64,000 nucleotides of DNA from an uncultured Clostridia bacterium (lineage in GTDB: Bacteria; Bacillota; Clostridia; Oscillospirales; Acutalibacteraceae): contig CAMVEX010000001.1 of the NCBI GenBank assembly GCA_947166625.1, positions 1 to 64,000 of the forward strand, in the 5' to 3' direction. The position numbers and the translations under genes are program-made. A model generated the notes under the pieces. It ran no database searches, had not been told where the DNA came from, and worked only from the letters and a program-made list of their open reading frames with translations. Position 1 is the first letter of the stretch; every line of letters begins with the position of its first letter. Positions 1-64,000 of the stretch are shown here, piece after piece.

Positions 1-66
1 TTAAGTCAAGATAAAAAATCAAAGCGGGCAAAAATATATTCGTTTATTTTGCCGATGAAAAATCCC

Positions 67-95
67 TTGATAATCACGGCAATATATAATATAAT
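67..95 (+). promoter_or_regulatory. Promoter of pgk–tpiA
   Basis: A sigma-A type promoter: -35 TTGATA at 67-72, a 17-base spacer, and -10 TATAAT at 90-95. The expected start of transcription is about 40 bases before the pgk start codon. The bases before it show no gene. Confidence 0.75.
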
Positions 96-140
96 ATATG
101 AGCTGAATTATAAGACATCATATTGAAAGGATGTAAACGA

Positions 141-1352
141 ATGAGTACACTTAACAAAAAGACCGTTGACGACATCAACGCAAAAGGCAAGAGAGTGCTT
201 GTCCGCTGCGATTTCAACGTTCCTCTCAAAGACGGAGTTATCACCGATGATAACAGAATCAACGGCGCTCTTCCCACTATCAAAAAACTTATTGACGACG
301 GCGCGAAGGTTATCCTCTGCTCCCATCTCGGCAAGCCCAAAAACGGACCCGAAGCTAAATTCTCACTTGCTCCCGTTGCCGAGCGTCTGAGCGAGAAGCT
401 CGGCAAAAAAGTTGTATTTGCGGCTGATGACACCGTAGTCGGCGACAATGCGAAAGCCGCTGTAGCCGCGATGAATGACGGCGATGTGGTGCTGCTTGAA
501 AACACCCGTTTCCGCGCTGAAGAAACAAAGAACGGCGAAGCATTCTCCAAGGATCTCGCAAGCCTTTGCGATATATATGTTAACGACGCTTTCGGCTCAG
601 CTCACAGAGCTCACAGCTCCACGGTGGGCGTTACGGATTTTGTCGATGAATGCGCCGTAGGTTATCTCATGGGTAAAGAGCTCAAATATCTCGGCAACGC
701 GGTCGAGAATCCCGAAAGACCTTTCGTTACCATACTGGGCGGCGCTAAGGTTGCCGATAAGCTCAACGTGATTGAAAACCTGCTCAACAAAGCCGACACC
801 CTCATAATCGGCGGCGGCATGGCTTACACCTTCATTAAGGCCAAGGGTTATGAAGTAGGTATCTCCATTTGTGACGATTCCAAGATAGACTACTGCAAGG
901 ATATGCTCAGGAAGGCTGAGGAAAAGGGCGTTAAGATCCTTCTTCCCACAGATACGGTAATAGGCGCCGGATTCCCCGACCCCATTGACGCTCCCATCGA
1001 AACATGCGTTGTAAGCTCAAAGGAAATTCCCGCCGATATGGAAGGCCTTGATATAGGGCCCGAAAGCGCCGAGATTTTTGCTCAGGAAGTCAAAAACGCA
1101 AAGACGGTCGTCTGGAACGGACCCATGGGCGTATTTGAAAATCCCGTGCTCAACAAGGGCACTATGGCTGTTGCAAAGGCTCTCGCAGAGACAGACGCCG
1201 TTACGATCATCGGCGGCGGTGACTCCGCGGCGGCGGTCAACACCCTCGGCTTCGGCGACAAGATGACTCATATTTCCACCGGCGGCGGCGCTTCGCTTGA
1301 GTTCCTTGAAGGCAAAGAGCTTCCCGGCATTGCTGCTGTTGATGACAAATAA
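141..1352 (+). CDS. pgk: Phosphoglycerate kinase
   Basis: Phosphoglycerate kinase, the ATP-forming step of lower glycolysis in the cytoplasm (1,3-bisphosphoglycerate + ADP to 3-phosphoglycerate + ATP). The 403-residue protein has the family's usual length. It shows the N-terminal substrate motif RCDFNVPL near residue 22, the ATP-site motif GPMGVFEN and the C-terminal glycine-rich GGGDSAAAV. The ATG at 141 is chosen over an upstream in-frame TTG because AAAGGA lies at 127-132, at the right distance, and the protein then begins with the family-like MSTLNKKTV. It is followed 27 bases later by tpiA, so the two glycolytic genes form an operon under the promoter at 67-95. Confidence 0.97.
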
Positions 1353-1379
1353 TCAATTTCATACAAAGGAGAAATTATA

Positions 1380-2147
1380 ATGGATAAAGCATTACGCAGA
1401 CCCGTTATAGCGGGCAACTGGAAAATGAACAATACTCCCTCCCAGGCAAAGGCGCTCATCGAAGAAATGAAGCCTCTCGTAGCCGGAGCGGACTGCGATG
1501 TTGTTCTCTGCGTTCCCTATATCGACCTTTACGCCGCTATGGAAGCTGCCGAGGGATCAAACATCAAAATCGGCGCTGAAAACGTTCACTGGGCTGAAAA
1601 AGGCGCTTTCACCGGCGAAGTTTCGGCTCAGATGCTCAAGGAAGCGGGAGTTCCCTATGTTATCATCGGCCACTCCGAAAGAAGACAGTATTTCGGCGAA
1701 ACCGACGTAACGGTACGCAACCGTGTAAGAGCCGCTCTTGACGCAGGCCTTAAAATCATTCTTTGCGTAGGCGAAGTGCTTTCCGAGAGAAAACTCGGCA
1801 TAACCTCGGAAGTCGTTTGCGCTCAGACAGAGATAGCTCTCGCAGGAGTAAAGGCAGAGGAGCTTAAAAATATCATAATCGCTTATGAGCCCGTATGGGC
1901 CATCGGCACCGGCGAAACCGCCACTCCCGAGCAGGCAAACGAAGTCTGCAAGATCATCCGCGACCTTATCGCACGCCTTTACGGCAAGGATGAAGCCGAC
2001 CGTTTCATTATCCAGTACGGCGGATCGATGAACGACGCCAACGCCGCTGAGCTCCTCGCTCAGTATGATGTTGACGGCGGACTTATCGGCGGCGCATCGC
2101 TCAAGGCAGACAAATTCGCAGCAATAGTCAAGGCCGCAAGCGTCTGA
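1380..2147 (+). CDS. tpiA: Triosephosphate isomerase
   Basis: Interconverts dihydroxyacetone phosphate and glyceraldehyde 3-phosphate. The 255-residue TIM barrel is complete: GNWKMN with the substrate Lys15, IGHSERR with the electrophile His98, and AYEPVWAIGTG with the catalytic base Glu170, followed by the phosphate-binding YGGSMN and GGASL loops. An AAGGAGAAA ribosome-binding site precedes the ATG. It is co-transcribed with pgk, and the hairpin just downstream closes the unit. Other glycolytic genes often clustered with these two (gap, gpm, eno) are not in the window. Confidence 0.97.
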   Translation: MDKALRRPVIAGNWKMNNTPSQAKALIEEMKPLVAGADCDVVLCVPYIDLYAAMEAAEGSNIKIGAENVHWAEKGAFTGEVSAQMLKEAGVPYVIIGHSERRQYFGETDVTVRNRVRAALDAGLKIILCVGEVLSERKLGITSEVVCAQTEIALAGVKAEELKNIIIAYEPVWAIGTGETATPEQANEVCKIIRDLIARLYGKDEADRFIIQYGGSMNDANAAELLAQYDVDGGLIGGASLKADKFAAIVKAASV

Positions 2148-2167
2148 TTTTTTGAAGATAATTCATT

Positions 2168-2194
2168 CGGGTAAGCGCTCTGCTTACCCGTTTT
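2168..2194 (+). terminator. Terminator after tpiA
   Basis: A perfect 9-base inverted repeat, CGGGTAAGC / GCTTACCCG, with a 5-base loop, is followed by TTTT. It ends about 12 bases before the ribosome-binding site of the next gene, so that gene needs readthrough or its own promoter. Confidence 0.8.
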
Positions 2195-2218
2195 GAAACT
2201 TAAAACGGAGGACTTATT

Positions 2219-3085
2219 TTGACGGATATTATCGAAATTCTGAAGGATTCTGTCATAGATACCGCAAGGCTCATCCCCTTTCTTTTTGCGACATATCTGC
2301 TGATGGAATTCATTGAACATAAGACGAGCGAAAAAAGCAAAGCCGCGATCGGCAAAGCCGGCAGATTCGGCCCCGTTATAGGCGGTCTGCTCGGAATACT
2401 GCCTCAATGCGGATTTTCCGCCTCCGCCGCTTCACTTTACGCGGGCAGAATAATATCCGTCGGAACGGTCATCGCCGTATTTCTCTCAACATCCGATGAA
2501 ATGCTGCCGATATTGATATCCAAAAAAGTCAGTCCGCGGGTCATTATCGAGATCCTCGCGATAAAGGCGGCAGCCGGCATAATTATCGGCATCGCGGCGG
2601 ACATCATTCACAGGATAGCAAAAAAAGGCGACTGTGCACCCGATATTCACTGCATCTGCGAGGATGAGCACTGCCACTGCGAAGAGGGCGGGATAATCAA
2701 GCCCGCTGTCAAGCACACACTTCAGATTACTCTGTTTATCTTCATAGCGACCGTGATCCTCGACACCGTGATCCATTTTACGGGCGAAGAAAAGCTCGCC
2801 GGAATCTTTGTGGATATTCCCGTGGTCGGCTGCGCCGTCTCTGCGCTTGTGGGTCTGATACCCAACTGCGCCGCCTCCGTAGTCATAACGGAGCTTTACC
2901 TTTCGGAAATAATAAATACTGGAGCGATGATATCCGGGCTCCTCACGGGATGCGGGATCGGTCTGCTCGTATTATTCAGAACGAATAAAAGGAATATCAG
3001 AGAGAATATCGGAATTACGGCGATCCTTTGGATAAGCGGCGTTGTGATCGGCTCCGTGATACAGCTGATGGGAATAACCGTCTGA
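2219..3085 (+). CDS. Putative multi-TM heavy-metal exporter (ArsP_2/DUF2899-like)
   Basis: A 288-residue polytopic membrane protein resembling the putative heavy-metal exporter family once called arsenic efflux or manganese transporter (ArsP_2 type). It has two similar halves: the motif GILPQCGFSASA near residue 58 and GLIPNCAASVV near residue 215, each in a hydrophobic block, which suggests an internal repeat. A cytosolic or external loop near residues 137-156 is packed with Cys and His (CICEDEHCHC), a likely metal-binding stretch. Translation starts with TTG, with GGAGG seven bases upstream. The substrate cannot be read from sequence; arsenic, manganese or another metal are all possible. 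No metal regulator lies nearby. Confidence 0.7.
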   Translation: MTDIIEILKDSVIDTARLIPFLFATYLLMEFIEHKTSEKSKAAIGKAGRFGPVIGGLLGILPQCGFSASAASLYAGRIISVGTVIAVFLSTSDEMLPILISKKVSPRVIIEILAIKAAAGIIIGIAADIIHRIAKKGDCAPDIHCICEDEHCHCEEGGIIKPAVKHTLQITLFIFIATVILDTVIHFTGEEKLAGIFVDIPVVGCAVSALVGLIPNCAASVVITELYLSEIINTGAMISGLLTGCGIGLLVLFRTNKRNIRENIGITAILWISGVVIGSVIQLMGITV

Positions 3086-3166
3086 TCACAATAACGCCTT
3101 ACAAATCCCCGTTTGCCAAAGTTTACACTTTTTTAATAAAAGAGTATTTCATTTTTGCAATCGGTG

Positions 3167-3175
3167 TGGTATAAT
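3167..3175 (+). promoter_or_regulatory. Extended -10 promoter of the secreted protein gene
   Basis: TGGTATAAT is an extended -10 element (TGn plus perfect TATAAT). No good -35 is visible at the usual distance. It lies about 48 bases before the start codon at 3223. Confidence 0.55.
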
Positions 3176-3222
3176 GCAAAATGTATAATCCTGCAAAAGG
3201 AAAATAAAACGGAGGAAATTTT

Positions 3223-4557
3223 ATGAAAACAACCAAAAGAATTATTGCGATGTTTATGGCAGCTCTTATGTTTGTCACCGGCTTTGCAATGAACGCTTCG
3301 GCATTGAAGGCTACACCTTCAAACCCCGACCCCAAAGATAATTCGGTCATCATCACCATCAGCGAGCTTGAAGAAGGCTACGCTGTATCAAAGGACGATA
3401 CGGTCATCAAAAAGGGTACGGAAACCGTAGCTGCCGCCGATTATAAGCTTTATCTTGAAGAAAACAAGCTTACTGTCGCGAATCTCGCCGCCGGCACTTA
3501 CACCGTGACCGTCAAAGCCAAGAAAGAATCGGCAGAAGACATTACCGCAGAATGCAGCATTACTATCAAGACCACTCCCGCTGCACCCGCTGCTCCCGCA
3601 TCTCTTGAAACAACCAAGAATTCGATCAAAGTCGCTTCCGTAAAAGACGCTGAATACGCTATAGTAGAAGGCTCTGCGGAACCCGATAAATGGCAGCCTT
3701 CAAACGAATTCACAGGTCTTAAAGAAAATACCTGGTATAAGGTATTTGTAAGACTTAAAGAGACCGAAACCGCAAACGCAAGCGCATATTCAAGCATCGA
3801 GATAAAAACACTCAAGGCTGCGGACACCACCGCTCCCGCGAAGCCCGTTATCGATGATGTGACCGAAACCTCGATCACCGTCAAGGCTACCGAAGGCTAT
3901 CAGTATTCAAAAGACGGCGGCAAGACCTTTGTGGATAACAATGTATTCACCGGCCTTACAAAGGGCGCTACATACTTCATCCAGCAGAGGAAAAAGGCAG
4001 AGAGCGGCCAGGAAACCAATCCCGCAAGCCCCTCCACTACCGTTACAACAAACACTGCAGCCAAATTCGTAGCGAGCGCAGCAAATGTTAAGCCCGTTCA
4101 GTTTGCAGACGCAAGCAAGATCTATACCGGTCAGGATAATTCAATCACCGTTTACGGTTTAACAAGAACATCCGGCGACGCTCAGTGGGGCGATATCGAA
4201 TATATCCCCGTCAGTTTTGAAGTGAAAAATAACGGAGCAAAAGAGGGCGAAACTCATATTCTTACTCTCAAAGATGCCGAGAAAGCTTCATACACAGGCT
4301 CATTCAATCCCAAAGAAGCAAACAGCAAATATTCAATTACCGTTACTTATAACAAGGTCCGCAAGGAAGGCGCAAACGGTGAAACAAATGTAGGCACTTA
4401 CACAAAGACTACTGAATTCACCACCGTCAAGAAGCCCGAAAAATGGCAGGAAATCATGACCTCCATCCTCAACTTCTTCGCCACCAACATCCCCAAGATC
4501 ATGAACGGACTTATGAAGGTAATCAAGTGGCTCTCCGAAAACCACAATAAAACCTGA
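3223..4557 (+). CDS. Secreted repeat protein with fibronectin III-like modules
   Basis: A 444-residue exported protein of unknown role. An N-terminal signal peptide (positive MKTTKR, hydrophobic core, cleavage after NASA near residue 27) is followed by beta-rich modules. Two of them share the pattern 'EFTGLKENTWY' / 'VFTGLTKGATY' near residues 165 and 244, as in fibronectin III-like repeats of clostridial surface proteins. Ala/Pro/Thr-rich linkers separate them. There is no LPXTG sorting signal. The last 40 residues form a Trp- and Lys-rich amphipathic helix (start KPEKWQEIM), which could associate with the membrane or wall. Flanked by its own promoter and a hairpin, it appears monocistronic. 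Confidence 0.6.
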   Translation: MKTTKRIIAMFMAALMFVTGFAMNASALKATPSNPDPKDNSVIITISELEEGYAVSKDDTVIKKGTETVAAADYKLYLEENKLTVANLAAGTYTVTVKAKKESAEDITAECSITIKTTPAAPAAPASLETTKNSIKVASVKDAEYAIVEGSAEPDKWQPSNEFTGLKENTWYKVFVRLKETETANASAYSSIEIKTLKAADTTAPAKPVIDDVTETSITVKATEGYQYSKDGGKTFVDNNVFTGLTKGATYFIQQRKKAESGQETNPASPSTTVTTNTAAKFVASAANVKPVQFADASKIYTGQDNSITVYGLTRTSGDAQWGDIEYIPVSFEVKNNGAKEGETHILTLKDAEKASYTGSFNPKEANSKYSITVTYNKVRKEGANGETNVGTYTKTTEFTTVKKPEKWQEIMTSILNFFATNIPKIMNGLMKVIKWLSENHNKT

Positions 4558-4608
4558 TTGAATTCGGTAAAACTCTATAAAAAAGTTTATATAATTAAAT
4601 AATAATAC

Positions 4609-4637
4609 TTGAAAAACTGCTCTGCGTGTGATATACT
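4609..4637 (+). promoter_or_regulatory. Promoter of rpsB–tsf
   Basis: -35 TTGAAA at 4609-4614, 17-base spacer, -10 TATACT at 4632-4637. The predicted transcript has an unusually long leader of roughly 118 bases before rpsB, containing complementary segments CGGCAAT (4642-4648) and ATTGCCG (4669-4675), which may be an autoregulatory structure of the ribosomal protein operon. I do not recognise a named leader class. Confidence 0.7.
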
Positions 4638-4670
4638 TTAACGGCAATTCACACGCAGGGCTATTTTTAT
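4622..4670 (+). terminator. Hairpin between the secreted protein gene and rpsB
   Basis: A 10-base perfect inverted repeat, CTGCGTGTGA (4622-4631) and TCACACGCAG (4649-4658), is followed by a T-rich run near 4662-4669. It probably terminates transcripts from the upstream gene. The left arm lies in the spacer of the rpsB promoter, so transcripts from that promoter lack this arm. Confidence 0.6.
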
Positions 4671-4761
4671 TGCCGGTGCGGTTGATAAAACCGTTGCAAT
4701 ATCAGGGCCTGCGGAGGTTGTGTCTGACATAAGATACAAAATTAACTAAGGAGGAAAAATC

Positions 4762-5517
4762 ATGTCAGTAGTATCAATGAAGCAATTGCTCGAAGCAGGC
4801 GTTCACTTCGGTCATCAGACCAGAAGATGGAACCCCAAAATGGCGGAGTACATTTTCACGGAGCGTAACGGCATCTACATCATCGACCTTCAGAAGACCG
4901 TTAAAAAGCTCGAAGAGGCTTACCTCTTTGTCCGTGACATCGCGGCAGACGGCGGAGAAATTCTCTTTGTCGGCACCAAAAAGCAGGCTCAGGATTCCAT
5001 CAAGGAAGAAGCTCTGCGCTGCAATATGCCCTTTGTAAACGCACGTTGGCTCGGCGGTATGCTCACCAACTTCAACACCATCAAAAAGAGAATCGCAAGA
5101 CTCGGCCAGCTTAAGGCAATGGAAACAGACGGCACTTTTGACCGCCTCACCAAGAAGGAAGTTACCAAGCTCTCTCTCGAAATAGAAAAGCTTGAAAAAT
5201 TCCTCGGCGGCATCACAGAGATGAAGAAGCAGCCCGCAGCTATGTTTATAGTTGACCCGCGCAAAGAAAAGATCGCCGTACTTGAAGCAAAGAAATTAGG
5301 TATCCCCATCGTGGCTATCGTAGATACAAACTGCGATCCCGATGAAGTTGATTATGTTATCCCAGGCAACGACGACGCTATCCGCGCAGTCAAGCTTATT
5401 GCCGGCGCTATGGCAGACGCTGTGATCGAAGGCAGACAGGGTGAGCAGAGCGCTCCCGCAGCCGAAGAAAACGCAGAGGAAGCCAAAGCTGAAGAAACTG
5501 CATCAGAGGAGGAATAA
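4762..5517 (+). CDS. rpsB: 30S ribosomal protein S2
   Basis: Structural protein of the small ribosomal subunit. The 251-residue sequence shows the typical start [19 protein letters not shown], the RRWNPKM segment, the [11 protein letters not shown] motif and the nucleotide-like [13 protein letters not shown] region. The last 25 residues are an Ala/Glu-rich acidic tail, common in clostridial S2. AAGGAGG precedes the ATG. It is followed within four bases by tsf, the classic rpsB–tsf pair. Confidence 0.97.
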
Positions 5518-5521
5518 TATA

Positions 5522-6613
5522 ATGGCATTCACAGCTAAAGATGTTGCAACCCTCAGAGAAAGAACCAACGTCGGAATGATGGATTGTAAAAAAGCTCTCC
5601 AGGAAGCCGACGGCGATATGGAAAAAGCAGTAGAGATCCTTCGCGAAAAAGGTCTTGCTTCGGCAGCTAAAAAGGCCGGCAGAGTAGCCGCAGAAGGCAC
5701 TATCGGCGTTTATACCGACGCCGCTGCATCAGCTCTTGTTGAGCTTAACTGCGAAACCGACTTCGTAGGAAACAATCCCGATTTCAAGGCTCTTGCAAAT
5801 CAGATCGCGAAGACTGTCGTCGCAGTCAGACCCGCCGATGTTGATGCACTCAGCGCGGCGACAATAGCCGACGGCGATGTGAGCGTAGCAGACGCCATTC
5901 AGGATCTCTTCCTCAAGATCCGCGAGAATCTCAAGCTTCGCCGCTTCGCTCTTGTAGAAGGCACAGCCGTTTCTTACATCCACGGCGGCGGCTCGGTCGG
6001 CGTTCTCGTATCTTTTGATACCGACGCCGCTGACAAGCCCGAATTCGCTGAGATGGGCAAGAATGTCGCAATGCAGGTTGCGGCTATGAGCCCCGAATAT
6101 CTCTGCAAGGAAGATATCTCAGCCGCAGAGCTTGAAAATATGAAGAAGATCATCGTTGAGAGCGCTCTCAATAAGCCCGATTCACTCCCGAAGCCCATTC
6201 TCCAGAGCATCATTGAGAAGACCATCGGCGCAAATAAATGGAGCGATGAAGATGTTGCGGCTTATGAGGAGCAGAAGAAGAGCCAGTATCTCTTTAACTT
6301 CCTCTCAAAGGAAGCTGTTGCCGCTCTCGCAGAAACCGCAGTTGCCGGCAAGGATGAATACACCGCAAATCCGATATTCGGCAAGGTTGTTGACGGCAGG
6401 ATCAACAAGCAGCTCAAGGAAGTCTGCCTGCTTGATCAGCAGTTTGTCCGTTCCGATTTATTCGACGGCACCGTCGGCGCTTATGTTGCAGACGTAGCTA
6501 AGAAACTCGGCGCAAATATCACCATCAAAGGCTTCACCCGTTTTGCTAAGGGCGAAGGCATTGAAAAGAAAGCCGACGATTTCGCAGCAGAAGTTGCAAG
6601 CATGGTTAAATAA
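5522..6613 (+). CDS. tsf: Elongation factor Ts, unusually long
   Basis: Guanine-nucleotide exchange factor for EF-Tu. It begins with the family N-terminal UBA-like domain (VATLRERTNVGMMDCKKAL) and holds the TDFVGNN core motif that contacts EF-Tu. The ATG at 5522 is preceded by GAGGAGG inside the rpsB tail. At 363 residues it is about 60 longer than the usual EF-Ts of Firmicutes. The excess appears to lie in the second half, between the SPEYLCKEDI motif and GKVVDGRINKQLKE, where a helical segment is inserted near residues 225-290. Downstream is a strong terminator. Confidence 0.96.
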   Translation: MAFTAKDVATLRERTNVGMMDCKKALQEADGDMEKAVEILREKGLASAAKKAGRVAAEGTIGVYTDAAASALVELNCETDFVGNNPDFKALANQIAKTVVAVRPADVDALSAATIADGDVSVADAIQDLFLKIRENLKLRRFALVEGTAVSYIHGGGSVGVLVSFDTDAADKPEFAEMGKNVAMQVAAMSPEYLCKEDISAAELENMKKIIVESALNKPDSLPKPILQSIIEKTIGANKWSDEDVAAYEEQKKSQYLFNFLSKEAVAALAETAVAGKDEYTANPIFGKVVDGRINKQLKEVCLLDQQFVRSDLFDGTVGAYVADVAKKLGANITIKGFTRFAKGEGIEKKADDFAAEVASMVK

Positions 6614-6629
6614 TCATAAACCGATTTTC

Positions 6630-6662
6630 CCGGAACTGTCTTTGACAGCTCCGGATTTTTTT
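6630..6662 (+). terminator. Terminator after rpsB–tsf
   Basis: An 11-base stem, CCGGAACTGTC / GACAGCTCCGG, with a TTT loop (one wobble pair), is followed by A and seven T: a canonical intrinsic terminator. Confidence 0.9.
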
Positions 6663-6671
6663 ACATTACAG

Positions 6672-6709
6672 AGGCAAAAATATAAGGGCTGCACACGGCA
6701 GCCCTTTTT
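6672..6709 (-). terminator. Terminator after purC (possibly bidirectional)
   Basis: A 7-base stem, GGGCTGC / GCAGCCC, is flanked by T5 on the + side and by TATATTTTT on the – side. It sits between the convergent tsf and purC ends and can serve both. Confidence 0.75.
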
Positions 6710-6720
6710 GATTAAATCAA

Positions 6721-7428
6721 TCAACCGAAAACTCTCTTCATCATTTCGTTGTAAGCATCTTCCACTCCGCCGAGATCTCTGCGGAAGCGGTCTTTATCAA
6801 GCTTCTCATTGGTATTTATATCCCAGAAGCGGCAGGTATCGGGCGAAATTTCATCCGCGAGGACTATGGTGCCGTCGCTGAGTCTGCCGAATTCAAGCTT
6901 GAAATCTATAAGACGAACGCCGAGGCTCTTGAAATACTCTTTGAGTATATCATTCACTTTGAAAGCGAGATTCTTAATGGTTTCGATCTCTGCTTTTGAA
7001 GCAAGGCCGAGCGCGAAAGCATGATAAGAATTGATGAGAGGATCGCCGAGATCATCATTCTTATACGAAAATTCAATAGTCGGCTCCGGGAAGGTGATGC
7101 CCTCCTCTACGCCGTAATTCTTGGCGAATGAACCGGCGGAAACATTCCTGATAATGACCTCAAGAGGAACGATAGCAACCTTTTTTACAAGAGTTTCACG
7201 GTCGCTGAGTTCCTCAACGAAATGGGTGGGAACACCGTTCTTTTCAAGAATCTGCATGAGATAATTTGACATCTTATTATTAACGACGCCCTTGCCGGAT
7301 ATAGTCCCCTTTTTAAGACCGTTGAACGCGGTGGCATCATCTTTATAAGAGACGATGTAGAGCTCGGGATCATCGGTGGCAAATACTTTTTTTGCCTTGC
7401 CTTCATAAAGCTGATTGAGTTTTTCCAT
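6721..7428 (-). CDS. purC: SAICAR synthetase
   Basis: Phosphoribosylaminoimidazole-succinocarboxamide synthase, which joins aspartate to CAIR in purine synthesis. The 235-residue length is normal. Family motifs are [10 protein letters not shown] at the N terminus (ATP loop), [10 protein letters not shown], and LIDFKLEFG followed by [23 protein letters not shown] precedes the ATG. It is the last gene of the argF–carA–carB run, 45 bases after carB. No other purine gene is near, so its link to the arginine/carbamoyl phosphate genes is probably only operonic. Confidence 0.95.
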
Positions 7429-7473
7429 TTGTATTCCTCCGTGAATATATTTTATTGTTTCCGATAAAGCGAT

Positions 7474-10400
7474 TTAATACTCAAATTCTCCGGTAAACGC
7501 TATAACGGCGTTTCCTGTGAGGGTGATCTTTTCATCGGTATAATTGACTATCATATCGCCGCCGGTAAGCTTGACGGTAATATCCTTGCCCTTTTCGCAA
7601 TAACCCGCTTCGCAGGCGGCAACTACCGCAGCGCAGGCTCCGGTGCCGCAGGCAAGGGTGGCTCCGTTTCCGCGCTCCCACACTCTCGCGCGGATGCAGT
7701 TTTTATTGACGATCCTGACAAATTCGGTATTTACTCTGTGGGGGAAGGCTTCGTTATACTCGAATTTGGGGCCTACAGAGGCTAAATCGAGCCCTTCGGT
7801 TTCATCGCATATTGTAACGAAATGAGGGTTGCCGACATTGACGCAGGTGCCGAAATAATCCTTACCGTCAACCGTTACCTTCTTATTTGATTCGGTTATT
7901 TGAGCCTTGCCTATCTCGACCCTCGCGGCGCTTACCTTGCCGTCTCTGAGATAAACCTTGACTCTGTTGACGCCACTCGGAGTTTCAACGGAGATGTTTT
8001 CGCTGCGGATATAGCCGTTATCATAGAGATATTTCGCAACGCATCTGAGATTGTTGCCGGCGAGCTTGCCTTCGGAGCCGTCTTTATTGAAGGTACGCAT
8101 TTTAACATCTGCTTTGCTTGACTTTTCAAGAAGGACAAGTCCGTCGCTTCCGACGCTGTAATGCTGCTTGCAGAGATTTACACAGAGAGATTCGGGGCAG
8201 GTAATGTTGCCGTCAAAATTCTCAATGAAAATATAATCGTTGCCGCAGGACTGCATCTTGGTAAATTTGATCTGCCTCTTCCAGGGACGCATATTATTGA
8301 TATCGACAAGCTCTGTATTGACCGGAGTATATCCGCTCTCTATAATATCCGCAAGGGCGTTTGCCGTATCAAGCGAGGTGAGGCAGGGAATCTCAAGCTG
8401 CATCGCGCGGCGATGAAGGCTCGTATAATCCCCTATCGTTTCATCCTGCACCGCACCGGTATAAATGATATAGTTGATTTCTCCGGATTCAAGCACTTTG
8501 AAGATATCCGCGGCTTCGACCGCAGTAACGGGGATGCCCGAATCGGCGATGGCCTTCGCGGTGCCGGTCGTGGCAAACATCCTGATCTGCATATCATAGA
8601 AACGCTTTGCGATCGAAATCGCTTCCTGATAATCGTTATCCTCAACGCTTATGAGCACTGCGGGATCGAATTCGGTACGCGAGGGAACGGAGAAGCCGGC
8701 TGCGGTAAGCCCCTTGAAGAGAGCTTCGGCGGTCGTTTTGCCGATACCGAGGACCTCACCGGTCGATTTCATTTCGGGGCCGAGAATGGAATTGGCATCC
8801 ATCAGCTTCTCAAACGAGAATACGGGCACCTTAACAGCGTAATAAGGCGGAGTCCTATAAAGGCCTTTGCCGTAGCCGAGGGTCGAGAGCTTCGCTCCGA
8901 GCATAACCTTGGAAGCGAGATCAACCATTGGAACATTCGTGACCTTGCTGATATAGGGAACGGTCCTTGACGCTCTGGGATTGACTTCAATTACATAGAG
9001 CTCATTATTATAGATAAGATACTGGATATTTACAAGGCCCTGAGTGCCGAGAGCAAGGGCGAGTTTTTCGGAGCAATCGCAAATCTTTTCGAGGAAATAA
9101 TCATTGAGATTATAGGGCGGATAAACGGCTATGGAGTCGCCGCTGTGAATGCCGGCGCGCTCTATATGCTCCATTATACCGGGAATGAGTACATCTTTAC
9201 CATCCGATATGACATCGACCTCAAGCTCGATGCCGGGCATATATTTATCAATAAGAACGGGATTGTCAATGCCGCCGGCAAGGATCCTTCTCATATAAGC
9301 TTCGGTCTGCTCGTCATTATATGAAATTGTCATATTCTGACCGCCGATAACATAAGAAGGTCTGAGCAAAACGGGGTAACCGAGGCCCTCTGCCGCGGCA
9401 AAGGCTTCCTCAAGAGTATTGACGCCCATTCCCTTGGGTCTGCGGATACCGAACTGCTCAAGCAGAGCATCGAATTTTGCCCTGTCTTCGGCAACATCTA
9501 TACTCTGAGCGGAGGTGCCGAGAATTCTGATGCCGTTATCATCAAGGAACTGAGTGAGCTTGATAGCTGTCTGACCGCCGAAAGCCACAACAACACCGAT
9601 GGGATTTTCGACCTTGATGATGTTCATTACATCTTCGGGTGAAAGAGGCTCGAAATAGAGTCTGTCCGCAGTATCATAGTCGGTTGAAACAGTTTCGGGG
9701 TTATTATTGACTATAACTACCTCATAGCCCATCTCGCGCAGGGTCCATACGCAGTGTACCGATGAATAATCGAATTCGATACCCTGACCGATCCTTATGG
9801 GACCCGAACCGAGGACCATGACAACGGGCTTTCCGCTTCTCGGGAAATTACGCGCTTCGCAATAACCGCCTGCAACCGAATAGAAATAAGGGGTGACGGC
9901 GTCAAATTCGGCGGCGCAGGTATCGACCATCTTATAGCTGAAATCGCAGGAAGGAAGCTCCTTTGCTCCGCTGAGTCTCTTGATGGCGGTATCCGTATAT
10001 CCGAGGCGCTTTGCCTGCTCATAATCGCCCTCACCGAGACCGTTTGCTATCTTCGCTTCAAAATCGGCAAGGTTTTTGAGACGGTTTATAAACAGAGTGT
10101 CGATCTTGGTGATCGCGTTTATCTGCTCGGGAGTCCATCCCTTTTTAAGGGCTTCAAAAACGGTAAACAGCCTGCGGTCATCCTGCCTCGCAAGGCGCTC
10201 TTCAAGCGGAGCATCATCAAGCGGCTCGGCATTGAGAGTATCAAGAGAGATCTCCGCTCCCCTGACCGCTTTCATTATCGCCGCCTCAAAGCTTCTGCCG
10301 ATAGCCATAACCTCACCGGTAGCCTTCATCTGAGTTCCGAGCTTTCTTGAGGAGCCTGCGAATTTATCAAACGGCCACTTCGGGAATTTGACTACAACAT

Positions 10401-11463
10401 AGTCAATGGTGGGCTCAAAGCAAGCCGAGGTCTTTGCGGTAATATCATTCTTGACCTCATCGAGATTGTAACCGAGGGCAAGTCTGGTAGTCATCTTCGC
10501 TATAGGATAACCCGTTGCCTTGGAGGCGAGCGCGGAGGAACGCGAAACTCTGGGGTTAACCTCGATAACGGCATATTCAAAACTGTCGGGATTGAGAGCG
10601 AACTGACAGTTACAGCCGCCGACTATGCCTATAGACGAAACTATATCGAGAGAAGCATTCGCGAGCATTTTATATTCTTTAGCCGCAAGGGTGAGAGCCG
10701 GAGCGGCAACGATAGAATCGCCCGTGTGGATACCGACGGGATCAACATTTTCCATAGAGCAAACGATAATGGCGTTACCCGCGGCATCGCGCATTGTTTC
10801 AAACTCTATCTCTTTCCAGCCGGAAATACACTTCTCAACGAGGATCTGGGTAATGGGAGACATATCGAGACCGGTTCTCGCTATAACTTTAAGCTCTTCG
10901 GGATTATCGGCGATTCCGCCGCCTGTGCCGCCGAGAGTAAACGCGGGGCGGACTATGACAGGATAACCGATCTCATCTGCGATCCTGAGAGCATTCTCAA
11001 CATCATTACAGGTATCCGAAGGCACGCAGGGCTGACCGATCTCAGCCATAGTTTCACGAAACAACTCGCGGTCCTCCGCCTTGTCGATCCCGTCAATCCC
11101 GGTACCGAGCAGACGCACGCCGTATTTTTGAAGAGTACCGTCGCGTGTGAGCTGCATGGCGATGGTAAGCCCCGTTTGACCGCCGAGACCTGCAAGAAGC
11201 CCGTCCGGCCTTTCTTTGGCGATGATCCTGCGAACGGTCTTTGCGTTAAGCGGCTCAAGATAGATCTCATCGGCAAGATGCTTATCCGTCATAATGGTGG
11301 CGGGGTTGGAGTTTACGAGGACAACATTTATGCCTTCATCGCGAAGGACTCTGCACGCCTGCGCTCCGGCATAGTCAAATTCGGCAGCCTGGCCTATAAC
11401 TATAGGACCCGAGCCGATAACAAGCACTTTATGAATATTCTTATCCTTAGGCACCCTTTTCAC
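7474..11463 (-). CDS. carB: Carbamoyl phosphate synthase large subunit fused to a DapF-like domain
   Basis: A 1329-residue fusion. Residues 1 to about 1062 are CarB, with two ATP-grasp halves (VLVIGSGPIVIGQAAEFDY and VMVLGSGPIRIGQGIEFDY) and a C-terminal MGS-type regulatory domain near 930-1050. It makes carbamoyl phosphate from bicarbonate, ATP and ammonia. From residue 1063 follows a whole diaminopimelate epimerase domain (about 267 residues), starting IKFTKMQSCGNDYIF. Its second catalytic Cys is present in ACGTGACA (Cys1272), but the first active-site motif reads KLAGNNLRC, with Ala1135 where the family has Cys. No stop or frameshift separates the parts. The start is GTG, inside the end of carA (17-base overlap). 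The CarB half should be active; epimerase activity is doubtful. Confidence 0.93.
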   Translation of the reverse strand: MKRVPKDKNIHKVLVIGSGPIVIGQAAEFDYAGAQACRVLRDEGINVVLVNSNPATIMTDKHLADEIYLEPLNAKTVRRIIAKERPDGLLAGLGGQTGLTIAMQLTRDGTLQKYGVRLLGTGIDGIDKAEDRELFRETMAEIGQPCVPSDTCNDVENALRIADEIGYPVIVRPAFTLGGTGGGIADNPEELKVIARTGLDMSPITQILVEKCISGWKEIEFETMRDAAGNAIIVCSMENVDPVGIHTGDSIVAAPALTLAAKEYKMLANASLDIVSSIGIVGGCNCQFALNPDSFEYAVIEVNPRVSRSSALASKATGYPIAKMTTRLALGYNLDEVKNDITAKTSACFEPTIDYVVVKFPKWPFDKFAGSSRKLGTQMKATGEVMAIGRSFEAAIMKAVRGAEISLDTLNAEPLDDAPLEERLARQDDRRLFTVFEALKKGWTPEQINAITKIDTLFINRLKNLADFEAKIANGLGEGDYEQAKRLGYTDTAIKRLSGAKELPSCDFSYKMVDTCAAEFDAVTPYFYSVAGGYCEARNFPRSGKPVVMVLGSGPIRIGQGIEFDYSSVHCVWTLREMGYEVVIVNNNPETVSTDYDTADRLYFEPLSPEDVMNIIKVENPIGVVVAFGGQTAIKLTQFLDDNGIRILGTSAQSIDVAEDRAKFDALLEQFGIRRPKGMGVNTLEEAFAAAEGLGYPVLLRPSYVIGGQNMTISYNDEQTEAYMRRILAGGIDNPVLIDKYMPGIELEVDVISDGKDVLIPGIMEHIERAGIHSGDSIAVYPPYNLNDYFLEKICDCSEKLALALGTQGLVNIQYLIYNNELYVIEVNPRASRTVPYISKVTNVPMVDLASKVMLGAKLSTLGYGKGLYRTPPYYAVKVPVFSFEKLMDANSILGPEMKSTGEVLGIGKTTAEALFKGLTAAGFSVPSRTEFDPAVLISVEDNDYQEAISIAKRFYDMQIRMFATTGTAKAIADSGIPVTAVEAADIFKVLESGEINYIIYTGAVQDETIGDYTSLHRRAMQLEIPCLTSLDTANALADIIESGYTPVNTELVDINNMRPWKRQIKFTKMQSCGNDYIFIENFDGNITCPESLCVNLCKQHYSVGSDGLVLLEKSSKADVKMRTFNKDGSEGKLAGNNLRCVAKYLYDNGYIRSENISVETPSGVNRVKVYLRDGKVSAARVEIGKAQITESNKKVTVDGKDYFGTCVNVGNPHFVTICDETEGLDLASVGPKFEYNEAFPHRVNTEFVRIVNKNCIRARVWERGNGATLACGTGACAAVVAACEAGYCEKGKDITVKLTGGDMIVNYTDEKITLTGNAVIAFTGEFEY

Positions 11464-12517
11464 CGCCCATCATATCAATAAATTTTGAGAATAATCCTTC
11501 GCTGTCTCTCCCGTCGGAGCAGGCTTCGGGGATGAACTGCACCGTGAAGCATTTGAGCATTGTATATTCAAGCCCGGCGCAGGTGCCGTCATTGGCATTG
11601 ATAAAAGTCTGCCTTGCGACGCCGACAAGAGAATCCGGCTGGACGGCATATCCGTGATTCTGAACGGATATATATGTACGGTTACCGCTCAGATCGGTAA
11701 CGGGCTGATTGGCACCGCGGTGGCCGTAGCCGAGCTTATAGGTCTTGCCCCCCATGGCGAGAGCGGCAAGCTGATGACCGAGCGAGATACCGAAAATCGG
11801 TTTTTTACCCATAAGCTTTGAAATCTGCTCAATACAGAATTTATTATCAGCCGGGTCGCCCGGGCCGTTTGAGAGAAGGATACCGTCGGGGTCGGCGGCG
11901 AGGATATCCTGCGCAGGGGTATCATAAGGATATGAAACCACATTGCAGCCACGCTCATTAAGGCATTTAATGAAATCTTTCTTATCGCCGTAATCTATCA
12001 GGGCGACATTGTATTTCGTTTCGCCGTCGCATGGATAATTCTCGACTTCACCGCTTGATACGGCGGCAACCGCATTCTCGATTTTATACTCTTTGACAGC
12101 GGTGAGATCGGAGGGAACTTCACTGCATATCATAGCGTTCATAACACCCTGCTCGCGGATTATCCTTGTGATCTGACGGGTGTCAACTCCGCAGATACCG
12201 CAGATCCCGTTATCCTCGAGATATTTCTCAAGCGGATAATCACAGCGGAAATTGGAGGGAGTGGAGCAGATCTCGCTGACAACATAGCCGCTGAGAGCCG
12301 GTTTAAGCGAAAGATCCTCCTCAATGATCCCGTAGTTTCCTATGAGCGGAAAAGTCTGCATAACAATCTGCCCTGCATAACACGGATCGGTGAGTGTTTC
12401 GGGGTAGCCTACAACGCCCGTGGTAAACACAAGCTCACCGATACTGTCATGAGAAGCGCCTATTGCGGTGCCTTCAAAGACATCGCCGTTGCTCAATACC
12501 AAATACGCTTTACTCAT
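11447..12517 (-). CDS. carA: Carbamoyl phosphate synthase small subunit with a disrupted glutaminase site
   Basis: CarA normally releases ammonia from glutamine and passes it to CarB. The 356-residue protein is full length, with the N-terminal CarA domain (to about residue 150) and a class I amidotransferase domain. The oxyanion region (LLSNGPGDP) is normal. The nucleophile motif, normally G-x-C-L-G-H-Q, reads GISLGHQ with Ser245 (codon TCG at 11783-11785). The catalytic His motif, normally HPEA, reads IPEA with Ile329 (codon ATC at 11531-11533); Glu331 remains. Both changes remove glutaminase chemistry, so the complex should depend on free ammonia, as in animal CPS I, which also has Ser at this position. 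It sits between argF and carB. Confidence 0.95.
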   Translation of the reverse strand: MSKAYLVLSNGDVFEGTAIGASHDSIGELVFTTGVVGYPETLTDPCYAGQIVMQTFPLIGNYGIIEEDLSLKPALSGYVVSEICSTPSNFRCDYPLEKYLEDNGICGICGVDTRQITRIIREQGVMNAMICSEVPSDLTAVKEYKIENAVAAVSSGEVENYPCDGETKYNVALIDYGDKKDFIKCLNERGCNVVSYPYDTPAQDILAADPDGILLSNGPGDPADNKFCIEQISKLMGKKPIFGISLGHQLAALAMGGKTYKLGYGHRGANQPVTDLSGNRTYISVQNHGYAVQPDSLVGVARQTFINANDGTCAGLEYTMLKCFTVQFIPEACSDGRDSEGLFSKFIDMMGGEKGA

Positions 12518-12564
12518 ATTATCTCCTTTTCAAGGGGTAATGCCCCGTTTTTAACATTTATAAA

Positions 12565-13551
12565 TCAGAGAGTAGCCGCCATGACCGCTTTGATCGTGTG
12601 CATACGGTTTTCAGCCTCGTCAAAGACGATTGATCTCTCGCTTTCAAACACATCGTCGGTGACTTCAAGACCGTCAATGCAGAATTTTTCATATATCTCT
12701 CTGCCGACCTCGGTCTTGAGATCGTGATAGGCGGGAAGACAATGCATAAATCTGACATTCTCCCCTGCCGCCTCCATAAGCGCGGCATTTACCTGATAAG
12801 GCTTCAGAGCCTCGATCCTTTCTTTCCAGACCTCCTCGGGCTCGCCCATTGACACCCAGACATCGGTATAAATAACATCGGCGTCTTTAACGGCTTCATA
12901 AGGGTCGGTAATAAAACTCACCGAAGCGCCGCTTTCAGAAGCGAGCTTTTTGCACTCATCGACAAGGCGTGTCTCGGGGAAATACTCAACCGGAGCGCAG
13001 GCGGTGAAATTCATACCCATCTTGGCGCAGCCGACCATAAGGGAATTGCCCATATTATATCTCGCATCGCCCATATAAACGAGCTTGATGCCCTTAAGTC
13101 TGCCGAAATGCTCCTTGATAGTGAGAAAATCGGCAAGTATCTGCGTGGGATGGAATTCATTTGTAAGCCCGTTCCACACCGGAACATCGGAATACTTCGC
13201 GAGCTCCTCGACAACAGCCTGGCCGAAGCCTCTGTATTCAATGCCGTCAAACATTCTTGAAAGGACTCTCGCGGTATCGGCTATGCTTTCCTTCTTGCCT
13301 ATCTGGGAGCTTTTGGGATCGAGATAGACGGGATGCATCCCGAGATCTGCCGCCGCGACTTCAAAAGAGCAACGGGTCCTGGTACTTGTCTTTTCAAAAA
13401 TAAGGGCTATGTTTTTACCCTCGTGAAGCTTATGAGGTATGCCGTTCTTTTTCTTTTCTTTAAGCTCCGCCGCAAGATCGAGAAGATATTCTATCTCTTC
13501 AGACGAAAAATCAAGGAGCTTGAGAAAATCTCTGTTTTTCAGTGTTACCAT
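12565..13551 (-). CDS. argF: Ornithine carbamoyltransferase
   Basis: Transfers the carbamoyl group from carbamoyl phosphate to ornithine, giving citrulline for arginine synthesis. The 328-residue protein has the carbamoyl phosphate motif [11 protein letters not shown], the HPTQ motif, and the ornithine-binding [19 protein letters not shown] precedes the ATG. It is the first gene of an argF–carA–carB–purC run, so carbamoyl phosphate made by the next two genes would feed this enzyme. A strong promoter embedded in A/T-rich repeats lies upstream. No pyrB is in the window. Confidence 0.95.
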
Positions 13552-13589
13552 AATTCCTCCGATGTATAGTTATGCAATCTATCTGAAAT

Positions 13590-13658
13590 ATTATACATAA
13601 TATTTGAATATTCGTCAAGAAAATTGTATAATTATTTGCATATTTATGAATATTTGCA
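13590..13658 (-). promoter_or_regulatory. argF promoter with possible arginine-repressor boxes
   Basis: On the minus strand -35 TTGACG (13613-13618) and -10 TATAAT (13590-13595) are 17 bases apart. The spacer contains AATATTCAAATATT, and about 20 bases upstream lies a similar segment, CAAATATTCATAAATATGCA. These resemble the A/T-rich ARG boxes bound by ArgR/AhrC, which fits the argF context. The promoter call is firm; the operator is an inference from resemblance. Confidence 0.6.
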
Positions 13659-13702
13659 GTATATTTGGGAAGAATATGCCGATATATGTGAATAATAACA
13701 AA

Positions 13703-14386
13703 TCAAGCGACCAAAGCGGCGTTATAAAAATACACGCCGACGAAAATTATCACCGTACCTGCAAGGACGAAGGTATGAAATACTGCATGAAAATATTTAC
13801 GGTGCTTACCCACAAAATAAAGGACAGAGCCGACTGTGATGGCTATGCCGCCCATTATCACGAAGGTGACGAATCTTTTGCCTGCTTCGCCGCTTTTGAA
13901 AACGGAAATCAAACCGATAACGCAGAGCCAGCCCATAATGACATACATAAAAATCTGAGGCACGGCAAATCTCTTGAAATCCATAAAAGTCAATAACACT
14001 CCGATGAGCGAAAGAGCCCATACGACCGCAACGACCGCTATCGAAACGGCTCTGTTTTCGGGAGTAAGCGACGGGATGGTAAATGCGGTTATCATACCGG
14101 CGATCATAAAGAAAATGTTGCAATGATCAATAACTCTCGCGATTTGTTTTGCCCTTGAAGGCTTCAGCCCGTGATACACCGCGGAGCCTACAAAAACAAG
14201 GAGCATTGAAATAACATACAGAACGGTCGCAAATATATTTTTGGCGCCCGTATTGCCCATCTGAAGCTTAAGCAGAAGAACTGCCGCAACTATGCAGAAC
14301 GGAATACCGGAGGCGTGAGTGACGCAGTTTACGATATCTTCGGGGCGCGTATATTTTGAGAGCGGGATATCTTTGAGATCAAACAA
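13703..14386 (-). CDS. Hemolysin III / TrhA-type PAQR membrane protein
   Basis: A 227-residue seven-helix membrane protein of the hemolysin III (PAQR-like) family. Family residues are visible: THASG in helix 1, SAVYHG after helix 2, the DHCNIFFMIAG segment and KYFHAVFHTF near the C terminus. Together these give the Ser/His/Asp and two-His set that binds zinc in PAQR proteins. The family has been tied to membrane lipid homeostasis; 'hemolysin' is a historical name. It follows the YhhN-family gene by 14 bases and is likely co-transcribed with it. Confidence 0.85.
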   Translation of the reverse strand: MFDLKDIPLSKYTRPEDIVNCVTHASGIPFCIVAAVLLLKLQMGNTGAKNIFATVLYVISMLLVFVGSAVYHGLKPSRAKQIARVIDHCNIFFMIAGMITAFTIPSLTPENRAVSIAVVAVVWALSLIGVLLTFMDFKRFAVPQIFMYVIMGWLCVIGLISVFKSGEAGKRFVTFVIMGGIAITVGSVLYFVGKHRKYFHAVFHTFVLAGTVIIFVGVYFYNAALVA

Positions 14387-14400
14387 ATCTGTCTCCCCTT

Positions 14401-15072
14401 TCAGCCGAGCATAAGCAAGCCCTGAGTGATGAGAAATTCACCTAAGATGTAAGTGAGCATGACCGTAAAATGACGCTTGAAAATCAAATCTTTGTTTTTA
14501 TGATACCTCACAAGGAAAAGGGTGCAATCGGAAATAAAGAAGAGCACTGCGCCCATATATGCCACTGCTGCGCCCGGAGATCTTAACGAAGTGAGCAGCA
14601 TAAGGGCAAATACATTCATGGTTGAATTGCTGAGCAGATAAAAATACATCGGTATCAGCATAATTTTGGGAGTGGAGGGCTTGAGCTTATAGATAATGAC
14701 CGCGGAAATGCCGTAATAAATCACAGCAGCCGGGATAACAAGCGCCCATAAAACACGAGAAAAATCCACTCTTAAAGCATAAACGGCGATAAACAGAAAA
14801 TGAGTTATCATGAAGCTGATGCCGCCCGCCGTAAACCACTTATTGCCCGACGGGATCAAAAGCACATCGCCGAGCCAGCTCGCGGCAAGCGCGGTAACGA
14901 GAAGAACGGAAATTTTATCTGCCGAAGCGATATAATAGGCGATGATAAAAAGGAGCAAAAGAGGCTTGGTATATTTTCTCTTTTCAGAATCATCCTGCCA
15001 AGAATGAATGAGGTGGATCACACTGCTGACAGCGAGAAAAACAAGAAATATGACGCTTAAATAATTCTTCAA
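14401..15072 (-). CDS. YhhN-family membrane protein (lysoplasmalogenase-like)
   Basis: A 223-residue protein with about eight membrane helices and the marks of the YhhN/TMEM86 family: KPLLLLF, SWLGDVLLI with its acidic residue in a helix, SFMITHFLFI, and VLFFISDC. Characterised relatives hydrolyse the vinyl-ether bond of lysoplasmalogens. Many anaerobic clostridia make plasmalogens, so this role is plausible but inferred. Translation starts with TTG after GAGGGAAA. The gene has a good promoter and leads a two-gene unit with the TrhA-like gene. Confidence 0.75.
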   Translation of the reverse strand: MKNYLSVIFLVFLAVSSVIHLIHSWQDDSEKRKYTKPLLLLFIIAYYIASADKISVLLVTALAASWLGDVLLIPSGNKWFTAGGISFMITHFLFIAVYALRVDFSRVLWALVIPAAVIYYGISAVIIYKLKPSTPKIMLIPMYFYLLSNSTMNVFALMLLTSLRSPGAAVAYMGAVLFFISDCTLFLVRYHKNKDLIFKRHFTVMLTYILGEFLITQGLLMLG

Positions 15073-15108
15073 TCATTTCCCTCAAATCATAATATTTTCA
15101 TTATGGAT

Positions 15109-15137
15109 ATTGTATCAATTTTATATGATCAAGTCAA
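15109..15137 (-). promoter_or_regulatory. Promoter of the YhhN–TrhA pair
   Basis: Minus strand -35 TTGACT (15132-15137), 17-base spacer, -10 TACAAT (15109-15114), about 37 bases before the TTG start. Confidence 0.7.
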
Positions 15138-15197
15138 ACCGTCCGATATAGAAATTAGAGCATTTCAGACGATAATTTATGTGATTTTTGAATAAAA

Positions 15198-15232
15198 GGC
15201 TCAGAAAAAATCCGCTGAAAAAAATCAGCGGA
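15198..15232 (-). terminator. Terminator after the aquaporin gene
   Basis: On the minus strand an 8-base stem, TCCGCTGA / TCAGCGGA, with a T6 loop is followed by T6. It lies just past the aquaporin stop codon. Confidence 0.85.
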
Positions 15233-15240
15233 TCAAACAA

Positions 15241-15897
15241 TTATTCAGCCTTTTTGCCGTCAAGGAATTTGTAAACAAGAGCGGCAAGAACACCGCCGCA
15301 AAGGGGCGCGACAATGAAGACCCATACGGTTGAAAGAGAACCGCTGAAGAGAGCGGGTCCGAAGGAACGCGCGGGGTTGACGGAAGTGCCGGTGAAATAG
15401 ATGCCGAGAATGTGAACGAGGGTGAGGGAAAGACCGATAACAAGACCGGCAACATTTGAATTCTCGACCTTTGAGGTGACGCCGAGGATGGCAATAACGA
15501 AAATGAAGGTAAGGATCACTTCAATGCCGATAGATTTGCCGATGCTATCCTCAAAGAGGGCGTTTGCGCCGAAGCCGCAATCTTTGCCGAGGAAAGGAAT
15601 CATAAGAGCGGCGCCCGCGATTCCGCCGAGGAACTGGGCGACAACATAGCCGATGAAATCAACTACGCTCATTTTGCCGCTGACAAGCATCGCGATTGAA
15701 ACGGCGGGGTTGATGTGGCAGCCGGAAACATTGCCGATAGAATAAGCCATTGCAACTATAACAAGACCGAAAACTATAGCAACTGCAAGGTAATTGGCGG
15801 GCTCGTCACAGCCGATGGCGGCAGCGGTGCCGCAGGCGACGAAAACAAGAACGCAGGTGCCGATAAATTCGGCGATATACTTTTTGACTGATGCCAT
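15241..15897 (-). CDS. MIP-family aquaporin
   Basis: A 218-residue channel of the major intrinsic protein family with six membrane helices. Both half-helix motifs are intact: NPA in CHINPAVS at residues 63-65 and NPA in SVNPARSFGPAL at 174-176. The short length, the absence of the insertions found in glycerol facilitators and the TSVNPARSFGPA segment point to a water-type (AqpZ-like) pore. The ATG at 15897 is preferred to an in-frame GTG three codons earlier because that GTG overlaps the AGGAG ribosome-binding site. It follows the GH13 gene by 15 bases. Confidence 0.9.
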   Translation of the reverse strand: MASVKKYIAEFIGTCVLVFVACGTAAAIGCDEPANYLAVAIVFGLVIVAMAYSIGNVSGCHINPAVSIAMLVSGKMSVVDFIGYVVAQFLGGIAGAALMIPFLGKDCGFGANALFEDSIGKSIGIEVILTFIFVIAILGVTSKVENSNVAGLVIGLSLTLVHILGIYFTGTSVNPARSFGPALFSGSLSTVWVFIVAPLCGGVLAALVYKFLDGKKAE

Positions 15898-15912
15898 ATT
15901 AAGCACTCCTTA

Positions 15913-17589
15913 TTATTTGAAATAATAAACTCTTGCCTCGTAAGGCTTGGTTTTGAATTCATTTTTGCCCGGCTCAAGCACATCGTAGGTGTTGATAACG
16001 AGCTCGCCCTGAGAGAGGTCTATGCCTTCGGGAGCGGTAAATTTAACGGGGTCTGCGCTGAATGAGCAGATAATGAGCAGCTTTTCGCCCTGATAGTTTC
16101 TCTCATAGACAAAGAGCTTGTCACTGTTTTTATAATACTGCTTGAAATCGCCGTAAATCGCGACCTCATGCTCTTTGCGGAATTTGAGAAGCTTGCGGTA
16201 ATGATTGAGTATGGATTTGGGATCATTCTCCGCCTGCTCAACATTGATATCTTTATAATTGGGGTTGATATTGAACCAGGGCTTTTCGGCGGTGGTAAAC
16301 CCGGCGTTGGGGCTTGAATCCCACTGGACGGGAGTCCTCGCGTTTTCGCGGCTGACCTGCGAGGCGAGCTTGCAGAAGCGCTTTTCATTATAGCCGAGAA
16401 GCTTATGGAACAATCTGTAATTATTGAAGGTCATAACATCCTTATAATCATAAAGATGATTTATCTCGATATTTGTCATACCGATCTCCTGACCCTGATA
16501 GATGAACGGAGTGCCGCACTGGAGGGTGTACATGGTGGCGAGCATCTTGCCGCTCTCAACTCTGAAATTGATATCGCCGTATCTGTCGATGATCCTCGCG
16601 TGGTCGTGATTCTCAATATAGAGACAGTTCCACCCTCTGCCGTACATCTGATGCTGCCAGTTATCATAGACATTTTTAAGCTTTCTCAGGCTGAAGGGAC
16701 GCTTGATCCAGTCAACCATAAAGCAGTCACAATTCATGTGGTCAAATGAAATGAGCATATCGAGCTTCTGACCGGGACCTTCGGAGCAGAGCTGAACGGC
16801 ATCCTTCAAGCCCATCTGAGGGCCTTCGCCGACGGCGAAACAGCCGTATTCATTCTGAACGGCGCGGAACTCATCAAGGTATTCTTCAAGATGGGGGCCG
16901 TGTTTATAATGCTCAATACCGGTGGCGATGGGAAGCGGGAAGCCGTTGGGAAGCCCCTCCGCCTTGGATATGAAAGTGATAACATCCTCACGGAAACCGT
17001 CAACACCCATATCGAGCCAGAAGCGCATTATATCTTTTACTTCTTCGCGTACCTTGGGATTATCCATATTGAGGTCGGGCTGACCCTCGGCAAAAACATG
17101 GAGATAGTATTCATCTATATTCTTATCATATTTCCACGCGCCGCCCTCAAACACCGAAAGCCAGTTGTTGGGGGGCTTTTTGCCGTTGCCCTTGCGCCAG
17201 AAATAATAATCGTGATAAGGATTATCCGCGCTCTTGCGGCTCTCCTTAAACCACTCATGCTCACTTGAGGTATGATTGACAACAAGATCCATAAAGACCT
17301 TCATACCGCGGCGGTGAGCCTCATCAAGAATCTTTTTGAAATCATCAAGGGTGCCGAATTCGGGATTTATATTCTTATAATCCGATATATCATAACCGTA
17401 ATCGGCATTGGGGCTGGGATAAATGGGAGAAAACCAGATACCGTCAACTCCGAGGCTCTGGATATAATCGAGCTTGCTGTAAACACCCGGGAGATCGCCT
17501 ATACCGTCGCCGTTGCTGTCGCAAAAGCTGCGGCACCATATCTGATAAACAGACATCTCCTTAAACCATTTTTTTGTAACTTCCGCCAT
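15913..17589 (-). CDS. GH13 alpha-glucosidase (oligo-1,6-glucosidase type)
   Basis: Hydrolyses alpha-glucosidic bonds of short oligosaccharides. The 558-residue length, the first motif DLVVNHTS, DGFREDVI with nucleophile Asp202, the acid/base Glu255 in VGEGPQ and the ENHDHAR motif match GH13 oligo-1,6-glucosidase/alpha-glucosidases. There is no signal peptide, so it acts in the cytoplasm on imported sugars. GAAGGGTGATTAA lies before the ATG. It stands between a subtilase and an aquaporin on the same strand with short gaps. No sugar transporter is adjacent. Confidence 0.92.
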   Translation of the reverse strand: MAEVTKKWFKEMSVYQIWCRSFCDSNGDGIGDLPGVYSKLDYIQSLGVDGIWFSPIYPSPNADYGYDISDYKNINPEFGTLDDFKKILDEAHRRGMKVFMDLVVNHTSSEHEWFKESRKSADNPYHDYYFWRKGNGKKPPNNWLSVFEGGAWKYDKNIDEYYLHVFAEGQPDLNMDNPKVREEVKDIMRFWLDMGVDGFREDVITFISKAEGLPNGFPLPIATGIEHYKHGPHLEEYLDEFRAVQNEYGCFAVGEGPQMGLKDAVQLCSEGPGQKLDMLISFDHMNCDCFMVDWIKRPFSLRKLKNVYDNWQHQMYGRGWNCLYIENHDHARIIDRYGDINFRVESGKMLATMYTLQCGTPFIYQGQEIGMTNIEINHLYDYKDVMTFNNYRLFHKLLGYNEKRFCKLASQVSRENARTPVQWDSSPNAGFTTAEKPWFNINPNYKDINVEQAENDPKSILNHYRKLLKFRKEHEVAIYGDFKQYYKNSDKLFVYERNYQGEKLLIICSFSADPVKFTAPEGIDLSQGELVINTYDVLEPGKNEFKTKPYEARVYYFK

Positions 17590-17611
17590 TTAATCACCCT
17601 TCACAATCATT

Positions 17612-19408
17612 TTATATGTTTGAATCATCCGCGGCGGGAGAAACGGGCTCCGCCGGCGGATCTGCCGGTGTATCGGGAGAAGCTGACGACGGCGATATTA
17701 TTCCCAAATCGACATCGCTGCCGGACAGGGTAAAATCAATATCTTCAAAGGTATCTTCGCCGTAATCTCCCTCGATTTTTATTGTACCATTACCCGGCTC
17801 ACAAATCAAGTTGATTTTTCCGTTTGGAGCGGTAATATTATAAGTTTTTTCATTGACGGTCAAAGTAATGAGGTCATCGGGCTGAGCGGCGCCCTCCGGA
17901 GTCTGAACGGTACCCGTGAGGCGATACATTTTATGCTTCATATTCAAAGCCGCTTCGACCGCGCCTTTTGCGTTGACAAGCCCGAGCTCATCCGCACCCT
18001 CAACGAAGGGAATCGCCTTTTCGGCGGCGGTATCGAGGATTATTCTCTGCACCTCGGAGCCGCTCAAACCGGGATTTGCGCTCAGAACGAGAGAGGCAAC
18101 GGCAGCAACCACAGGAGCCGCGGCAGAGGTGCCCGACATATAGTCATAGAGACGGTCTGCCGTTCCGAGGCCGTAAAGGCGGGAGCCTGGAGCCGAAATA
18201 TTGACGGTCTTGCCGTAATTTGAGAAAGAGGTCTGAACATATCCGCCCTGAACAGCGGAATATCTGGCGGCGCCGACGATAAGGATCCTGTCGAGAATAT
18301 CTCTCTTGCTGACCCCCGGCGAAAGAGAAACAACATTGTTTTCGGTAATACTGCAAAAATGGCCGTTATAAAAAGCATCGGCGGGGTTACCGTCCGGATC
18401 GCCGTTTCCGGCGGACTGCACAGCCACAAAATCATTGCCTCTGCCTATGAAAATCGACATCATCGCCGAATAGATCTTACCGTAAAGATCCATCTCCGTC
18501 TTTACCGCGGAATTATATTCATCGATATTTCCCGAGGTACCGAGTGAAATATTCACGACCCTGGCGCCGGCTTTGATAACGCGGCAGATCCCGAAAAATA
18601 TATGGAGAGTATGATTCCAGTTTTGACCGTCGGCGCTCTCCCAGTCAACACATACGAGCGAAGCGGCGGGGTTTATGCCGGCAATTCCTTTGCCGTTATT
18701 ATGCTCTGCGGCAATTATTCCCGACACAAAAGTGCCGTGAAAATCTGCGATATTCCTTCTCTCCGATGATTTTTTGGGGAAGGATATTTTACCCTTTAAT
18801 TCTTCGTGATCGGTATAAAAGCCGGAATCTACAACGCCGACCTTGACGGGAGAGAAATATGAGGTATAATTCCAGGCTTCTCTGGCTTTGACAGCCTCAA
18901 GATACCAGTTTCCGCCCAAAGGGGACTCCTCATCCCACACATTGTTTTCATCAAAAGGATCATCGGGGGTGGTATCGGGTTTTGATTCAATAAGCGCAAC
19001 AGGCGCCGCCATAAGCACCTCACTGCGCTCGTTTTCGATTTTTTTGCCGAGTTCGGTGAGTGAAAAAAGATCATCTGCCCCGGCATAAACCACGTACATA
19101 TCGCAGTTGCACGCCCAGCCGAGCAGTTTCAGCCCGTAATCGGAAAAAACTTTGTATTTGGACATTACACCCGAATCTTTATCAAAAAACATGATCATAA
19201 GATTCTTATAATATCCGTAACCGTTTCTGCCGATAACAACATCGGACCTGCCGATATCTTCAATAAAAGAATCGCTGATTGACGAATCGGACGAAGGGAT
19301 GCCGGTAAACAGGCTTAAGACGGCATCAACGGGATCAAACGAAAAGCCGGAAAAGAAACCGGTCACGGCGGTAACCAAAGACAAAATAAGCACAATCAGT
19401 TTTTCCAT
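17612..19408 (-). CDS. Secreted subtilisin-like serine protease (S8)
   Basis: A 598-residue exported protease. The N terminus is a signal sequence or uncleaved anchor (MEKLIVLILSLVTAVTGFF). A pro-region to about residue 145 is followed by the S8 catalytic domain: Asp194 in VVDSGF, His224 in FHGTFVSG, the oxyanion Asn335 in QSAGNGD and nucleophile Ser428 in SGTSAAAP. A small beta domain (about 500-570) and a Pro/Ala/Ser-rich C-terminal tail follow. There is no sorting signal. The start codon directly abuts the stop of the upstream transporter gene, with GGAAG as ribosome-binding site. Target proteins are unknown. Confidence 0.9.
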   Translation of the reverse strand: MEKLIVLILSLVTAVTGFFSGFSFDPVDAVLSLFTGIPSSDSSISDSFIEDIGRSDVVIGRNGYGYYKNLMIMFFDKDSGVMSKYKVFSDYGLKLLGWACNCDMYVVYAGADDLFSLTELGKKIENERSEVLMAAPVALIESKPDTTPDDPFDENNVWDEESPLGGNWYLEAVKAREAWNYTSYFSPVKVGVVDSGFYTDHEELKGKISFPKKSSERRNIADFHGTFVSGIIAAEHNNGKGIAGINPAASLVCVDWESADGQNWNHTLHIFFGICRVIKAGARVVNISLGTSGNIDEYNSAVKTEMDLYGKIYSAMMSIFIGRGNDFVAVQSAGNGDPDGNPADAFYNGHFCSITENNVVSLSPGVSKRDILDRILIVGAARYSAVQGGYVQTSFSNYGKTVNISAPGSRLYGLGTADRLYDYMSGTSAAAPVVAAVASLVLSANPGLSGSEVQRIILDTAAEKAIPFVEGADELGLVNAKGAVEAALNMKHKMYRLTGTVQTPEGAAQPDDLITLTVNEKTYNITAPNGKINLICEPGNGTIKIEGDYGEDTFEDIDFTLSGSDVDLGIISPSSASPDTPADPPAEPVSPAADDSNI

Positions 19409-20329
19409 TTATACTTCCTTCCCTTTTGGTTTAATTTCAATCTGACTCAAAATAACTCCCGCAAACATAACGGCGCATCCGAGAAGCGCACGGGCTGACA
19501 AAACATCGTGAAGAATTATCCAGCCGAAAATTACGCTGAAAACAGATTCAAGGCACATTAGCAGCGAAGCGACCGTAGGCTCCGTGTATTTCTGGCCGAA
19601 AATCTGAAGCGTAAAGGCTATGCCGGTGCTGCAAATGCCCGCGTAAAGAATCGGCACCGCGCACTCAAGAATATCGCTCAGCGCCGGCTTCTCAAAAATA
19701 AACATAAGTATCACGGAAATAATTCCTGCGGTAAGAAACTGGAAGCAGGCAAGAGCGACGGGCTCGGTTTCATCACAGAATCTGTCAATAACAAGGATAT
19801 GCGCCGCGAATCCGAAGGCACAGAGAATTGAGAAAATTTCTCCGGTGCCGATTTTGAAATCGCCCGGCTTCATACAGAGAAGATATAATCCGCCGACCCC
19901 GAGGAATACGGCGATCCATACATTGAATCTGACTCGCCTGCCCATAAACAGACCGGCGAGAGGCACGATTATCATATAAAGCGCTGTAATAAATCCGACT
20001 TTGGCGGCAAAAATATCATAGGTAAACGCGTGCTGCTGGAGATTGCTCGCGACAAAGAGGACAAGCCCGCAGATGATCCCGCCCTTGAGATTTCCCTTGA
20101 AATCAAATTTTGTTTTTTGAGGATCGGGCAGTTTTTTGTTTTTTATATTATGGAACAGAGGCACAAACGGCAGCAGGAAAATGCCGCCGATAACGGTTCT
20201 GATGCCGTTGAAGGTAAACGTGCCTATGTGGGCGCCAGTTTTTTGGGCTACAAACGAAAGACCCCAAAGGAGAGCCGCAAGGACGCAGAAAAGCGGCCCC
20301 GCAAATTTTTGAGTGTAATTTTTCTTCAT
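19409..20329 (-). CDS. EamA-type drug/metabolite transporter
   Basis: A 306-residue protein with ten predicted membrane helices in two EamA repeats (first half around LLWGLSFVAQKTG, second around ILYAGICSTGIAFTLQIFGQ). The second repeat ends with the typical PTVASLLMCLESVFSVIFGW segment. DMT-superfamily members export or import small metabolites; the substrate is not predictable. Only about 15 bases separate its start from the terminator of the ispH gene, so its promoter may lie inside the 3' end of that gene. Its stop codon abuts the protease start. Confidence 0.85.
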   Translation of the reverse strand: MKKNYTQKFAGPLFCVLAALLWGLSFVAQKTGAHIGTFTFNGIRTVIGGIFLLPFVPLFHNIKNKKLPDPQKTKFDFKGNLKGGIICGLVLFVASNLQQHAFTYDIFAAKVGFITALYMIIVPLAGLFMGRRVRFNVWIAVFLGVGGLYLLCMKPGDFKIGTGEIFSILCAFGFAAHILVIDRFCDETEPVALACFQFLTAGIISVILMFIFEKPALSDILECAVPILYAGICSTGIAFTLQIFGQKYTEPTVASLLMCLESVFSVIFGWIILHDVLSARALLGCAVMFAGVILSQIEIKPKGKEV

Positions 20330-20344
20330 ACATCCGGTGCTTTC

Positions 20345-20370
20345 AAAAAATAGCCCGCCGAGGGCGGGCT
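20345..20370 (-). terminator. Terminator after ispH–rpsA
   Basis: On the minus strand an 8-base perfect stem, AGCCCGCC / GGCGGGCT, with a CTC loop is followed by A and T6. Confidence 0.92.
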
Positions 20371-20386
20371 AAAATCTTAAATAAAA

Positions 20387-22510
20387 TTATTCTGCGTCTG
20401 CGCTGTCTTCGGCGGGAGCTGCCTCTTCTGCGGGTTCTTCTGCCGCTTCCTCGGCAGCCTCTTCGACGGGCTCGGATTCAACGGCTATATCATTCTCGCC
20501 GTCAACGACCTCGGGCTCTTCATCGGCTTCTTCAACATCCTCTTCGGGATCGAGGAGAGCTCTGATCGAAAGGCTTACGCGCTTCTTATCATAATCAACT
20601 GCGGTGATCTTGCAGGTGACCTTCTGGCCGATCGAAAGCTCGTCGCCGGGCTTATCGACGCGGTGATTTGCTATCTGGCTGATATGGATAAGACCGTCAA
20701 TACCGGGGATAACTCTTGCGAAAGCGCCGAACTCGGTGAGACCGACTATCTCAGCCTCGATAACGCTTCCGACGGGGTAGGTATTCTGAAGGATCACCCA
20801 GGGATTATCCTCGTCTTTTCTGTAGCCGAGAGAAATCTTTTTATTTTCGCGGTCAAGAGATTTGATATAAACAACTACTTCCTGGCCTACCTCAAAGATC
20901 TCGGAAGGATGCTTGATCCTCTTCCAGCTCATCTCTGAGATATGGACCATACCGTCAACGCCGCCGATATCGACAAAAGCGCCGTAATTGGTAAGAGATT
21001 TAACGATACCGTTATATGATTTGCCCTCTTCGGCAGATGCCCAGAAAGCCTCTGCGGCTGCCTGCTTCTTTTCGGCGATAACGGAACGAATCGAGCCGAC
21101 AGCTCTCTTTTTGCGGGGATCGGCTTCGATAATGCGGAATTCAACATTCTTTTTGAGAAGAGCCTCGAGAGAATCGCCCTTATGCTCTGTAGCCTGAGAA
21201 GCGGGAATGAATACAACGGAGCCCTTGGCGGCAACGAGAACGCCGCCCTTGATAACTTCGGTAACTACGCCTTCGATAATCCTGCCGTCTTCTTTGCCCT
21301 CAAGAATATCGCCCCAGGACTTGATAGCGTCTGCGCGCTTCTTGGAGAGAAGAACGGTACCGTCGGCATCATTTTTCTTCATAATGATGAGAGTGAGAGT
21401 ATCGCCGATCTTGACCTCTTTGGAGGGATCTGCCGCGGGATCGTTGCTGTATTCTTCATTGGGAACGATTCCGGTAAGGCCGCCGAGAATGTGATTCTTG
21501 GGGATATCGACCTGAATCTCGGTCGGAGTGATATTCTCGACCGTGCATTCAATGACAGAATCATCGGAAAGCGATTCATCAAGAAGATCGCTCAGGTTTT
21601 CACCATCAACTGACGCTGCTGCAGAAGGCACCTCCTCTACCACGGTATTTTCGGTTTCTTTGATGATTTCGGACATTGCTGAAAGTACCTCCTTAATTAT
21701 TACGGCGGGAGTTGATGCACCTGCCGTTACGCCAACCGAGGCGTAAGTGGAAAAATCTATGTTTTTGAGCTCATCGGCTCTTTCCACCAAAAAAGTGTCA
21801 CAGTTTGAAAGACAGACATTTTTGAGCTTGACTGTGTTGGAACTGTGTCTGCCACCGATGACAATCACGGCGTCGCACTGCTTTGAAAGCGACTCCGCCT
21901 CCTCCTGTCTCTTACGGGTAGCGCAACATATTGTATCAAAAATTTTTGAATTTGTACAGAGAAATTTTATTATTTCTTTACTTTTTTTCCACTCATTTTC
22001 GGAAAAAGTGGTCTGAGATACCGCTATTATTCCGTTTTGGAATAATTTTGCATTATTTTCGATGATTTTTTTACATTCATCGGCAGAGGAAAAGACAAAG
22101 GATCTTCCCTTGCAGCAGCCTCTTATGCCTATGACCTCCGGATGATTTTCGTCGCCGGCAATCAGAGCCGGCACATCATGCGAGGTATTCTCGGAAACTA
22201 TATCGTGGATCTTAGCGACAAACGGGCAGGTGGCGTCGCAGATTTCGGCTCCGCGCGAATTGAGAGATCCTATAACATCGGGGCTCACTCCGTGGGCACG
22301 GATTATGACCGTTTCGCCCTCCCTCGCCTCATCGGGTGAATTTATGATCCTGAGCCCCTGCTTTTCGAGCTCAGCGGTCACATGGGAATTATGGATTATC
22401 TCACCGAGCGAACAGCATTTTTTACCGCTTTTGAGGACCTCACGCGCAGTATTAACCGCTCTGTCAACTCCGAAACAGAAGCCCGCCGTTTCAGCTTTGA
22501 TTATTCGCAA
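20387..22510 (-). CDS. ispH: IspH–ribosomal protein S1 fusion
   Basis: A 707-residue two-part protein. Residues 1-285 are HMBPP reductase, the last step of the MEP isoprenoid pathway, with iron-sulfur ligands Cys12 (GFCFG), Cys95 (DATCP) and a Cys at 195-196, and the HPEVIG motif with catalytic Glu125. Residues from about 315 on hold four S1 RNA-binding domains (for example NYGAFVDIGGVDGMVHISEMSW), ending in a Glu/Ala-rich tail. This IspH–S1 fusion is well known in clostridia. Translation starts at TTG, overlapping plsC by ten bases, in a cmk–plsC–ispH order that is also typical of clostridia. Confidence 0.95.
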   Translation of the reverse strand: MRIIKAETAGFCFGVDRAVNTAREVLKSGKKCCSLGEIIHNSHVTAELEKQGLRIINSPDEAREGETVIIRAHGVSPDVIGSLNSRGAEICDATCPFVAKIHDIVSENTSHDVPALIAGDENHPEVIGIRGCCKGRSFVFSSADECKKIIENNAKLFQNGIIAVSQTTFSENEWKKSKEIIKFLCTNSKIFDTICCATRKRQEEAESLSKQCDAVIVIGGRHSSNTVKLKNVCLSNCDTFLVERADELKNIDFSTYASVGVTAGASTPAVIIKEVLSAMSEIIKETENTVVEEVPSAAASVDGENLSDLLDESLSDDSVIECTVENITPTEIQVDIPKNHILGGLTGIVPNEEYSNDPAADPSKEVKIGDTLTLIIMKKNDADGTVLLSKKRADAIKSWGDILEGKEDGRIIEGVVTEVIKGGVLVAAKGSVVFIPASQATEHKGDSLEALLKKNVEFRIIEADPRKKRAVGSIRSVIAEKKQAAAEAFWASAEEGKSYNGIVKSLTNYGAFVDIGGVDGMVHISEMSWKRIKHPSEIFEVGQEVVVYIKSLDRENKKISLGYRKDEDNPWVILQNTYPVGSVIEAEIVGLTEFGAFARVIPGIDGLIHISQIANHRVDKPGDELSIGQKVTCKITAVDYDKKRVSLSIRALLDPEEDVEEADEEPEVVDGENDIAVESEPVEEAAEEAAEEPAEEAAPAEDSADAE

Positions 22511-23154
22511 TGTCCTTCCTCCCAGAGAGCGACGATCTCGCCGAATATCTTTTCGGTAGCGGCCTCTTCCTCTTCGCGGGTGGGTTTTTCATCGGTAAAT
22601 CCGAGCTCTTCATAGGGGATCATCTTACCGTATCTTATGGTAATCCTCGAATGCTTCTTACAGCCTTCATCATTGTAGATGGAAACGGGAAGAACGCCGC
22701 ATTTTGCGCCTGCGGCAATCCTCGCGACCCCTCTTTTGGGCTTGCCGGGCTTACCGTTTCTTGAGCGGGTACCCTCCGGGAAGATACCGAGAATATATCC
22801 CTTCTGCGGAATCTGCATAGCGTATTTGAAAGCGTCTGCGTCGGCGGCTCCTCTCGCTATCGGGAAGCCGTTTACCTTTGTAAATGCCCAGGCGACTATC
22901 CAATGCTTCCAAAGCTCTTTTTTTGCCATAAAATGAAGCTGCCTGTTATCAATGCCGAGGCCGATCATCATCGGGTCGATGAGGTCGATATGATTTGACG
23001 CGAGGATAAAACCGCCCTCCTGCGGAATATTCTCCGCGCCGACATATTTTATCCTGAATCTGAGCTTCGCGACAAATCTGCCCAGAGGCTTGAGAATATT
23101 ATAGGTTTTGCCCTCGGTAACTTCTTTCTTATAATCAAATTGTTTAATGCTCAT
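22501..23154 (-). CDS. plsC: 1-acyl-glycerol-3-phosphate acyltransferase
   Basis: Forms phosphatidic acid from lysophosphatidic acid at the membrane. The 217-residue protein has the acyltransferase motif NHIDLID (NHx4D form) near residue 53 and the glycerophosphate motif FPEGTRSR. It overlaps cmk by four bases (ATGA) and the ispH fusion by ten, so translation is coupled. Confidence 0.9.
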   Translation of the reverse strand: MSIKQFDYKKEVTEGKTYNILKPLGRFVAKLRFRIKYVGAENIPQEGGFILASNHIDLIDPMMIGLGIDNRQLHFMAKKELWKHWIVAWAFTKVNGFPIARGAADADAFKYAMQIPQKGYILGIFPEGTRSRNGKPGKPKRGVARIAAGAKCGVLPVSIYNDEGCKKHSRITIRYGKMIPYEELGFTDEKPTREEEEAATEKIFGEIVALWEEGHCE

Positions 23155-23819
23155 TGTATCTTCTCCCTGACTGCTTGGATTACTCTCTCAATGGATTGCT
23201 CAAGGCTGAGACCGCTCGTATCGACGGTGACGGAATCATCTGCCGGTCTGAGAGGGGCGACCTCGCGATGAGAATCATTATAATCACGCTTGATCAAATC
23301 GTCAAGCACATCGTCATATTCGACCTGCTGACCCTTAGCCGTGAGCTCATCATATCTGCGCCTGGCTCTGATTTCGGGTGAAGCGGTGAGGAAAATTTTG
23401 ACCTGCGCATCGGGCAAAACGACCGTGCCTATATCTCTGCCGTCCATTATACAATCGTTTTCGGCGGCAATATTCTTTTGAAGATCGAAAAGAAAAGCTC
23501 TTACGGCGGGAATCGCCGAAACATTCGAGGCCGCCATTGACGCCTCCGGAGTCCTGATTTCGGACGAAACATTTTCTCCGTTAAGAAAAACCTGCTGCTC
23601 TCCGTTCGTGAATTTAAGCTCCACTTTTACGGAGCCGAGTATTCCCTCGACAGCGGCGGCATCATCGGTCGCGACGCCCAACCTCAGCGCGCAGACTCCG
23701 ACGGCTCTGTAAAGAGCGCCGGTATCGACATAGATATAGCCGAGTTCTTTTGCCGCCGCTCTGGCGACGGTGCTTTTACCTGCGCCTGCGGGGCCGTCTA
23801 TGGCAACATTTACAATCAT
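23151..23819 (-). CDS. cmk: Cytidylate kinase
   Basis: Phosphorylates CMP/dCMP. The 222-residue protein shows the P-loop GPAGAGKST at residue 9, the DTGALYRA motif and the CMP-binding GRDIGTVVLPDA segment. ATGA overlaps on both sides join it to the upstream flavoprotein gene and downstream plsC. Confidence 0.96.
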   Translation of the reverse strand: MIVNVAIDGPAGAGKSTVARAAAKELGYIYVDTGALYRAVGVCALRLGVATDDAAAVEGILGSVKVELKFTNGEQQVFLNGENVSSEIRTPEASMAASNVSAIPAVRAFLFDLQKNIAAENDCIMDGRDIGTVVLPDAQVKIFLTASPEIRARRRYDELTAKGQQVEYDDVLDDLIKRDYNDSHREVAPLRPADDSVTVDTSGLSLEQSIERVIQAVREKIQ

Positions 23820-25063
23820 TTCTCTACCTCACTTACACTTTTTCCGGCAAGCCTACCGGTGGAAAACGCCGTTTGGAGATTGAAGCCTCCGGTATATGCG
23901 TCAACATCTATTACCTCGCCCGCGAAATAAAGACCGGACAGAAGCTTTGACTCCATGGTTGAAGGATTTATCTCTTTGACGCTGACGCCGCCGCTTGTGA
24001 CTATCGCCTCATCGATCGGTCTGAAGCCCGTAACCGTCACCGTAAGATTTTTAAGCAGATGAACAAGTCCCGCTCTCTGCTCACGGGTGATCTGATTGAC
24101 CTTGATATTGAGCGGAATACCGCTGAGTTTTACGATAACCGGGACGAGTTTTTTGGGAAGCAGAGCGTCAAGCGCATTTATGAAATTCTTATTGGTATTC
24201 TCCGAAAAATCACGGAGGATCCTGGAATCGAGCTGCTCGGGAGACAGCACAGGTTTAAGGTCGATAACTATTTTATATCTGCCGCTCTCCATCTCTCTCA
24301 TATGAGCGGATGCGGAGAGTATCATCGGACCGGAAACGCCGAAATGAGTGAAAAGCATTTCACCGAAATCGGTGAATACCGCTTTATTTTTCTTTTTTGT
24401 ATCAAGCACCTTGATCGAACAGTTGCGGAGCGAAAGCCCCATAAGATCGCTGCAAAAGCCTTCGTGGACCTCAAGAGGAACGAGCGAAGGACAGGGCTCA
24501 ACAACGGTATGCCCGGCCTGAGAAGCGAGCTTATAGCCGTCGCCGTCGGAGCCGGTGGCGGGATATGAAATGCCGCCCGTTGCGATAATGACTTTATCTG
24601 CCCGGATGAATTCGCCCCCTTCAAGACGAACGCCGTTAAGTTTACCGTTGACAACGGATAATTCCTTGACTCTTCCGTGAACGGTATGGGAAAATCTTGA
24701 TGAATATCGGGCAAAGCAATCAACAATATCCGCCGCTTTATCTGATACGGGGAAAATTCTGTTGCCGCGCTCTACCTTCAGCGTAACTCCCCTGCTCTCA
24801 ATGAATTCAACGAGATCGGAAGGCATAAAGCCGTAAAAAGCGGCATACAAAAACTTGCCGTTTCGGGGAACACTATCTATCAGCTCACGGACGGTTTTGC
24901 AGTTGTTGGAAACATTGCATCTGCCCTTGCCGGTGATCATAAGCTTCCTGCCGGGCTTTTCGTTGCGCTCAATCAGGGTGACATTGCAGCCGAGCTCGCC
25001 GGCAGTCCCGGCGGCCATCATACCCGCCGCACCCGCGCCGACTACAACAACATCAATGCCCAT
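23816..25063 (-). CDS. HI0933-family FAD-dependent oxidoreductase
   Basis: A 415-residue flavoprotein of the HI0933/YhiN type. It begins with a Rossmann FAD motif (VVVGAGAAGMMAAG), has the GKGRCNVSNNC motif near residue 50, the ATGGISYPATGSDGDGY segment and a C-terminal FAD motif (GLYFAGEVIDVDAYTGGFN). The physiological substrate of this widespread family is not established. The ATG at 25063, with GGAGG seven bases upstream, is preferred; a longer open frame upstream lies within the regulator gene. The gene often precedes cmk in clostridia, as here. Confidence 0.88.
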   Translation of the reverse strand: MGIDVVVVGAGAAGMMAAGTAGELGCNVTLIERNEKPGRKLMITGKGRCNVSNNCKTVRELIDSVPRNGKFLYAAFYGFMPSDLVEFIESRGVTLKVERGNRIFPVSDKAADIVDCFARYSSRFSHTVHGRVKELSVVNGKLNGVRLEGGEFIRADKVIIATGGISYPATGSDGDGYKLASQAGHTVVEPCPSLVPLEVHEGFCSDLMGLSLRNCSIKVLDTKKKNKAVFTDFGEMLFTHFGVSGPMILSASAHMREMESGRYKIVIDLKPVLSPEQLDSRILRDFSENTNKNFINALDALLPKKLVPVIVKLSGIPLNIKVNQITREQRAGLVHLLKNLTVTVTGFRPIDEAIVTSGGVSVKEINPSTMESKLLSGLYFAGEVIDVDAYTGGFNLQTAFSTGRLAGKSVSEVEK

Positions 25064-25925
25064 CGGCATCCTCCTCGCCGGTACGGTAAACGTGATATTC
25101 ATCCCAGATTTTTTCGAGCTCCTCAAGATCTGCCTGGATGTCTCCGCCTCTCTCTTCAACGCAGGCGGCGACAAGGGCGGTGACAAGGCTCAGCGGAGCG
25201 GTAAGGGAATCAACGAAAGAGACCATACTGCTCTGAGCCGGGAGAAGATAAGTCGCGAGAGGGGCTATGGGTGAAATATCGCTGTCGGTAACGGAAATGA
25301 TCTCCGCTCCCCTCGAGCGCGCAAATCTGAGGGCGTTTACCGTCCTTGAAGAATATCTCGGGAAGCTGATGGCTATACAGACATCATTCGGCCCGATCCT
25401 GAGCATCTGCTCAAACATTTCGCTCGTTGCCGAAGTATCCACGAGCACCACATCATAGAGAAAGCCCATATAGAGAGCGGCAAACGAGGCGATAGACGCA
25501 GACGATCTGACGCCGAGGATATAAATTCTCTCCGCTCTGTTTACGGCGCTGACGGCTCCGTAAAAATCATCGCGGGGCACTCTCTCGAGAGTTTTTTTGA
25601 TCATATCAATATCAGATGAAAGCGCGGATTCAATAAGCCCCTTGCCTTCATAGCGCTTTGCGGCTTCCATTCTCTGGACGCTGGTAAGACGGCTTTTGAC
25701 CATCTCCTGAAGCTTTTTTTGAAGCTCGGGATAACCGGACAGCCCGATATTTGACGCAAAGCGGACAACCGTGGATTCACTCACGCCTACCGCTCTGCCG
25801 AGCTCCGCCGCAGTCATAAATGATGATTTCTCATAATTCAGCCGTATAAAATCCGCTATTTTCTTATGACCCTTTGAAAGGGAATCATAATACAGATCAA
25901 TACGCCCGGTAATATTTTCAGACAT
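25053..25925 (-). CDS. MurR/RpiR-family transcriptional regulator
   Basis: A 290-residue sugar-phosphate-responsive regulator: an N-terminal HTH_6 domain (residues 1-75; MTAAELGRAVGVSESTVVRFA is its recognition region) and a C-terminal SIS domain (about 125-255). RpiR-type regulators bind phosphosugars or amino sugars. The ligand here is unknown; the divergent GH95 fucosidase gene is a possible target because the two share one 197-base promoter region. It also leads the flavoprotein–cmk–plsC–ispH run. Confidence 0.9.
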   Translation of the reverse strand: MSENITGRIDLYYDSLSKGHKKIADFIRLNYEKSSFMTAAELGRAVGVSESTVVRFASNIGLSGYPELQKKLQEMVKSRLTSVQRMEAAKRYEGKGLIESALSSDIDMIKKTLERVPRDDFYGAVSAVNRAERIYILGVRSSASIASFAALYMGFLYDVVLVDTSATSEMFEQMLRIGPNDVCIAISFPRYSSRTVNALRFARSRGAEIISVTDSDISPIAPLATYLLPAQSSMVSFVDSLTAPLSLVTALVAACVEERGGDIQADLEELEKIWDEYHVYRTGEEDADGH

Positions 25926-25950
25926 CAAAACACCTCATTCGTACCCGAAC

Positions 25951-25979
25951 AGTATATAACAAAATGAAGGCGAATGCAA
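25951..25979 (-). promoter_or_regulatory. Promoter of the rpiR-type regulator
   Basis: Minus strand -35 TTGCAT (25974-25979), 17-base spacer, -10 TATACT (25951-25956), close to the start codon (about 20 bases). Confidence 0.65.
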
Positions 25980-26035
25980 GATTGATTTTTTAATTTGCAG
26001 GATTTCTTTCATTTAGCGGTAACATTAAAGATAAA

Positions 26036-26064
26036 TTGACAAATCGGGAACACGAATGTATAAT
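26036..26064 (+). promoter_or_regulatory. Promoter of the GH95 gene
   Basis: Consensus elements: -35 TTGACA at 26036-26041, 17-base spacer, -10 TATAAT at 26059-26064. A perfect match like this usually implies control by a repressor; the divergent RpiR-type regulator is the obvious candidate. Confidence 0.85.
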
Positions 26065-26122
26065 TTCAAATATAAAAAAACCGCTTTGCCGGTATTTTCC
26101 GATAACTAAGGAGTTGATCTGA

Positions 26123-28387
26123 TTGAAAAACAACGACCGTCTGTTTTACACTTCTCCCGCAAAAGCCTGGACTCAGGCTCTGCCAATAGGAAACGGCACG
26201 CTCGGAGCTATGATCTACGGCGGAGCGAAAGAAGAAACGCTCGCCCTCAATCACGACGAGCTTTGGACCGGAAGGCCTAAAAAAACATGGCGTGAAGGCG
26301 CTCCCGAAGCATTTGAAAAAGCGAGGCTTCTCGCCCTTGACGGGAAATTCCACGAAGCGAGGCAGGTCATCGAAAGCGATTTTGAGAGCGTATGGAGCCA
26401 GGCGTACCTTCCTCTCGGCAATCTCAGGATTTCATTCGGAATAAAGGGAAAAATCGGAAATTACAAAAGGGCGCTCGATCTCTCGGATTCCACGGCAAGC
26501 GTTGAATACACGGCGGGCGGCAACAGGATAAAGCGCGAATACTTCGCCTCCGCCCCCGATAAAATTATATGCATGACGATCGTGAGCGAAAAGCCCATCG
26601 ATCTCAAAATATCTGCCGACAGCAAGCTGCTCTCTCACAGCTATGTTGAGGATGACATACTCTGGCTTGAGGGCGAATGCCACGGAGAAAACGCGGTAGA
26701 TAACAAATGCCCGAATAAAAAATACTATGACGAGCCGGAGATGCGCGGCATCAGATTCAAGGCCGGCTTCAAGGTGAAAACCGACGGAAAACTCGATGAT
26801 GACGGCGCTTCAATTTCCGTATCAAATTCTCTGAACACCGAAATATTATTCGCCTGCGAGACGAGCTTTAACGGATTTGACAAGCATCCGTTCCTCGAAG
26901 GAAAAGAATATAAGCGCCCCTGCGAAGAAAGGCTTGAGAAATTTGTATATTCCGCCGAAACAAAAAAGCGCGCTGTTAAAGATTATAAGGAAATATATTC
27001 GAGAGTGACGCTCGATATAGCCGGAAAAGGCTCCGATCTGCCTACGGATAAGCGGCTTGCCGCATTCAAAAAAAGCAGGGATGATATCGGGCTTATCGAG
27101 CTTGTGTATAACTACGGCCGCTATCTCGCGATATCCGCATCACGCCCCGGCACACAGCCGATGAATTTGCAGGGAATATGGAACGACAGATTCAACGCAC
27201 CCTGGAACGCGAACTACACTGTCAACATAAATACCGAAATGAATTACTGGCCCGTACTGGCGGCAAACATGGCGGAGCTTGACGAGCCTCTTATCCGCAT
27301 GATAAAAGAGCTGAGCGTTACCGGCAGAGAAGCCGCAAAGCATCAATACAACGCCAAGGGCTGGGTATCGCACCATAACGCGGATCTCTGGCGGCTCGCC
27401 ACTCCCGTTTCGGGCAACGCCTGCTGGGCATTCTGGCACGGCTCATCCGGCTGGCTTTGCAGGCATCTCTTTGACAGATACGAATACACGCTCGACAAGG
27501 ATTTCCTCGAAAAAACTGCTTATCCGATAATGAAGGGCGCGGCCGAATTCTATCTCGATATAATGAGCGAGCAAAACGGCGAGATGTTCCTCTGCCCCGG
27601 GACTTCGCCCGAAAACGGATTCATTTATGAGGACGATTGGTCGCCGATCGGAAAATACACCACCATGTCAATGTCGATCGCGCGTGAGCTTTTTACAAAC
27701 TGCATCAAGGCAAGCGAAATTCTCGGCAAAGACAAGGCTTTTGCCTCAAAGCTTGAAAAAGCGCTTAAAAAATTCCCCGATTTCAAGCTCGGCAGCGAAG
27801 GTCAGCTTCTTGAATATGACGACAACTATCCCGAGGATGAGATCCATCACAGGCATGTTTCACATCTTTATGCCCTGCATCCCGCAAATATAATCACACC
27901 GGACGGCACCCCCGAGCTCGCAGACGCCTGCCGAAAGACCCTTGAGCGCAGAGGCGATAACGGAACGGGCTGGTCGCTCGGATGGAAGATAAATTTCTGG
28001 GCGAGACTGTTTGACGGAGATCACGCTCTGAAGCTTATCGAAATGCAGTTAAGGCCCGTAAAGAGCACCGGAGTGAGATATTCACGCGGCGGCGGGACTT
28101 ATGAAAACCTGTTTGACGCTCATCCCCCGTTCCAGATAGACGGCAATTTCGGCTATGTGAGCGGGATAACGGAAATGCTCCTTCAGAGCAGAGACGGAAA
28201 AATATATCTGCTGCCCGCGCTTCCGTCAAAATGGAGCTCAGGCGAGGTCAAAGGATTGAGAGCCAAGGGCGGAGTAACCGTCGATATCAAATGGAAAAAC
28301 AACCGCGTCACCTCTTATAAGCTTCACGGCAAAGGAAAATTCACGGTGATATACAACGGAAAAGAAACGGTAAAAGAGGCAGAATAA
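26123..28387 (+). CDS. GH95 alpha-L-fucosidase
   Basis: A 754-residue glycoside hydrolase of family 95, mostly alpha-1,2-L-fucosidases (some act on galactose). Typical segments: [13 protein letters not shown] at the N terminus, [18 protein letters not shown], the catalytic-centre [11 protein letters not shown] and the SPENGF region carrying the acid. The (alpha/alpha)6 barrel follows the N-terminal beta domain. No signal peptide is seen, so it should act inside the cell on imported fucosylated oligosaccharides. Translation starts at TTG, with AAGGAG nine bases before. A lactaldehyde reductase gene (fucO) lies 20 kb downstream, fitting fucose use. Confidence 0.92.
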
Positions 28388-28400
28388 TAAACGCAAGCGG

Positions 28401-28431
28401 AAAAGAGCAGCCATCCGAAGGGTGGCTGCTC
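28401..28431 (-). terminator. Hairpin between GH95 and the convergent membrane protein gene
   Basis: A 12-base stem with one wobble (GAGCAGCCATCC / GGGTGGCTGCTC) and a GAA loop. On the minus strand it is followed by TTTT; on the plus strand the T-run is poor, so it serves mainly the minus-strand gene. Confidence 0.7.
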
Positions 28432-28453
28432 AATGATTTATTCAATATAATAT

Positions 28454-29605
28454 TTACGGATTTACGGTTTCGGATCTTTTATTTTTACCGAAAGCGGAAA
28501 ATAAGGCAAGAATGATAACCGCAAGACCCGGATTAAAGAACGCCGAAGCCAAAGCGGATACGATCAAGCCTATGACAATAACGGGATCTTTGAATTCGGA
28601 TCTGAGCGCTTTCTTTTCAAGATTTTGCCAGGCTGAAACTATAAGAATGACCGCGCAGGAAGCTGCGGGCAGGCGCTCAAACAGCATAGTGGGAAGCATT
28701 ACCGACGCAGTGATAAGGGCAGAAATCAACCCCGAACAATAATCTGTTTTTGAGGAATTGCCGTAGAATATCGCAGGAATACCGAACGCCGAGGAAATGA
28801 CGGCAGAGGAGTAAACCGCGGCAGTTGATTTTTTATCTTTGATATTGCCTGCGGCGGCACAGGCAATCACAAATCCGAGAGCTATACCGGAAATGACCGC
28901 ATCGACGGCAAACCTTCGCAAATCGACTAAATCGCCCTGCAAATTCACAAACGAATAAGCGGGCTTCCATACGGGAGCACCGACCTCGGCAAAGGTCCTG
29001 ACCGCGCCGTAGGGCACAAGCAGCAGATTGAGAAAATAGGTGATAACAAGCGCAAAGAACATACCCGATACAATGCGGGTGATTTTTTTGAATTTACGGG
29101 GAAAAGTGATCATCACCACCATGACTACAGTGCCGTAGAGAATCCCTCGCCAGTTGGGATGGAAGCCGAGAGACCGGTATGATCTGAGCATATGGTAAAT
29201 CGTATCACCGTGAGCGCCGATGCCGAAATATATATTTGTCACAATTACGGTAATGAACAGAGCGGTTATGAGCGACAGCGCGCCGAAAGCGCCGAATGAC
29301 GCAATTCTCTCACGCAGGGGCTTTATTGCAAGAAACAGCACGGAAATCAGTATCCCCGCCGCCAGGCAAATCATAACGCCGTTATCGCCGTAATCTGCCC
29401 CGATATAATTCAGAATCAGAAATACGAACAGCACCGGATAAAGGCGTGTTTCGGGAGCGATATTAAGGAATACGGCGGCGATCAGTGCCGTAACAAATCC
29501 GAAAAGAGAAGGGTAGCCCGCGCAAACCGCAAGGCTTAGGCAGAGCGGTATGAGAGCGGTTGCTTTGAATAAGGAAATTTTTAATAATTCTTTTTTATCT
29601 GTCAT
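28454..29605 (-). CDS. Polytopic membrane protein of unknown function
   Basis: I do not recognise this 383-residue protein with confidence. It has about ten hydrophobic helices in two groups with a loop around residues 125-155 and a second around 215-235. The N-terminal part (LCLSLAVCAGYPSLFGFVTA) is faintly like transporters of the SulP/NCS2 fold, but key family motifs are not evident. It stands alone between a GH95 gene and an MBL hydrolase gene. Confidence 0.5.
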   Translation of the reverse strand: MTDKKELLKISLFKATALIPLCLSLAVCAGYPSLFGFVTALIAAVFLNIAPETRLYPVLFVFLILNYIGADYGDNGVMICLAAGILISVLFLAIKPLRERIASFGAFGALSLITALFITVIVTNIYFGIGAHGDTIYHMLRSYRSLGFHPNWRGILYGTVVMVVMITFPRKFKKITRIVSGMFFALVITYFLNLLLVPYGAVRTFAEVGAPVWKPAYSFVNLQGDLVDLRRFAVDAVISGIALGFVIACAAAGNIKDKKSTAAVYSSAVISSAFGIPAIFYGNSSKTDYCSGLISALITASVMLPTMLFERLPAASCAVILIVSAWQNLEKKALRSEFKDPVIVIGLIVSALASAFFNPGLAVIILALFSAFGKNKRSETVNP

Positions 29606-29728
29606 CTGGTTTACCTCGCGCAGACATTTTACAATAAAGAACGCAAATTAACAAGATAATTTTGAAAAAATGTGGCATTGAGCGAAAAAATATGTTAATA
29701 TGTATCGAATATATCAAACGGAGAAAGT

Positions 29729-30739
29729 ATGAAAAGCAAAAAAATCAAAAAAATTGCCACCTGGATAATCGTGCCTCTGATGGCTGCAATTTTTATACTC
29801 GATATCGCCACGGTGGCGATCGGCAACATTTACGCAAAAAGATATATGCCGGTAAAGGAAGACCCCGACAATCCCCTTTCGGATGACAGAATCCACTTCC
29901 TCAACACCGCGAATTCCGACTGCATCCTTATTGAGAGCAACGGGCATTTTGCGCTCGTGGATTCGGGCGAAGGTAATTCAAACCCCCGGAGAAAAACGCC
30001 GTATCAAGGCTATGAGGAAAGAGTCGCCGCGTATATCAAAAGCACCGCGGTCGATCCGTCCGGGAAGGCGCATCTCGATTTCATTCTCGGGACCCATTAT
30101 CACTATGACCATGTCGGCTGCTTTGACAGGATAATAAACGATAAAGATATTATCATTGACAAGGCGTATTTCAAGGAATACAACCCCGCCATGGACCACA
30201 GCTATGAAATTGAAAAATGGGGTCTGCCGGAGATATATGAAACAATAGTTTCCGATCTCGGCAAACGCGGGATCCCGCTGATCCATGAGATACCCGAAAA
30301 GCTGAAATTCGGCGATTTCAGCCTCACATTCTTTAATAGAGGATACTATGAGGATCTCGAAGGAAAGGGCGAAAACTCATCGAGCATCGGGATAAAGCTT
30401 GAAAAAGGCGAAAGATCCGCCTTCCTTGCCGCCGATATTACTCGGACATCGGGGCTTGAGCAAAAGCTCGGCAAAGAGATAGGTAAAATCAATCTTTTGA
30501 AAGCCGGCCATCACGGATATTTCGGCTCGTCCTCGATGAGCTTTTTGAAGCATCTGAAGCCGGATGTGACCATAATCCCGAATTTGCAGGGCAAGGTTTA
30601 TCCGAATGTAAAATGGAATCTCACCATGTATGCGCACACCCCGTTTTACGGGACATACGATTACAACGGAATAATCGCTTCGTTTACGGACGACGGCGAA
30701 ATAATACTGACCAATGACATTCATCAGGAGGAAATATGA
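29729..30739 (+). CDS. Membrane-anchored metallo-beta-lactamase-fold hydrolase
   Basis: A 336-residue protein with an N-terminal membrane segment (residues 10-35) and an MBL domain facing outside. The metal motif THYHYDH lies near residue 126, with a later AADI Asp and a [12 protein letters not shown] segment, the pattern of ComEC/Rec2-like MBL domains. A nuclease or phosphodiesterase role is possible, but the substrate is unknown. There is no ComEC channel domain, so it is not ComEC itself. Its stop overlaps the start of the cyclophilin gene. Confidence 0.8.
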
Positions 30740-31329
30740 GCAAACAGACAAGAAAGCCCTCCGCCGGCGATATAACGGCGACGATCAAAACAGACATGGG
30801 AGATATAAAGATACTCCTCTTTCCCGACGCCGCGCCGAAAACCGTTGAAAACTTCACGGGACTTGCCGAAAAGAACTACTATGACGGAATTATTTTTCAC
30901 CGCGTGATACCCGATTTTATGATCCAGGGAGGCGACCCGACAGGCACGGGAGCGGGCGGAGAAAGCCTCTGGGGCGCTCCTTTCAAGGATGAGTTCCATC
31001 CCGACTATCACAATATATGCGGCGCTCTCTGTATGGCAAACGCGGGCCCCGGCACAAACGGCAGCCAGTTCTTTATAGTCCAGCTTCACAGCTGCGACGA
31101 AGGATTCCTTTCACAGATGGCTCAATATCCCGATTCATATCCTCCCGAGTGCGTTGAGGATTACAGAACTCTCGGCGGAACGCCCTGGCTAGACTATCAT
31201 CATACGGTATTCGGTCAGGTATTTGAGGGAATGGATACGGTTGATAAAATCGCTGACGCGGAGCGCGACGGCAGAGATAAGCCGCTCACAGATATAAAAA
31301 TCAACGGTGTTGAGATAAACAGAATATAA
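30736..31329 (+). CDS. Cyclophilin-type peptidyl-prolyl isomerase
   Basis: Catalyses cis-trans isomerisation of proline bonds in protein folding. The 197-residue protein carries the cyclophilin active-site motifs [15 protein letters not shown] and [14 protein letters not shown]. It lacks a signal peptide and is therefore cytoplasmic. An AGGAGG site lies inside the end of the MBL gene and the reading frames overlap (ATGA), so the two are translationally coupled. Confidence 0.93.
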
Positions 31330-31341
31330 AGGCATAAAACG

Positions 31342-31380
31342 AGGGCTTGCAGAATAAACCGCAAGCCCTTTGATTTTTAT
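31342..31380 (+). terminator. Terminator after the cyclophilin gene
   Basis: A 9-base perfect stem, AGGGCTTGC / GCAAGCCCT, with a 10-base loop is followed by a T-rich run (TTGATTTTTATTTTT). It stands between convergent genes and may act in both directions. Confidence 0.85.
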
Positions 31381-32165
31381 TTTTCTTCGGATATATTGTA
31401 TTTTTTTACGCGGGCATTGTGTATGCCGTTGAGAGCGCAGCCGACGGCGAAAAATACGGCGGAGAGAACAATCACGACGGCGACGATAAGCAAAATACCG
31501 GTAGTCGGATTGTAAGGATTCTCTTTGAGGGCGGGAATGAAATCCCACATCTGCCTGCCGCTGAGGAAGGGATAGGGATAAAAACCGTCGCGGGCGCCGA
31601 GAATAACGCACATCACAAAATAGCAGATGGGATAAATGAGATAAAGCAGGCCGTATTTAACGACGGGTATCCTTTTCTTTTCAACAGGTAAAAACCAGAG
31701 CGCGAAGGTAAAGACGGGAGTGACGAGGTGATTCCAGGTGTTGACAACATTTGAGAACCACATTCCGCCCGTGCTCACGCCGTTGACCTCAGACGGGAAA
31801 GGAGCGCTGCTGGGAAGGAGAACGGTGAAATAAATGATACCGGTCACGGTGATATTGAGCGTTACTATCCCGCGAAGGAGCTCGCTGTGGGTAAATTTGT
31901 AAAGTTTCTCGCTGCCGAAAATGCCCAGAGCATAGAGGATGAGATAAACATCTACCATAATATTTGATTCATTGGTAAACATTCTCAGGAAGGTAAGGCC
32001 GCTTTTATCGTTGGTAATGATCCTGTTTTCGATAAGATAATCCATAAACGGTCTGAGGATATTCTCATAGCTGAAAATATGGTGAGCCATCAAAAGAAGA
32101 CCGAATACGCCGAAGCAAAACGCGAAACAGGCAAAGACTTTGCTCTCAATCAAAGATTTTTTCAT
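31377..32165 (-). CDS. Pr6Pr-family membrane protein
   Basis: A 262-residue protein with six or more membrane helices, resembling the Pr6Pr (FAR-17a/AIG1-like) family. Marks: FTNESNIMVDVYLIL, TWNHLVTPVFTFALWFL with a helix-embedded Asn-x-x-His-Leu, and LIYPICYFVMCVILGARDGFYPYPFL near the C terminus. Eukaryotic relatives (AIG1/ADTRP) hydrolyse fatty acid esters of hydroxy fatty acids using a Thr and His; whether bacterial members do so is unknown. It follows ychF by 20 bases. Confidence 0.7.
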   Translation of the reverse strand: MKKSLIESKVFACFAFCFGVFGLLLMAHHIFSYENILRPFMDYLIENRIITNDKSGLTFLRMFTNESNIMVDVYLILYALGIFGSEKLYKFTHSELLRGIVTLNITVTGIIYFTVLLPSSAPFPSEVNGVSTGGMWFSNVVNTWNHLVTPVFTFALWFLPVEKKRIPVVKYGLLYLIYPICYFVMCVILGARDGFYPYPFLSGRQMWDFIPALKENPYNPTTGILLIVAVVIVLSAVFFAVGCALNGIHNARVKKYNISEEK

Positions 32166-32185
32166 TTTAATTCTCTCCTTCGGAT

Positions 32186-33280
32186 TTATACATTGAATCT
32201 GAATAAAACGACATCGCCGTCATTCATCACATATTCTTTGCCCTCGCTTCTGACAAGCCCCTTTTCTTTAGCGGCGGCAAGCGAGCCGTATTTGATAAGC
32301 TCATCATAAGCGATAACCTCGGCGCGGATAAAGCCGCGCTCAAAATCGGTATGGATCTTGCCCGCCGCCTGCGGAGCTTTGGTGCCTTTTTTGATAGTCC
32401 ACGCTCTGACCTCCGGCTGACCGGCGGTCAGGAATGAAATAAGCCCCAAAAGAGAATAGCTCTTTTTTACAAGCAGGTCGAGGCCGCCGCTCTCAACACC
32501 GATTTCGGAAAGGAACATTTCTTTTTCTTCTGCGTCGAGAGACGCGATCTCGGCTTCGAGCTCGGCGCAAATCGGAAGCACTTCGCTGCCTTCGGAAGCG
32601 GCAATTTCACAGACCTTTTTATAATGCTCATTATTTTCAATGCCCGCGGCAAAATCATCCTCACTCATATTGCAGGCATAGATAACAGGCTTTGAGGTGA
32701 GAAGGGCAATATCGGCAAGCCACGCCTTTTCGTTTTCGTCACATTCGACATTGCGGGCGGGGATATTGCTCTCGAGAGAATCTTTGAGCCTCTTCAGAAA
32801 ATCAAGCTCGGCGGCGAGAGTTTTATCGCCCTTGAGGGCTTTGGCGACCCTGTCGATCCTTCTCTCGACCATCTCGATATCCGAAAAGATAAGCTCAAGA
32901 TTTATCGTCTCAATATCTCTCGCGGGGTCGATGGTAGCATCAACATGGATTATATCGTCATTTTCAAAACAACGCACGACATGGATAATCGCGTCTGTTT
33001 CGCGGATGTGAGACAGAAATTTATTGCCGAGCCCCTCGCCTTTTGAAGCGCCTCTGACGAGGCCGGCGATATCGACAAACTCGATAAAAGCAGGAGTTAT
33101 CTTGACGGGATTGTAAATTTCCGCAAGCTTATCAAGGCGCTCATCGGGCACCGCAACGACTCCGACATTCGGCTCGATGGTACAGAAAGCGTAGTTGGCG
33201 CTCTGCGCACCGGCGTTTGTGATGGCGTTGAATAATGTACTTTTACCTACATTAGGCAGACCGACGATACCAAGTTTCAT
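32186..33280 (-). CDS. ychF: Redox-sensing ATPase/GTPase YchF
   Basis: A universally conserved P-loop ATPase of the Obg superfamily that binds ribosomes and is linked to translation and stress. The 364-residue protein starts MKLGIVGLPNVGKSTLF (P-loop at 8-15), has the DIAGLVRGASKGEGLGN switch and the C-terminal TGS-like domain (RAWTIKKGTKAPQAAGKIHTD). The ATG at 33280, with GAGAGG upstream, gives the family start; the open frame continues further upstream without support. Confidence 0.95.
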   Translation of the reverse strand: MKLGIVGLPNVGKSTLFNAITNAGAQSANYAFCTIEPNVGVVAVPDERLDKLAEIYNPVKITPAFIEFVDIAGLVRGASKGEGLGNKFLSHIRETDAIIHVVRCFENDDIIHVDATIDPARDIETINLELIFSDIEMVERRIDRVAKALKGDKTLAAELDFLKRLKDSLESNIPARNVECDENEKAWLADIALLTSKPVIYACNMSEDDFAAGIENNEHYKKVCEIAASEGSEVLPICAELEAEIASLDAEEKEMFLSEIGVESGGLDLLVKKSYSLLGLISFLTAGQPEVRAWTIKKGTKAPQAAGKIHTDFERGFIRAEVIAYDELIKYGSLAAAKEKGLVRSEGKEYVMNDGDVVLFRFNV

Positions 33281-33410
33281 TGCAAAAAACCTCTCAGTTA
33301 TCAATAGTTTTACGCCTGCGGCTGCGAAATAACAACACCGCAAGGCGACTCTTTTCGCATAATTATACAATGAAATTCTTTCAATTACAACCTCTATTCA
33401 AAATTAAATG

Positions 33411-33439
33411 TTTACAAAATTATATTTTTATTATATAAT
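33411..33439 (+). promoter_or_regulatory. Promoter of the binding protein–recG unit
   Basis: -35 TTTACA (33411-33416), 17-base spacer, -10 TATAAT (33434-33439), 53 bases before the lipoprotein start. Confidence 0.75.
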
Positions 33440-33492
33440 AGTCTCGGATTTTTATGCCCGATTTCAAACTAAATTCAATTCAGAGAAATACC

Positions 33493-34956
33493 ATGAAAAA
33501 ATTATTATCGTTATTTATCATAACCGCTCTGCTGACGGCCTCGCTTTTTGCGTGCTCAAAAGAGAGCGTGAAGCCTACAGGAAAAAAGAATAATACAGAG
33601 GTGACCGGCGAGCAGAACACGCTCAAACTCGCTTATTCAAAAAACGATCCGCTTGATCCGATGCTTTCACAGACCGCGATCAATCTCAGAATATCAAAAC
33701 TTGTTTTTGACGGGCTGTATAAGCTTGATTCCTCTTATGAGCCGATACCCGTTGTTGCAAAATCCGCGGTCGTAGGCAAAAATATCGTAAGCGTTACAAT
33801 AAACGATTTCAAATTCAGCGACGGTATGCCGGTAAAGACGGATGATATTATCAAATCTTTTGAAAGAGCAAAGGAATCTGAGGCTTATAAAGCGCGGCTC
33901 GGCAATTTCATTCAGGCATATCCCGGCTCTGAAAACTCCGTTATCTTTGACATAGAATCGCCCGACCCTTACGCACTGAGCTGCCTTGATTTCCCGATAG
34001 TTAAAGAGAGCACCGACGGGAGTTTTCCCGTGGGATGCGGCAGATACGCCTATCAGCGAGACGGAGAAAACATCTATCTCGTAGTCAACGGCTACAGGGC
34101 GGATTTCAACCCCAATTTCAGGACCGTAAACCTTGAGGCCGTTCACGAGAGCGATTCATTTGAAAGCAGCCTCGTGATAGGTAACACGGCATTTTCATAC
34201 AACGAGCTCAATGACGGCACTTACACGAGAATAAACGCGAATAATATTGACATCGGCATAAATAATTTTATCTATCTCGGATTCAATATGCAGCATGAAT
34301 TTTTTTCCGTGCCCGCGGTCAGAAAAGCGGTCAGTCTTTGTCTTGACAGGCAAAAAATCGCCGCCTCCGCCTTCCGTTCTCACGCAAGGCCCGCCGTAAC
34401 TCCGTTTAATCCGGACTGGTACGCCATAAGCGATATATCATCCGATAGCGGCGCGGATGTGCAGGGAGCCCTTGAAGCTATCAAAGCTTCGGGGATCCGG
34501 CCCGCCATGAGAGAGATTTCCATCCTCTATAACGCCGATAACGAATTCAAGGCGGACACCGCAGAGATAATCGAAGAAAATCTCGAAAACATCGGATTTT
34601 ATGTGAGGCTGAACGGCTTCACAAAGGACGCCTATCTTCAGGCTCTCAAATCCGGCGGATACGATATATACATAGGCGAAGTGAAGCTCAACAACAATAT
34701 GAGCCTTTATCCCCTCTTTACGGGCGACGCGGCATTCGGTATTGAGGAGGATGAAGCCGCGCTTCTGAAATACACCGATTTTATGAACGGCAACTGCGAG
34801 CTGATCGATTTTATCAACACCTACTCCGAGGATATGCCTTACGCTCCGGTATGCTACAGAAACGGTATTGCTTCTTATACAAAATCAATGAGCGGCGAAT
34901 TCGGCGGATGCGACGCCGACGTATTTTATGACATAGAAACATGGAGTCTTAAATAA
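33493..34956 (+). CDS. Family 5 extracellular solute-binding lipoprotein
   Basis: A 487-residue lipoprotein (signal peptide with lipobox LFAC, lipidated Cys about residue 21) of the oligopeptide/nickel-binding family (SBP_bac_5). It has the typical early segment PLDPMLSQTAINLRISKLVFDGLY, the FSDGMPVKTDDIIKSFERA helix region and the mid-protein AVRKAVSLCLDRQKI segment. No permease or ATPase genes lie near, so it is an orphan binding protein or works with transporters elsewhere. The ATG at 33493 is chosen because it starts the signal peptide. Its stop overlaps the recG start (TAATG), giving an unusual pairing with a DNA repair gene. Confidence 0.85.
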   Translation: MKKLLSLFIITALLTASLFACSKESVKPTGKKNNTEVTGEQNTLKLAYSKNDPLDPMLSQTAINLRISKLVFDGLYKLDSSYEPIPVVAKSAVVGKNIVSVTINDFKFSDGMPVKTDDIIKSFERAKESEAYKARLGNFIQAYPGSENSVIFDIESPDPYALSCLDFPIVKESTDGSFPVGCGRYAYQRDGENIYLVVNGYRADFNPNFRTVNLEAVHESDSFESSLVIGNTAFSYNELNDGTYTRINANNIDIGINNFIYLGFNMQHEFFSVPAVRKAVSLCLDRQKIAASAFRSHARPAVTPFNPDWYAISDISSDSGADVQGALEAIKASGIRPAMREISILYNADNEFKADTAEIIEENLENIGFYVRLNGFTKDAYLQALKSGGYDIYIGEVKLNNNMSLYPLFTGDAAFGIEEDEAALLKYTDFMNGNCELIDFINTYSEDMPYAPVCYRNGIASYTKSMSGEFGGCDADVFYDIETWSLK

Positions 34957-37001
34957 TGCTTCTGTCTGACAATGTGACATATCTCAAGGGCGTGGGTCCG
35001 AAGCGTGCCGAGGCTCTGAACAAGGCGGGTATATTTACGATACACGATCTGTTGACATATTTCCCGCGGGCGTATCTCGACCTCAATCAGTGCTATACCA
35101 TCAAAAGCGCCCCTCTCAATGAGAATATCTGCATCAAGGCGTATGTGGGCTCGCCCGCAAGGGAGCATTATATACGCAAGGGAATGACCCTCTATAAATT
35201 CGACCTGACGGACGGCGAATCGGTAATAGACCTCGTTTTCTTTAACAACAAATATATTTCGGGAATGCTCAAAGAGGGAGAGGAGTATTACTTTTACGGC
35301 AAGATCACATCCCACAACGGATTCAGAAGCATGACTTCACCGAAATTTTTCAAATCGGACGAAGGCGTTAAAATGAGGCCGGTATATCCGCAGACCTCGC
35401 TACTTAATACAAACTACATTGAAAAGATACTCAAAACGGCGTTTGAATCGTGCTCGGAGATCGAGGATTCTCTGCCCGAAAGCGTAAGAAACGATTACTG
35501 CCTCATGTCTGCCCCGGATGCTCTGAAAAACATTCATTTCCCCGAGAGCGCAGACCTTCTTTCGGAGGCAAAGAGAAGAGTTTCTTTTGAAAATCTCTTT
35601 CTGCTGCAGCTCGGGCTGTCACGAATGAAGATAAAATCCAAGAAATCAACCGGCACGGTCATAAAAACCGATTTTTCAGCCGAATTTATAAATTCTCTGC
35701 CATACGCCCTGACCGGAGCGCAAAAAAGAGCCGTAAGAGACTGCGTGACCGATATGTCGTCCGGCCTCCCGATGAACAGACTTTTGCAGGGAGATGTCGG
35801 CTCCGGCAAGACGGCGGTCAGCGCTGCGCTCATTTACAACTGCGTCAAAAACGGTTATCAGGCCGCCGTTATGGCTCCGACAGAAGTCCTTGCGGCTCAG
35901 CATTATAATACATTCAAAAAATTCTTTGACTCATTCGGCATAAGTATCGACCTTCTCACCGGCTCAACAGGCGCGAAAGAGAAGCGTGAGATTAAGCGCA
36001 GGCTTGCCGAAGGAGAGACGGATCTTGTAATCGGCACTCACGCGATAATCCAGGACGATGTGGAATTCAAAAATCTCGGCTTTGCCGTGACCGACGAACA
36101 GCACCGTTTCGGAGTGGCGCAGAGGGGCAAGCTCGGCATGAAGGGCAAAAATCCGCATATTCTTGTTATGTCGGCTACTCCGATCCCGAGAACGCTTTCG
36201 CTGATAATTTACGGCGATCTCGATATCAGCATTCTTGACGAAATGCCGGCGGGCAGGCAAAAAATCGACACCTTCGCAATAGGCTCCGATAAACGCGAAA
36301 GAGCCTACGGCTATGTAAAAAAGCATCTGCTCGAAGGAAAACAGGGATATATAGTCTGCCCCCTCGTCGATATTGACGGGGATGAGGAGGAGCCGGATTC
36401 TCAGCGCAAGGCGTCCGTAAAGCTTTATAAAGAACTCAAAGACGGCTTTTTCAAGGGATTCCGTCTGGGTCTGCTCTACGGTAAAATGAAATCAGACGAA
36501 AAGAAAAAGGTGATGGCGGAATTTGCCGCAGGAGAGATCGACCTGCTTATATCCACTACCGTCATAGAAGTAGGCGTAGATGTGCCGAACGCCGTGATAA
36601 TGGTGATAGAAAACGCCGAGAGTTTCGGTCTGTCTCAGCTTCATCAGCTAAGAGGCAGAGTCGGCAGAGGAGACGCAAAATCCACCTGCATTCTGATCTC
36701 CGGAAACGCAGACCCGAAAGAAAACACGCGCCTCAAAATCCTCGAATCGACAGGCGACGGTTTCAAGATCGCCGATGAGGATCTGAAACTCAGAGGGCCG
36801 GGCGATTTCTTCGGCTCGCGCCAGCACGGTCTGCCCGATCTTAAAATAGCAAATATGCTATCAAACGGCAACATAATACGCGAAACCCATTACGCCGCCG
36901 AAAAACTGCTTAAAAATAACCCCGCCCTTGAGGGCGAGGAATATTCATTGCTCAGGAAGAGCGTAAACGATATGTTTTCAAAAGGCATTGTGCTTAACTG
37001 A
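34956..37001 (+). CDS. recG: ATP-dependent DNA helicase RecG
   Basis: Branch-migration helicase that rescues stalled replication forks and Holliday junctions. At 681 residues it is full length. It starts with the wedge/OB domain (YLKGVGPKRAEALNKAG), followed by motor domains with Walker A GDVGSGKTAV, the DEQH box, SATPIPRTL, and the C-terminal QLHQLRGRVGRG motif plus the KLRGPGDFFGSRQHG segment. Its start codon overlaps the stop of the binding protein gene. Confidence 0.97.
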   Translation: MLLSDNVTYLKGVGPKRAEALNKAGIFTIHDLLTYFPRAYLDLNQCYTIKSAPLNENICIKAYVGSPAREHYIRKGMTLYKFDLTDGESVIDLVFFNNKYISGMLKEGEEYYFYGKITSHNGFRSMTSPKFFKSDEGVKMRPVYPQTSLLNTNYIEKILKTAFESCSEIEDSLPESVRNDYCLMSAPDALKNIHFPESADLLSEAKRRVSFENLFLLQLGLSRMKIKSKKSTGTVIKTDFSAEFINSLPYALTGAQKRAVRDCVTDMSSGLPMNRLLQGDVGSGKTAVSAALIYNCVKNGYQAAVMAPTEVLAAQHYNTFKKFFDSFGISIDLLTGSTGAKEKREIKRRLAEGETDLVIGTHAIIQDDVEFKNLGFAVTDEQHRFGVAQRGKLGMKGKNPHILVMSATPIPRTLSLIIYGDLDISILDEMPAGRQKIDTFAIGSDKRERAYGYVKKHLLEGKQGYIVCPLVDIDGDEEEPDSQRKASVKLYKELKDGFFKGFRLGLLYGKMKSDEKKKVMAEFAAGEIDLLISTTVIEVGVDVPNAVIMVIENAESFGLSQLHQLRGRVGRGDAKSTCILISGNADPKENTRLKILESTGDGFKIADEDLKLRGPGDFFGSRQHGLPDLKIANMLSNGNIIRETHYAAEKLLKNNPALEGEEYSLLRKSVNDMFSKGIVLN

Positions 37002-37016
37002 CCGGATTTCATCGGC

Positions 37017-37412
37017 TCAGACGGGAATCATATTGTAGCCGACGCCGTCTTTGCCTATCATGGTGATCTTCAGATCCGGCAGCAAGTCTCTCACAAGGGA
37101 GATAAAGCTCCCTCCCGATGAATCGGGAAGCCCCGTAACGAAGCAGTCGGTTTTCATCCTTTTCGCGATGACCGCTGCTGTAATTGCGGGCTCATTATTG
37201 AAATAAACTTCAAGCCCGAGGGAATGTTTTTCAACGAGGGAATAAATCATATCGAGGGCGGCGAGGTCGTTTTTATAGCGTGTGCCGATGACCGAGAGCA
37301 CAAGCGCCTCTCTCCCCTCTTTTGCCGCGATTTCAATTCCCTTCTCAATTATCCTCACGCAGGATCCCTGCGGTGTGACGCATATTATGATGGGTCGATT
37401 ATTATTTTTCAT
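37017..37412 (-). CDS. Universal stress protein-like protein
   Basis: A 131-residue alpha/beta protein resembling the Usp-like domain of KdpD and UspA proteins: ICVTPQGSCVRIIEKGIEIA at the N terminus, a central VIGTRYKNDLAAL stretch and a TDCFVTGLPDSSGGSFISLV region like the Usp nucleotide loop. There is no attached kinase domain. The function is unknown. It converges with recG and diverges from metF. Confidence 0.55.
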   Translation of the reverse strand: MKNNNRPIIICVTPQGSCVRIIEKGIEIAAKEGREALVLSVIGTRYKNDLAALDMIYSLVEKHSLGLEVYFNNEPAITAAVIAKRMKTDCFVTGLPDSSGGSFISLVRDLLPDLKITMIGKDGVGYNMIPV

Positions 37413-37457
37413 AACGGTATTCCTTTCATTTGACAGTCATATTTTAACATCGAAATA

Positions 37458-37487
37458 TTAACGCCGGCGGTAAGCCGGATGTATAAT
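37458..37487 (+). promoter_or_regulatory. Likely promoter of the metF–metH operon
   Basis: -10 TATAAT at 37482-37487 with a weak -35 TTAACG at 37458-37463 (18-base spacer). A small GCCGGC...GCCGG inverted repeat fills the spacer and could bind a regulator. The transcribed leader would be only about 20 bases, too short for a SAM riboswitch. Confidence 0.5.
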
Positions 37488-37510
37488 TTGTAAACAAAGG
37501 GTTAAAAAGT

Positions 37511-38389
37511 ATGAAAATTTCGGAAATTCTCAAAAATGATAAGCTGACGGTTTCATTTGAAGTATTCCCACCTAAAACGAGCGACGCATTCAGCGCAGTG
37601 GAATCCGCGGTAAACGAGATCGCGGCTCTGGGCCCGTCATTTATGAGCGTAACTTACGGCGCGGGCGGCGGAACGAGCGAATACACGCTCGACATAGCAA
37701 AACAGATCAAAGACAGATATTCGGTGCCGTCACTGGCTCATCTGACCTGCGTTTCGTCCTCGCGCGAATCCGTAAAGGAAAGAATCGAGGCTTTCAAAAA
37801 CGCGGGTATAGAAAATGTTCTCGCGCTTCGCGGAGATATTCCCTCAGAAAGAATAAATGAGGATCGCTCTGGGTGGGACTATAACCACGCGACAGAGCTG
37901 ATAGCGGATCTCAAGGCGAGCGGCGCAGACTTTTGCATAGGCGGGGCGTGTTATCCGGAGGTCCATCCCGAAAGCCCGTGCAGAAAAGATGACATTGCTC
38001 ATCTTAAAGAAAAGACAGACGCAGGCTGTGAATTCCTGACAACTCAGATGTTTTTTGACAACAGCCTTTTTTACGCGTTTCTTTACAGGATAAGGGAAGC
38101 GGGCATATCCGTGCCGGTCATACCCGGAATAATGCCGATAACAAACGCAAACCAGGTGGCGAGAGCCGTCAAGCTGAGCGGATCGTTTATGCCTCAGAGA
38201 TTCAGCAGCATAGTGGATAAATTCGGCTCCGCTCCCTCCGCCATGATGCAGGCGGGCATCGCATACGCGACGGATCAGATCATCGATCTTTTTGCAAACG
38301 GCATAAATCACATCCACATCTATTCGATGAATAAACCGCAGGTAGCGAAAGCAATACTTGATAATCTTTCGGAGATTATAAACAAATGA
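37511..38389 (+). CDS. metF: Methylenetetrahydrofolate reductase
   Basis: Reduces methylene-THF to methyl-THF, the methyl donor for methionine synthase. The 292-residue TIM barrel has FEVFPPK with the catalytic Glu, SVTYGAGG, the FAD-binding LRGD region and TQMFFD. It is the first gene of a metF–activation domain–metH operon and overlaps the next gene by four bases. No MetV-type zinc subunit is nearby. Confidence 0.95.
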   Translation: MKISEILKNDKLTVSFEVFPPKTSDAFSAVESAVNEIAALGPSFMSVTYGAGGGTSEYTLDIAKQIKDRYSVPSLAHLTCVSSSRESVKERIEAFKNAGIENVLALRGDIPSERINEDRSGWDYNHATELIADLKASGADFCIGGACYPEVHPESPCRKDDIAHLKEKTDAGCEFLTTQMFFDNSLFYAFLYRIREAGISVPVIPGIMPITNANQVARAVKLSGSFMPQRFSSIVDKFGSAPSAMMQAGIAYATDQIIDLFANGINHIHIYSMNKPQVAKAILDNLSEIINK

Positions 38390-38985
38390 TTTTACCTTTT
38401 TGCGTAAAAAAATACGATGATATTAAACCCGACCCGCTGATGATCAAGAGATATATGCGCGACAGAGCCGGAAACCCCGCGATGGATCCGCTGATCGAGG
38501 AATGTATCGGGGAATGCGCAGGGCTGCTCGATTGCAGAATTTGCGCATACATAACTCCGCTGAATATCGACGGAGATAAGGTGGATTTGGGATTTGCCTC
38601 GGTAAAAAGCCGCGACCTTGCGGATAATCTTGCAGGATGCAGGAATACTGTGATTTTTGCCGCGACGGCAGGGCTCGGGATCGACAGGCTGGTGAAGCGG
38701 TATTCGGATATATCTCCTCTCAAGGCTCTCTGTATCGACGCTTTGGGATCCGATTCGGTAGAGCAGACCTGCGACAGATTCAACGAGGAACTCGGAAAAA
38801 AATATATACTCGGAAATATGAGATTCAGCCCCGGTTACGGGGATCTTCCGATTTCATTTCAGAAAGCAATTTTTCTCGCGCTCGAAATCGGCAAATACAC
38901 AGGCGTTCATCTGACGGACGGGGTGCAGATGGTCCCGTCAAAATCAGTGACCGCGATTTTGGGAGTAAAAGATGAAATTTCTTGA
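38386..38985 (+). CDS. Methionine synthase activation-domain protein (standalone)
   Basis: A 199-residue separate version of the C-terminal reactivation domain of cobalamin-dependent methionine synthase, which binds SAM and re-methylates inactive cob(II)alamin. The SAM-binding motif RFSPGYGDLPI is near residue 147. The downstream MetH lacks this domain, so the two proteins together replace a one-chain MetH, as in Thermotoga. It overlaps both neighbours (4 and 14 bases). Confidence 0.88.
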   Translation: MILPFCVKKYDDIKPDPLMIKRYMRDRAGNPAMDPLIEECIGECAGLLDCRICAYITPLNIDGDKVDLGFASVKSRDLADNLAGCRNTVIFAATAGLGIDRLVKRYSDISPLKALCIDALGSDSVEQTCDRFNEELGKKYILGNMRFSPGYGDLPISFQKAIFLALEIGKYTGVHLTDGVQMVPSKSVTAILGVKDEIS

Positions 38986-41347
38986 TTTTGTAAAAGAGAA
39001 TATCGTTTTGCTCGACGGCGCAACGGGCTCGCTCATGCAAAAATACGGCTTCCCCGCGGGCGTAAAACCGGAGACGGCAAATCTGACTCACCGGGATATG
39101 ATTACCGATATACACAGGCAGTATTTTGAAGCGGGCAGCAACGTTGTCAACACAAACACCTTCGGAGCAAATCTGTTTCACTATTCGGAATCGGAACTTG
39201 AAGAAATAATCGAAGCCGCCGTTTCAAACGTGAGGCGCGCAGCCGAATTATCGGGAGCCGCGCAGCCGAAATTCGTCTCATACGATATGGGGCCGAGCGG
39301 AAAAATGCTTAGGCCTTACGGTGATCTCGATTTTGAAAAAGCCGTTGAATTATTTGCCTCGCAGGCAAGGCTTGCCGAAAAATACGGAGCCGATCTGATC
39401 TCGATAGAGACGATGAATGACGGATATGAAACAAAGGCGGCTCTGCTGGCGGTCAAAGAAAACATCTCCCTGCCGGTATTCGTAACTAACGCCTACAACG
39501 ATGATGAGAGGCTGCTGACCGGCTCATCGCCCGAGGCAGCGGTCGCCATGCTCGAAGGGCTCGGCGCAGACGCCGTAGGCCTTAACTGCTCATACGGCCC
39601 CGATAAGCTGATGGGGACTATCAGACGGATACTCGCAGTATCTTCCGTGCCCGTTATTTTTAAGCCGAACGCCGGTATTCCCGCAGTGGTTGACGGCAAG
39701 ACGGTATATGATATTTCGCCCGATGTATTTGCCGAATACGTGCTTAAAGCCGTGGATGAAGGAGTCAACATAATCGGGGGCTGCTGCGGTACAACACCAT
39801 CATATATCGAAAAACTTAATCTCGGCTTAAAAAACAGAAAAAGGATCCCGGAAAAAGAAAAAAATATTACAGTTGTTTCATCATATTCTCACAGCGTTGA
39901 ATTCGGAGAGAAGCCTCTGATAATCGGCGAGAGGATAAATCCGACAGGCAAAAAGGCGATAAAGCTGGCACTGAAAGAAAATAACATAGACTTTTTGCTC
40001 AAAGAAGGGCGTTCACAGCAGGAAGCGGGCGCGGATATTCTTGACGTAAACTGCGGTCTGCCCGATATAAACGAGAGAGAAATGCTCACAAAGACCGTCG
40101 GCGAATTGCAGGCGGTATGCGATCTGCCGCTTCAGATCGACACATCCGATTTTACGGCAATGGAGGGCGCACTACGCATATATAACGGAAAAGCCGTGAT
40201 AAATTCGGTAAACGGCAAAGAAGAGGTAATGCGAAATGTATTCCCGCTTCAGAAAAAATACGGCGGAGCTGCCGTTGCCCTCACGCTTGACGAAAACGGG
40301 ATCCCCGAAACTGCGCAGGGCCGTCTCGAAATTGCCGAGCGCATTTTGAAAACCGCGGCGGAATACGGAATCAAGCCCAAGGATATTATATTCGATCCGC
40401 TTACGATGACGGTGGCTACCGACTCAAACGCGGCGAAGACAACGCTTGAAGCGGTAAAGCTCATAAGAGAGAAGACAGGATGCCATACCGTTCTCGGCGT
40501 ATCAAACGTATCGTTCGGGCTGCCCGAACGGAATATCATAAACTCATCATTTTTACTGCTCGCAATGGAAAACGGGCTTTCGGCGGCAATAATAAATCCC
40601 CTCAGCGAAAATATGGCAGACGCTTACCGCTCTTATCTCGCGCTCAAAGGATTTGACGATTCATGCCTGGGATATATCTCGGGCGTAAAGGCGAGAGCCG
40701 AAATAAAGACGGCGCCTTCGGGCACGGTCAAAGAAGATGACAGCCTTGACAAAGCCATAATCGATGGCAGGAAAGACGCTGCTTACGCTCTGACGAAAGA
40801 GCTTATAAAAAGCACCGACCCGCTTGATATAATCGGCAGACAGATAATCCCCTCTCTTGATACGGTGGGCAAAAACTTCGAGAGCAAAAAAGCGTTTCTT
40901 CCCGAGCTTCTTCTGAGCGCGGAAGCCGCGAAATCAAGCTTTGAGGTCATCAAAGAAAACTGCCCGTCAAATGCAGGAGACGAAAAATTCACGATAATTC
41001 TCGCGACGGTCAGGGGAGATATTCACGATATAGGCAAAAATATCGTAAAGCTCCTGCTCGAAAACTACGGCTACAGGGTGATAGATCTGGGCAAGGATGT
41101 AGAGAGCGAAGAAATACTGAAAGCCGCAAAGGAAAACTCGGCGAAGGCGGTGGGGCTCAGCGCTCTGATGACCACTACCCTGCCATCTATGGAAGAGGCG
41201 GTAAAGCTTCTTCGCGAATATCTGCCCGAATGTAAAATAATGGTGGGCGGCGCGGTGCTTACGGAGGAATACGCCGAAAAAATCGGAGCGGATAAATACT
41301 GCTCCGATGCGATGGAAACCGTGAGATACGCGGAAAGTCTGATTTGA
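38972..41347 (+). CDS. metH: Cobalamin-dependent methionine synthase, without activation domain
   Basis: Transfers the methyl group of methyl-THF via cobalamin to homocysteine. The 791-residue protein has the homocysteine domain (LLDGATGSLMQ; zinc ligands in GLNCSYG and GGCCGTT), the pterin-binding domain (near 315-570; GERINPTGKK), the cap and the B12 domain with DIHDIGKNIV, whose His coordinates cobalt. It ends after the B12 domain; the activation domain is the preceding gene. Confidence 0.95.
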   Translation: MKFLDFVKENIVLLDGATGSLMQKYGFPAGVKPETANLTHRDMITDIHRQYFEAGSNVVNTNTFGANLFHYSESELEEIIEAAVSNVRRAAELSGAAQPKFVSYDMGPSGKMLRPYGDLDFEKAVELFASQARLAEKYGADLISIETMNDGYETKAALLAVKENISLPVFVTNAYNDDERLLTGSSPEAAVAMLEGLGADAVGLNCSYGPDKLMGTIRRILAVSSVPVIFKPNAGIPAVVDGKTVYDISPDVFAEYVLKAVDEGVNIIGGCCGTTPSYIEKLNLGLKNRKRIPEKEKNITVVSSYSHSVEFGEKPLIIGERINPTGKKAIKLALKENNIDFLLKEGRSQQEAGADILDVNCGLPDINEREMLTKTVGELQAVCDLPLQIDTSDFTAMEGALRIYNGKAVINSVNGKEEVMRNVFPLQKKYGGAAVALTLDENGIPETAQGRLEIAERILKTAAEYGIKPKDIIFDPLTMTVATDSNAAKTTLEAVKLIREKTGCHTVLGVSNVSFGLPERNIINSSFLLLAMENGLSAAIINPLSENMADAYRSYLALKGFDDSCLGYISGVKARAEIKTAPSGTVKEDDSLDKAIIDGRKDAAYALTKELIKSTDPLDIIGRQIIPSLDTVGKNFESKKAFLPELLLSAEAAKSSFEVIKENCPSNAGDEKFTIILATVRGDIHDIGKNIVKLLLENYGYRVIDLGKDVESEEILKAAKENSAKAVGLSALMTTTLPSMEEAVKLLREYLPECKIMVGGAVLTEEYAEKIGADKYCSDAMETVRYAESLI

Positions 41348-41422
41348 CCCGCCGGCATAATGAAACACAACGCAAATCCGCCTGAATACGGAGAGCGTTT
41401 ACGTATATGAAAGGAGATCACT

Positions 41423-42721
41423 ATGGCAGAAACTTGCAAGTATCCGATTATACTCGTCCACGGGCTTTTCGGTTGGGGCGACGACGAAGGTCTGAATGAC
41501 AGGCTTCCCTACTGGGGAGCAAACACCTGCAACATCAAGGATCACTACACGGAAAAGGGCTATGAAATCTACGCAGCGTCCGTCGGGCCTGTTTCGTCTG
41601 CCTGGGACAGAGCGTGCGAACTCTATGCAAGGCTTGTCGGCGGACCGGTCGATTACGGCAAGGTCCATTCCGAAAACGCTCAGCACAGGCGCTTCGGAAG
41701 ATACTATAACGAGCCTCTCATCAAGGAATGGGACAAGGATCATAAGATCCATCTTGTAGGTCACTCATTCGGCGGAAACACCGTGAGGATGCTCGCTCAT
41801 CTGCTCACCTACGGCGACCCCGACGAGGTAGCGGCGAGCCCCGACGACTGCTCCGAGCTTTTTAAGGGCGGTCACGAGGATCTGCTCTGCTCCGTTGTCA
41901 CCATCTGCTCTCCGCATAACGGCACCACTCTTTTTAAGGCGGCGGATAAATTCAAGGTTTTGCCTCTGATGAAGCTTGTAGTTTATAACTACATGGGACT
42001 TATGGGCAGATCGCCCGCCGAGGGAACGATATTCGATTTCCACCTTGAGCAATACGGATTGAGCGACACACCCGGTCAGAAAGACGCTTTCCCGATGCGC
42101 AGGGCCCGCAAGATGTACAGCAAAAACAAGGATAACGCGGAATATGACTTTATGCCGGAGGGCGCAAAGAAGCTCAATGACTATATGAGGATCAGCCCCG
42201 ACATATACTATTTCTCGTATTCATATAACACGGTTTCGGTGAACTTCAACGGAAAATATCACATCCCGTGGAACACTAATTTCAAATTCCTCGCGGCAAC
42301 ATCCTCGATAATCCTCTTTTACAATCACATTTACAGACCGGCGGGAGATTATACATTCGCCGACTATGCCAATGACGGCCTTGTTGACCTGCCCTCGGCT
42401 CTCTTCCCGAAGGGCGAGCCCTATATGTTCTATGACCCGGACGATATAAGACCCGGTGTATGGAATGTGATGAGGCCCCGTCACGGCGACCACGGCACGC
42501 CGATAGGTCTGTTTACCCCCGTTGAGGAAACCTGGGATCTTTATGACGGAATGTTTGATATGCTCAGGGATGTGGAAAGCAGGATAGACAGCGCAAAAGT
42601 CGAGATCCCCGCGCCCGTTGCGGCAAAATCCGCATCCGCTCCGCGAAAGAGAAAGAAAAAGGCAACTGCCGAAAAAGCCGACAAAGGTGAAAAGACCGAT
42701 AAAGGCGATAAGCAGGAATAA
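41423..42721 (+). CDS. Lipase-like alpha/beta hydrolase
   Basis: A 432-residue alpha/beta hydrolase resembling the large bacterial lipases of the staphylococcal/geobacillus type: HGLFGWG oxyanion region, the nucleophile elbow GHSFGG near residue 114, the lid region following CSPHNGTTL, NDGLVDLPS with the likely Asp, and HGDHGT with the likely His. Unlike those secreted enzymes it has no signal peptide. It ends in a Lys- and Ala-rich tail of about 40 residues (RKRKKKATAEK), which could bind acidic lipid heads or nucleic acid. GGAGA precedes the ATG. The next gene follows after 29 bases. Confidence 0.82.
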   Translation: MAETCKYPIILVHGLFGWGDDEGLNDRLPYWGANTCNIKDHYTEKGYEIYAASVGPVSSAWDRACELYARLVGGPVDYGKVHSENAQHRRFGRYYNEPLIKEWDKDHKIHLVGHSFGGNTVRMLAHLLTYGDPDEVAASPDDCSELFKGGHEDLLCSVVTICSPHNGTTLFKAADKFKVLPLMKLVVYNYMGLMGRSPAEGTIFDFHLEQYGLSDTPGQKDAFPMRRARKMYSKNKDNAEYDFMPEGAKKLNDYMRISPDIYYFSYSYNTVSVNFNGKYHIPWNTNFKFLAATSSIILFYNHIYRPAGDYTFADYANDGLVDLPSALFPKGEPYMFYDPDDIRPGVWNVMRPRHGDHGTPIGLFTPVEETWDLYDGMFDMLRDVESRIDSAKVEIPAPVAAKSASAPRKRKKKATAEKADKGEKTDKGDKQE

Positions 42722-42750
42722 ATCTTATCTGAAACCGGGAGGTGACGGCC

Positions 42751-44670
42751 ATGAAAAAACTTAAAAAAATCCCCGGAGGCACCTGGTTTTTCGGAATTCT
42801 CGGAATCATACTGCTGCTTTGGGGCGGATATAAGTTGCCTCAGAAAAGCGGCGATGAAGCTGTAAAAAGCGCCTTTGTAATTGAAAACGGCAAATTCAGC
42901 GCAGACGCCGACGGCGCAACGGTTTTTGTCACCGGAAAACCCGTGATAAACAAAGCTCCCGTTGACCCCGTAACAGGCATTGAAGCCGACGGATATCTGC
43001 TGATAAGAGAAGTGGAGATGTATCAGTATTATCTCGACGGCGACGCGGTTTATAAGGATTTCAGCTCCTCTCAGATCGAAAACATACGGGGCAGAAACGG
43101 CGAAGAATACGAAAACGCCGTATTCCCCGAAAATCTGACAAGCGCCGTCATACTCGGCGAGGTAGGGATAGAGGGCACAGACCTCAGGATAGGCGAAGAT
43201 TATCTTTACACGCTTACCGACAGTTACACCTATATGAGCGACCCTCACGATCCGGTAACGCTGACGGGCGGACGGGAGATCGAAGGATATAAATACCGCG
43301 ACGGATATTATTACTCCGGCTCCGACAGAGACTACCAGCTAGGCGAGATAAGGATCTCATATAAATATATCCCGGCTGATTCTCTCGGTGAAATAACTTT
43401 GGTGGGCACTCTTAACGGAGACACTGTCGGCGGAAAAGAAAACACCGAGGACGCAGTGATGACCGACAGGATAATGACAGTTGATGAAATGTCTTCGCTT
43501 GTAGGCAAGGATAATCACGGCGCTGCAATGCTGCTCCTTGTGCTCGCTTTGATAAACTTTGCCGTTGCCGCAGTGATTTTCCTTGTTAAAAGGAAAAAAC
43601 TCAAAAAGAATTCTGCGGCTTCGCTTGCGATTGCAATAATTGTGAGCGCGCTCATTCTCGCATACCCAGTTAATTCAAAGGCCGATTTCGGCGATTTCGG
43701 CGGAGATTATGATTACGGCGGATACGACTACGGCGGAAACGATTACGGCGGATATGACTACGGCGGGAACGACTATGATTACGATTATGATGATGATTAC
43801 GATCGTACCCGCACGACAACGACCGCCTATTACTACTATATAGATTTTCCGCAGAGCGCAGGCACGATAAATGACGGCGGCTATGCCGTTATCAACAGCC
43901 TCGGCAAAAACATCAGCGTTGACAGGCTCGAAGCCGTCAATACGGATATTGACGACGGCTCGGCATTATTCGGCACCGGATATTTCGGATATATAATAGG
44001 ATATATTATTTATAAACTTAAAAAGCCTAAGAAGCGCAGACCCGCCCGACCGGCTTCGAGACCTGCGGGCGCTCAGAGAACCAATATGTCCGAGCTTTTG
44101 CCGATAGAGGATTTCAAACAGATCGATACGGGATTCGATGAAGAAAAATTCAAAGAAGAATTATCCGAAAGATATGTGAAATTCCAGAGATCCTGGCAAA
44201 ACAGAGATATGAGCGACCTGAGAGAATATCTCACGGATGAATTCTACGCTCAATGTGAAGGAAACCTCGATAATTATATTCGAAACGATCAGAGAAACAT
44301 GATCGAGAATATCATTGTTCATTCGGTTGACATAAAAGGCTGGAAGCACGATAACACCAATGATGTGATAATAGCCGAGCTTAAGACCGAAATCACGGAT
44401 TATGTGATCAATGACAGGACGGGCGAAGTAATAAGAGGCAGCAAAACAGACAGGCGTGTGATGCAATATGAATGGGCGCTTGTAAGAAAGAGCGGCATCA
44501 CGACAGACAACACTCCCGATGAGGAGAAGGTTTGCCCGAACTGCGGAGCCCCGCTGACCCTGAACGCCGCGAACGAATGCGAATATTGCGGCTCTATCAT
44601 CACAATGGAGGCTCATAACTGGGCGGTAAGCTCAATCAAAGGTATCTCACAAAGAACGATAAGAAACTGA
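42751..44670 (+). CDS. TMEM43-like / Tim44-like membrane protein with zinc ribbon
   Basis: A 639-residue multidomain protein of unknown role. Residues 1-280 resemble the TMEM43 (DUF1625) family: a first membrane helix (11-29), the segment VFVTGKPVINKAPVDP and REVEMYQYY, then a membrane helix near 259-279. A second hydrophobic stretch (289-307) precedes a Gly/Tyr/Asp repeat at 311-350 built on YDYGGNDYGG. A further hydrophobic segment (406-422) and a basic linker lead to a Tim44-like domain (463-582; RYVKFQRSWQNRDMSDLREYL) and a C-terminal zinc ribbon with Cys595, 598, 610 and 613. The ATG at 42751 has GGGAGG upstream. The combination is one I do not know as a described architecture. Confidence 0.7.
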   Translation: MKKLKKIPGGTWFFGILGIILLLWGGYKLPQKSGDEAVKSAFVIENGKFSADADGATVFVTGKPVINKAPVDPVTGIEADGYLLIREVEMYQYYLDGDAVYKDFSSSQIENIRGRNGEEYENAVFPENLTSAVILGEVGIEGTDLRIGEDYLYTLTDSYTYMSDPHDPVTLTGGREIEGYKYRDGYYYSGSDRDYQLGEIRISYKYIPADSLGEITLVGTLNGDTVGGKENTEDAVMTDRIMTVDEMSSLVGKDNHGAAMLLLVLALINFAVAAVIFLVKRKKLKKNSAASLAIAIIVSALILAYPVNSKADFGDFGGDYDYGGYDYGGNDYGGYDYGGNDYDYDYDDDYDRTRTTTTAYYYYIDFPQSAGTINDGGYAVINSLGKNISVDRLEAVNTDIDDGSALFGTGYFGYIIGYIIYKLKKPKKRRPARPASRPAGAQRTNMSELLPIEDFKQIDTGFDEEKFKEELSERYVKFQRSWQNRDMSDLREYLTDEFYAQCEGNLDNYIRNDQRNMIENIIVHSVDIKGWKHDNTNDVIIAELKTEITDYVINDRTGEVIRGSKTDRRVMQYEWALVRKSGITTDNTPDEEKVCPNCGAPLTLNAANECEYCGSIITMEAHNWAVSSIKGISQRTIRN

Positions 44671-44682
44671 CCACGGTATGAA

Positions 44683-44716
44683 AATGCACCTGCCATTTAG
44701 CAGGTGCATTTTTTTG
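44683..44716 (+). terminator. Terminator after the TMEM43-like gene (bidirectional)
   Basis: An 11-base perfect stem, AATGCACCTGC / GCAGGTGCATT, with a 6-base loop is followed by T5. The convergent gene on the minus strand may use the same hairpin. Confidence 0.9.
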
Positions 44717-44728
44717 ATATATATGACA

Positions 44729-45250
44729 TTATTTTGAAAGAGATTCGCAAAAGCGCTCAAATTCAAGCCGCTTATCATAGGATTCAAACGCGAATTCCTG
44801 ATATTTTGATTTATCGCCCTTCCAGTAGATATAGAGCCAGGGACCCGAATCGCCGGATTCGGTATTTTCAGATCTCTTGCTGACTTTCCCGCCCTCTATG
44901 ATGCTCATAAACTCCGACCATTCGCTATCGCTGAGCCGCTTGGTTTCGGATGAAGTAATATCATCGGTCGTCAACGGCCAGTGGTTTCCTTCGCGCTTCT
45001 CTCGATAAAAGAGATATGAGCCGTTATTCACATAAAAACGGTATCTGAGAAATTCGGGAGGATTTGCCGAACTGTCATAGGTATAATAAAACTCGGTAAT
45101 ATCATTGAAAGAAACGCTTTTGCCGACCGTCATGGAATCATCCCCTTTTATCTCAGGCTTTTCTTTGAAATATACGGCAGCAAATACCGCCGCGGCAAAG
45201 ACAAAAAGAATTATTATAAAAACTGCGATGATCTTTTTACGATTTGACAT
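44729..45250 (-). CDS. Membrane-anchored hypothetical protein
   Basis: A 173-residue protein with one N-terminal membrane helix (residues 7-28) and a soluble extracytoplasmic part rich in Tyr, Trp, Ser and charged residues, including WSEFMSIIEGG and a YIYWKGDKSKY strand. I do not recognise a family. It is the last gene of a three-gene run with a HAD phosphatase and a lipoprotein. Confidence 0.6.
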   Translation of the reverse strand: MSNRKKIIAVFIIILFVFAAAVFAAVYFKEKPEIKGDDSMTVGKSVSFNDITEFYYTYDSSANPPEFLRYRFYVNNGSYLFYREKREGNHWPLTTDDITSSETKRLSDSEWSEFMSIIEGGKVSKRSENTESGDSGPWLYIYWKGDKSKYQEFAFESYDKRLEFERFCESLSK

Positions 45251-45266
45251 TTATTTATCTCCGGAC

Positions 45267-46028
45267 TTATGATTTCGGCTTTAAGCCGATGACCCCGTAA
45301 ACACCCTCGGCAACGCCTCCGGCAGAGGCGGCACAAGTGACGATATCTGCGTATTCTTTGACCTTATTTTCGGCATCGCCCATTACGACTGCGATACCCG
45401 CCGCTTTGAGCATTTCAATATCATTTATCGAATCCCCTGCGGCAACGCTGAATTTAATATCAATACCGAGATATTGCATCGTTCTTTGTATCCCCGTCGC
45501 CTTGGTATTGCCTCTGACGCAGAATTCCGCGTAATTCTCATGCTGATAAAAGCAGTATCTTTCGCTCAGGCGTTTGATTTCATCCGCAGACAGAACGCCG
45601 GGAATAAAAAACTTCGGGATATTCTCCGAGCTGAATCTTTTGATGATCTCGGCTCCGGAGCTGACAAAAATCATTTCATCGCGGTTTTCTTCTCTGTTGG
45701 TGAGAAATATATTATCTCCCTCAAGATGAACGGTACGCCCGGTATTATTGAAATAATCGAATATCTCCGCGGTTTCTTCGATGGGCATCCGGGCGGTATA
45801 TATCTTTTTACCCTCTGCAATAATGCTGCAACCCATTGAAGTGACATAACCGTCAAATTTCATTTTCAGGATCTTTTGAGGAATGATGCTGTAAGATCGG
45901 GCGGTATTTATAAATACGAGATGACCGAGGCGCCTCGCCTGAGCCAAAGCCTGCCTGTTTTTGCGGCAGACAATGCCGTCATTAAAAAGAGTGCCGTCTA
46001 TATCGAGGAAAAACACATATTTTTGCAT
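45267..46028 (-). CDS. HAD-superfamily (Cof-type) phosphatase
   Basis: A 253-residue phosphatase of the Cof/HAD IIB type. Motif I FLDIDGTLF holds the nucleophile Asp, motif III is Lys-containing (NTKATGIQ) and motif IV is GDSINDIEML. Such enzymes dephosphorylate sugar phosphates or cofactors; the substrate is unknown. It starts four bases after the upstream lipoprotein stop. Confidence 0.88.
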   Translation of the reverse strand: MQKYVFFLDIDGTLFNDGIVCRKNRQALAQARRLGHLVFINTARSYSIIPQKILKMKFDGYVTSMGCSIIAEGKKIYTARMPIEETAEIFDYFNNTGRTVHLEGDNIFLTNREENRDEMIFVSSGAEIIKRFSSENIPKFFIPGVLSADEIKRLSERYCFYQHENYAEFCVRGNTKATGIQRTMQYLGIDIKFSVAAGDSINDIEMLKAAGIAVVMGDAENKVKEYADIVTCAASAGGVAEGVYGVIGLKPKS

Positions 46029-46032
46029 TAAA

Positions 46033-47472
46033 TCAACCCATTACATCGGTAACATATATTGTGTAATCGCCGAGTTTATCGGAATATTTATACGGCTTTG
46101 TCCAGCCCTTATTGAAATAGAGGTTTGTAACTTTATAAGTGACAGGATAAAGCTCCATATTATCGGGAACCTCATAGGATTTGCTGAAATCGACGGTGTT
46201 GCCGTTTTCATCGTGAAGCTCAGCGACGACCCTGACAGTACGCAGAGGACGATCCCACCCGTCAAAAAGTCCGTAATCATCGACCTTGCCGCCGTAAGTG
46301 AAAACATTGACGGATTCATCCTCGGTGCCTGCCGACCAGGTAACGGATCTGAGAGCAAGGGTGCCTTTATCCACCACATATTTTACGGGGATCTGCACTC
46401 CGAATTCATCTGTTGAATAATAATCATTGTAAATCTCAAAGGAATAGGTATCTCCGTTATCCTTAACGGCGGCAATCGAGCCGAAATCTATATATTGCGA
46501 AATACGCTCATTGAGATAATATTCATCACTGTAATCGGGATAAAGCGAAATATACTCCGAGGAAGTGAGATAGGTTTTTTCGGGGTCATCCTCAAAATGA
46601 GCGAGGCTGAATTCTCTTGAGCCGTAAGTGCCGTAATAAGAGGCGCCGCCCGGCAAGCCCTCATCATAATTGACGCCCGCAACACATATCTCGCCGTTTT
46701 TCTTAAAGAAATTCTGGACTCCGAATTCTTTGCCGGCGTATGAGCAGCTAATGCTGACGGTCTTATAAACATCAAGCAAATTTGAGAGCGAATTTGCCTC
46801 TTTGAGCTCATCAACGGTGAAATCCGCCTCATTCTCAACAGCCGTCTGCACCTCGGGCAGCTCGGCGTTACTGAGGATATAAGGGAACTCTCCGCCGATG
46901 GCATCATCCTTTTTGAAGCCGAAAACATATTCTTCTTTTTTGCCGTCTTCGGCGGTGAGGATGACCTTTACATAATTGCCGTCAATGACGGAAAGCTGAG
47001 GATTCAGGGTATCGGTCATGGTTTTGAAATCCTCCGAAAAACCGGGGAACGAATATCTTGTTTCACCGTCGGTTTCGCTGATTATGAGAGAGCCGCCGTT
47101 GATCCAGTTTTCGGGCGCGGAAATATTCGCGTGATTGGGAAGAAGAGCGTGCTGAAGGGCATCCGTCTGGGTCCTCGTGAGATAATCCTTCCCTCCGTTT
47201 TCTTGCTGATAGGCGCAGTACCAGCCGAGGGTATTCCACAAAACGGAGGAATTCTCAAGATATGACGAATCCTCAAAGAAGCGCAGGCCGAATGAAAGAG
47301 CGGTCGAAATGCCGAAGGTGCTTTTTTCAAAATCATTTACCTGAGGGGCCGCTCCCGTCTGAGAAGTTGATTCGGGTTCGTTCCCGGCGGGCTTTTTTCC
47401 GCAGGCTGCGAGACAGGAGAGAGCAAGAGATGCGCAGATAATTAAAGCAAGTATGATCCTCGTGCGTTTCAT
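46033..47472 (-). CDS. Large lipoprotein of unknown function
   Basis: A 479-residue lipoprotein: signal peptide with lipobox LAAC (Cys about residue 24), a Ser/Thr/Pro-rich linker and a long domain with many Tyr, Asp and Glu. I do not recognise a family. It has its own promoter and leads a run of three genes including a Cof-type phosphatase. Confidence 0.65.
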   Translation of the reverse strand: MKRTRIILALIICASLALSCLAACGKKPAGNEPESTSQTGAAPQVNDFEKSTFGISTALSFGLRFFEDSSYLENSSVLWNTLGWYCAYQQENGGKDYLTRTQTDALQHALLPNHANISAPENWINGGSLIISETDGETRYSFPGFSEDFKTMTDTLNPQLSVIDGNYVKVILTAEDGKKEEYVFGFKKDDAIGGEFPYILSNAELPEVQTAVENEADFTVDELKEANSLSNLLDVYKTVSISCSYAGKEFGVQNFFKKNGEICVAGVNYDEGLPGGASYYGTYGSREFSLAHFEDDPEKTYLTSSEYISLYPDYSDEYYLNERISQYIDFGSIAAVKDNGDTYSFEIYNDYYSTDEFGVQIPVKYVVDKGTLALRSVTWSAGTEDESVNVFTYGGKVDDYGLFDGWDRPLRTVRVVAELHDENGNTVDFSKSYEVPDNMELYPVTYKVTNLYFNKGWTKPYKYSDKLGDYTIYVTDVMG

Positions 47473-47545
47473 AAAGATTACTCCTTCTTCCGAATACTTT
47501 GATCCTGCCGTTGTTTCCGGCTGTAAACGGTATAAATTTTATTTT

Positions 47546-47574
47546 ATTATATCATTGTATAAACGCTATTGCAA
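47546..47574 (-). promoter_or_regulatory. Promoter of the lipoprotein–HAD operon
   Basis: Minus strand -35 TTGCAA (47569-47574), 17-base spacer, -10 TATAAT (47546-47551), about 75 bases before the start codon. Confidence 0.75.
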
Positions 47575-47587
47575 GGAGTTTAATGAC

Positions 47588-47620
47588 GCAAAACAGGACC
47601 GTGAAAAATCACGATCCTGT
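47588..47620 (-). terminator. Terminator after fucO
   Basis: On the minus strand an 11-base stem with one wobble, ACAGGATCGTG / CACGGTCCTGT, is followed by TTT. It lies 25 bases after the fucO stop codon. Confidence 0.75.
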
Positions 47621-47645
47621 CATTTTTGATTTAGATTATATCATA

Positions 47646-48794
47646 TTAAAGAAGTGAGCGGAAGAGCTCTTCGATCTCTTCGACGCTTGTATCGCGCGGA
47701 TTGCCGGGGCGGCAGGCATCTGCAAACGCGTCTTTTGCGAGGGTGGGGATATCGGCGGGATCGACGATATCTTTAAGACCCTGGGGAATGCCTACATCAA
47801 CGGAAAGCTGACGCACTGCGTTAATGGCGGCGTCACGGTATTCGTCAACGCTCATTTCGTCAACGCCCTTAACGCCCATAACTCTGGCGATTTCACGGTA
47901 TTTTTCACCGGTATATTCTCTGTTATACTCCATGGACATGGGCAGGAGGATAGCGCACGCCATACCGTGAGGGGTATCATAATGAGCGGAAAGAGTGTGA
48001 GCCATCGCGTGATCGATGCCGAGACCGACATTTGAGAAGCCCATACCTGCGACATACTGACCGAGAGCCATACCTTCTCTGCCCTCTTTTTCATCCGCAA
48101 CAGCGGAGCGGAGAGAACGGGAAATGATTTCGATAGCCTTGATATGGAACATATCCGAAAGCTCCCAGGCGCCCTTGGTGGTATAGCCTTCGATAGCGTG
48201 GGTGAGAGCATCCATACCGGTAAATGCGGTAAGGCTCTTGGGCATTGACGACATCATTTCGGGATCGACAATGGCTATGACGGGGATATCGTGGGTATCG
48301 ACGCAGACGAATTTACGCTCTTTTTCAACATCGGTAATGACATAGTTTATGGTAACTTCGGCGGCTGTGCCCGCGGTGGTGGGAACGGCGATAATGGGAG
48401 CGCAGGGATTTTTGGTGGGCGCTACGCCCTCAAGGGAGCGGACATCGGAAAACTCGGGATTGGTGATGATGATACCGACCGCTTTCGCAGTATCCATTGA
48501 AGATCCGCCGCCAACGGCGATAATATAATCGGCATCTGCCTTTTTGAAAGCTTCAACGCCTTTCTGAACATTTTCAATAGTGGGGTTTGCCTTTATTTCG
48601 CTGTAAACCTCATAGGGAAGCGAAGCGGCGTCAAGGATATCAAGCACCTTTTTGGTAACGCCGACCTTGAGAAGACCCGGGTCGGTGCATACAAGCGCTT
48701 TTTTGAAGCCGCGGTTTTTGACCTCGTTTGCGATCTCGTTTATCGCGCCCGCGCCGTGATATGAGGTTTCGTTAAGTATGAATCTGTTTGCCAT
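47646..48794 (-). CDS. fucO: Lactaldehyde reductase (iron-containing alcohol dehydrogenase)
   Basis: NADH-dependent reduction of lactaldehyde to 1,2-propanediol, the electron-disposal step in anaerobic fucose or rhamnose fermentation. The 382-residue protein matches E. coli FucO closely from memory (start MANRFILNET; RSLEGVAPT; TTAGTAAEVTINYVITD; GQYVAGMGFSNVGLG). Metal ligands are visible in DALTHAIEG and HAMAHTLSAHYDTPHG, and the cofactor motif is GGGSSMDTAK. GGAGGAATT precedes the ATG. A palindrome overlaps its promoter region. Related ethanol dehydrogenases cannot be fully excluded. Confidence 0.9.
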   Translation of the reverse strand: MANRFILNETSYHGAGAINEIANEVKNRGFKKALVCTDPGLLKVGVTKKVLDILDAASLPYEVYSEIKANPTIENVQKGVEAFKKADADYIIAVGGGSSMDTAKAVGIIITNPEFSDVRSLEGVAPTKNPCAPIIAVPTTAGTAAEVTINYVITDVEKERKFVCVDTHDIPVIAIVDPEMMSSMPKSLTAFTGMDALTHAIEGYTTKGAWELSDMFHIKAIEIISRSLRSAVADEKEGREGMALGQYVAGMGFSNVGLGIDHAMAHTLSAHYDTPHGMACAILLPMSMEYNREYTGEKYREIARVMGVKGVDEMSVDEYRDAAINAVRQLSVDVGIPQGLKDIVDPADIPTLAKDAFADACRPGNPRDTSVEEIEELFRSLL

Positions 48795-48838
48795 TTTAAT
48801 TCCTCCAAATAAAGATTTAATTGTATTTTAGAAAGAAT

Positions 48839-48859
48839 TTGTTAATTGCGTATTAACAA
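48839..48859. promoter_or_regulatory. Palindrome upstream of fucO (Rex-like half-sites)
   Basis: Perfect 8-base inverted repeats TTGTTAAT and ATTAACAA with a 5-base centre. The arms match half-sites of the NADH/NAD-sensing repressor Rex (TTGTTAA / TTAACAA), but Rex sites usually have a 4-base spacer between 7-base arms, here 7. It overlaps the stop codon of the upstream HAD gene and lies 45 bases before fucO, near a possible -10 TACAAT. A redox operator is an inference. Confidence 0.45.
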
Positions 48860-49662
48860 AATGCATATTTATTTATCGCGAGGGCAACTCCGGATTCGGC
48901 GTTGCTTGCAGTAATATATTTTGCCGACGCTTTAGTTTCATCATCTGCATTATCCATCGCGATACCGTAGCCTGCGGCTCTGAGCATCGGAATATCGTTT
49001 CCGGCGTCTCCGAAAGCCATTGCCTCATCGGCAGACGCTCCGATTATTTTGCACAGGGCGAGGAGCGCTTCTCCCTTATCGACTCCGGCTTTTGTAAACT
49101 CAAAGGAGCAGGGAATCGAACTTGTGACAAACACTTCACCGCATTCTTTTATTTTATCGGCAGCCTCACGGCATTCGCCGTCGTCGCCGAAAAAGAAAAT
49201 GGCTTTTTCCACACCGTCATCAAAATGATAATCTTCGACAATACCGATTTCTTTGCCGAGCATGGGCCTGAACACGGGAGGAAGAACTTCTTTATCAAGC
49301 TCTCCGCCCGGCTTTTTCAAAGCATAAGCCCTGCCGCCGATATATAATTCGGCAAGCCTGCATTTCGTAACGGCAAGCGGAAGGAGTTTATCGCAAAGCT
49401 CAAACGGCATCACATTATGATAGACTATCCGCCCGCTCTTTCTGTCATATACCCCGGCTCCGTTTGAAAATATGATATAGTCGATCTCGGGGACCTGCTC
49501 GCAGATATCGCCTATCGTGGAATAGGTCCTGCCGGTGGCGACCGCAAGCTTAATGCCCGCTTTGTGAGCCGCTCTGAGGGCTTTTTTATTCTCTTCGGCA
49601 ACTGTTTTATGATCAGGTGAAAATAGGGTGCCGTCGAGATCCATAGCTATAATTTTTATCAT
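48853..49662 (-). CDS. HAD-superfamily (Cof-type) phosphatase
   Basis: A 269-residue phosphatase with motif I MDLDGTLFSP, motif II in AVATGRTY, and motif IV FGDAGNDIPML. Substrate unknown. It begins four bases after the hydF stop, so it is the last gene of the maturase operon, apparently as a passenger; this class is not known to take part in hydrogenase maturation. Confidence 0.88.
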   Translation of the reverse strand: MIKIIAMDLDGTLFSPDHKTVAEENKKALRAAHKAGIKLAVATGRTYSTIGDICEQVPEIDYIIFSNGAGVYDRKSGRIVYHNVMPFELCDKLLPLAVTKCRLAELYIGGRAYALKKPGGELDKEVLPPVFRPMLGKEIGIVEDYHFDDGVEKAIFFFGDDGECREAADKIKECGEVFVTSSIPCSFEFTKAGVDKGEALLALCKIIGASADEAMAFGDAGNDIPMLRAAGYGIAMDNADDETKASAKYITASNAESGVALAINKYAFC

Positions 49663-49666
49663 TGGA

Positions 49667-50842
49667 TCACCCGATTATTTCAATACTTCTGTCAAGAATA
49701 CCGTTTATCTCGGCGATAACGGTGCCGTAATTTGTGAACGGAACTCCGCTTTCGATCGCAAAATCAAGCCTTGACCTCACTTCGGAATCGCCGAGCATAC
49801 ACGCGCCGCAATGGATGATGAGATCGTAACCGGACAAATCCTCGGGGAATCCGTGACCCGAAGTAAAATCAAAATTCAGATTTTTACCGGTGAATTCACA
49901 CAGCCATTTCGGGAGCTTTACAGTGCCTATATCTTCACACTGCCTGTGATGAGTACAGCCCTCGGCGATGAGTATCTTTGCGCCTTCCGGCAGATCTTTG
50001 AGAGCCTTGGCGCCTTTTACCGCCGGATCGAGGAAACCTTTATATCTCGCCATAAGAATGGAAAACGAGGTCAGAGGTATCTCGGGCGGCACAAGCTTCA
50101 TGACCTTGCCGAAGGCCTGGGAATCGGTGACGACAAGCGCCGGAGGAGCCTTTAAGCCCCGGAGTGCGCAAGTGAGCTGCTCGGGCTGAGTGACCGATGC
50201 GATCGCTCCGCAGTCAATTATATCCCTGATCGCCTGCTGCTGAGGGAGTATCATTCTGCCCTTTGGGGCTGATGAATCAATGGGGGTGACTAAGATCACC
50301 GTATCTCCCTCTTTGACAAAATCGGAGACGAGGTGTATTTCTTTGACCTTTTCGGGTGCAAGGCGGGCAAGTTCCCGCTTTAATTCTTCAATTCCCTCCC
50401 CCGTAAGCGCGCTGACGGAGATGCCGTCTTTGAGCGGCGACGGGGATAAATCGGATTTGTTTTGCACCGTCAAATGCGGAATTCCCTTGCTTTCGATAAG
50501 CGAAAGCAGCTCCGTTTCCTGCGGCTGAAGGCTTGAATTCTCGGTGACAAGCACGGCAATATCGCACTGACCAAGTATCTCTTTGGCGGCTTTTACGCGC
50601 AGGGCGCCGAGCTCCCCTTCATCGTCAATGCCCGCAGTATCAATTATAACGACGGGGCCGAGCGGAAGCAGCTCCATGGATTTTTTGACCGCGTCCGCAG
50701 TAGTGCCCTTGACATCGCTTACAATGGACATTTTCTGATTAGTGACAGCATTGACAAGAGAGCTTTTTCCTGCATTTCTCATTCCGAAAAAGCCGATGTG
50801 TATTCTTTCGCCCGAGGGCGTTTCATTAAGCGAATTATTCAT
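49667..50842 (-). CDS. hydF: [FeFe] hydrogenase maturation GTPase HydF
   Basis: Scaffold on which the two-iron subcluster is assembled before transfer to the hydrogenase. The 391-residue protein has the GTPase domain (P-loop GMRNAGKSS near residue 20, IDTAGIDDEG switch) and a C-terminal iron-sulfur domain with CTHHRQC and IHCGACMLG, giving the CxH...HCxxC ligand set. The ATG at 50842, one base after the hydG stop, gives the family-like start NETPSGERIHIGFFG; an upstream in-frame start overlaps hydG but lacks a ribosome-binding site. Confidence 0.95.
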   Translation of the reverse strand: MNNSLNETPSGERIHIGFFGMRNAGKSSLVNAVTNQKMSIVSDVKGTTADAVKKSMELLPLGPVVIIDTAGIDDEGELGALRVKAAKEILGQCDIAVLVTENSSLQPQETELLSLIESKGIPHLTVQNKSDLSPSPLKDGISVSALTGEGIEELKRELARLAPEKVKEIHLVSDFVKEGDTVILVTPIDSSAPKGRMILPQQQAIRDIIDCGAIASVTQPEQLTCALRGLKAPPALVVTDSQAFGKVMKLVPPEIPLTSFSILMARYKGFLDPAVKGAKALKDLPEGAKILIAEGCTHHRQCEDIGTVKLPKWLCEFTGKNLNFDFTSGHGFPEDLSGYDLIIHCGACMLGDSEVRSRLDFAIESGVPFTNYGTVIAEINGILDRSIEIIG

Positions 50843-50843
50843 A

Positions 50844-52262
50844 TCAAAATCTGAAATCCCTGTCGCCGTTTTCAATTTTGACGAGTCTTTCTCTGACAAT
50901 CTCTCTGACCTTTTCTTTGGGGATATTGCCGATTTCTTTCTCGATCATCGCTTCACCGAGGCGCCTGGTATCCTCGCTCGCATAGTCGATGAGGAATTCT
51001 TTTAAGGTCATAAGAGCATTCGGATGGCAGCAATTCTGGATCTGGCCCGATTTACACAGCGACATAAAGCGGTCGCCCGTCCTGCCCTCACGGTAGCAGG
51101 CGGTGCAAAACGAGGGTATATAATCCTCTCTCATAAGCCAGTTGACCACTTCATCGAGAGTTCTGTTATCCGAAACATCAAACTGCTCTGTATCGTGAGG
51201 TCTCTCGGCTTCGGCATAGCCGCCGACGGAAGTTCTTGACCCGCCGCTTATCTGACTGACACCGAGGCGGATAATCTTTGCCCTGACCTCGGGGGTTTCT
51301 CTTGTGGAGATGATCATCCCGGTATAGGGCACTGCGATACGGATGCAGGCGGCGATTTTGCAAAACATTTCATCGGAGAGAGAATTATCGAATTCATCGG
51401 GATCTATATCATCGGCGGGCTTTACTCTCGGAACGCTGATGGTATGAGGACCCACTCCGTGAACTGCCTCGAGATGCTCCGCGTGCATAAGCAGACCTGC
51501 AAACTCATATTTATAATTATCAAGACCGAAAAGAACTCCGCAGCCGACATCGTCGATACCGCCCTGCATGGCTCTGTCCATAGCCTCGGTATGATAATCA
51601 TAATCATGCTTGGGACCTGTCGGATGAAGGATCTCATAATTCTTTTTATTATAGGTTTCCTGGAAGAGGATATAGGTGCCGATACCCGCATCTTTGAGCT
51701 TTGCATAATTCTCAACGGTGGTCGCGGCGATATTGACATTCACCCTTCTGATAGCGCCGTTTTTATGCTTTATCGAATAAATGGTTTTGATACATTCTAG
51801 GATATACTCGATGGGATTGTTGACGGGGTCTTCGCCCGCTTCGATGGCGAGGCGCTTATGGCCCATATCCTGAAGGGCGATAACTTCCTTCGCGACCTCT
51901 TCCTGAGTGAGTTTTTTCCTCGGAATATGCTTGTTTTTAAGATGATAAGGGCAGTAAAGACATCCGTTCACGCAGTAATTCGAGAGATAGAGCGGCGCGA
52001 AAAGCACGATCCTGTTGCCGTAAAAATCTTTTTTGATCTGCTCGGCGAGATCGTAGATCTCATTGACCTTCTCTTCATCCTCGCAGGCGAGGAGGACGCT
52101 TGCCTCTCTGTGGGAAAGACCCTTGCGCTTTTTGGCTTTTTCGAGGATCTCATCAATAAGAGAAAGATTGTTTTTGTTTTCCTCTGCATATTGCAGAGTT
52201 TCGAGGATCTCACCGTCATTGATAAACTCCTCGGCCTTCATTGATTTTACATTATATTCCAT
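50844..52262 (-). CDS. hydG: [FeFe] hydrogenase maturase HydG
   Basis: Radical SAM enzyme that cleaves tyrosine to supply the CO and cyanide ligands of the H-cluster. The 472-residue protein has the SAM cluster motif CVNGCLYC near residue 91 and the C-terminal auxiliary-cluster motif CTACYREGRTGDRFMSLC. The ATG at 52262, with GAGGTG six bases upstream, is preferred to an in-frame GTG that overlaps this ribosome-binding site. The start overlaps the hydE end. Confidence 0.96.
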   Translation of the reverse strand: MEYNVKSMKAEEFINDGEILETLQYAEENKNNLSLIDEILEKAKKRKGLSHREASVLLACEDEEKVNEIYDLAEQIKKDFYGNRIVLFAPLYLSNYCVNGCLYCPYHLKNKHIPRKKLTQEEVAKEVIALQDMGHKRLAIEAGEDPVNNPIEYILECIKTIYSIKHKNGAIRRVNVNIAATTVENYAKLKDAGIGTYILFQETYNKKNYEILHPTGPKHDYDYHTEAMDRAMQGGIDDVGCGVLFGLDNYKYEFAGLLMHAEHLEAVHGVGPHTISVPRVKPADDIDPDEFDNSLSDEMFCKIAACIRIAVPYTGMIISTRETPEVRAKIIRLGVSQISGGSRTSVGGYAEAERPHDTEQFDVSDNRTLDEVVNWLMREDYIPSFCTACYREGRTGDRFMSLCKSGQIQNCCHPNALMTLKEFLIDYASEDTRRLGEAMIEKEIGNIPKEKVREIVRERLVKIENGDRDFRF

Positions 52263-53292
52263 TATAATCACCTCTTGCCGTGACTATCTCACAGCCTGTT
52301 TTTTTGACACGCTGCGCAAGGCAGTTTATACACGCCGCCGCTTCGTCACCGGTACAAATTTTATTATCATAAAGCATATATTTTTTTCTCACACCTGCGG
52401 GAGAAAGATTCGGCATAAGGACATTGGCGCCCGCAAGTATCCCCTTCTCTCTGCCTGTTGGATCCGCCGTACCCAAAGCCGTGGTAGCCGGGAGCAGCAC
52501 ACGCGGCAGAGTGAGCCGGATAAGAGAGAGCAAAAATACGGTCAGCTCCGCGCTTCCCGCAGGGAAAGACGCGAACGGGGTATCCTTATGAGGGATAAAC
52601 GGGCCGATCCCGACCATCTCGGGATCGAGCTCTCTGAGGAAAACAAACTCATCGGCAAGATTTCTCTGAGTCTGATAAGGCGAGCCGACCATGAATCCGG
52701 CGCCCGTCTGATAGCCGAGCTCTTTGAGCTCTTTGAGGCAGCGGACTCTGTTTTCAAAGCTCATATTATCGGGATGAAGCCTGCCGTAATGCTCCGCAGA
52801 GCAGGTTTCGTGACGCAGAAGGTATCTGTCAGCCCCTGCCGCTTTGAGAGCGGCATAGCTCTCGCGGCTCCTCTCGCCGAGGGAGAGAGTGACGGCGCAA
52901 TCGGGATGAGAAGATTTTATCCTCGTTATCACATCCGTAAGGACGTCGTCGGTATAATAAGCATCCTCGCCGCCCTGAAGAACGAAAGTCCTGAACCCGA
53001 GCGAATAGCCGCTGTCTGCGCAGGCGACGATTTCATCGGGAGCGAGCCTGTATCTCTGAGCAAGGGAATTCGACGCCCTTATGCCGCAGTAAAAGCAGTT
53101 GTTTTTGCAATGATTTGAAATCTCGATAAGCCCGCGTATGAATATCTTATTCCCGTAGTATTTCTGCCTTACGGCACGGGCCTTCTCAGCGGCATAATCG
53201 CGTATTTCATCCCTCGACCCGATAAGGCCGAGATATTCGTCGGATGTAAGCGGCTCACCGGAAGCGAGCCTGTCGATAAGCTCCTTATACAT
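52252..53292 (-). CDS. hydE: [FeFe] hydrogenase maturase HydE
   Basis: Radical SAM enzyme acting in synthesis of the dithiolate bridge of the H-cluster. The 346-residue protein has CKNNCFYC (cluster motif) near residue 52, followed by GGEDAYY and the LLRHETCS region typical of HydE. ATG 53292 overlaps the TM1266 gene by eight bases, so translation is probably coupled; its ribosome-binding site (AAAGGCAG) is weak and distant. Confidence 0.94.
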   Translation of the reverse strand: MYKELIDRLASGEPLTSDEYLGLIGSRDEIRDYAAEKARAVRQKYYGNKIFIRGLIEISNHCKNNCFYCGIRASNSLAQRYRLAPDEIVACADSGYSLGFRTFVLQGGEDAYYTDDVLTDVITRIKSSHPDCAVTLSLGERSRESYAALKAAGADRYLLRHETCSAEHYGRLHPDNMSFENRVRCLKELKELGYQTGAGFMVGSPYQTQRNLADEFVFLRELDPEMVGIGPFIPHKDTPFASFPAGSAELTVFLLSLIRLTLPRVLLPATTALGTADPTGREKGILAGANVLMPNLSPAGVRKKYMLYDNKICTGDEAAACINCLAQRVKKTGCEIVTARGDYNGI

Positions 53293-53530
53293 TTGAAATG
53301 GCTGCCTTTGACGATACGCCGTCAAGCTTGCCGATCTTACCGCAGAGGGAGTTTATGGTGTTGAGCTGAGCGTCAATGACTATGGTGATACAGTTTATAT
53401 CCTTTGCTTTGTAAGGGATTCCCATTCTGCCGATGATATGATCTCCGTATTCGGAGAGGATTTCGTTGAGAGCGGTCACGCTTTCGAGATTTTCGACAAT
53501 AATTCCGATAACAGCAACTTTGGTTTCCAT
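53285..53530 (-). CDS. TM1266-family iron-only hydrogenase system regulator
   Basis: An 81-residue ferredoxin-fold protein of the TM1266 family, found beside [FeFe] hydrogenase maturation genes and thought to be a small regulator, related to ACT/NikR-type ligand-binding folds. Sequence: VAVIGIIVENLESV start and IGRMGIPYKAKDINCITIVID. It is the first gene of the TM1266–hydE–hydG–hydF–HAD operon. GGAGG before its ATG directly abuts a terminator T-run. Confidence 0.88.
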   Translation of the reverse strand: METKVAVIGIIVENLESVTALNEILSEYGDHIIGRMGIPYKAKDINCITIVIDAQLNTINSLCGKIGKLDGVSSKAAISNV

Positions 53531-53541
53531 TTTTTACCTCC

Positions 53542-53569
53542 AAAAAAAATATACGCCCCTGAGGGCGTA
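53542..53569 (-). terminator. Terminator-like hairpin in the maturase operon leader
   Basis: Minus strand: stem TACGCCC / GGGCGTA (7 bases, 4-base loop) followed by TATTTTTTTT, ending exactly where the GGAGG of the first gene begins. No minus-strand gene lies upstream, so it should act as a conditional attenuator. Confidence 0.8.
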
Positions 53570-53640
53570 CAGATAACAAATAAGACGCTTAGGGTCAGAA
53601 ATCTCTTTCCTTCAGGTGGCTCAATTTTACCATTTCAGAC
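53570..53640 (-). ncRNA. Candidate regulatory leader of the maturase operon
   Basis: On the minus strand GTCTGAAAT (53632-53640) can pair with ATTTCTGAC (53594-53602), giving a 9-base stem with one mismatch that encloses about 30 bases including CCACCTGAAGG. A weak extended -10 (TGTTGTAAT) just upstream would place the transcript start at the stem's 5' arm. The stem precedes the terminator. I matched it to no riboswitch class I know. Confidence 0.4.
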
Positions 53641-53788
53641 TTAAAATTACAACATACATTTTCACCCGAATGCACAAATCAAAGCAGTTTGGCGAATCCA
53701 TTTATCAACTTAAGGTTTAGTTAAAATGCACAGTTTTGAATACGAAATTTGATTGATTTATTCCATAACGTAAAAAATCAAAAATCTC

Positions 53789-53817
53789 TTTATTTTTGTA
53801 TTATAGTATGATATGAT
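53789..53817 (+). promoter_or_regulatory. Promoter of the hydrogenase structural operon
   Basis: -35 TTTATT (53789-53794), 17-base spacer, extended -10 TGATATGAT (hexamer at 53812-53817). The leader is about 55 bases, with a small hairpin. Confidence 0.55.
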
Positions 53818-53880
53818 GTCATTTGGTAAAAAGCGGATTTACCGCAATATCAGAAGGATTAACTTAAGGGAGTGTATTCA

Positions 53881-54375
53881 ATGCAAAAGAAAATCAGCAG
53901 TATTCCTTTTAAGGGTACACCTGAGCAGGAAGCAAAGCTCAAAGCGTTTATCGAAGAAAACAAGAGCGACAAGAGCCGCCTTATGGCAGTAATGCAGGAG
54001 GCGCAGGAAATCTACGGCTACCTTCCCATGGAGGTTCAGCAGATGATCGCCGACGGAATGGATGTTCCGCTCGAGAAGGTTTTCGGCGTTGCGACATTTT
54101 ACGCACAGTTTGCCCTTTCACCCAAGGGCGAATACAATATTTCCGTCTGCCTCGGCACCGCCTGCTATGTCAAGGGGGCTCAGGCTATACTCGACAAAAT
54201 ATCGGACGAGCTTAAAATCGGCGTTGACGAATGCACGCCCGACGGAAAGTTTTCACTTGAAGCCTGCCGCTGCATAGGCGCCTGCGGTCTCGGCCCGGTA
54301 ATGATGATAAACGACGAAGTATTCGGCAAGCTCACACCGGACGCTATCCCCGGCATACTCGCAAAATTCAAATAA
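53881..54375 (+). CDS. hydC: NuoE-like subunit of NADH-linked [FeFe] hydrogenase
   Basis: A 164-residue thioredoxin-like [2Fe-2S] protein. It starts with a helical domain (SRLMAVMQEAQEIYGYLP) and has four cluster Cys: two in VCLGTACYVKGA and two in CRCIGACGLGP. This is the small subunit of trimeric, typically electron-bifurcating HydABC. The ATG at 53881 has AAGGGAG upstream. It opens a ten-gene operon, but its HydB and HydA partners come only after seven intervening genes. Placement first in the operon is unusual but not unknown. Confidence 0.92.
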   Translation: MQKKISSIPFKGTPEQEAKLKAFIEENKSDKSRLMAVMQEAQEIYGYLPMEVQQMIADGMDVPLEKVFGVATFYAQFALSPKGEYNISVCLGTACYVKGAQAILDKISDELKIGVDECTPDGKFSLEACRCIGACGLGPVMMINDEVFGKLTPDAIPGILAKFK

Positions 54376-54403
54376 GCAACACCGGATCATTAAGGGGAAT
54401 CTT

Positions 54404-54757
54404 ATGAAAGTAAAAGATTTGAAGGAGCTTCTTGACGCAGAGGTTTTTTGCTGCGAGGATAATCTCGAGCGTCAGGTGGATTCCGCGTGCGGCTGCGATC
54501 TTATGAGCGATGTGCTCGCCTATGTAAAGGATCAGGGCGCGCTGCTCACGGGGCTTGTAAACCCTCAGGTAGTGAGGACAGCCGTGATGATGGATATGAT
54601 TTGTATAGTTTTTGTCCGCTCAAAGGAGCCGACGGAAGATATAGTTGCCCTCGCAAGAGATAACGGCATAGTCGTGCTCAACACATCAAAGAGATTATAT
54701 GAGGCCTGCGGCATTCTCTACTCCAACGGTCTCACCGGAAAGGCGACCAAATCTTGA
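54404..54757 (+). CDS. DRTGG-domain protein (first of two)
   Basis: A 117-residue protein of the DRTGG/HPr kinase N-terminal-like fold, found beside [FeFe] hydrogenase genes in clostridia. Typical stretch: GCDLMSDVLAYVKDQGALLTG near residue 30. The domain is thought to bind a ligand, but the role is unknown. It shares TTGA with the next gene's start, so translation is coupled. A second, divergent copy lies at 56.5 kb. Confidence 0.78.
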   Translation: MKVKDLKELLDAEVFCCEDNLERQVDSACGCDLMSDVLAYVKDQGALLTGLVNPQVVRTAVMMDMICIVFVRSKEPTEDIVALARDNGIVVLNTSKRLYEACGILYSNGLTGKATKS

Positions 54758-55179
54758 GCGAGCCGCTCGTATTCCATTTTGATATAGACGGAGAGGATTT
54801 TATCTCCGCCGGTCAGGCATCTATACAAATCAAAAAGAATCTAAGAAGACTCGGCCTTTCTCCCGAAACCATACGCCGCGTTTCGATAGCGATGTATGAG
54901 GGAGAGATCAATATGGTAATCCACGCCAAGGGCGGCGAAGCCGACGTAAAGGTGTATGAGGATCGTATTGAAATAATTCTCGCAGACAAAGGTCCCGGAA
55001 TCAAAAATATCGACGAAGCCATGCAGGAGGGCTTTTCGACAGCCTCCGACACGATAAGAAGCCTCGGCTTCGGCGCGGGAATGGGGCTTCCCAATATGAA
55101 GCGCTATTCAGATTCCATGGATATTGACACCACCGTGGGCGTGGGCACCACAGTCACGATGGTAATAAAAATTCAATAA
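54754..55179 (+). CDS. Anti-sigma-factor-like ATP-binding protein
   Basis: A 141-residue GHKL ATPase of the RsbT/SpoIIAB type (serine kinase-like). N-box region AMYEGEINMVIHAKG, ADKGPGI (G1) and GFGAGMGLPNMKRY (G2) are present. It has no sensor or phosphoacceptor domain. Start is TTG overlapping the previous stop. Next to H-cluster proteins it may report redox or hydrogen state; that is inference. Confidence 0.82.
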   Translation: MSEPLVFHFDIDGEDFISAGQASIQIKKNLRRLGLSPETIRRVSIAMYEGEINMVIHAKGGEADVKVYEDRIEIILADKGPGIKNIDEAMQEGFSTASDTIRSLGFGAGMGLPNMKRYSDSMDIDTTVGVGTTVTMVIKIQ

Positions 55180-55190
55180 GTAGTGATTAT

Positions 55191-56441
55191 ATGAACGAAT
55201 ATCAGCATTCGGTTTTACTGGATGTCAACAAATGCACGGGCTGCACCACCTGCCTGAAGCACTGCCCCACCGAGGCGATACGCATCAAAGACGGGCACGC
55301 GGTGATCAACGACAGCAGATGTATCGACTGCGGCGAATGCATAAGAAACTGCCCGCATCAGGCGAAAAAGGCGGTTTCATCCAAGCTCGAAGCCATGGAG
55401 AGATTCAAATATAAGATCGCTCTCCCCGCTCCGACGCTCTACGGCCAGTTTGACAATCTCGATGATATCGACTATGTGCTTGACGGTCTGATCAAGATCG
55501 GCTTCGATGAGGTATTTGAGGTATCAAAAGCCGCAGAGCTCGTTTCAGCCTACACAAGGCTTTATCTCAAAACCGAGGGCATCAAAAAGCCCGTGATCAG
55601 CTCCGCCTGCCCCGTTATCGTAAGGCTGATAGGTCTTCGCTTCCCGTCCCTCTCGGGGAATATCATTCACATGCTTCCGCCCATGGAGGTGGCGGCTTCT
55701 CTCGCAAGAGAGAGAGCTCTTAAAAATCATCCTGAGCTGAAGCCGGAGGATATCGGGGTATGCTTTATCTCCCCCTGCCCCGCAAAGGTAAGCTATGTTA
55801 AAAACGGCTTTGCGGATTATAAGAGCAAGGTGGATGAGGTGGTTTCGATAAGCGATGTTTACTTCCGCCTTATCAACGAAATGTCACACGGGAGCGATAT
55901 AGCGAGCCTTTGCGAAAGCGGGATCATCGGCATCGGCTGGGCGGGCTCCGGCGGAGAAGCCAGCGCAATATTCAACGAGAAATATCTCGCCGCCGACGGC
56001 ATAGAAAACGTAAACAGAGTGCTCGATCAGGTTGAAAACGGAAACATACCGTCCCTTGAATTCATAGAGCTGAACGCCTGCCCCGGCGGGTGCGTCGGCG
56101 GAGTGATGACGATGCAAAATCCGTTTATCGCGAAAGCGAGGCTTCAGGCTCTGCGCCACGGTCTCCCCGTTTCGCGCAACAACCTGAGCAAAGACGAATC
56201 CAGATATATACCGGAAAATTATTTATTCAACGAAATACCCGAATACGCCCCTATCTCAAGATTATCCGACAGCATAGCGGAATCAATGAGGATGATGGCG
56301 GATATACAGAAATACAGAGAATCACTGCCCGGTATCGACTGCGGAGCCTGCGGCGCTCCGAACTGCAGGGCGTTTGCCGAGGATGTGGTAAGAGGCACCT
56401 CATGCATTGAGGGATGCCCGATAAAACAGGCGAAAGAATAA
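55191..56441 (+). CDS. Putative sensory [FeFe] hydrogenase (HydS-like)
   Basis: A 416-residue iron-sulfur protein. The N terminus has two [4Fe-4S] motifs (CTGCTTCLKHC and CIDCGECIRNC), then an H-cluster domain with altered loops: L1 SSACP, L2 SPCPAK, L3 NACPGGC. The four ligand Cys (140, 196, 297, 301) are kept, but the proton-transfer Cys is Ala139. A C-terminal [4Fe-4S] domain (CGACGAPNC...CIEGC, 384-409) replaces the usual tail. These are marks of the putative hydrogen-sensing HydS group; the Ala is known from Thermoanaerobacter HydS. No PAS domain is present. It is a candidate sensor rather than a main hydrogen-producing enzyme. Confidence 0.85.
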   Translation: MNEYQHSVLLDVNKCTGCTTCLKHCPTEAIRIKDGHAVINDSRCIDCGECIRNCPHQAKKAVSSKLEAMERFKYKIALPAPTLYGQFDNLDDIDYVLDGLIKIGFDEVFEVSKAAELVSAYTRLYLKTEGIKKPVISSACPVIVRLIGLRFPSLSGNIIHMLPPMEVAASLARERALKNHPELKPEDIGVCFISPCPAKVSYVKNGFADYKSKVDEVVSISDVYFRLINEMSHGSDIASLCESGIIGIGWAGSGGEASAIFNEKYLAADGIENVNRVLDQVENGNIPSLEFIELNACPGGCVGGVMTMQNPFIAKARLQALRHGLPVSRNNLSKDESRYIPENYLFNEIPEYAPISRLSDSIAESMRMMADIQKYRESLPGIDCGACGAPNCRAFAEDVVRGTSCIEGCPIKQAKE

Positions 56442-56459
56442 ACCGAAAGGAGAAGCGGC

Positions 56460-56786
56460 ATGACAGTAACGGAATTATGCGAAAGCTGCGGCTTTGAGGC
56501 CGTTTGCCTGCCGGAGCCCGACAGAACTGTGAGCGGAGCCTACATAGGCGACCTGCTGAGCTGGGTGATGGGCAGGGCAAGCAGCGACAACGCGTGGATA
56601 ACGATCATGTCCAATATAAATGTCGCCGCCGTGGCTTCTCTTTCGGATGTCGCCTGCGTCATACTTGCGGAGGGCGTAAAACTCGATGAAGATATATTCG
56701 CGACTGCTTCTCAAAAGGGCATAAATGTGATCTCCTCCCCTCTCCCCGCGTTTGAAACCGCGCTCGCGATCGGCGGTAAGGTCTGA
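56460..56786 (+). CDS. DRTGG-domain protein (second)
   Basis: A 108-residue protein similar in length and layout to the DRTGG protein upstream; GAYIGDLLSWVMGRA matches the GCDLMSDVLAYV region of the first. It begins 18 bases after the HydS-like gene and overlaps the PHP gene by one base (TGATG). Function unknown. The pair suggests a duplicated ligand-binding module around the HydS-like protein. Confidence 0.75.
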   Translation: MTVTELCESCGFEAVCLPEPDRTVSGAYIGDLLSWVMGRASSDNAWITIMSNINVAAVASLSDVACVILAEGVKLDEDIFATASQKGINVISSPLPAFETALAIGGKV

Positions 56787-57520
56787 TGAACAGATACTAT
56801 TACGATCTGCATATCCACTCATGCCTTTCGCCCTGCGCCGACGATGACAACACTCCCAACAACATAGCGGGTATGGCGTCACTCTGCGCTCTTGACATAA
56901 TCGCGCTGACAGACCACAACTCCTGCAAAAACTGCCCGGCATTCTTTGAGGCGGCGAAGCGTTACGGGATTATTCCCGTGGCCGGCATGGAGCTGACAAC
57001 AAGCGAGGATATACACGTTATCTGCCTGTTTGAAAATCTTGAAGACGCGATGAGATTCGACGAGGAGATCGGAAGGCACAGGATACCGGTCAAAAACAGA
57101 CCCGATATATTCGGAAATCAGCTGATCCTTGACTCGGAGGACAATGTAACCGGAATCGAGGAAAACTATCTCACAAACGCGACGGATATTTCGCTTGAGG
57201 AAGCGCCCGAAACAGTTAATTCATTCGGCGGTATATGCTACCCCGCTCACATCGACAGGCCGTCAAACGGCATCATCGCAACTCTCGGCACCTTTCCCGA
57301 AACTCCTTATTTCAACATTGTGGAGATAAACCGCAGGGAAGCGAAAGAAGAATATATTTCAAAATATTCTCTTGAGGATAAGCTCGTGATCATCAGCTCT
57401 GACGCACATTATCTGACCGATATGAGAGACAGGGAAAACTATTTTGAGATCGACGATGAGCCCTACAGCGGCGCTCTTGTGAGGCATAATCTGTTTGAGT
57501 TTTTAAGGAACCGTAAATGA
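56786..57520 (+). CDS. PHP-domain metal-dependent phosphoesterase
   Basis: A 244-residue PHP-domain protein with metal ligands in DLHIHSCLSPC, ALTDHNS, GMELTT and SSDAHY. Such domains hydrolyse phosphoesters. This form is a known neighbour of clostridial [FeFe] hydrogenase genes, but its substrate is not established. It overlaps both neighbours, so it belongs to the regulatory block of the operon. Confidence 0.85.
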   Translation: MNRYYYDLHIHSCLSPCADDDNTPNNIAGMASLCALDIIALTDHNSCKNCPAFFEAAKRYGIIPVAGMELTTSEDIHVICLFENLEDAMRFDEEIGRHRIPVKNRPDIFGNQLILDSEDNVTGIEENYLTNATDISLEEAPETVNSFGGICYPAHIDRPSNGIIATLGTFPETPYFNIVEINRREAKEEYISKYSLEDKLVIISSDAHYLTDMRDRENYFEIDDEPYSGALVRHNLFEFLRNRK

Positions 57521-58077
57521 AAGAGCTTTCACTTAATATACTCGATATCACCGAAAATTCGGTAAAGGCGGGAGCCGGTCTCACCGAAATAATTCTCGAA
57601 GAGACCGATGACAATTTGAAAATAACAATCAGGGATGACGGGTGCGGGATGGATCCCGAAACCGTAAAGGCGGTAACAGATCCTTTTTACACCACAAGGA
57701 CGACCCGAAAGGTCGGAATGGGAGTGCCCTTGCTGAAGCTCGCGGCGGAGCAGACCGGAGGAAGTTTTAAGATTTCATCGGTCAGCGAAAAAGATTCGCC
57801 CGCAGATCACGGGACGGAAGTTACCGCGCAATTCAACAAAAATCATCTTGATTTCACCCCGCTCGGCGATATCGTATCAACGATAACGACTCTGATACAG
57901 GGTCACCCCGACACCGACTTTCTCTATTCTCACACTTACGCAGGCGCATGCGTTTCGCTCGACACAAGAGAGATACGCGAGGTGCTCGAAGGGGTGCCGC
58001 TCGACACTTACGAAGTGATAAAATGGATCGGGGAAAATCTTAACGAACAATATTCGGAAAACTTTCCGGATCAATAA
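57517..58077 (+). CDS. Histidine-kinase-like ATPase
   Basis: A 186-residue GHKL ATP-binding protein: N-box NILDITENSVKAG, G1 DDGCGMD, and G2 RKVGMGVPLLK, followed by a C-terminal segment of about 70 residues. There is no HisKA domain or phospho-accepting His region, so it is not a complete sensor kinase. It starts within the PHP gene end (ATGA). It is different in sequence from the anti-sigma-type ATPase at 54.8 kb. Confidence 0.8.
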   Translation: MKELSLNILDITENSVKAGAGLTEIILEETDDNLKITIRDDGCGMDPETVKAVTDPFYTTRTTRKVGMGVPLLKLAAEQTGGSFKISSVSEKDSPADHGTEVTAQFNKNHLDFTPLGDIVSTITTLIQGHPDTDFLYSHTYAGACVSLDTREIREVLEGVPLDTYEVIKWIGENLNEQYSENFPDQ

Positions 58078-58119
58078 TAATGTTTATAATTTCATGCAAA
58101 TAAAGGAAGGATTGATGTT

Positions 58120-58491
58120 ATGAAATCATTGGCAGAACTTCAGGCAATCAAAGACAGAATGAAAGACAAAGTCGTTCTGCGCGAAGGCACCGGCGATATG
58201 AGAGTTGTCGTCGGCATGGCGACCTGCGGTATAGCGGCAGGCGCACGCCCGGTACTGAACGCTCTTGTCGAAGAGGTCAACAAAGCGGGTCTCAGCGAAA
58301 AGGTCACCGTATCACAGACGGGATGCATCGGCATCTGCCAGTTTGAGCCTGTAGTCGAAGTTTTTGAGGCAGGCAAAGAAAAGGTCACTTACGTAAAAAT
58401 GACTGCCGAAAAAGCAAAAGAGGTAGTTGAAAAGCACCTCAAAGGCGGACGCGTAATTGCCGAATATACACTCAAGGATGAGAATTTATAA
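58120..58491 (+). CDS. Thioredoxin-like [2Fe-2S] ferredoxin
   Basis: A 123-residue [2Fe-2S] protein with Cys in GMATCGIAAGA and two in TGCIGICQF. It is short and separate, resembling the N-terminal domain of the NuoF-like subunit encoded next. Such an extra ferredoxin is common beside HydB in clostridial operons and probably relays electrons to or from the flavin subunit. AAGGAAGG precedes the ATG. Confidence 0.85.
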   Translation: MKSLAELQAIKDRMKDKVVLREGTGDMRVVVGMATCGIAAGARPVLNALVEEVNKAGLSEKVTVSQTGCIGICQFEPVVEVFEAGKEKVTYVKMTAEKAKEVVEKHLKGGRVIAEYTLKDENL

Positions 58492-58506
58492 TTTGGAGGT
58501 TTGGGT

Positions 58507-60327
58507 ATGATTCGTTCACAAGTTCTTATCTGCGGCGGCACCGGCTGCACGTCTTCCGGCAGCAAAAAAATCCAGGAAGCCTTTGCAAAGAGCATTGATG
58601 ATTTCAAGCTGAATGACGAAATCAAACTTGTTCAGACCGGCTGCTTCGGTCTTTGCGCTCTCGGCCCCGTTGTCATCGTTTATCCCGACGGCACCTTCTA
58701 TTCACAGGTAAAGCCCGAGGATGTGCCCGAAATAGTAGAGGAGCATCTGCTCAAGGGCAGAGTGGTCGAGCGCCTTGTTTACAACGAGACGAGCACTCCC
58801 ATCGAGGAGCTGACCGGCGGCGTTTCTCTTAACGACACCGATTTCTACAAAGCGCAGCACAGAGTCGCTCTGCGCAACTGCGGCGTAATAGATCCCGAAA
58901 ACATCGACGAATATATCGCCGTTGACGGCTATGCCGCTCTCGGCAAGGCTCTTACGGAAATGACCCCCGAGCAGGTTATCGAAGAGGTCAAAAAATCCGG
59001 GCTCAGAGGCAGAGGCGGCGGAGGATTCCCCACCGGTCTCAAATGGTCATTCTGCGCGCCCAACAAAGCGGATCAGAAATACGTCGTATGTAACGCCGAC
59101 GAAGGCGACCCCGGCGCATTTATGGATCGTTCCGTCCTTGAAGGCGACCCTCACTGCATAGTTGAAGCCATGACCATCTGCGGCTACGCGATAGGCGCGA
59201 CTAAGGGCTTTGTATATGTCCGCGCCGAATATCCCATCGCGGTTGCGAGGCTTCAGAAGGCCATTGATCAGGCGAGAGAATACGGTCTTTTAGGCAAGAA
59301 TATATTTGATTCGGGTTTTGATTTCGATCTTGAGATCCGTCTCGGCGCCGGCGCATTCGTCTGCGGCGAGGAAACCGCTCTCATGGCCTCCATCGAAGGC
59401 AAGAGAGGCGAGCCCAAGCCCCGTCCGCCGTTCCCGGCAGTCAAGGGTCTGTTTGACAAGCCCACGGTCGAAAACAACGTTGAAACATTCGCGAATATTC
59501 CTCAGATCCTTCTCAAGGGCGCCGATTGGTTCGCTTCAATGGGCACCGAGAGATCAAAGGGCACCAAGGTATTCGCTCTCGGCGGCAAAATCAAGCATAC
59601 GGGACTTGTAGAGGTCCCGATGGGCACCACCCTTCGCGAAATCATTTACGATATCGGCGGCGGCATCCCCAACGGCAAAAAATTCAAAGCCGCTCAGACG
59701 GGCGGACCTTCCGGCGGATGTATCCCCGCGAGCCTTATTGACACCGAAATCGACTATGACAACCTCACTGCGATCGGCTGCATGATGGGCTCAGGCGGTC
59801 TTATCGTAATGGACGAAGACACCTGTATGGTCGATATAGCGAAATTCTTCCTTGACTTTACGGTTGACGAATCCTGCGGAAAATGTACTCCCTGCCGTGT
59901 AGGTACAAAACGTCTGCTTGAGCTGCTTGACAAGATCACGAGCGGCAAGGGCGAGCCCGAGGATCTTGACAGACTTGAAGACCTCTGCTACTACATCAAG
60001 GCAAATTCAGCCTGCGGCCTCGGTCAGACTGCTCCCAACCCTGTACTCGCGACCCTCAAATTCTTCAGAAACGAGTATGAGGCTCATGTAAATGAGAAGA
60101 AGTGCCCCGCCGGCGTATGCAAAGATCTGCTTACATACACAATTGATAAGGATAAATGTATCGGCTGCGGTCTCTGCTCGAGGAACTGCCCCGTCAGCAC
60201 TATCATCAAATCCGATTATACGGCTCCCGGTCACAAGCTTCCCTCTTATGAAATTATTCCCGACAAATGTATCAAGTGCGGCGCCTGTATGACCAACTGC
60301 AAATTCAAGGCGATAAGCAAGAAATAA
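58507..60327 (+). CDS. hydB: NuoF-like flavin subunit of NADH-linked [FeFe] hydrogenase
   Basis: A 606-residue diaphorase subunit: thioredoxin-like [2Fe-2S] domain (CGGTGCTSSG and TGCFGLC), FMN/NADH domain (GLRGRGGGGFPTGLKW, CNADEGDPGAF), SLBB domain, a [4Fe-4S] motif SCGKCTPCR, and two C-terminal ferredoxin motifs (CIGCGLCSRNC and CIKCGACMTNC). It links NADH to the hydrogenase, and in bifurcating enzymes also ferredoxin. The ATG at 58507 follows GGAGG by seven bases; an in-frame TTG is too close to it. Confidence 0.96.
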   Translation: MIRSQVLICGGTGCTSSGSKKIQEAFAKSIDDFKLNDEIKLVQTGCFGLCALGPVVIVYPDGTFYSQVKPEDVPEIVEEHLLKGRVVERLVYNETSTPIEELTGGVSLNDTDFYKAQHRVALRNCGVIDPENIDEYIAVDGYAALGKALTEMTPEQVIEEVKKSGLRGRGGGGFPTGLKWSFCAPNKADQKYVVCNADEGDPGAFMDRSVLEGDPHCIVEAMTICGYAIGATKGFVYVRAEYPIAVARLQKAIDQAREYGLLGKNIFDSGFDFDLEIRLGAGAFVCGEETALMASIEGKRGEPKPRPPFPAVKGLFDKPTVENNVETFANIPQILLKGADWFASMGTERSKGTKVFALGGKIKHTGLVEVPMGTTLREIIYDIGGGIPNGKKFKAAQTGGPSGGCIPASLIDTEIDYDNLTAIGCMMGSGGLIVMDEDTCMVDIAKFFLDFTVDESCGKCTPCRVGTKRLLELLDKITSGKGEPEDLDRLEDLCYYIKANSACGLGQTAPNPVLATLKFFRNEYEAHVNEKKCPAGVCKDLLTYTIDKDKCIGCGLCSRNCPVSTIIKSDYTAPGHKLPSYEIIPDKCIKCGACMTNCKFKAISKK

Positions 60328-60345
60328 GAAGGAGGTTTGAGAATT

Positions 60346-62097
60346 ATGGAAAATATGATTAACTTAAAAATCAACGGCATAGCAGTCAGCGTTCCTAAGG
60401 GCTCAACCATCCTGGATGCCGCCCGTCAGGCGGGAATCGAAATTCCCACGCTCTGCTTTATGAAGGATATCAATGAGATCGGCGCCTGCCGTATCTGCGT
60501 TGTGGAAGCGAATGAAGGAAAAGGCTTCCGCCAGGTGACAGCCTGCGTATATCCCGTGACCGAGGGCATGGAAGTCCTCACAAACACAGACAAGGTTCAG
60601 AAGGCAAGAAAGACAACCCTTGAGCTCATCCTTTCGGTACACGATATGAGTTGCCTTTCCTGCAAGCGCTCCACAAACTGCGAGCTTCAGAAGCTCTGCC
60701 GCGACTACGGAGTGGATCAGAATAAATTCGGCGGAAGCAAGCCTGCTTATGAGAAAGACACCAGCACCGCTCACCTTGTCCGCGACAACAATAAGTGCAT
60801 CCTTTGCAGACGCTGTGTTGCGGTTTGCAGAGAGCAGTTTGTCTCCGTTATCGGCGCAAACGACAGAGGCTTTGACACCCAGATAGGTCAAGCATTCGGT
60901 CTGTCACTCAATCAGACTCCCTGTATCTCCTGCGGTCAGTGTACCGCCGTCTGCCCGACGGGCGCTCTCACGGAAAAGGACGATACTCAGAAGGTATGGG
61001 ACGCTATCGCTGACCCCACCAAGCACGTTGTAGTCCAGACGGCTCCCTCGATCAGAGCCACCATAGGCGAATGCTTCGGCATGCCCATCGGCACAAATGT
61101 TGAAGGCAAGCTTGTCGCAGGTCTTAAGAGGATCGGCTTTGACAAGGTGTTTGACACCGACTTCGGCGCAGACCTTACCATAGTTGAAGAAGCAAACGAG
61201 CTTGTTGACAGGATCAAAAACGGCGGAACTCTCCCGATGATCACTTCCTGCTCACCCGGATGGGTAAAATTCTGCGAATTCTACTATCCCGACCTTCTCA
61301 AGCATCTTTCAAGCTGCAAATCTCCCCAGCAGATGACCGGCGCAGTAATCAAGACCTATTACGCTCAGAAGATGGGCATTGACCCCAAGGATATATTCAG
61401 TGTTTCCATCATGCCCTGCACCGCGAAGAAATTCGAGATAGGCAGAGATGATCAGAGCGCATCCGGTTACCCCGATGTTGACGTTGCGCTCACCACAAGA
61501 GAAGCCGCAAGAATGCTTGAACGCCTCGGCGTAAACTTCGCTTCCCTTCCCGATGAAGAGTTCGATTCGCCTCTCGGCGACGACACCGGAGCTGCTGTTA
61601 TCTTCGGCGCTACGGGCGGAGTTATGGAAGCGGCGGTACGTACCGCAAACGCATGGCTCAACGGAGCCGATCAGGCAATTGAGCTTGAGGCCGTGAGAGG
61701 CACTCAGGGAATCAAAGAAGCTACCGTAAATCTCGCCGGCACGGATTATAAGATCTGCGTTGCTTCGGGCGCCGCTAACGCGAAGATCGTTATGGATAAG
61801 CTCGCGGCAGGCAACCCCGACGGCTGGGGATTCATCGAGATCATGTGCTGCCCCGGCGGCTGTGTAAACGGCGGCGGTCAGCCCATTCAGCCTCAGTATA
61901 TCCGCGACACCGTTGATCTCAAAGCGGTCCGCGCAAAGGCTCTGTATGATCAGGATAAGGGTATGACTTTCAGAATGAGCCACGAATCGCCCCTCATCAA
62001 AAAGATTTATGAGGAGTGGTACACCGACGGATTCGGCGGCCACAAGGCTCATCACGATCTTCACACCACTTATACCGCAAGGAAGAAATTCAATTAA
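60346..62097 (+). CDS. hydA: [FeFe] hydrogenase catalytic subunit, NADH-linked type
   Basis: The hydrogen-forming subunit, 583 residues. From the N terminus: a [2Fe-2S] domain (Cys37, 48, 51, 67), the His99-Cys103-Cys106-Cys112 [4Fe-4S] site, two ferredoxin motifs (Cys151-161 and Cys193-203) and the H-cluster domain. L1 reads TSCSPGW (Cys302, Ser303), L2 MPCTAKK (Cys358) and L3 MCCPGGC (Cys502, Cys506). TSCSP rather than TSCCP is, to my memory, common in NADH-linked trimeric enzymes. With the hydC and hydB products it should form a bifurcating-type hydrogenase. AGGAGG lies ten bases before the ATG. Confidence 0.96.
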   Translation: MENMINLKINGIAVSVPKGSTILDAARQAGIEIPTLCFMKDINEIGACRICVVEANEGKGFRQVTACVYPVTEGMEVLTNTDKVQKARKTTLELILSVHDMSCLSCKRSTNCELQKLCRDYGVDQNKFGGSKPAYEKDTSTAHLVRDNNKCILCRRCVAVCREQFVSVIGANDRGFDTQIGQAFGLSLNQTPCISCGQCTAVCPTGALTEKDDTQKVWDAIADPTKHVVVQTAPSIRATIGECFGMPIGTNVEGKLVAGLKRIGFDKVFDTDFGADLTIVEEANELVDRIKNGGTLPMITSCSPGWVKFCEFYYPDLLKHLSSCKSPQQMTGAVIKTYYAQKMGIDPKDIFSVSIMPCTAKKFEIGRDDQSASGYPDVDVALTTREAARMLERLGVNFASLPDEEFDSPLGDDTGAAVIFGATGGVMEAAVRTANAWLNGADQAIELEAVRGTQGIKEATVNLAGTDYKICVASGAANAKIVMDKLAAGNPDGWGFIEIMCCPGGCVNGGGQPIQPQYIRDTVDLKAVRAKALYDQDKGMTFRMSHESPLIKKIYEEWYTDGFGGHKAHHDLHTTYTARKKFN

Positions 62098-62115
62098 CAT
62101 CAATCCTTTTATGAA

Positions 62116-62152
62116 ACGGGCTGTCGCTTCAAGCGGCAGTCCGTTTGAGTAT
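62116..62152 (+). terminator. Terminator after the hydrogenase operon
   Basis: A 13-base stem with two wobbles, ACGGGCTGTCGCT / AGCGGCAGTCCGT, has a 3-base loop. The T-run is short (TTGAGTAT), so termination may be partial. Confidence 0.6.
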
Positions 62153-62199
62153 ATTGAGCGAAAAAATTTACAATAAACAAATTTATCATTCGGAATTTA

Positions 62200-62228
62200 T
62201 TGATTTGAATGTAAACTTCTGATATAAT
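62200..62228 (+). promoter_or_regulatory. Promoter of the lipoprotein–phosphatase unit
   Basis: -35 TTGATT (62200-62205), 17-base spacer, -10 TATAAT (62223-62228), about 32 bases before the start codon. Confidence 0.75.
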
Positions 62229-62259
62229 TTTTTCAGATAAAAATTCGGAGGAATGAAAC

Positions 62260-62574
62260 ATGAAAAAAATTCTGTCATTCATCTCGGTAATTCTTATCAT
62301 CTCGGCTCTTGCCTTGACTCTCGCAGGATGCGGAATGCCGCTTAAAGGCACCTACACCCCTGTTGAAGGAAAAGAAAGCCTGACATTTGAGGATGAATCA
62401 ACGGTAAAAGGCGAAATATTCGGCCTCACGCTCGGCAGAGGATACTCCGTAAACGATGATAAGATAGAATTTGAATATCAGACGCCGCTCGGCATTTGGA
62501 TGACGGTCGAATACTCTTTCTCAAAGCATGGCAAATCAATATTCATCGACGGCAAAGAATTCGTAAAACAGTGA
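62260..62574 (+). CDS. Small lipoprotein of unknown function
   Basis: A 104-residue lipoprotein: signal peptide with lipobox LAGC (Cys about residue 24) and a short beta-rich part with GTYTPVEGKESLTFED and TVKGEIFGLTLG, resembling the small domains found in clostridial exported proteins that monitor or bind a ligand. No family is assigned. GGAGG precedes the ATG. The next gene follows after 13 bases. Confidence 0.65.
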   Translation: MKKILSFISVILIISALALTLAGCGMPLKGTYTPVEGKESLTFEDESTVKGEIFGLTLGRGYSVNDDKIEFEYQTPLGIWMTVEYSFSKHGKSIFIDGKEFVKQ

Positions 62575-62587
62575 TCAGAGGTGCACG

Positions 62588-63556
62588 ATGCTGCTAAAAA
62601 GCTTATTTTTAAGGATAATCTCATTTATTGTTGCTTCGGCGATGCTGATGTTTTCGGGCATCGGCAGCCACAGCGAATACGATGTAAAAGACCCCGATAA
62701 TCTTAAACTGAATTTCACGGTGATCTCCGACTCTCACATTGAGGGTAACAACTACGAGAGATATAAGGTATTCGCGCAGGCCTGCAAAGATCCGAACGCG
62801 AACAAAAGCGGAAACGACGCCGTAATATTCCTCGGCGACAACACCATGAACGGGCAGATGATAGAGAATACTATCTTTCACGGGACCGTTTCGATGCTGC
62901 TCAAAAATCAGAAGGTGCTGCCCGTCGTGGGCAATCACGATATAGGAAACGGTCAGGGCGATTATGAGAAGCTCCAGAACCGCTGGTATGATTTTACGGG
63001 CGCGTTTTTCGGCAAATCGCTCGACAGGCCCTACTATTACGAAATCATAGACGGCTGCTACTTTATCGTCCTCGGTATGGAAGCGCAGAAAGTATATGAA
63101 ATGTATATCTCGGACGAGCAGTTTGCCTGGCTTGAAGACACACTTTCAAAGGCCGCGGAAAGCGGAAAGCCGGCGTTTGTATTTTCTCACTATCCCGCCG
63201 ACGAAGTAACGGATAAAGACGGCGAATATACCTCACGCCTCATTGATATGCTCGCCGAATATAATAAGGAAAATGATATATTTATGTTTGTGGGGCATAC
63301 TCACATGCCGATGTATCTTTTCTGGTCGTTCCATGACGAAGGCTTCCCCGAAATCTATCTGCCGCGGGTCACCGAGCTCGGCGGCGAGGGTGATGAAGAG
63401 ATAATCAAAAATACCGGAGTCGGCGCGGAAATAGAGGTCTATGAAAACGAAGTCACGGTCCGTGCGCGCGACTTTTACAGCGGAGAATGGCGGTATGAAG
63501 AGGATGAGGGCAAATTCTGCGAAATGACATATCAGCTCAAAAATCCCGTTAAATAA
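62588..63556 (+). CDS. Exported calcineurin-like metallophosphatase
   Basis: A 322-residue phosphoesterase with an N-terminal hydrophobic export segment (residues 5-25). Metal motifs of the calcineurin-like fold are complete: SDSHIEG, FLGDNT, VGNHDIG, FSHYP and GHTHMP. The substrate is not known; the protein lies outside the cytoplasmic membrane. It is between a small lipoprotein and a secreted arabinofuranosidase gene and may share their transcript. Confidence 0.85.
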   Translation: MLLKSLFLRIISFIVASAMLMFSGIGSHSEYDVKDPDNLKLNFTVISDSHIEGNNYERYKVFAQACKDPNANKSGNDAVIFLGDNTMNGQMIENTIFHGTVSMLLKNQKVLPVVGNHDIGNGQGDYEKLQNRWYDFTGAFFGKSLDRPYYYEIIDGCYFIVLGMEAQKVYEMYISDEQFAWLEDTLSKAAESGKPAFVFSHYPADEVTDKDGEYTSRLIDMLAEYNKENDIFMFVGHTHMPMYLFWSFHDEGFPEIYLPRVTELGGEGDEEIIKNTGVGAEIEVYENEVTVRARDFYSGEWRYEEDEGKFCEMTYQLKNPVK

Positions 63557-63573
63557 CAGACGGAGGACCGATC

Positions 63574-64000
63574 ATGAAAAAATACAAATCACTGCTGAGC
63601 GTTATACTTTGTTTTTCGATACTGATTTGCGGTTTCGGCGGCTTTGACGCCTCCGCCTCCGTTTCATCAAGAGCGGTAATTACCGTTGACGGGAATGCGC
63701 CCGGTCGCGAGGTCAGCGATAATATGTTCGGCATATTTATTGAGGATATAAACTACGCCTGCGACGGCGGATTGAATGCGAACCTTATCAGAAACAATTC
63801 CTTTGAACAGCGCCTCGCATGGGATCTCAACTGGGATTGCCGCATGACTGGCTGGGAGATCAAAAACGGCAGCGGCGCTCTTCGCGGGGAAAATCCGCTG
63901 AATGAAAACAATCCCTCCTATTTCCACGCGGACAGCGAATGCGTGATTAAAAATATCGGTTACCCCGACCCGGATGAAACCGACGGCATTTATCTACGCA
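63574..64000 (+). CDS. Secreted alpha-L-arabinofuranosidase (GH51-like), partial
   Basis: The first 142 codons of a longer gene cut by the window end. After GGAGG, the ATG opens a signal peptide (MKKYKSLLSVILCF; cleavage near DASA). The mature part starts with FGIFIEDIN and a GGLNANLIRNNSFEQR segment, followed by a carbohydrate-binding-like region (WEIKNGSGAL). This opening is typical of arabinofuranosidases of family GH51 that carry a CBM-like insert. The catalytic residues lie past the edge. Confidence 0.75.
   Translation, partial: MKKYKSLLSVILCFSILICGFGGFDASASVSSRAVITVDGNAPGREVSDNMFGIFIEDINYACDGGLNANLIRNNSFEQRLAWDLNWDCRMTGWEIKNGSGALRGENPLNENNPSYFHADSECVIKNIGYPDPDETDGIYLR

Follow-up and report, generated by a model that had tools for sequence, protein, structure and literature searches.

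A carbamoyl-phosphate synthase of Clostridia that probably uses ammonia and retains a glutaminase-like small subunit

Which nitrogen donor serves a bacterial carbamoyl-phosphate synthase when its small subunit no longer carries the residues that split glutamine? The question is raised by an operon in the window, the stretch of 64,000 nucleotides of Clostridia DNA analyzed here, in which CarA and CarB lie between genes for ornithine carbamoyltransferase and PurC. The features concerned are:

12565..13551, minus strand: ornithine carbamoyltransferase, directly upstream of the window CarA on the same strand
11447..12517, minus strand: CarA, carbamoyl-phosphate synthase small subunit, 356 residues, with an impaired glutaminase site
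12380..12382, minus strand: Cys46, replacing E. coli Ser47 (PDB alignment)
11783..11785, minus strand: TCG codon, Ser245, replacing the nucleophile Cys, E. coli C269 (codon reading and PDB alignment)
11531..11533, minus strand: ATC codon, Ile329, replacing the catalytic His, E. coli H353 (codon reading and PDB alignment)
11525..11527, minus strand: Glu331, the retained triad member, E. coli E355 (codon reading and PDB alignment)
11510..11515, minus strand: Asp335-Gly336, replacing tunnel-wall Gly359-Pro360 in E. coli numbering (PDB alignment)
7474..11463, minus strand: fusion protein with the large subunit CarB in residues 1 to about 1043 and diaminopimelate epimerase DapF in residues 1065-1327
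6721..7428, minus strand: PurC, directly downstream of CarB-DapF on the same strand

Read on the minus strand, the nucleophile motif of the window CarA is ggt-atc-tcg-ctc-ggt-cat-cag (G-I-S-L-G-H-Q) and the histidine motif is cag-ttc-atc-ccc-gaa-gcc (Q-F-I-P-E-A). Codons and PDB alignment thus agree with an earlier, sequence-only reading of this locus, which had reported Ser245 and Ile329 with Glu331 kept; the alignment places these three residues at the positions of the Cys-His-Glu triad. That reading had also called the protein otherwise intact, which does not hold for two further sites: Ser47, which we take to be a glutamine-binding residue in E. coli CarA, is replaced by Cys46, and Gly359-Pro360 by Asp335-Gly336. 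Over its whole length the protein matches TIGR01368 with 385 bits, above the curated cut-off of 307, and its predicted structure is a confident full-length fold. A visibly disordered tunnel loop was considered and dropped, since model confidence at residues 331-340 was 64 for the window CarA and 71 for an intact relative, values too close to tell apart. CarB has both ATP-grasp sites with their catalytic residues retained, and the two subunits are separate frames that overlap by 17 bases at their listed starts.

The DapF part of the CarB fusion is apparently complete, with both Cys motifs present. Of the tree rows, 132 have a CarB frame no shorter than 1000 residues, and in 114 of them it is longer than the 1250 residues that correspond to the fusion; in several genomes the DapF fused to CarB is the only one found. 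The 114 include Baileyella intestinalis (L053), and the Peptacetobacter CarB (L103) is unfused. No report of the fusion was found in the open-access literature searched, a search outside which most subscription papers fall.

We collected CarA from relatives through a genus search, a scan of named genomes (the best 80 of 156 relatives) and a family search (30 loci and 80 further stretches used), which gave 223 loci and 212 distinct proteins, a 160-residue fragment (L036) being excluded. Aligned at the positions of E. coli Cys269 and His353, as the sequence-only reading had proposed, 177 of the 212 have Cys-His-Glu, 32 are impaired and 3 end before the His; the sample leans toward close relatives, and these proportions are therefore not a prevalence. 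The nucleophile position of the impaired proteins holds Gly in 24, Ser in 5 and the original Cys in 3; all three triad residues are lost in 13, two in 14 and one in 5. Other sites change as well. The tunnel wall is altered at Gly359 or Pro360, by substitution or deletion, in 25 of the 32 impaired CarA and in 0 of 177 intact ones, all 177 of which read Gly-Pro, and Ser47 is kept in only 5 of 32 as against 176 of 177 (the remaining one has a gap). Pocket residues are largely kept in the impaired proteins (Gly241 and Gly243 in 32/32, Asn311 in 31/32, Gln273 in 29/32), and this conservation of a putative glutamine pocket would not be predicted by plain decay.

Eight of the 80 named-genome loci are impaired, and the titles of 6 of these name ruminant hindgut samples. 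Such titles are common among intact-CarA genomes too, and the argument from gut ammonia made in the earlier reading is weak because relatives with intact CarA also come from guts. A phylum-wide pattern search for the Gly form matched 80 of 398 genomes; it was abandoned, as a reversed control pattern also matched in some and 28 of the 30 loci opened had no CarA match. The other two (L280 in G561, L263 in G368) are CarA with Gly for Cys from two other families of the phylum. We met no description of a bacterial CarA that naturally lacks its glutaminase in the open-access literature searched, which leaves most subscription papers outside its range.

Recurrence of the change was counted on trees of CarB, because a CarA tree would be built from the decaying protein itself. 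With FastTree (200 rows), 16 changes at the Cys position are needed and 13 are forced by starred branches. An IQ-TREE mixture-model tree of 105 chosen rows (29 impaired and 76 others, the long row L034 excluded) requires 15, with a bootstrap range of 15-16 and 12 forced by starred branches. Placing the 27 Cys-less rows in one clade was rejected (p-AU 1e-99) by a test that expects such a group to be fixed in advance, and this one was defined by Cys state and not by the tree, and the CarB tree thus rules out a single ancient change. The Cys has been altered at least 12 times within one enzyme clade, with 15 as the best count. Counting changes cannot by itself separate loss from regain; concurrent changes at other sites lead us to regard them as losses. 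One such change is common to the window and an independent genome (L015, which has the protein also seen as L045), and L013 and L014, two sisters with intact CarA, stand next to them.

The search for other sources of carbamoyl phosphate covered 26 genomes that carry an impaired CarA and 22 controls, 48 in all, assembled in tens to hundreds of contigs, so that an absent gene may mean an absent contig. A second CarA is present in 7 of the 26, the window's genome included, and has an intact triad in the 6 of these that were opened (G045 is the seventh). A single CarA N-domain was found in the other 19, or 18 once G193 is removed; this genome has two similar, non-identical CarA tails on two contigs (L245 and L195), one at the end of contig 108, which represent either a further copy or a mixture of strains. 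Completeness of at least 90% with contamination of no more than 5% is reached by 13 of the 19, and 11 of these lack the Cys, ten without G193. Each of the ten (G190, G204, G230, G157, G109, G200, G152, G254, G131 and G197) is at least 95% complete and has a single CarB, and all have aspartate carbamoyltransferase and ArgG (argininosuccinate synthase) above cut-offs. Carbamate kinase (TIGR00746) exceeded its cut-off in 0 of the 26 impaired-CarA genomes, the ten included, and in 2 of the 22 others; the cut-off is strict, and weaker partial matches of up to 40 bits are common (47 of 48 genomes, counting the two that pass). On this result a carbamate-kinase route was discarded for all 26. An extra glutaminase gene beside CarA was likewise set aside, since visual inspection of the open reading frames of 110 residues or more at 12 impaired-CarA loci revealed none. 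Since the only CarA found is Cys-less, no carbamate kinase passes the cut-off and both carbamoyl-phosphate-linked enzymes are present, free ammonia offers the simplest account of the nitrogen supply, and arginine and pyrimidine synthesis in these ten genomes seem to rest on a synthase without glutaminase. The proposal of the sequence-only reading that glutamine hydrolysis is lost and ammonia used gains support from these ten good genomes, from the intact synthetase half and from the selection that maintains the small subunit (see below), and is the best reading.

The window's own genome, in 49 contigs, does contain the second, intact CarA for which that reading had suggested a search. It lies with a CarB on contig 17 (L042), and the cell could therefore manage without the ammonia enzyme. 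The same island carries GuaA, an NADP-glutamate dehydrogenase, an ANTAR-domain regulator, glutamine synthetase, AsnB and PyrG; in G307, a related cluster (L248) includes PurF with its Cys as well. GuaA, PyrG and a HisH-like protein of the window's genome keep their Cys. The contig 17 cluster looks like a nitrogen-shortage island, which would make the window operon its likely ammonia-rich counterpart in a presumed division of labor.

Changes extend to other nitrogen-transfer enzymes. Two of them were typed by frame length and span rather than by family scan. All 12 controls have a GuaA-type protein, as does 1 (G197) of the 11 single-CarA genomes including G193; a PyrG-type protein likewise occurs in all 12 controls, where that of G140 is incomplete at a contig end, and in 0 of the 11. 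The GMP synthase of G254 consists of just the 326-residue synthetase part and lacks a glutaminase domain (L362:5141-6121), and G317 has the same form (L241:7452-8432). A PurF that starts MGGFFG, with Gly in place of the N-terminal Cys, occurs in purine gene clusters of seven genomes (G000, G254, G152, G080, G330, G015 and G317), from a TTG start in G080. In the window's genome (G000) it lies on contig 9 (L044:11976-13400) and scores 157 bits, below the cut-off of 350, yet it sits between purE and purM. Several observations count against a total switch: the Cys motif of PurL is kept in G000, G254 and G317, HisH-like and AsnB-type proteins of G254 keep theirs, two genomes with Cys-less PurF (G330 and G015) have intact CarA, and no PyrG was found in the portion of G254 that was read, about 1.39 of 1.7 Mb. 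In G080, G333, G330 and G015 CarB comes after the dihydroorotase gene without an intervening CarA, and in three of the four a family scan places dihydroorotate dehydrogenase genes on the other side of that CarB. Pyrimidine gene clusters with CarB and without CarA were seen at loci L234, L235, L236 and L238.

Could the impaired CarA be a decaying remnant without a role, beside a CarB that works alone? The pyrimidine-operon CarB genes without an adjacent CarA would suit such an account, as would evolutionary rates: the median CarA:CarB dN ratio is 4.45 for 8 Cys-less pairs as against 2.05 for 18 intact ones (one-sided p 0.005), while the dN ratio of glutaminase domain to N-domain is 2.18 versus 1.21 (p 0.006), which places the excess in the glutaminase domain; some proteins enter more than one pair, and 12 mixed pairs were left out. 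Against it, all 8 pairs of Cys-less CarA have dN/dS of 0.04-0.16 (some dS values being near saturation), none of the 32 impaired frames has a premature stop (the one flagged, in L222, is the normal end), and the window CarA is predicted to fold over its full length. Purifying selection on the whole together with a faster glutaminase domain indicates that the subunit is kept and its catalytic domain freed, and we consider a functionless remnant very unlikely. The suggestion in the sequence-only reading that CarA persists as a structural or regulatory partner is favored by this selection on the small subunit. Catalytic residues of the first half of CarB are kept in 28 of 29 readable impaired rows (the exception is L034) and 169 of 169 others, and those of the second half in 20 of 20 and 119 of 119; these counts come from alignment, as motif regular expressions were too strict and short loci can align to the wrong half. 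The exceptional genome (G011; L034/L243) has CarAB in a pyrimidine cluster with both halves degenerate (CarB R129T and N301D) and a lone CarB elsewhere (L242). Residual glutaminase activity with Ser245 as the nucleophile has in its favor that Ser serves in this way in other hydrolases. The impaired proteins speak strongly against it, with Gly at this position in most, Ser in few and the whole triad gone in 13 of 32, and there is hardly any likelihood left for it. Human CPS1, with Ser at the same place, cannot use glutamine, according to the text available from PMC4655335. A sequencing or assembly error might be suspected in a genome of 49 contigs. The independent genome that shares the window's change has the same Ser and Ile in a CarA only 69% identical, and Gly359, Pro360 and Ser47 change in concert; the shared residues therefore rule out such an error, to which we give practically no weight.

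The main rival is supply of glutamine nitrogen in trans, with the intact CarA of a second operon or another glutaminase docking on a CarB of the window type. The intact second CarA in the window's genome might pair with the window CarB, and in G130 and G215 an extra CarA with intact triad stands beside a free DapF and PyrG with no adjacent CarB (L181 and L188, genus g87). The other CarA of these two genomes is impaired, as if the lone intact copy were kept to serve in trans. Arguing the other way, no second CarA was found in 18 of the 26 impaired-CarA genomes, and class I amidotransferases, the only class searched, gave 1-4 matches in the ten single-CarA genomes (3 in G193) versus 4-7 in 12 controls, so no replacement glutaminase is evident. 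Because the operon retains the impaired CarA and selection still acts on it, this subunit presumably occupies the docking face of CarB. Taken together, supply in trans is unlikely, if less so than the other alternatives.

We conclude that the carbamoyl-phosphate synthase encoded in the window very probably uses ammonia and serves the arginine branch, given that the Cys and His of the triad are lost, the ATP-grasp sites of CarB are kept and ornithine carbamoyltransferase is adjacent. Free ammonia would enter CarB directly or through the opened tunnel wall and be converted there to carbamate and then carbamoyl phosphate, while CarA may remain as a structural or regulatory partner. The available part of PMC4655335 describes precedents: E. 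coli variants with a blocked or perforated glutamine tunnel have no glutamine activity and work normally with external ammonia, which can enter the E. coli and human enzymes without that tunnel. The window CarAB and the contig 17 CarAB would probably serve ammonia-rich and ammonia-poor conditions, respectively. Where a relative has no second CarA, the ammonia enzyme would supply arginine and pyrimidine synthesis alike, and such organisms probably make arginine and nucleotides from free ammonia.

More tentatively, in a reading slightly less likely than not, these Clostridia may keep two enzyme wardrobes: a housekeeping 'ammonia set' that has shed its glutaminases and an island 'glutamine set' for ammonia shortage. 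The former would comprise triad-less CarA, glutaminase-less GMP synthase, PurF with Gly for Cys and the CarA-less CarB of pyrimidine operons; the latter, CarAB, GuaA, PyrG, AsnB and, in one relative, PurF, near glutamine synthetase, glutamate dehydrogenase and the ANTAR regulator. Species without the island would then be obligate ammonia users, and the retained CarA pocket might detect glutamine but not hydrolyze it. A need for ammonia even in the presence of amino acids is seen in some gut and rumen bacteria, and the enzymes described here offer a possible molecular reason. The recurrent losses also provide natural replicates of the dismantling of a glutaminase and its ammonia tunnel.

Textbooks describe an ammonia-specific carbamoyl-phosphate synthase as part of the urea cycle of animals. 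What appears new here, judging by sequence, is a bacterial, repeatedly evolved counterpart that retains a pseudo-glutaminase subunit; the same kind of change as in CPS I has occurred in bacteria at least 12 times, and in some species the product is seemingly the sole source of carbamoyl phosphate. In human CPS1 (PDB 5dot/5dou), as set out in the accessible portions of PMC4655335 and PMC6022934, Ser replaces the nucleophile Cys, an inactive glutaminase-like domain is kept, ammonia is used and ornithine carbamoyltransferase is fed. The window enzyme resembles it in having Ser for Cys and a retained domain that is predicted to be inactive, and it would likewise use ammonia and feed ornithine carbamoyltransferase. 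It differs in having also lost the His and the tunnel-wall Gly-Pro, and in being a two-subunit bacterial enzyme with CarB fused to DapF, whereas animal CPS I is a single mitochondrial chain that requires N-acetylglutamate. Not being one chain, it is not a member of CPS I, although it would work like one. From bacterial CPS II, exemplified by E. coli CarAB, it is set apart by the failed glutaminase triad and the loss of Gly359-Pro360. The natural substitutions hit the same two places as the E. coli CarA laboratory mutants C269S (1c30) and G359F (1m6v), but those were engineered singly, while the changes in Clostridia are natural, combined and recurrent. Convergent shifts from glutamine to ammonia are described in the available text of PMC7657897 for fish CPS III turned ammonia-preferring (Alcolapia) and for frog CPS I; there the triad is kept and glutamine-binding residues are altered, whereas in Clostridia the triad is lost and most binding residues are kept. 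Among prokaryotes, the 41 kDa CPS of the gut species Methanobrevibacter smithii consists of synthetase units, a dimer of one short synthetase for which the accessible portion of PMC6022934 describes no small subunit, and would thus be free of glutaminase; the window enzyme, in contrast, has CarA. For Blochmannia vafer CarAB the authors propose ammonia use in vivo when glutamine is short, and the part of PMC3017870 available mentions no loss of the glutaminase site, the very loss that marks the window CarA.
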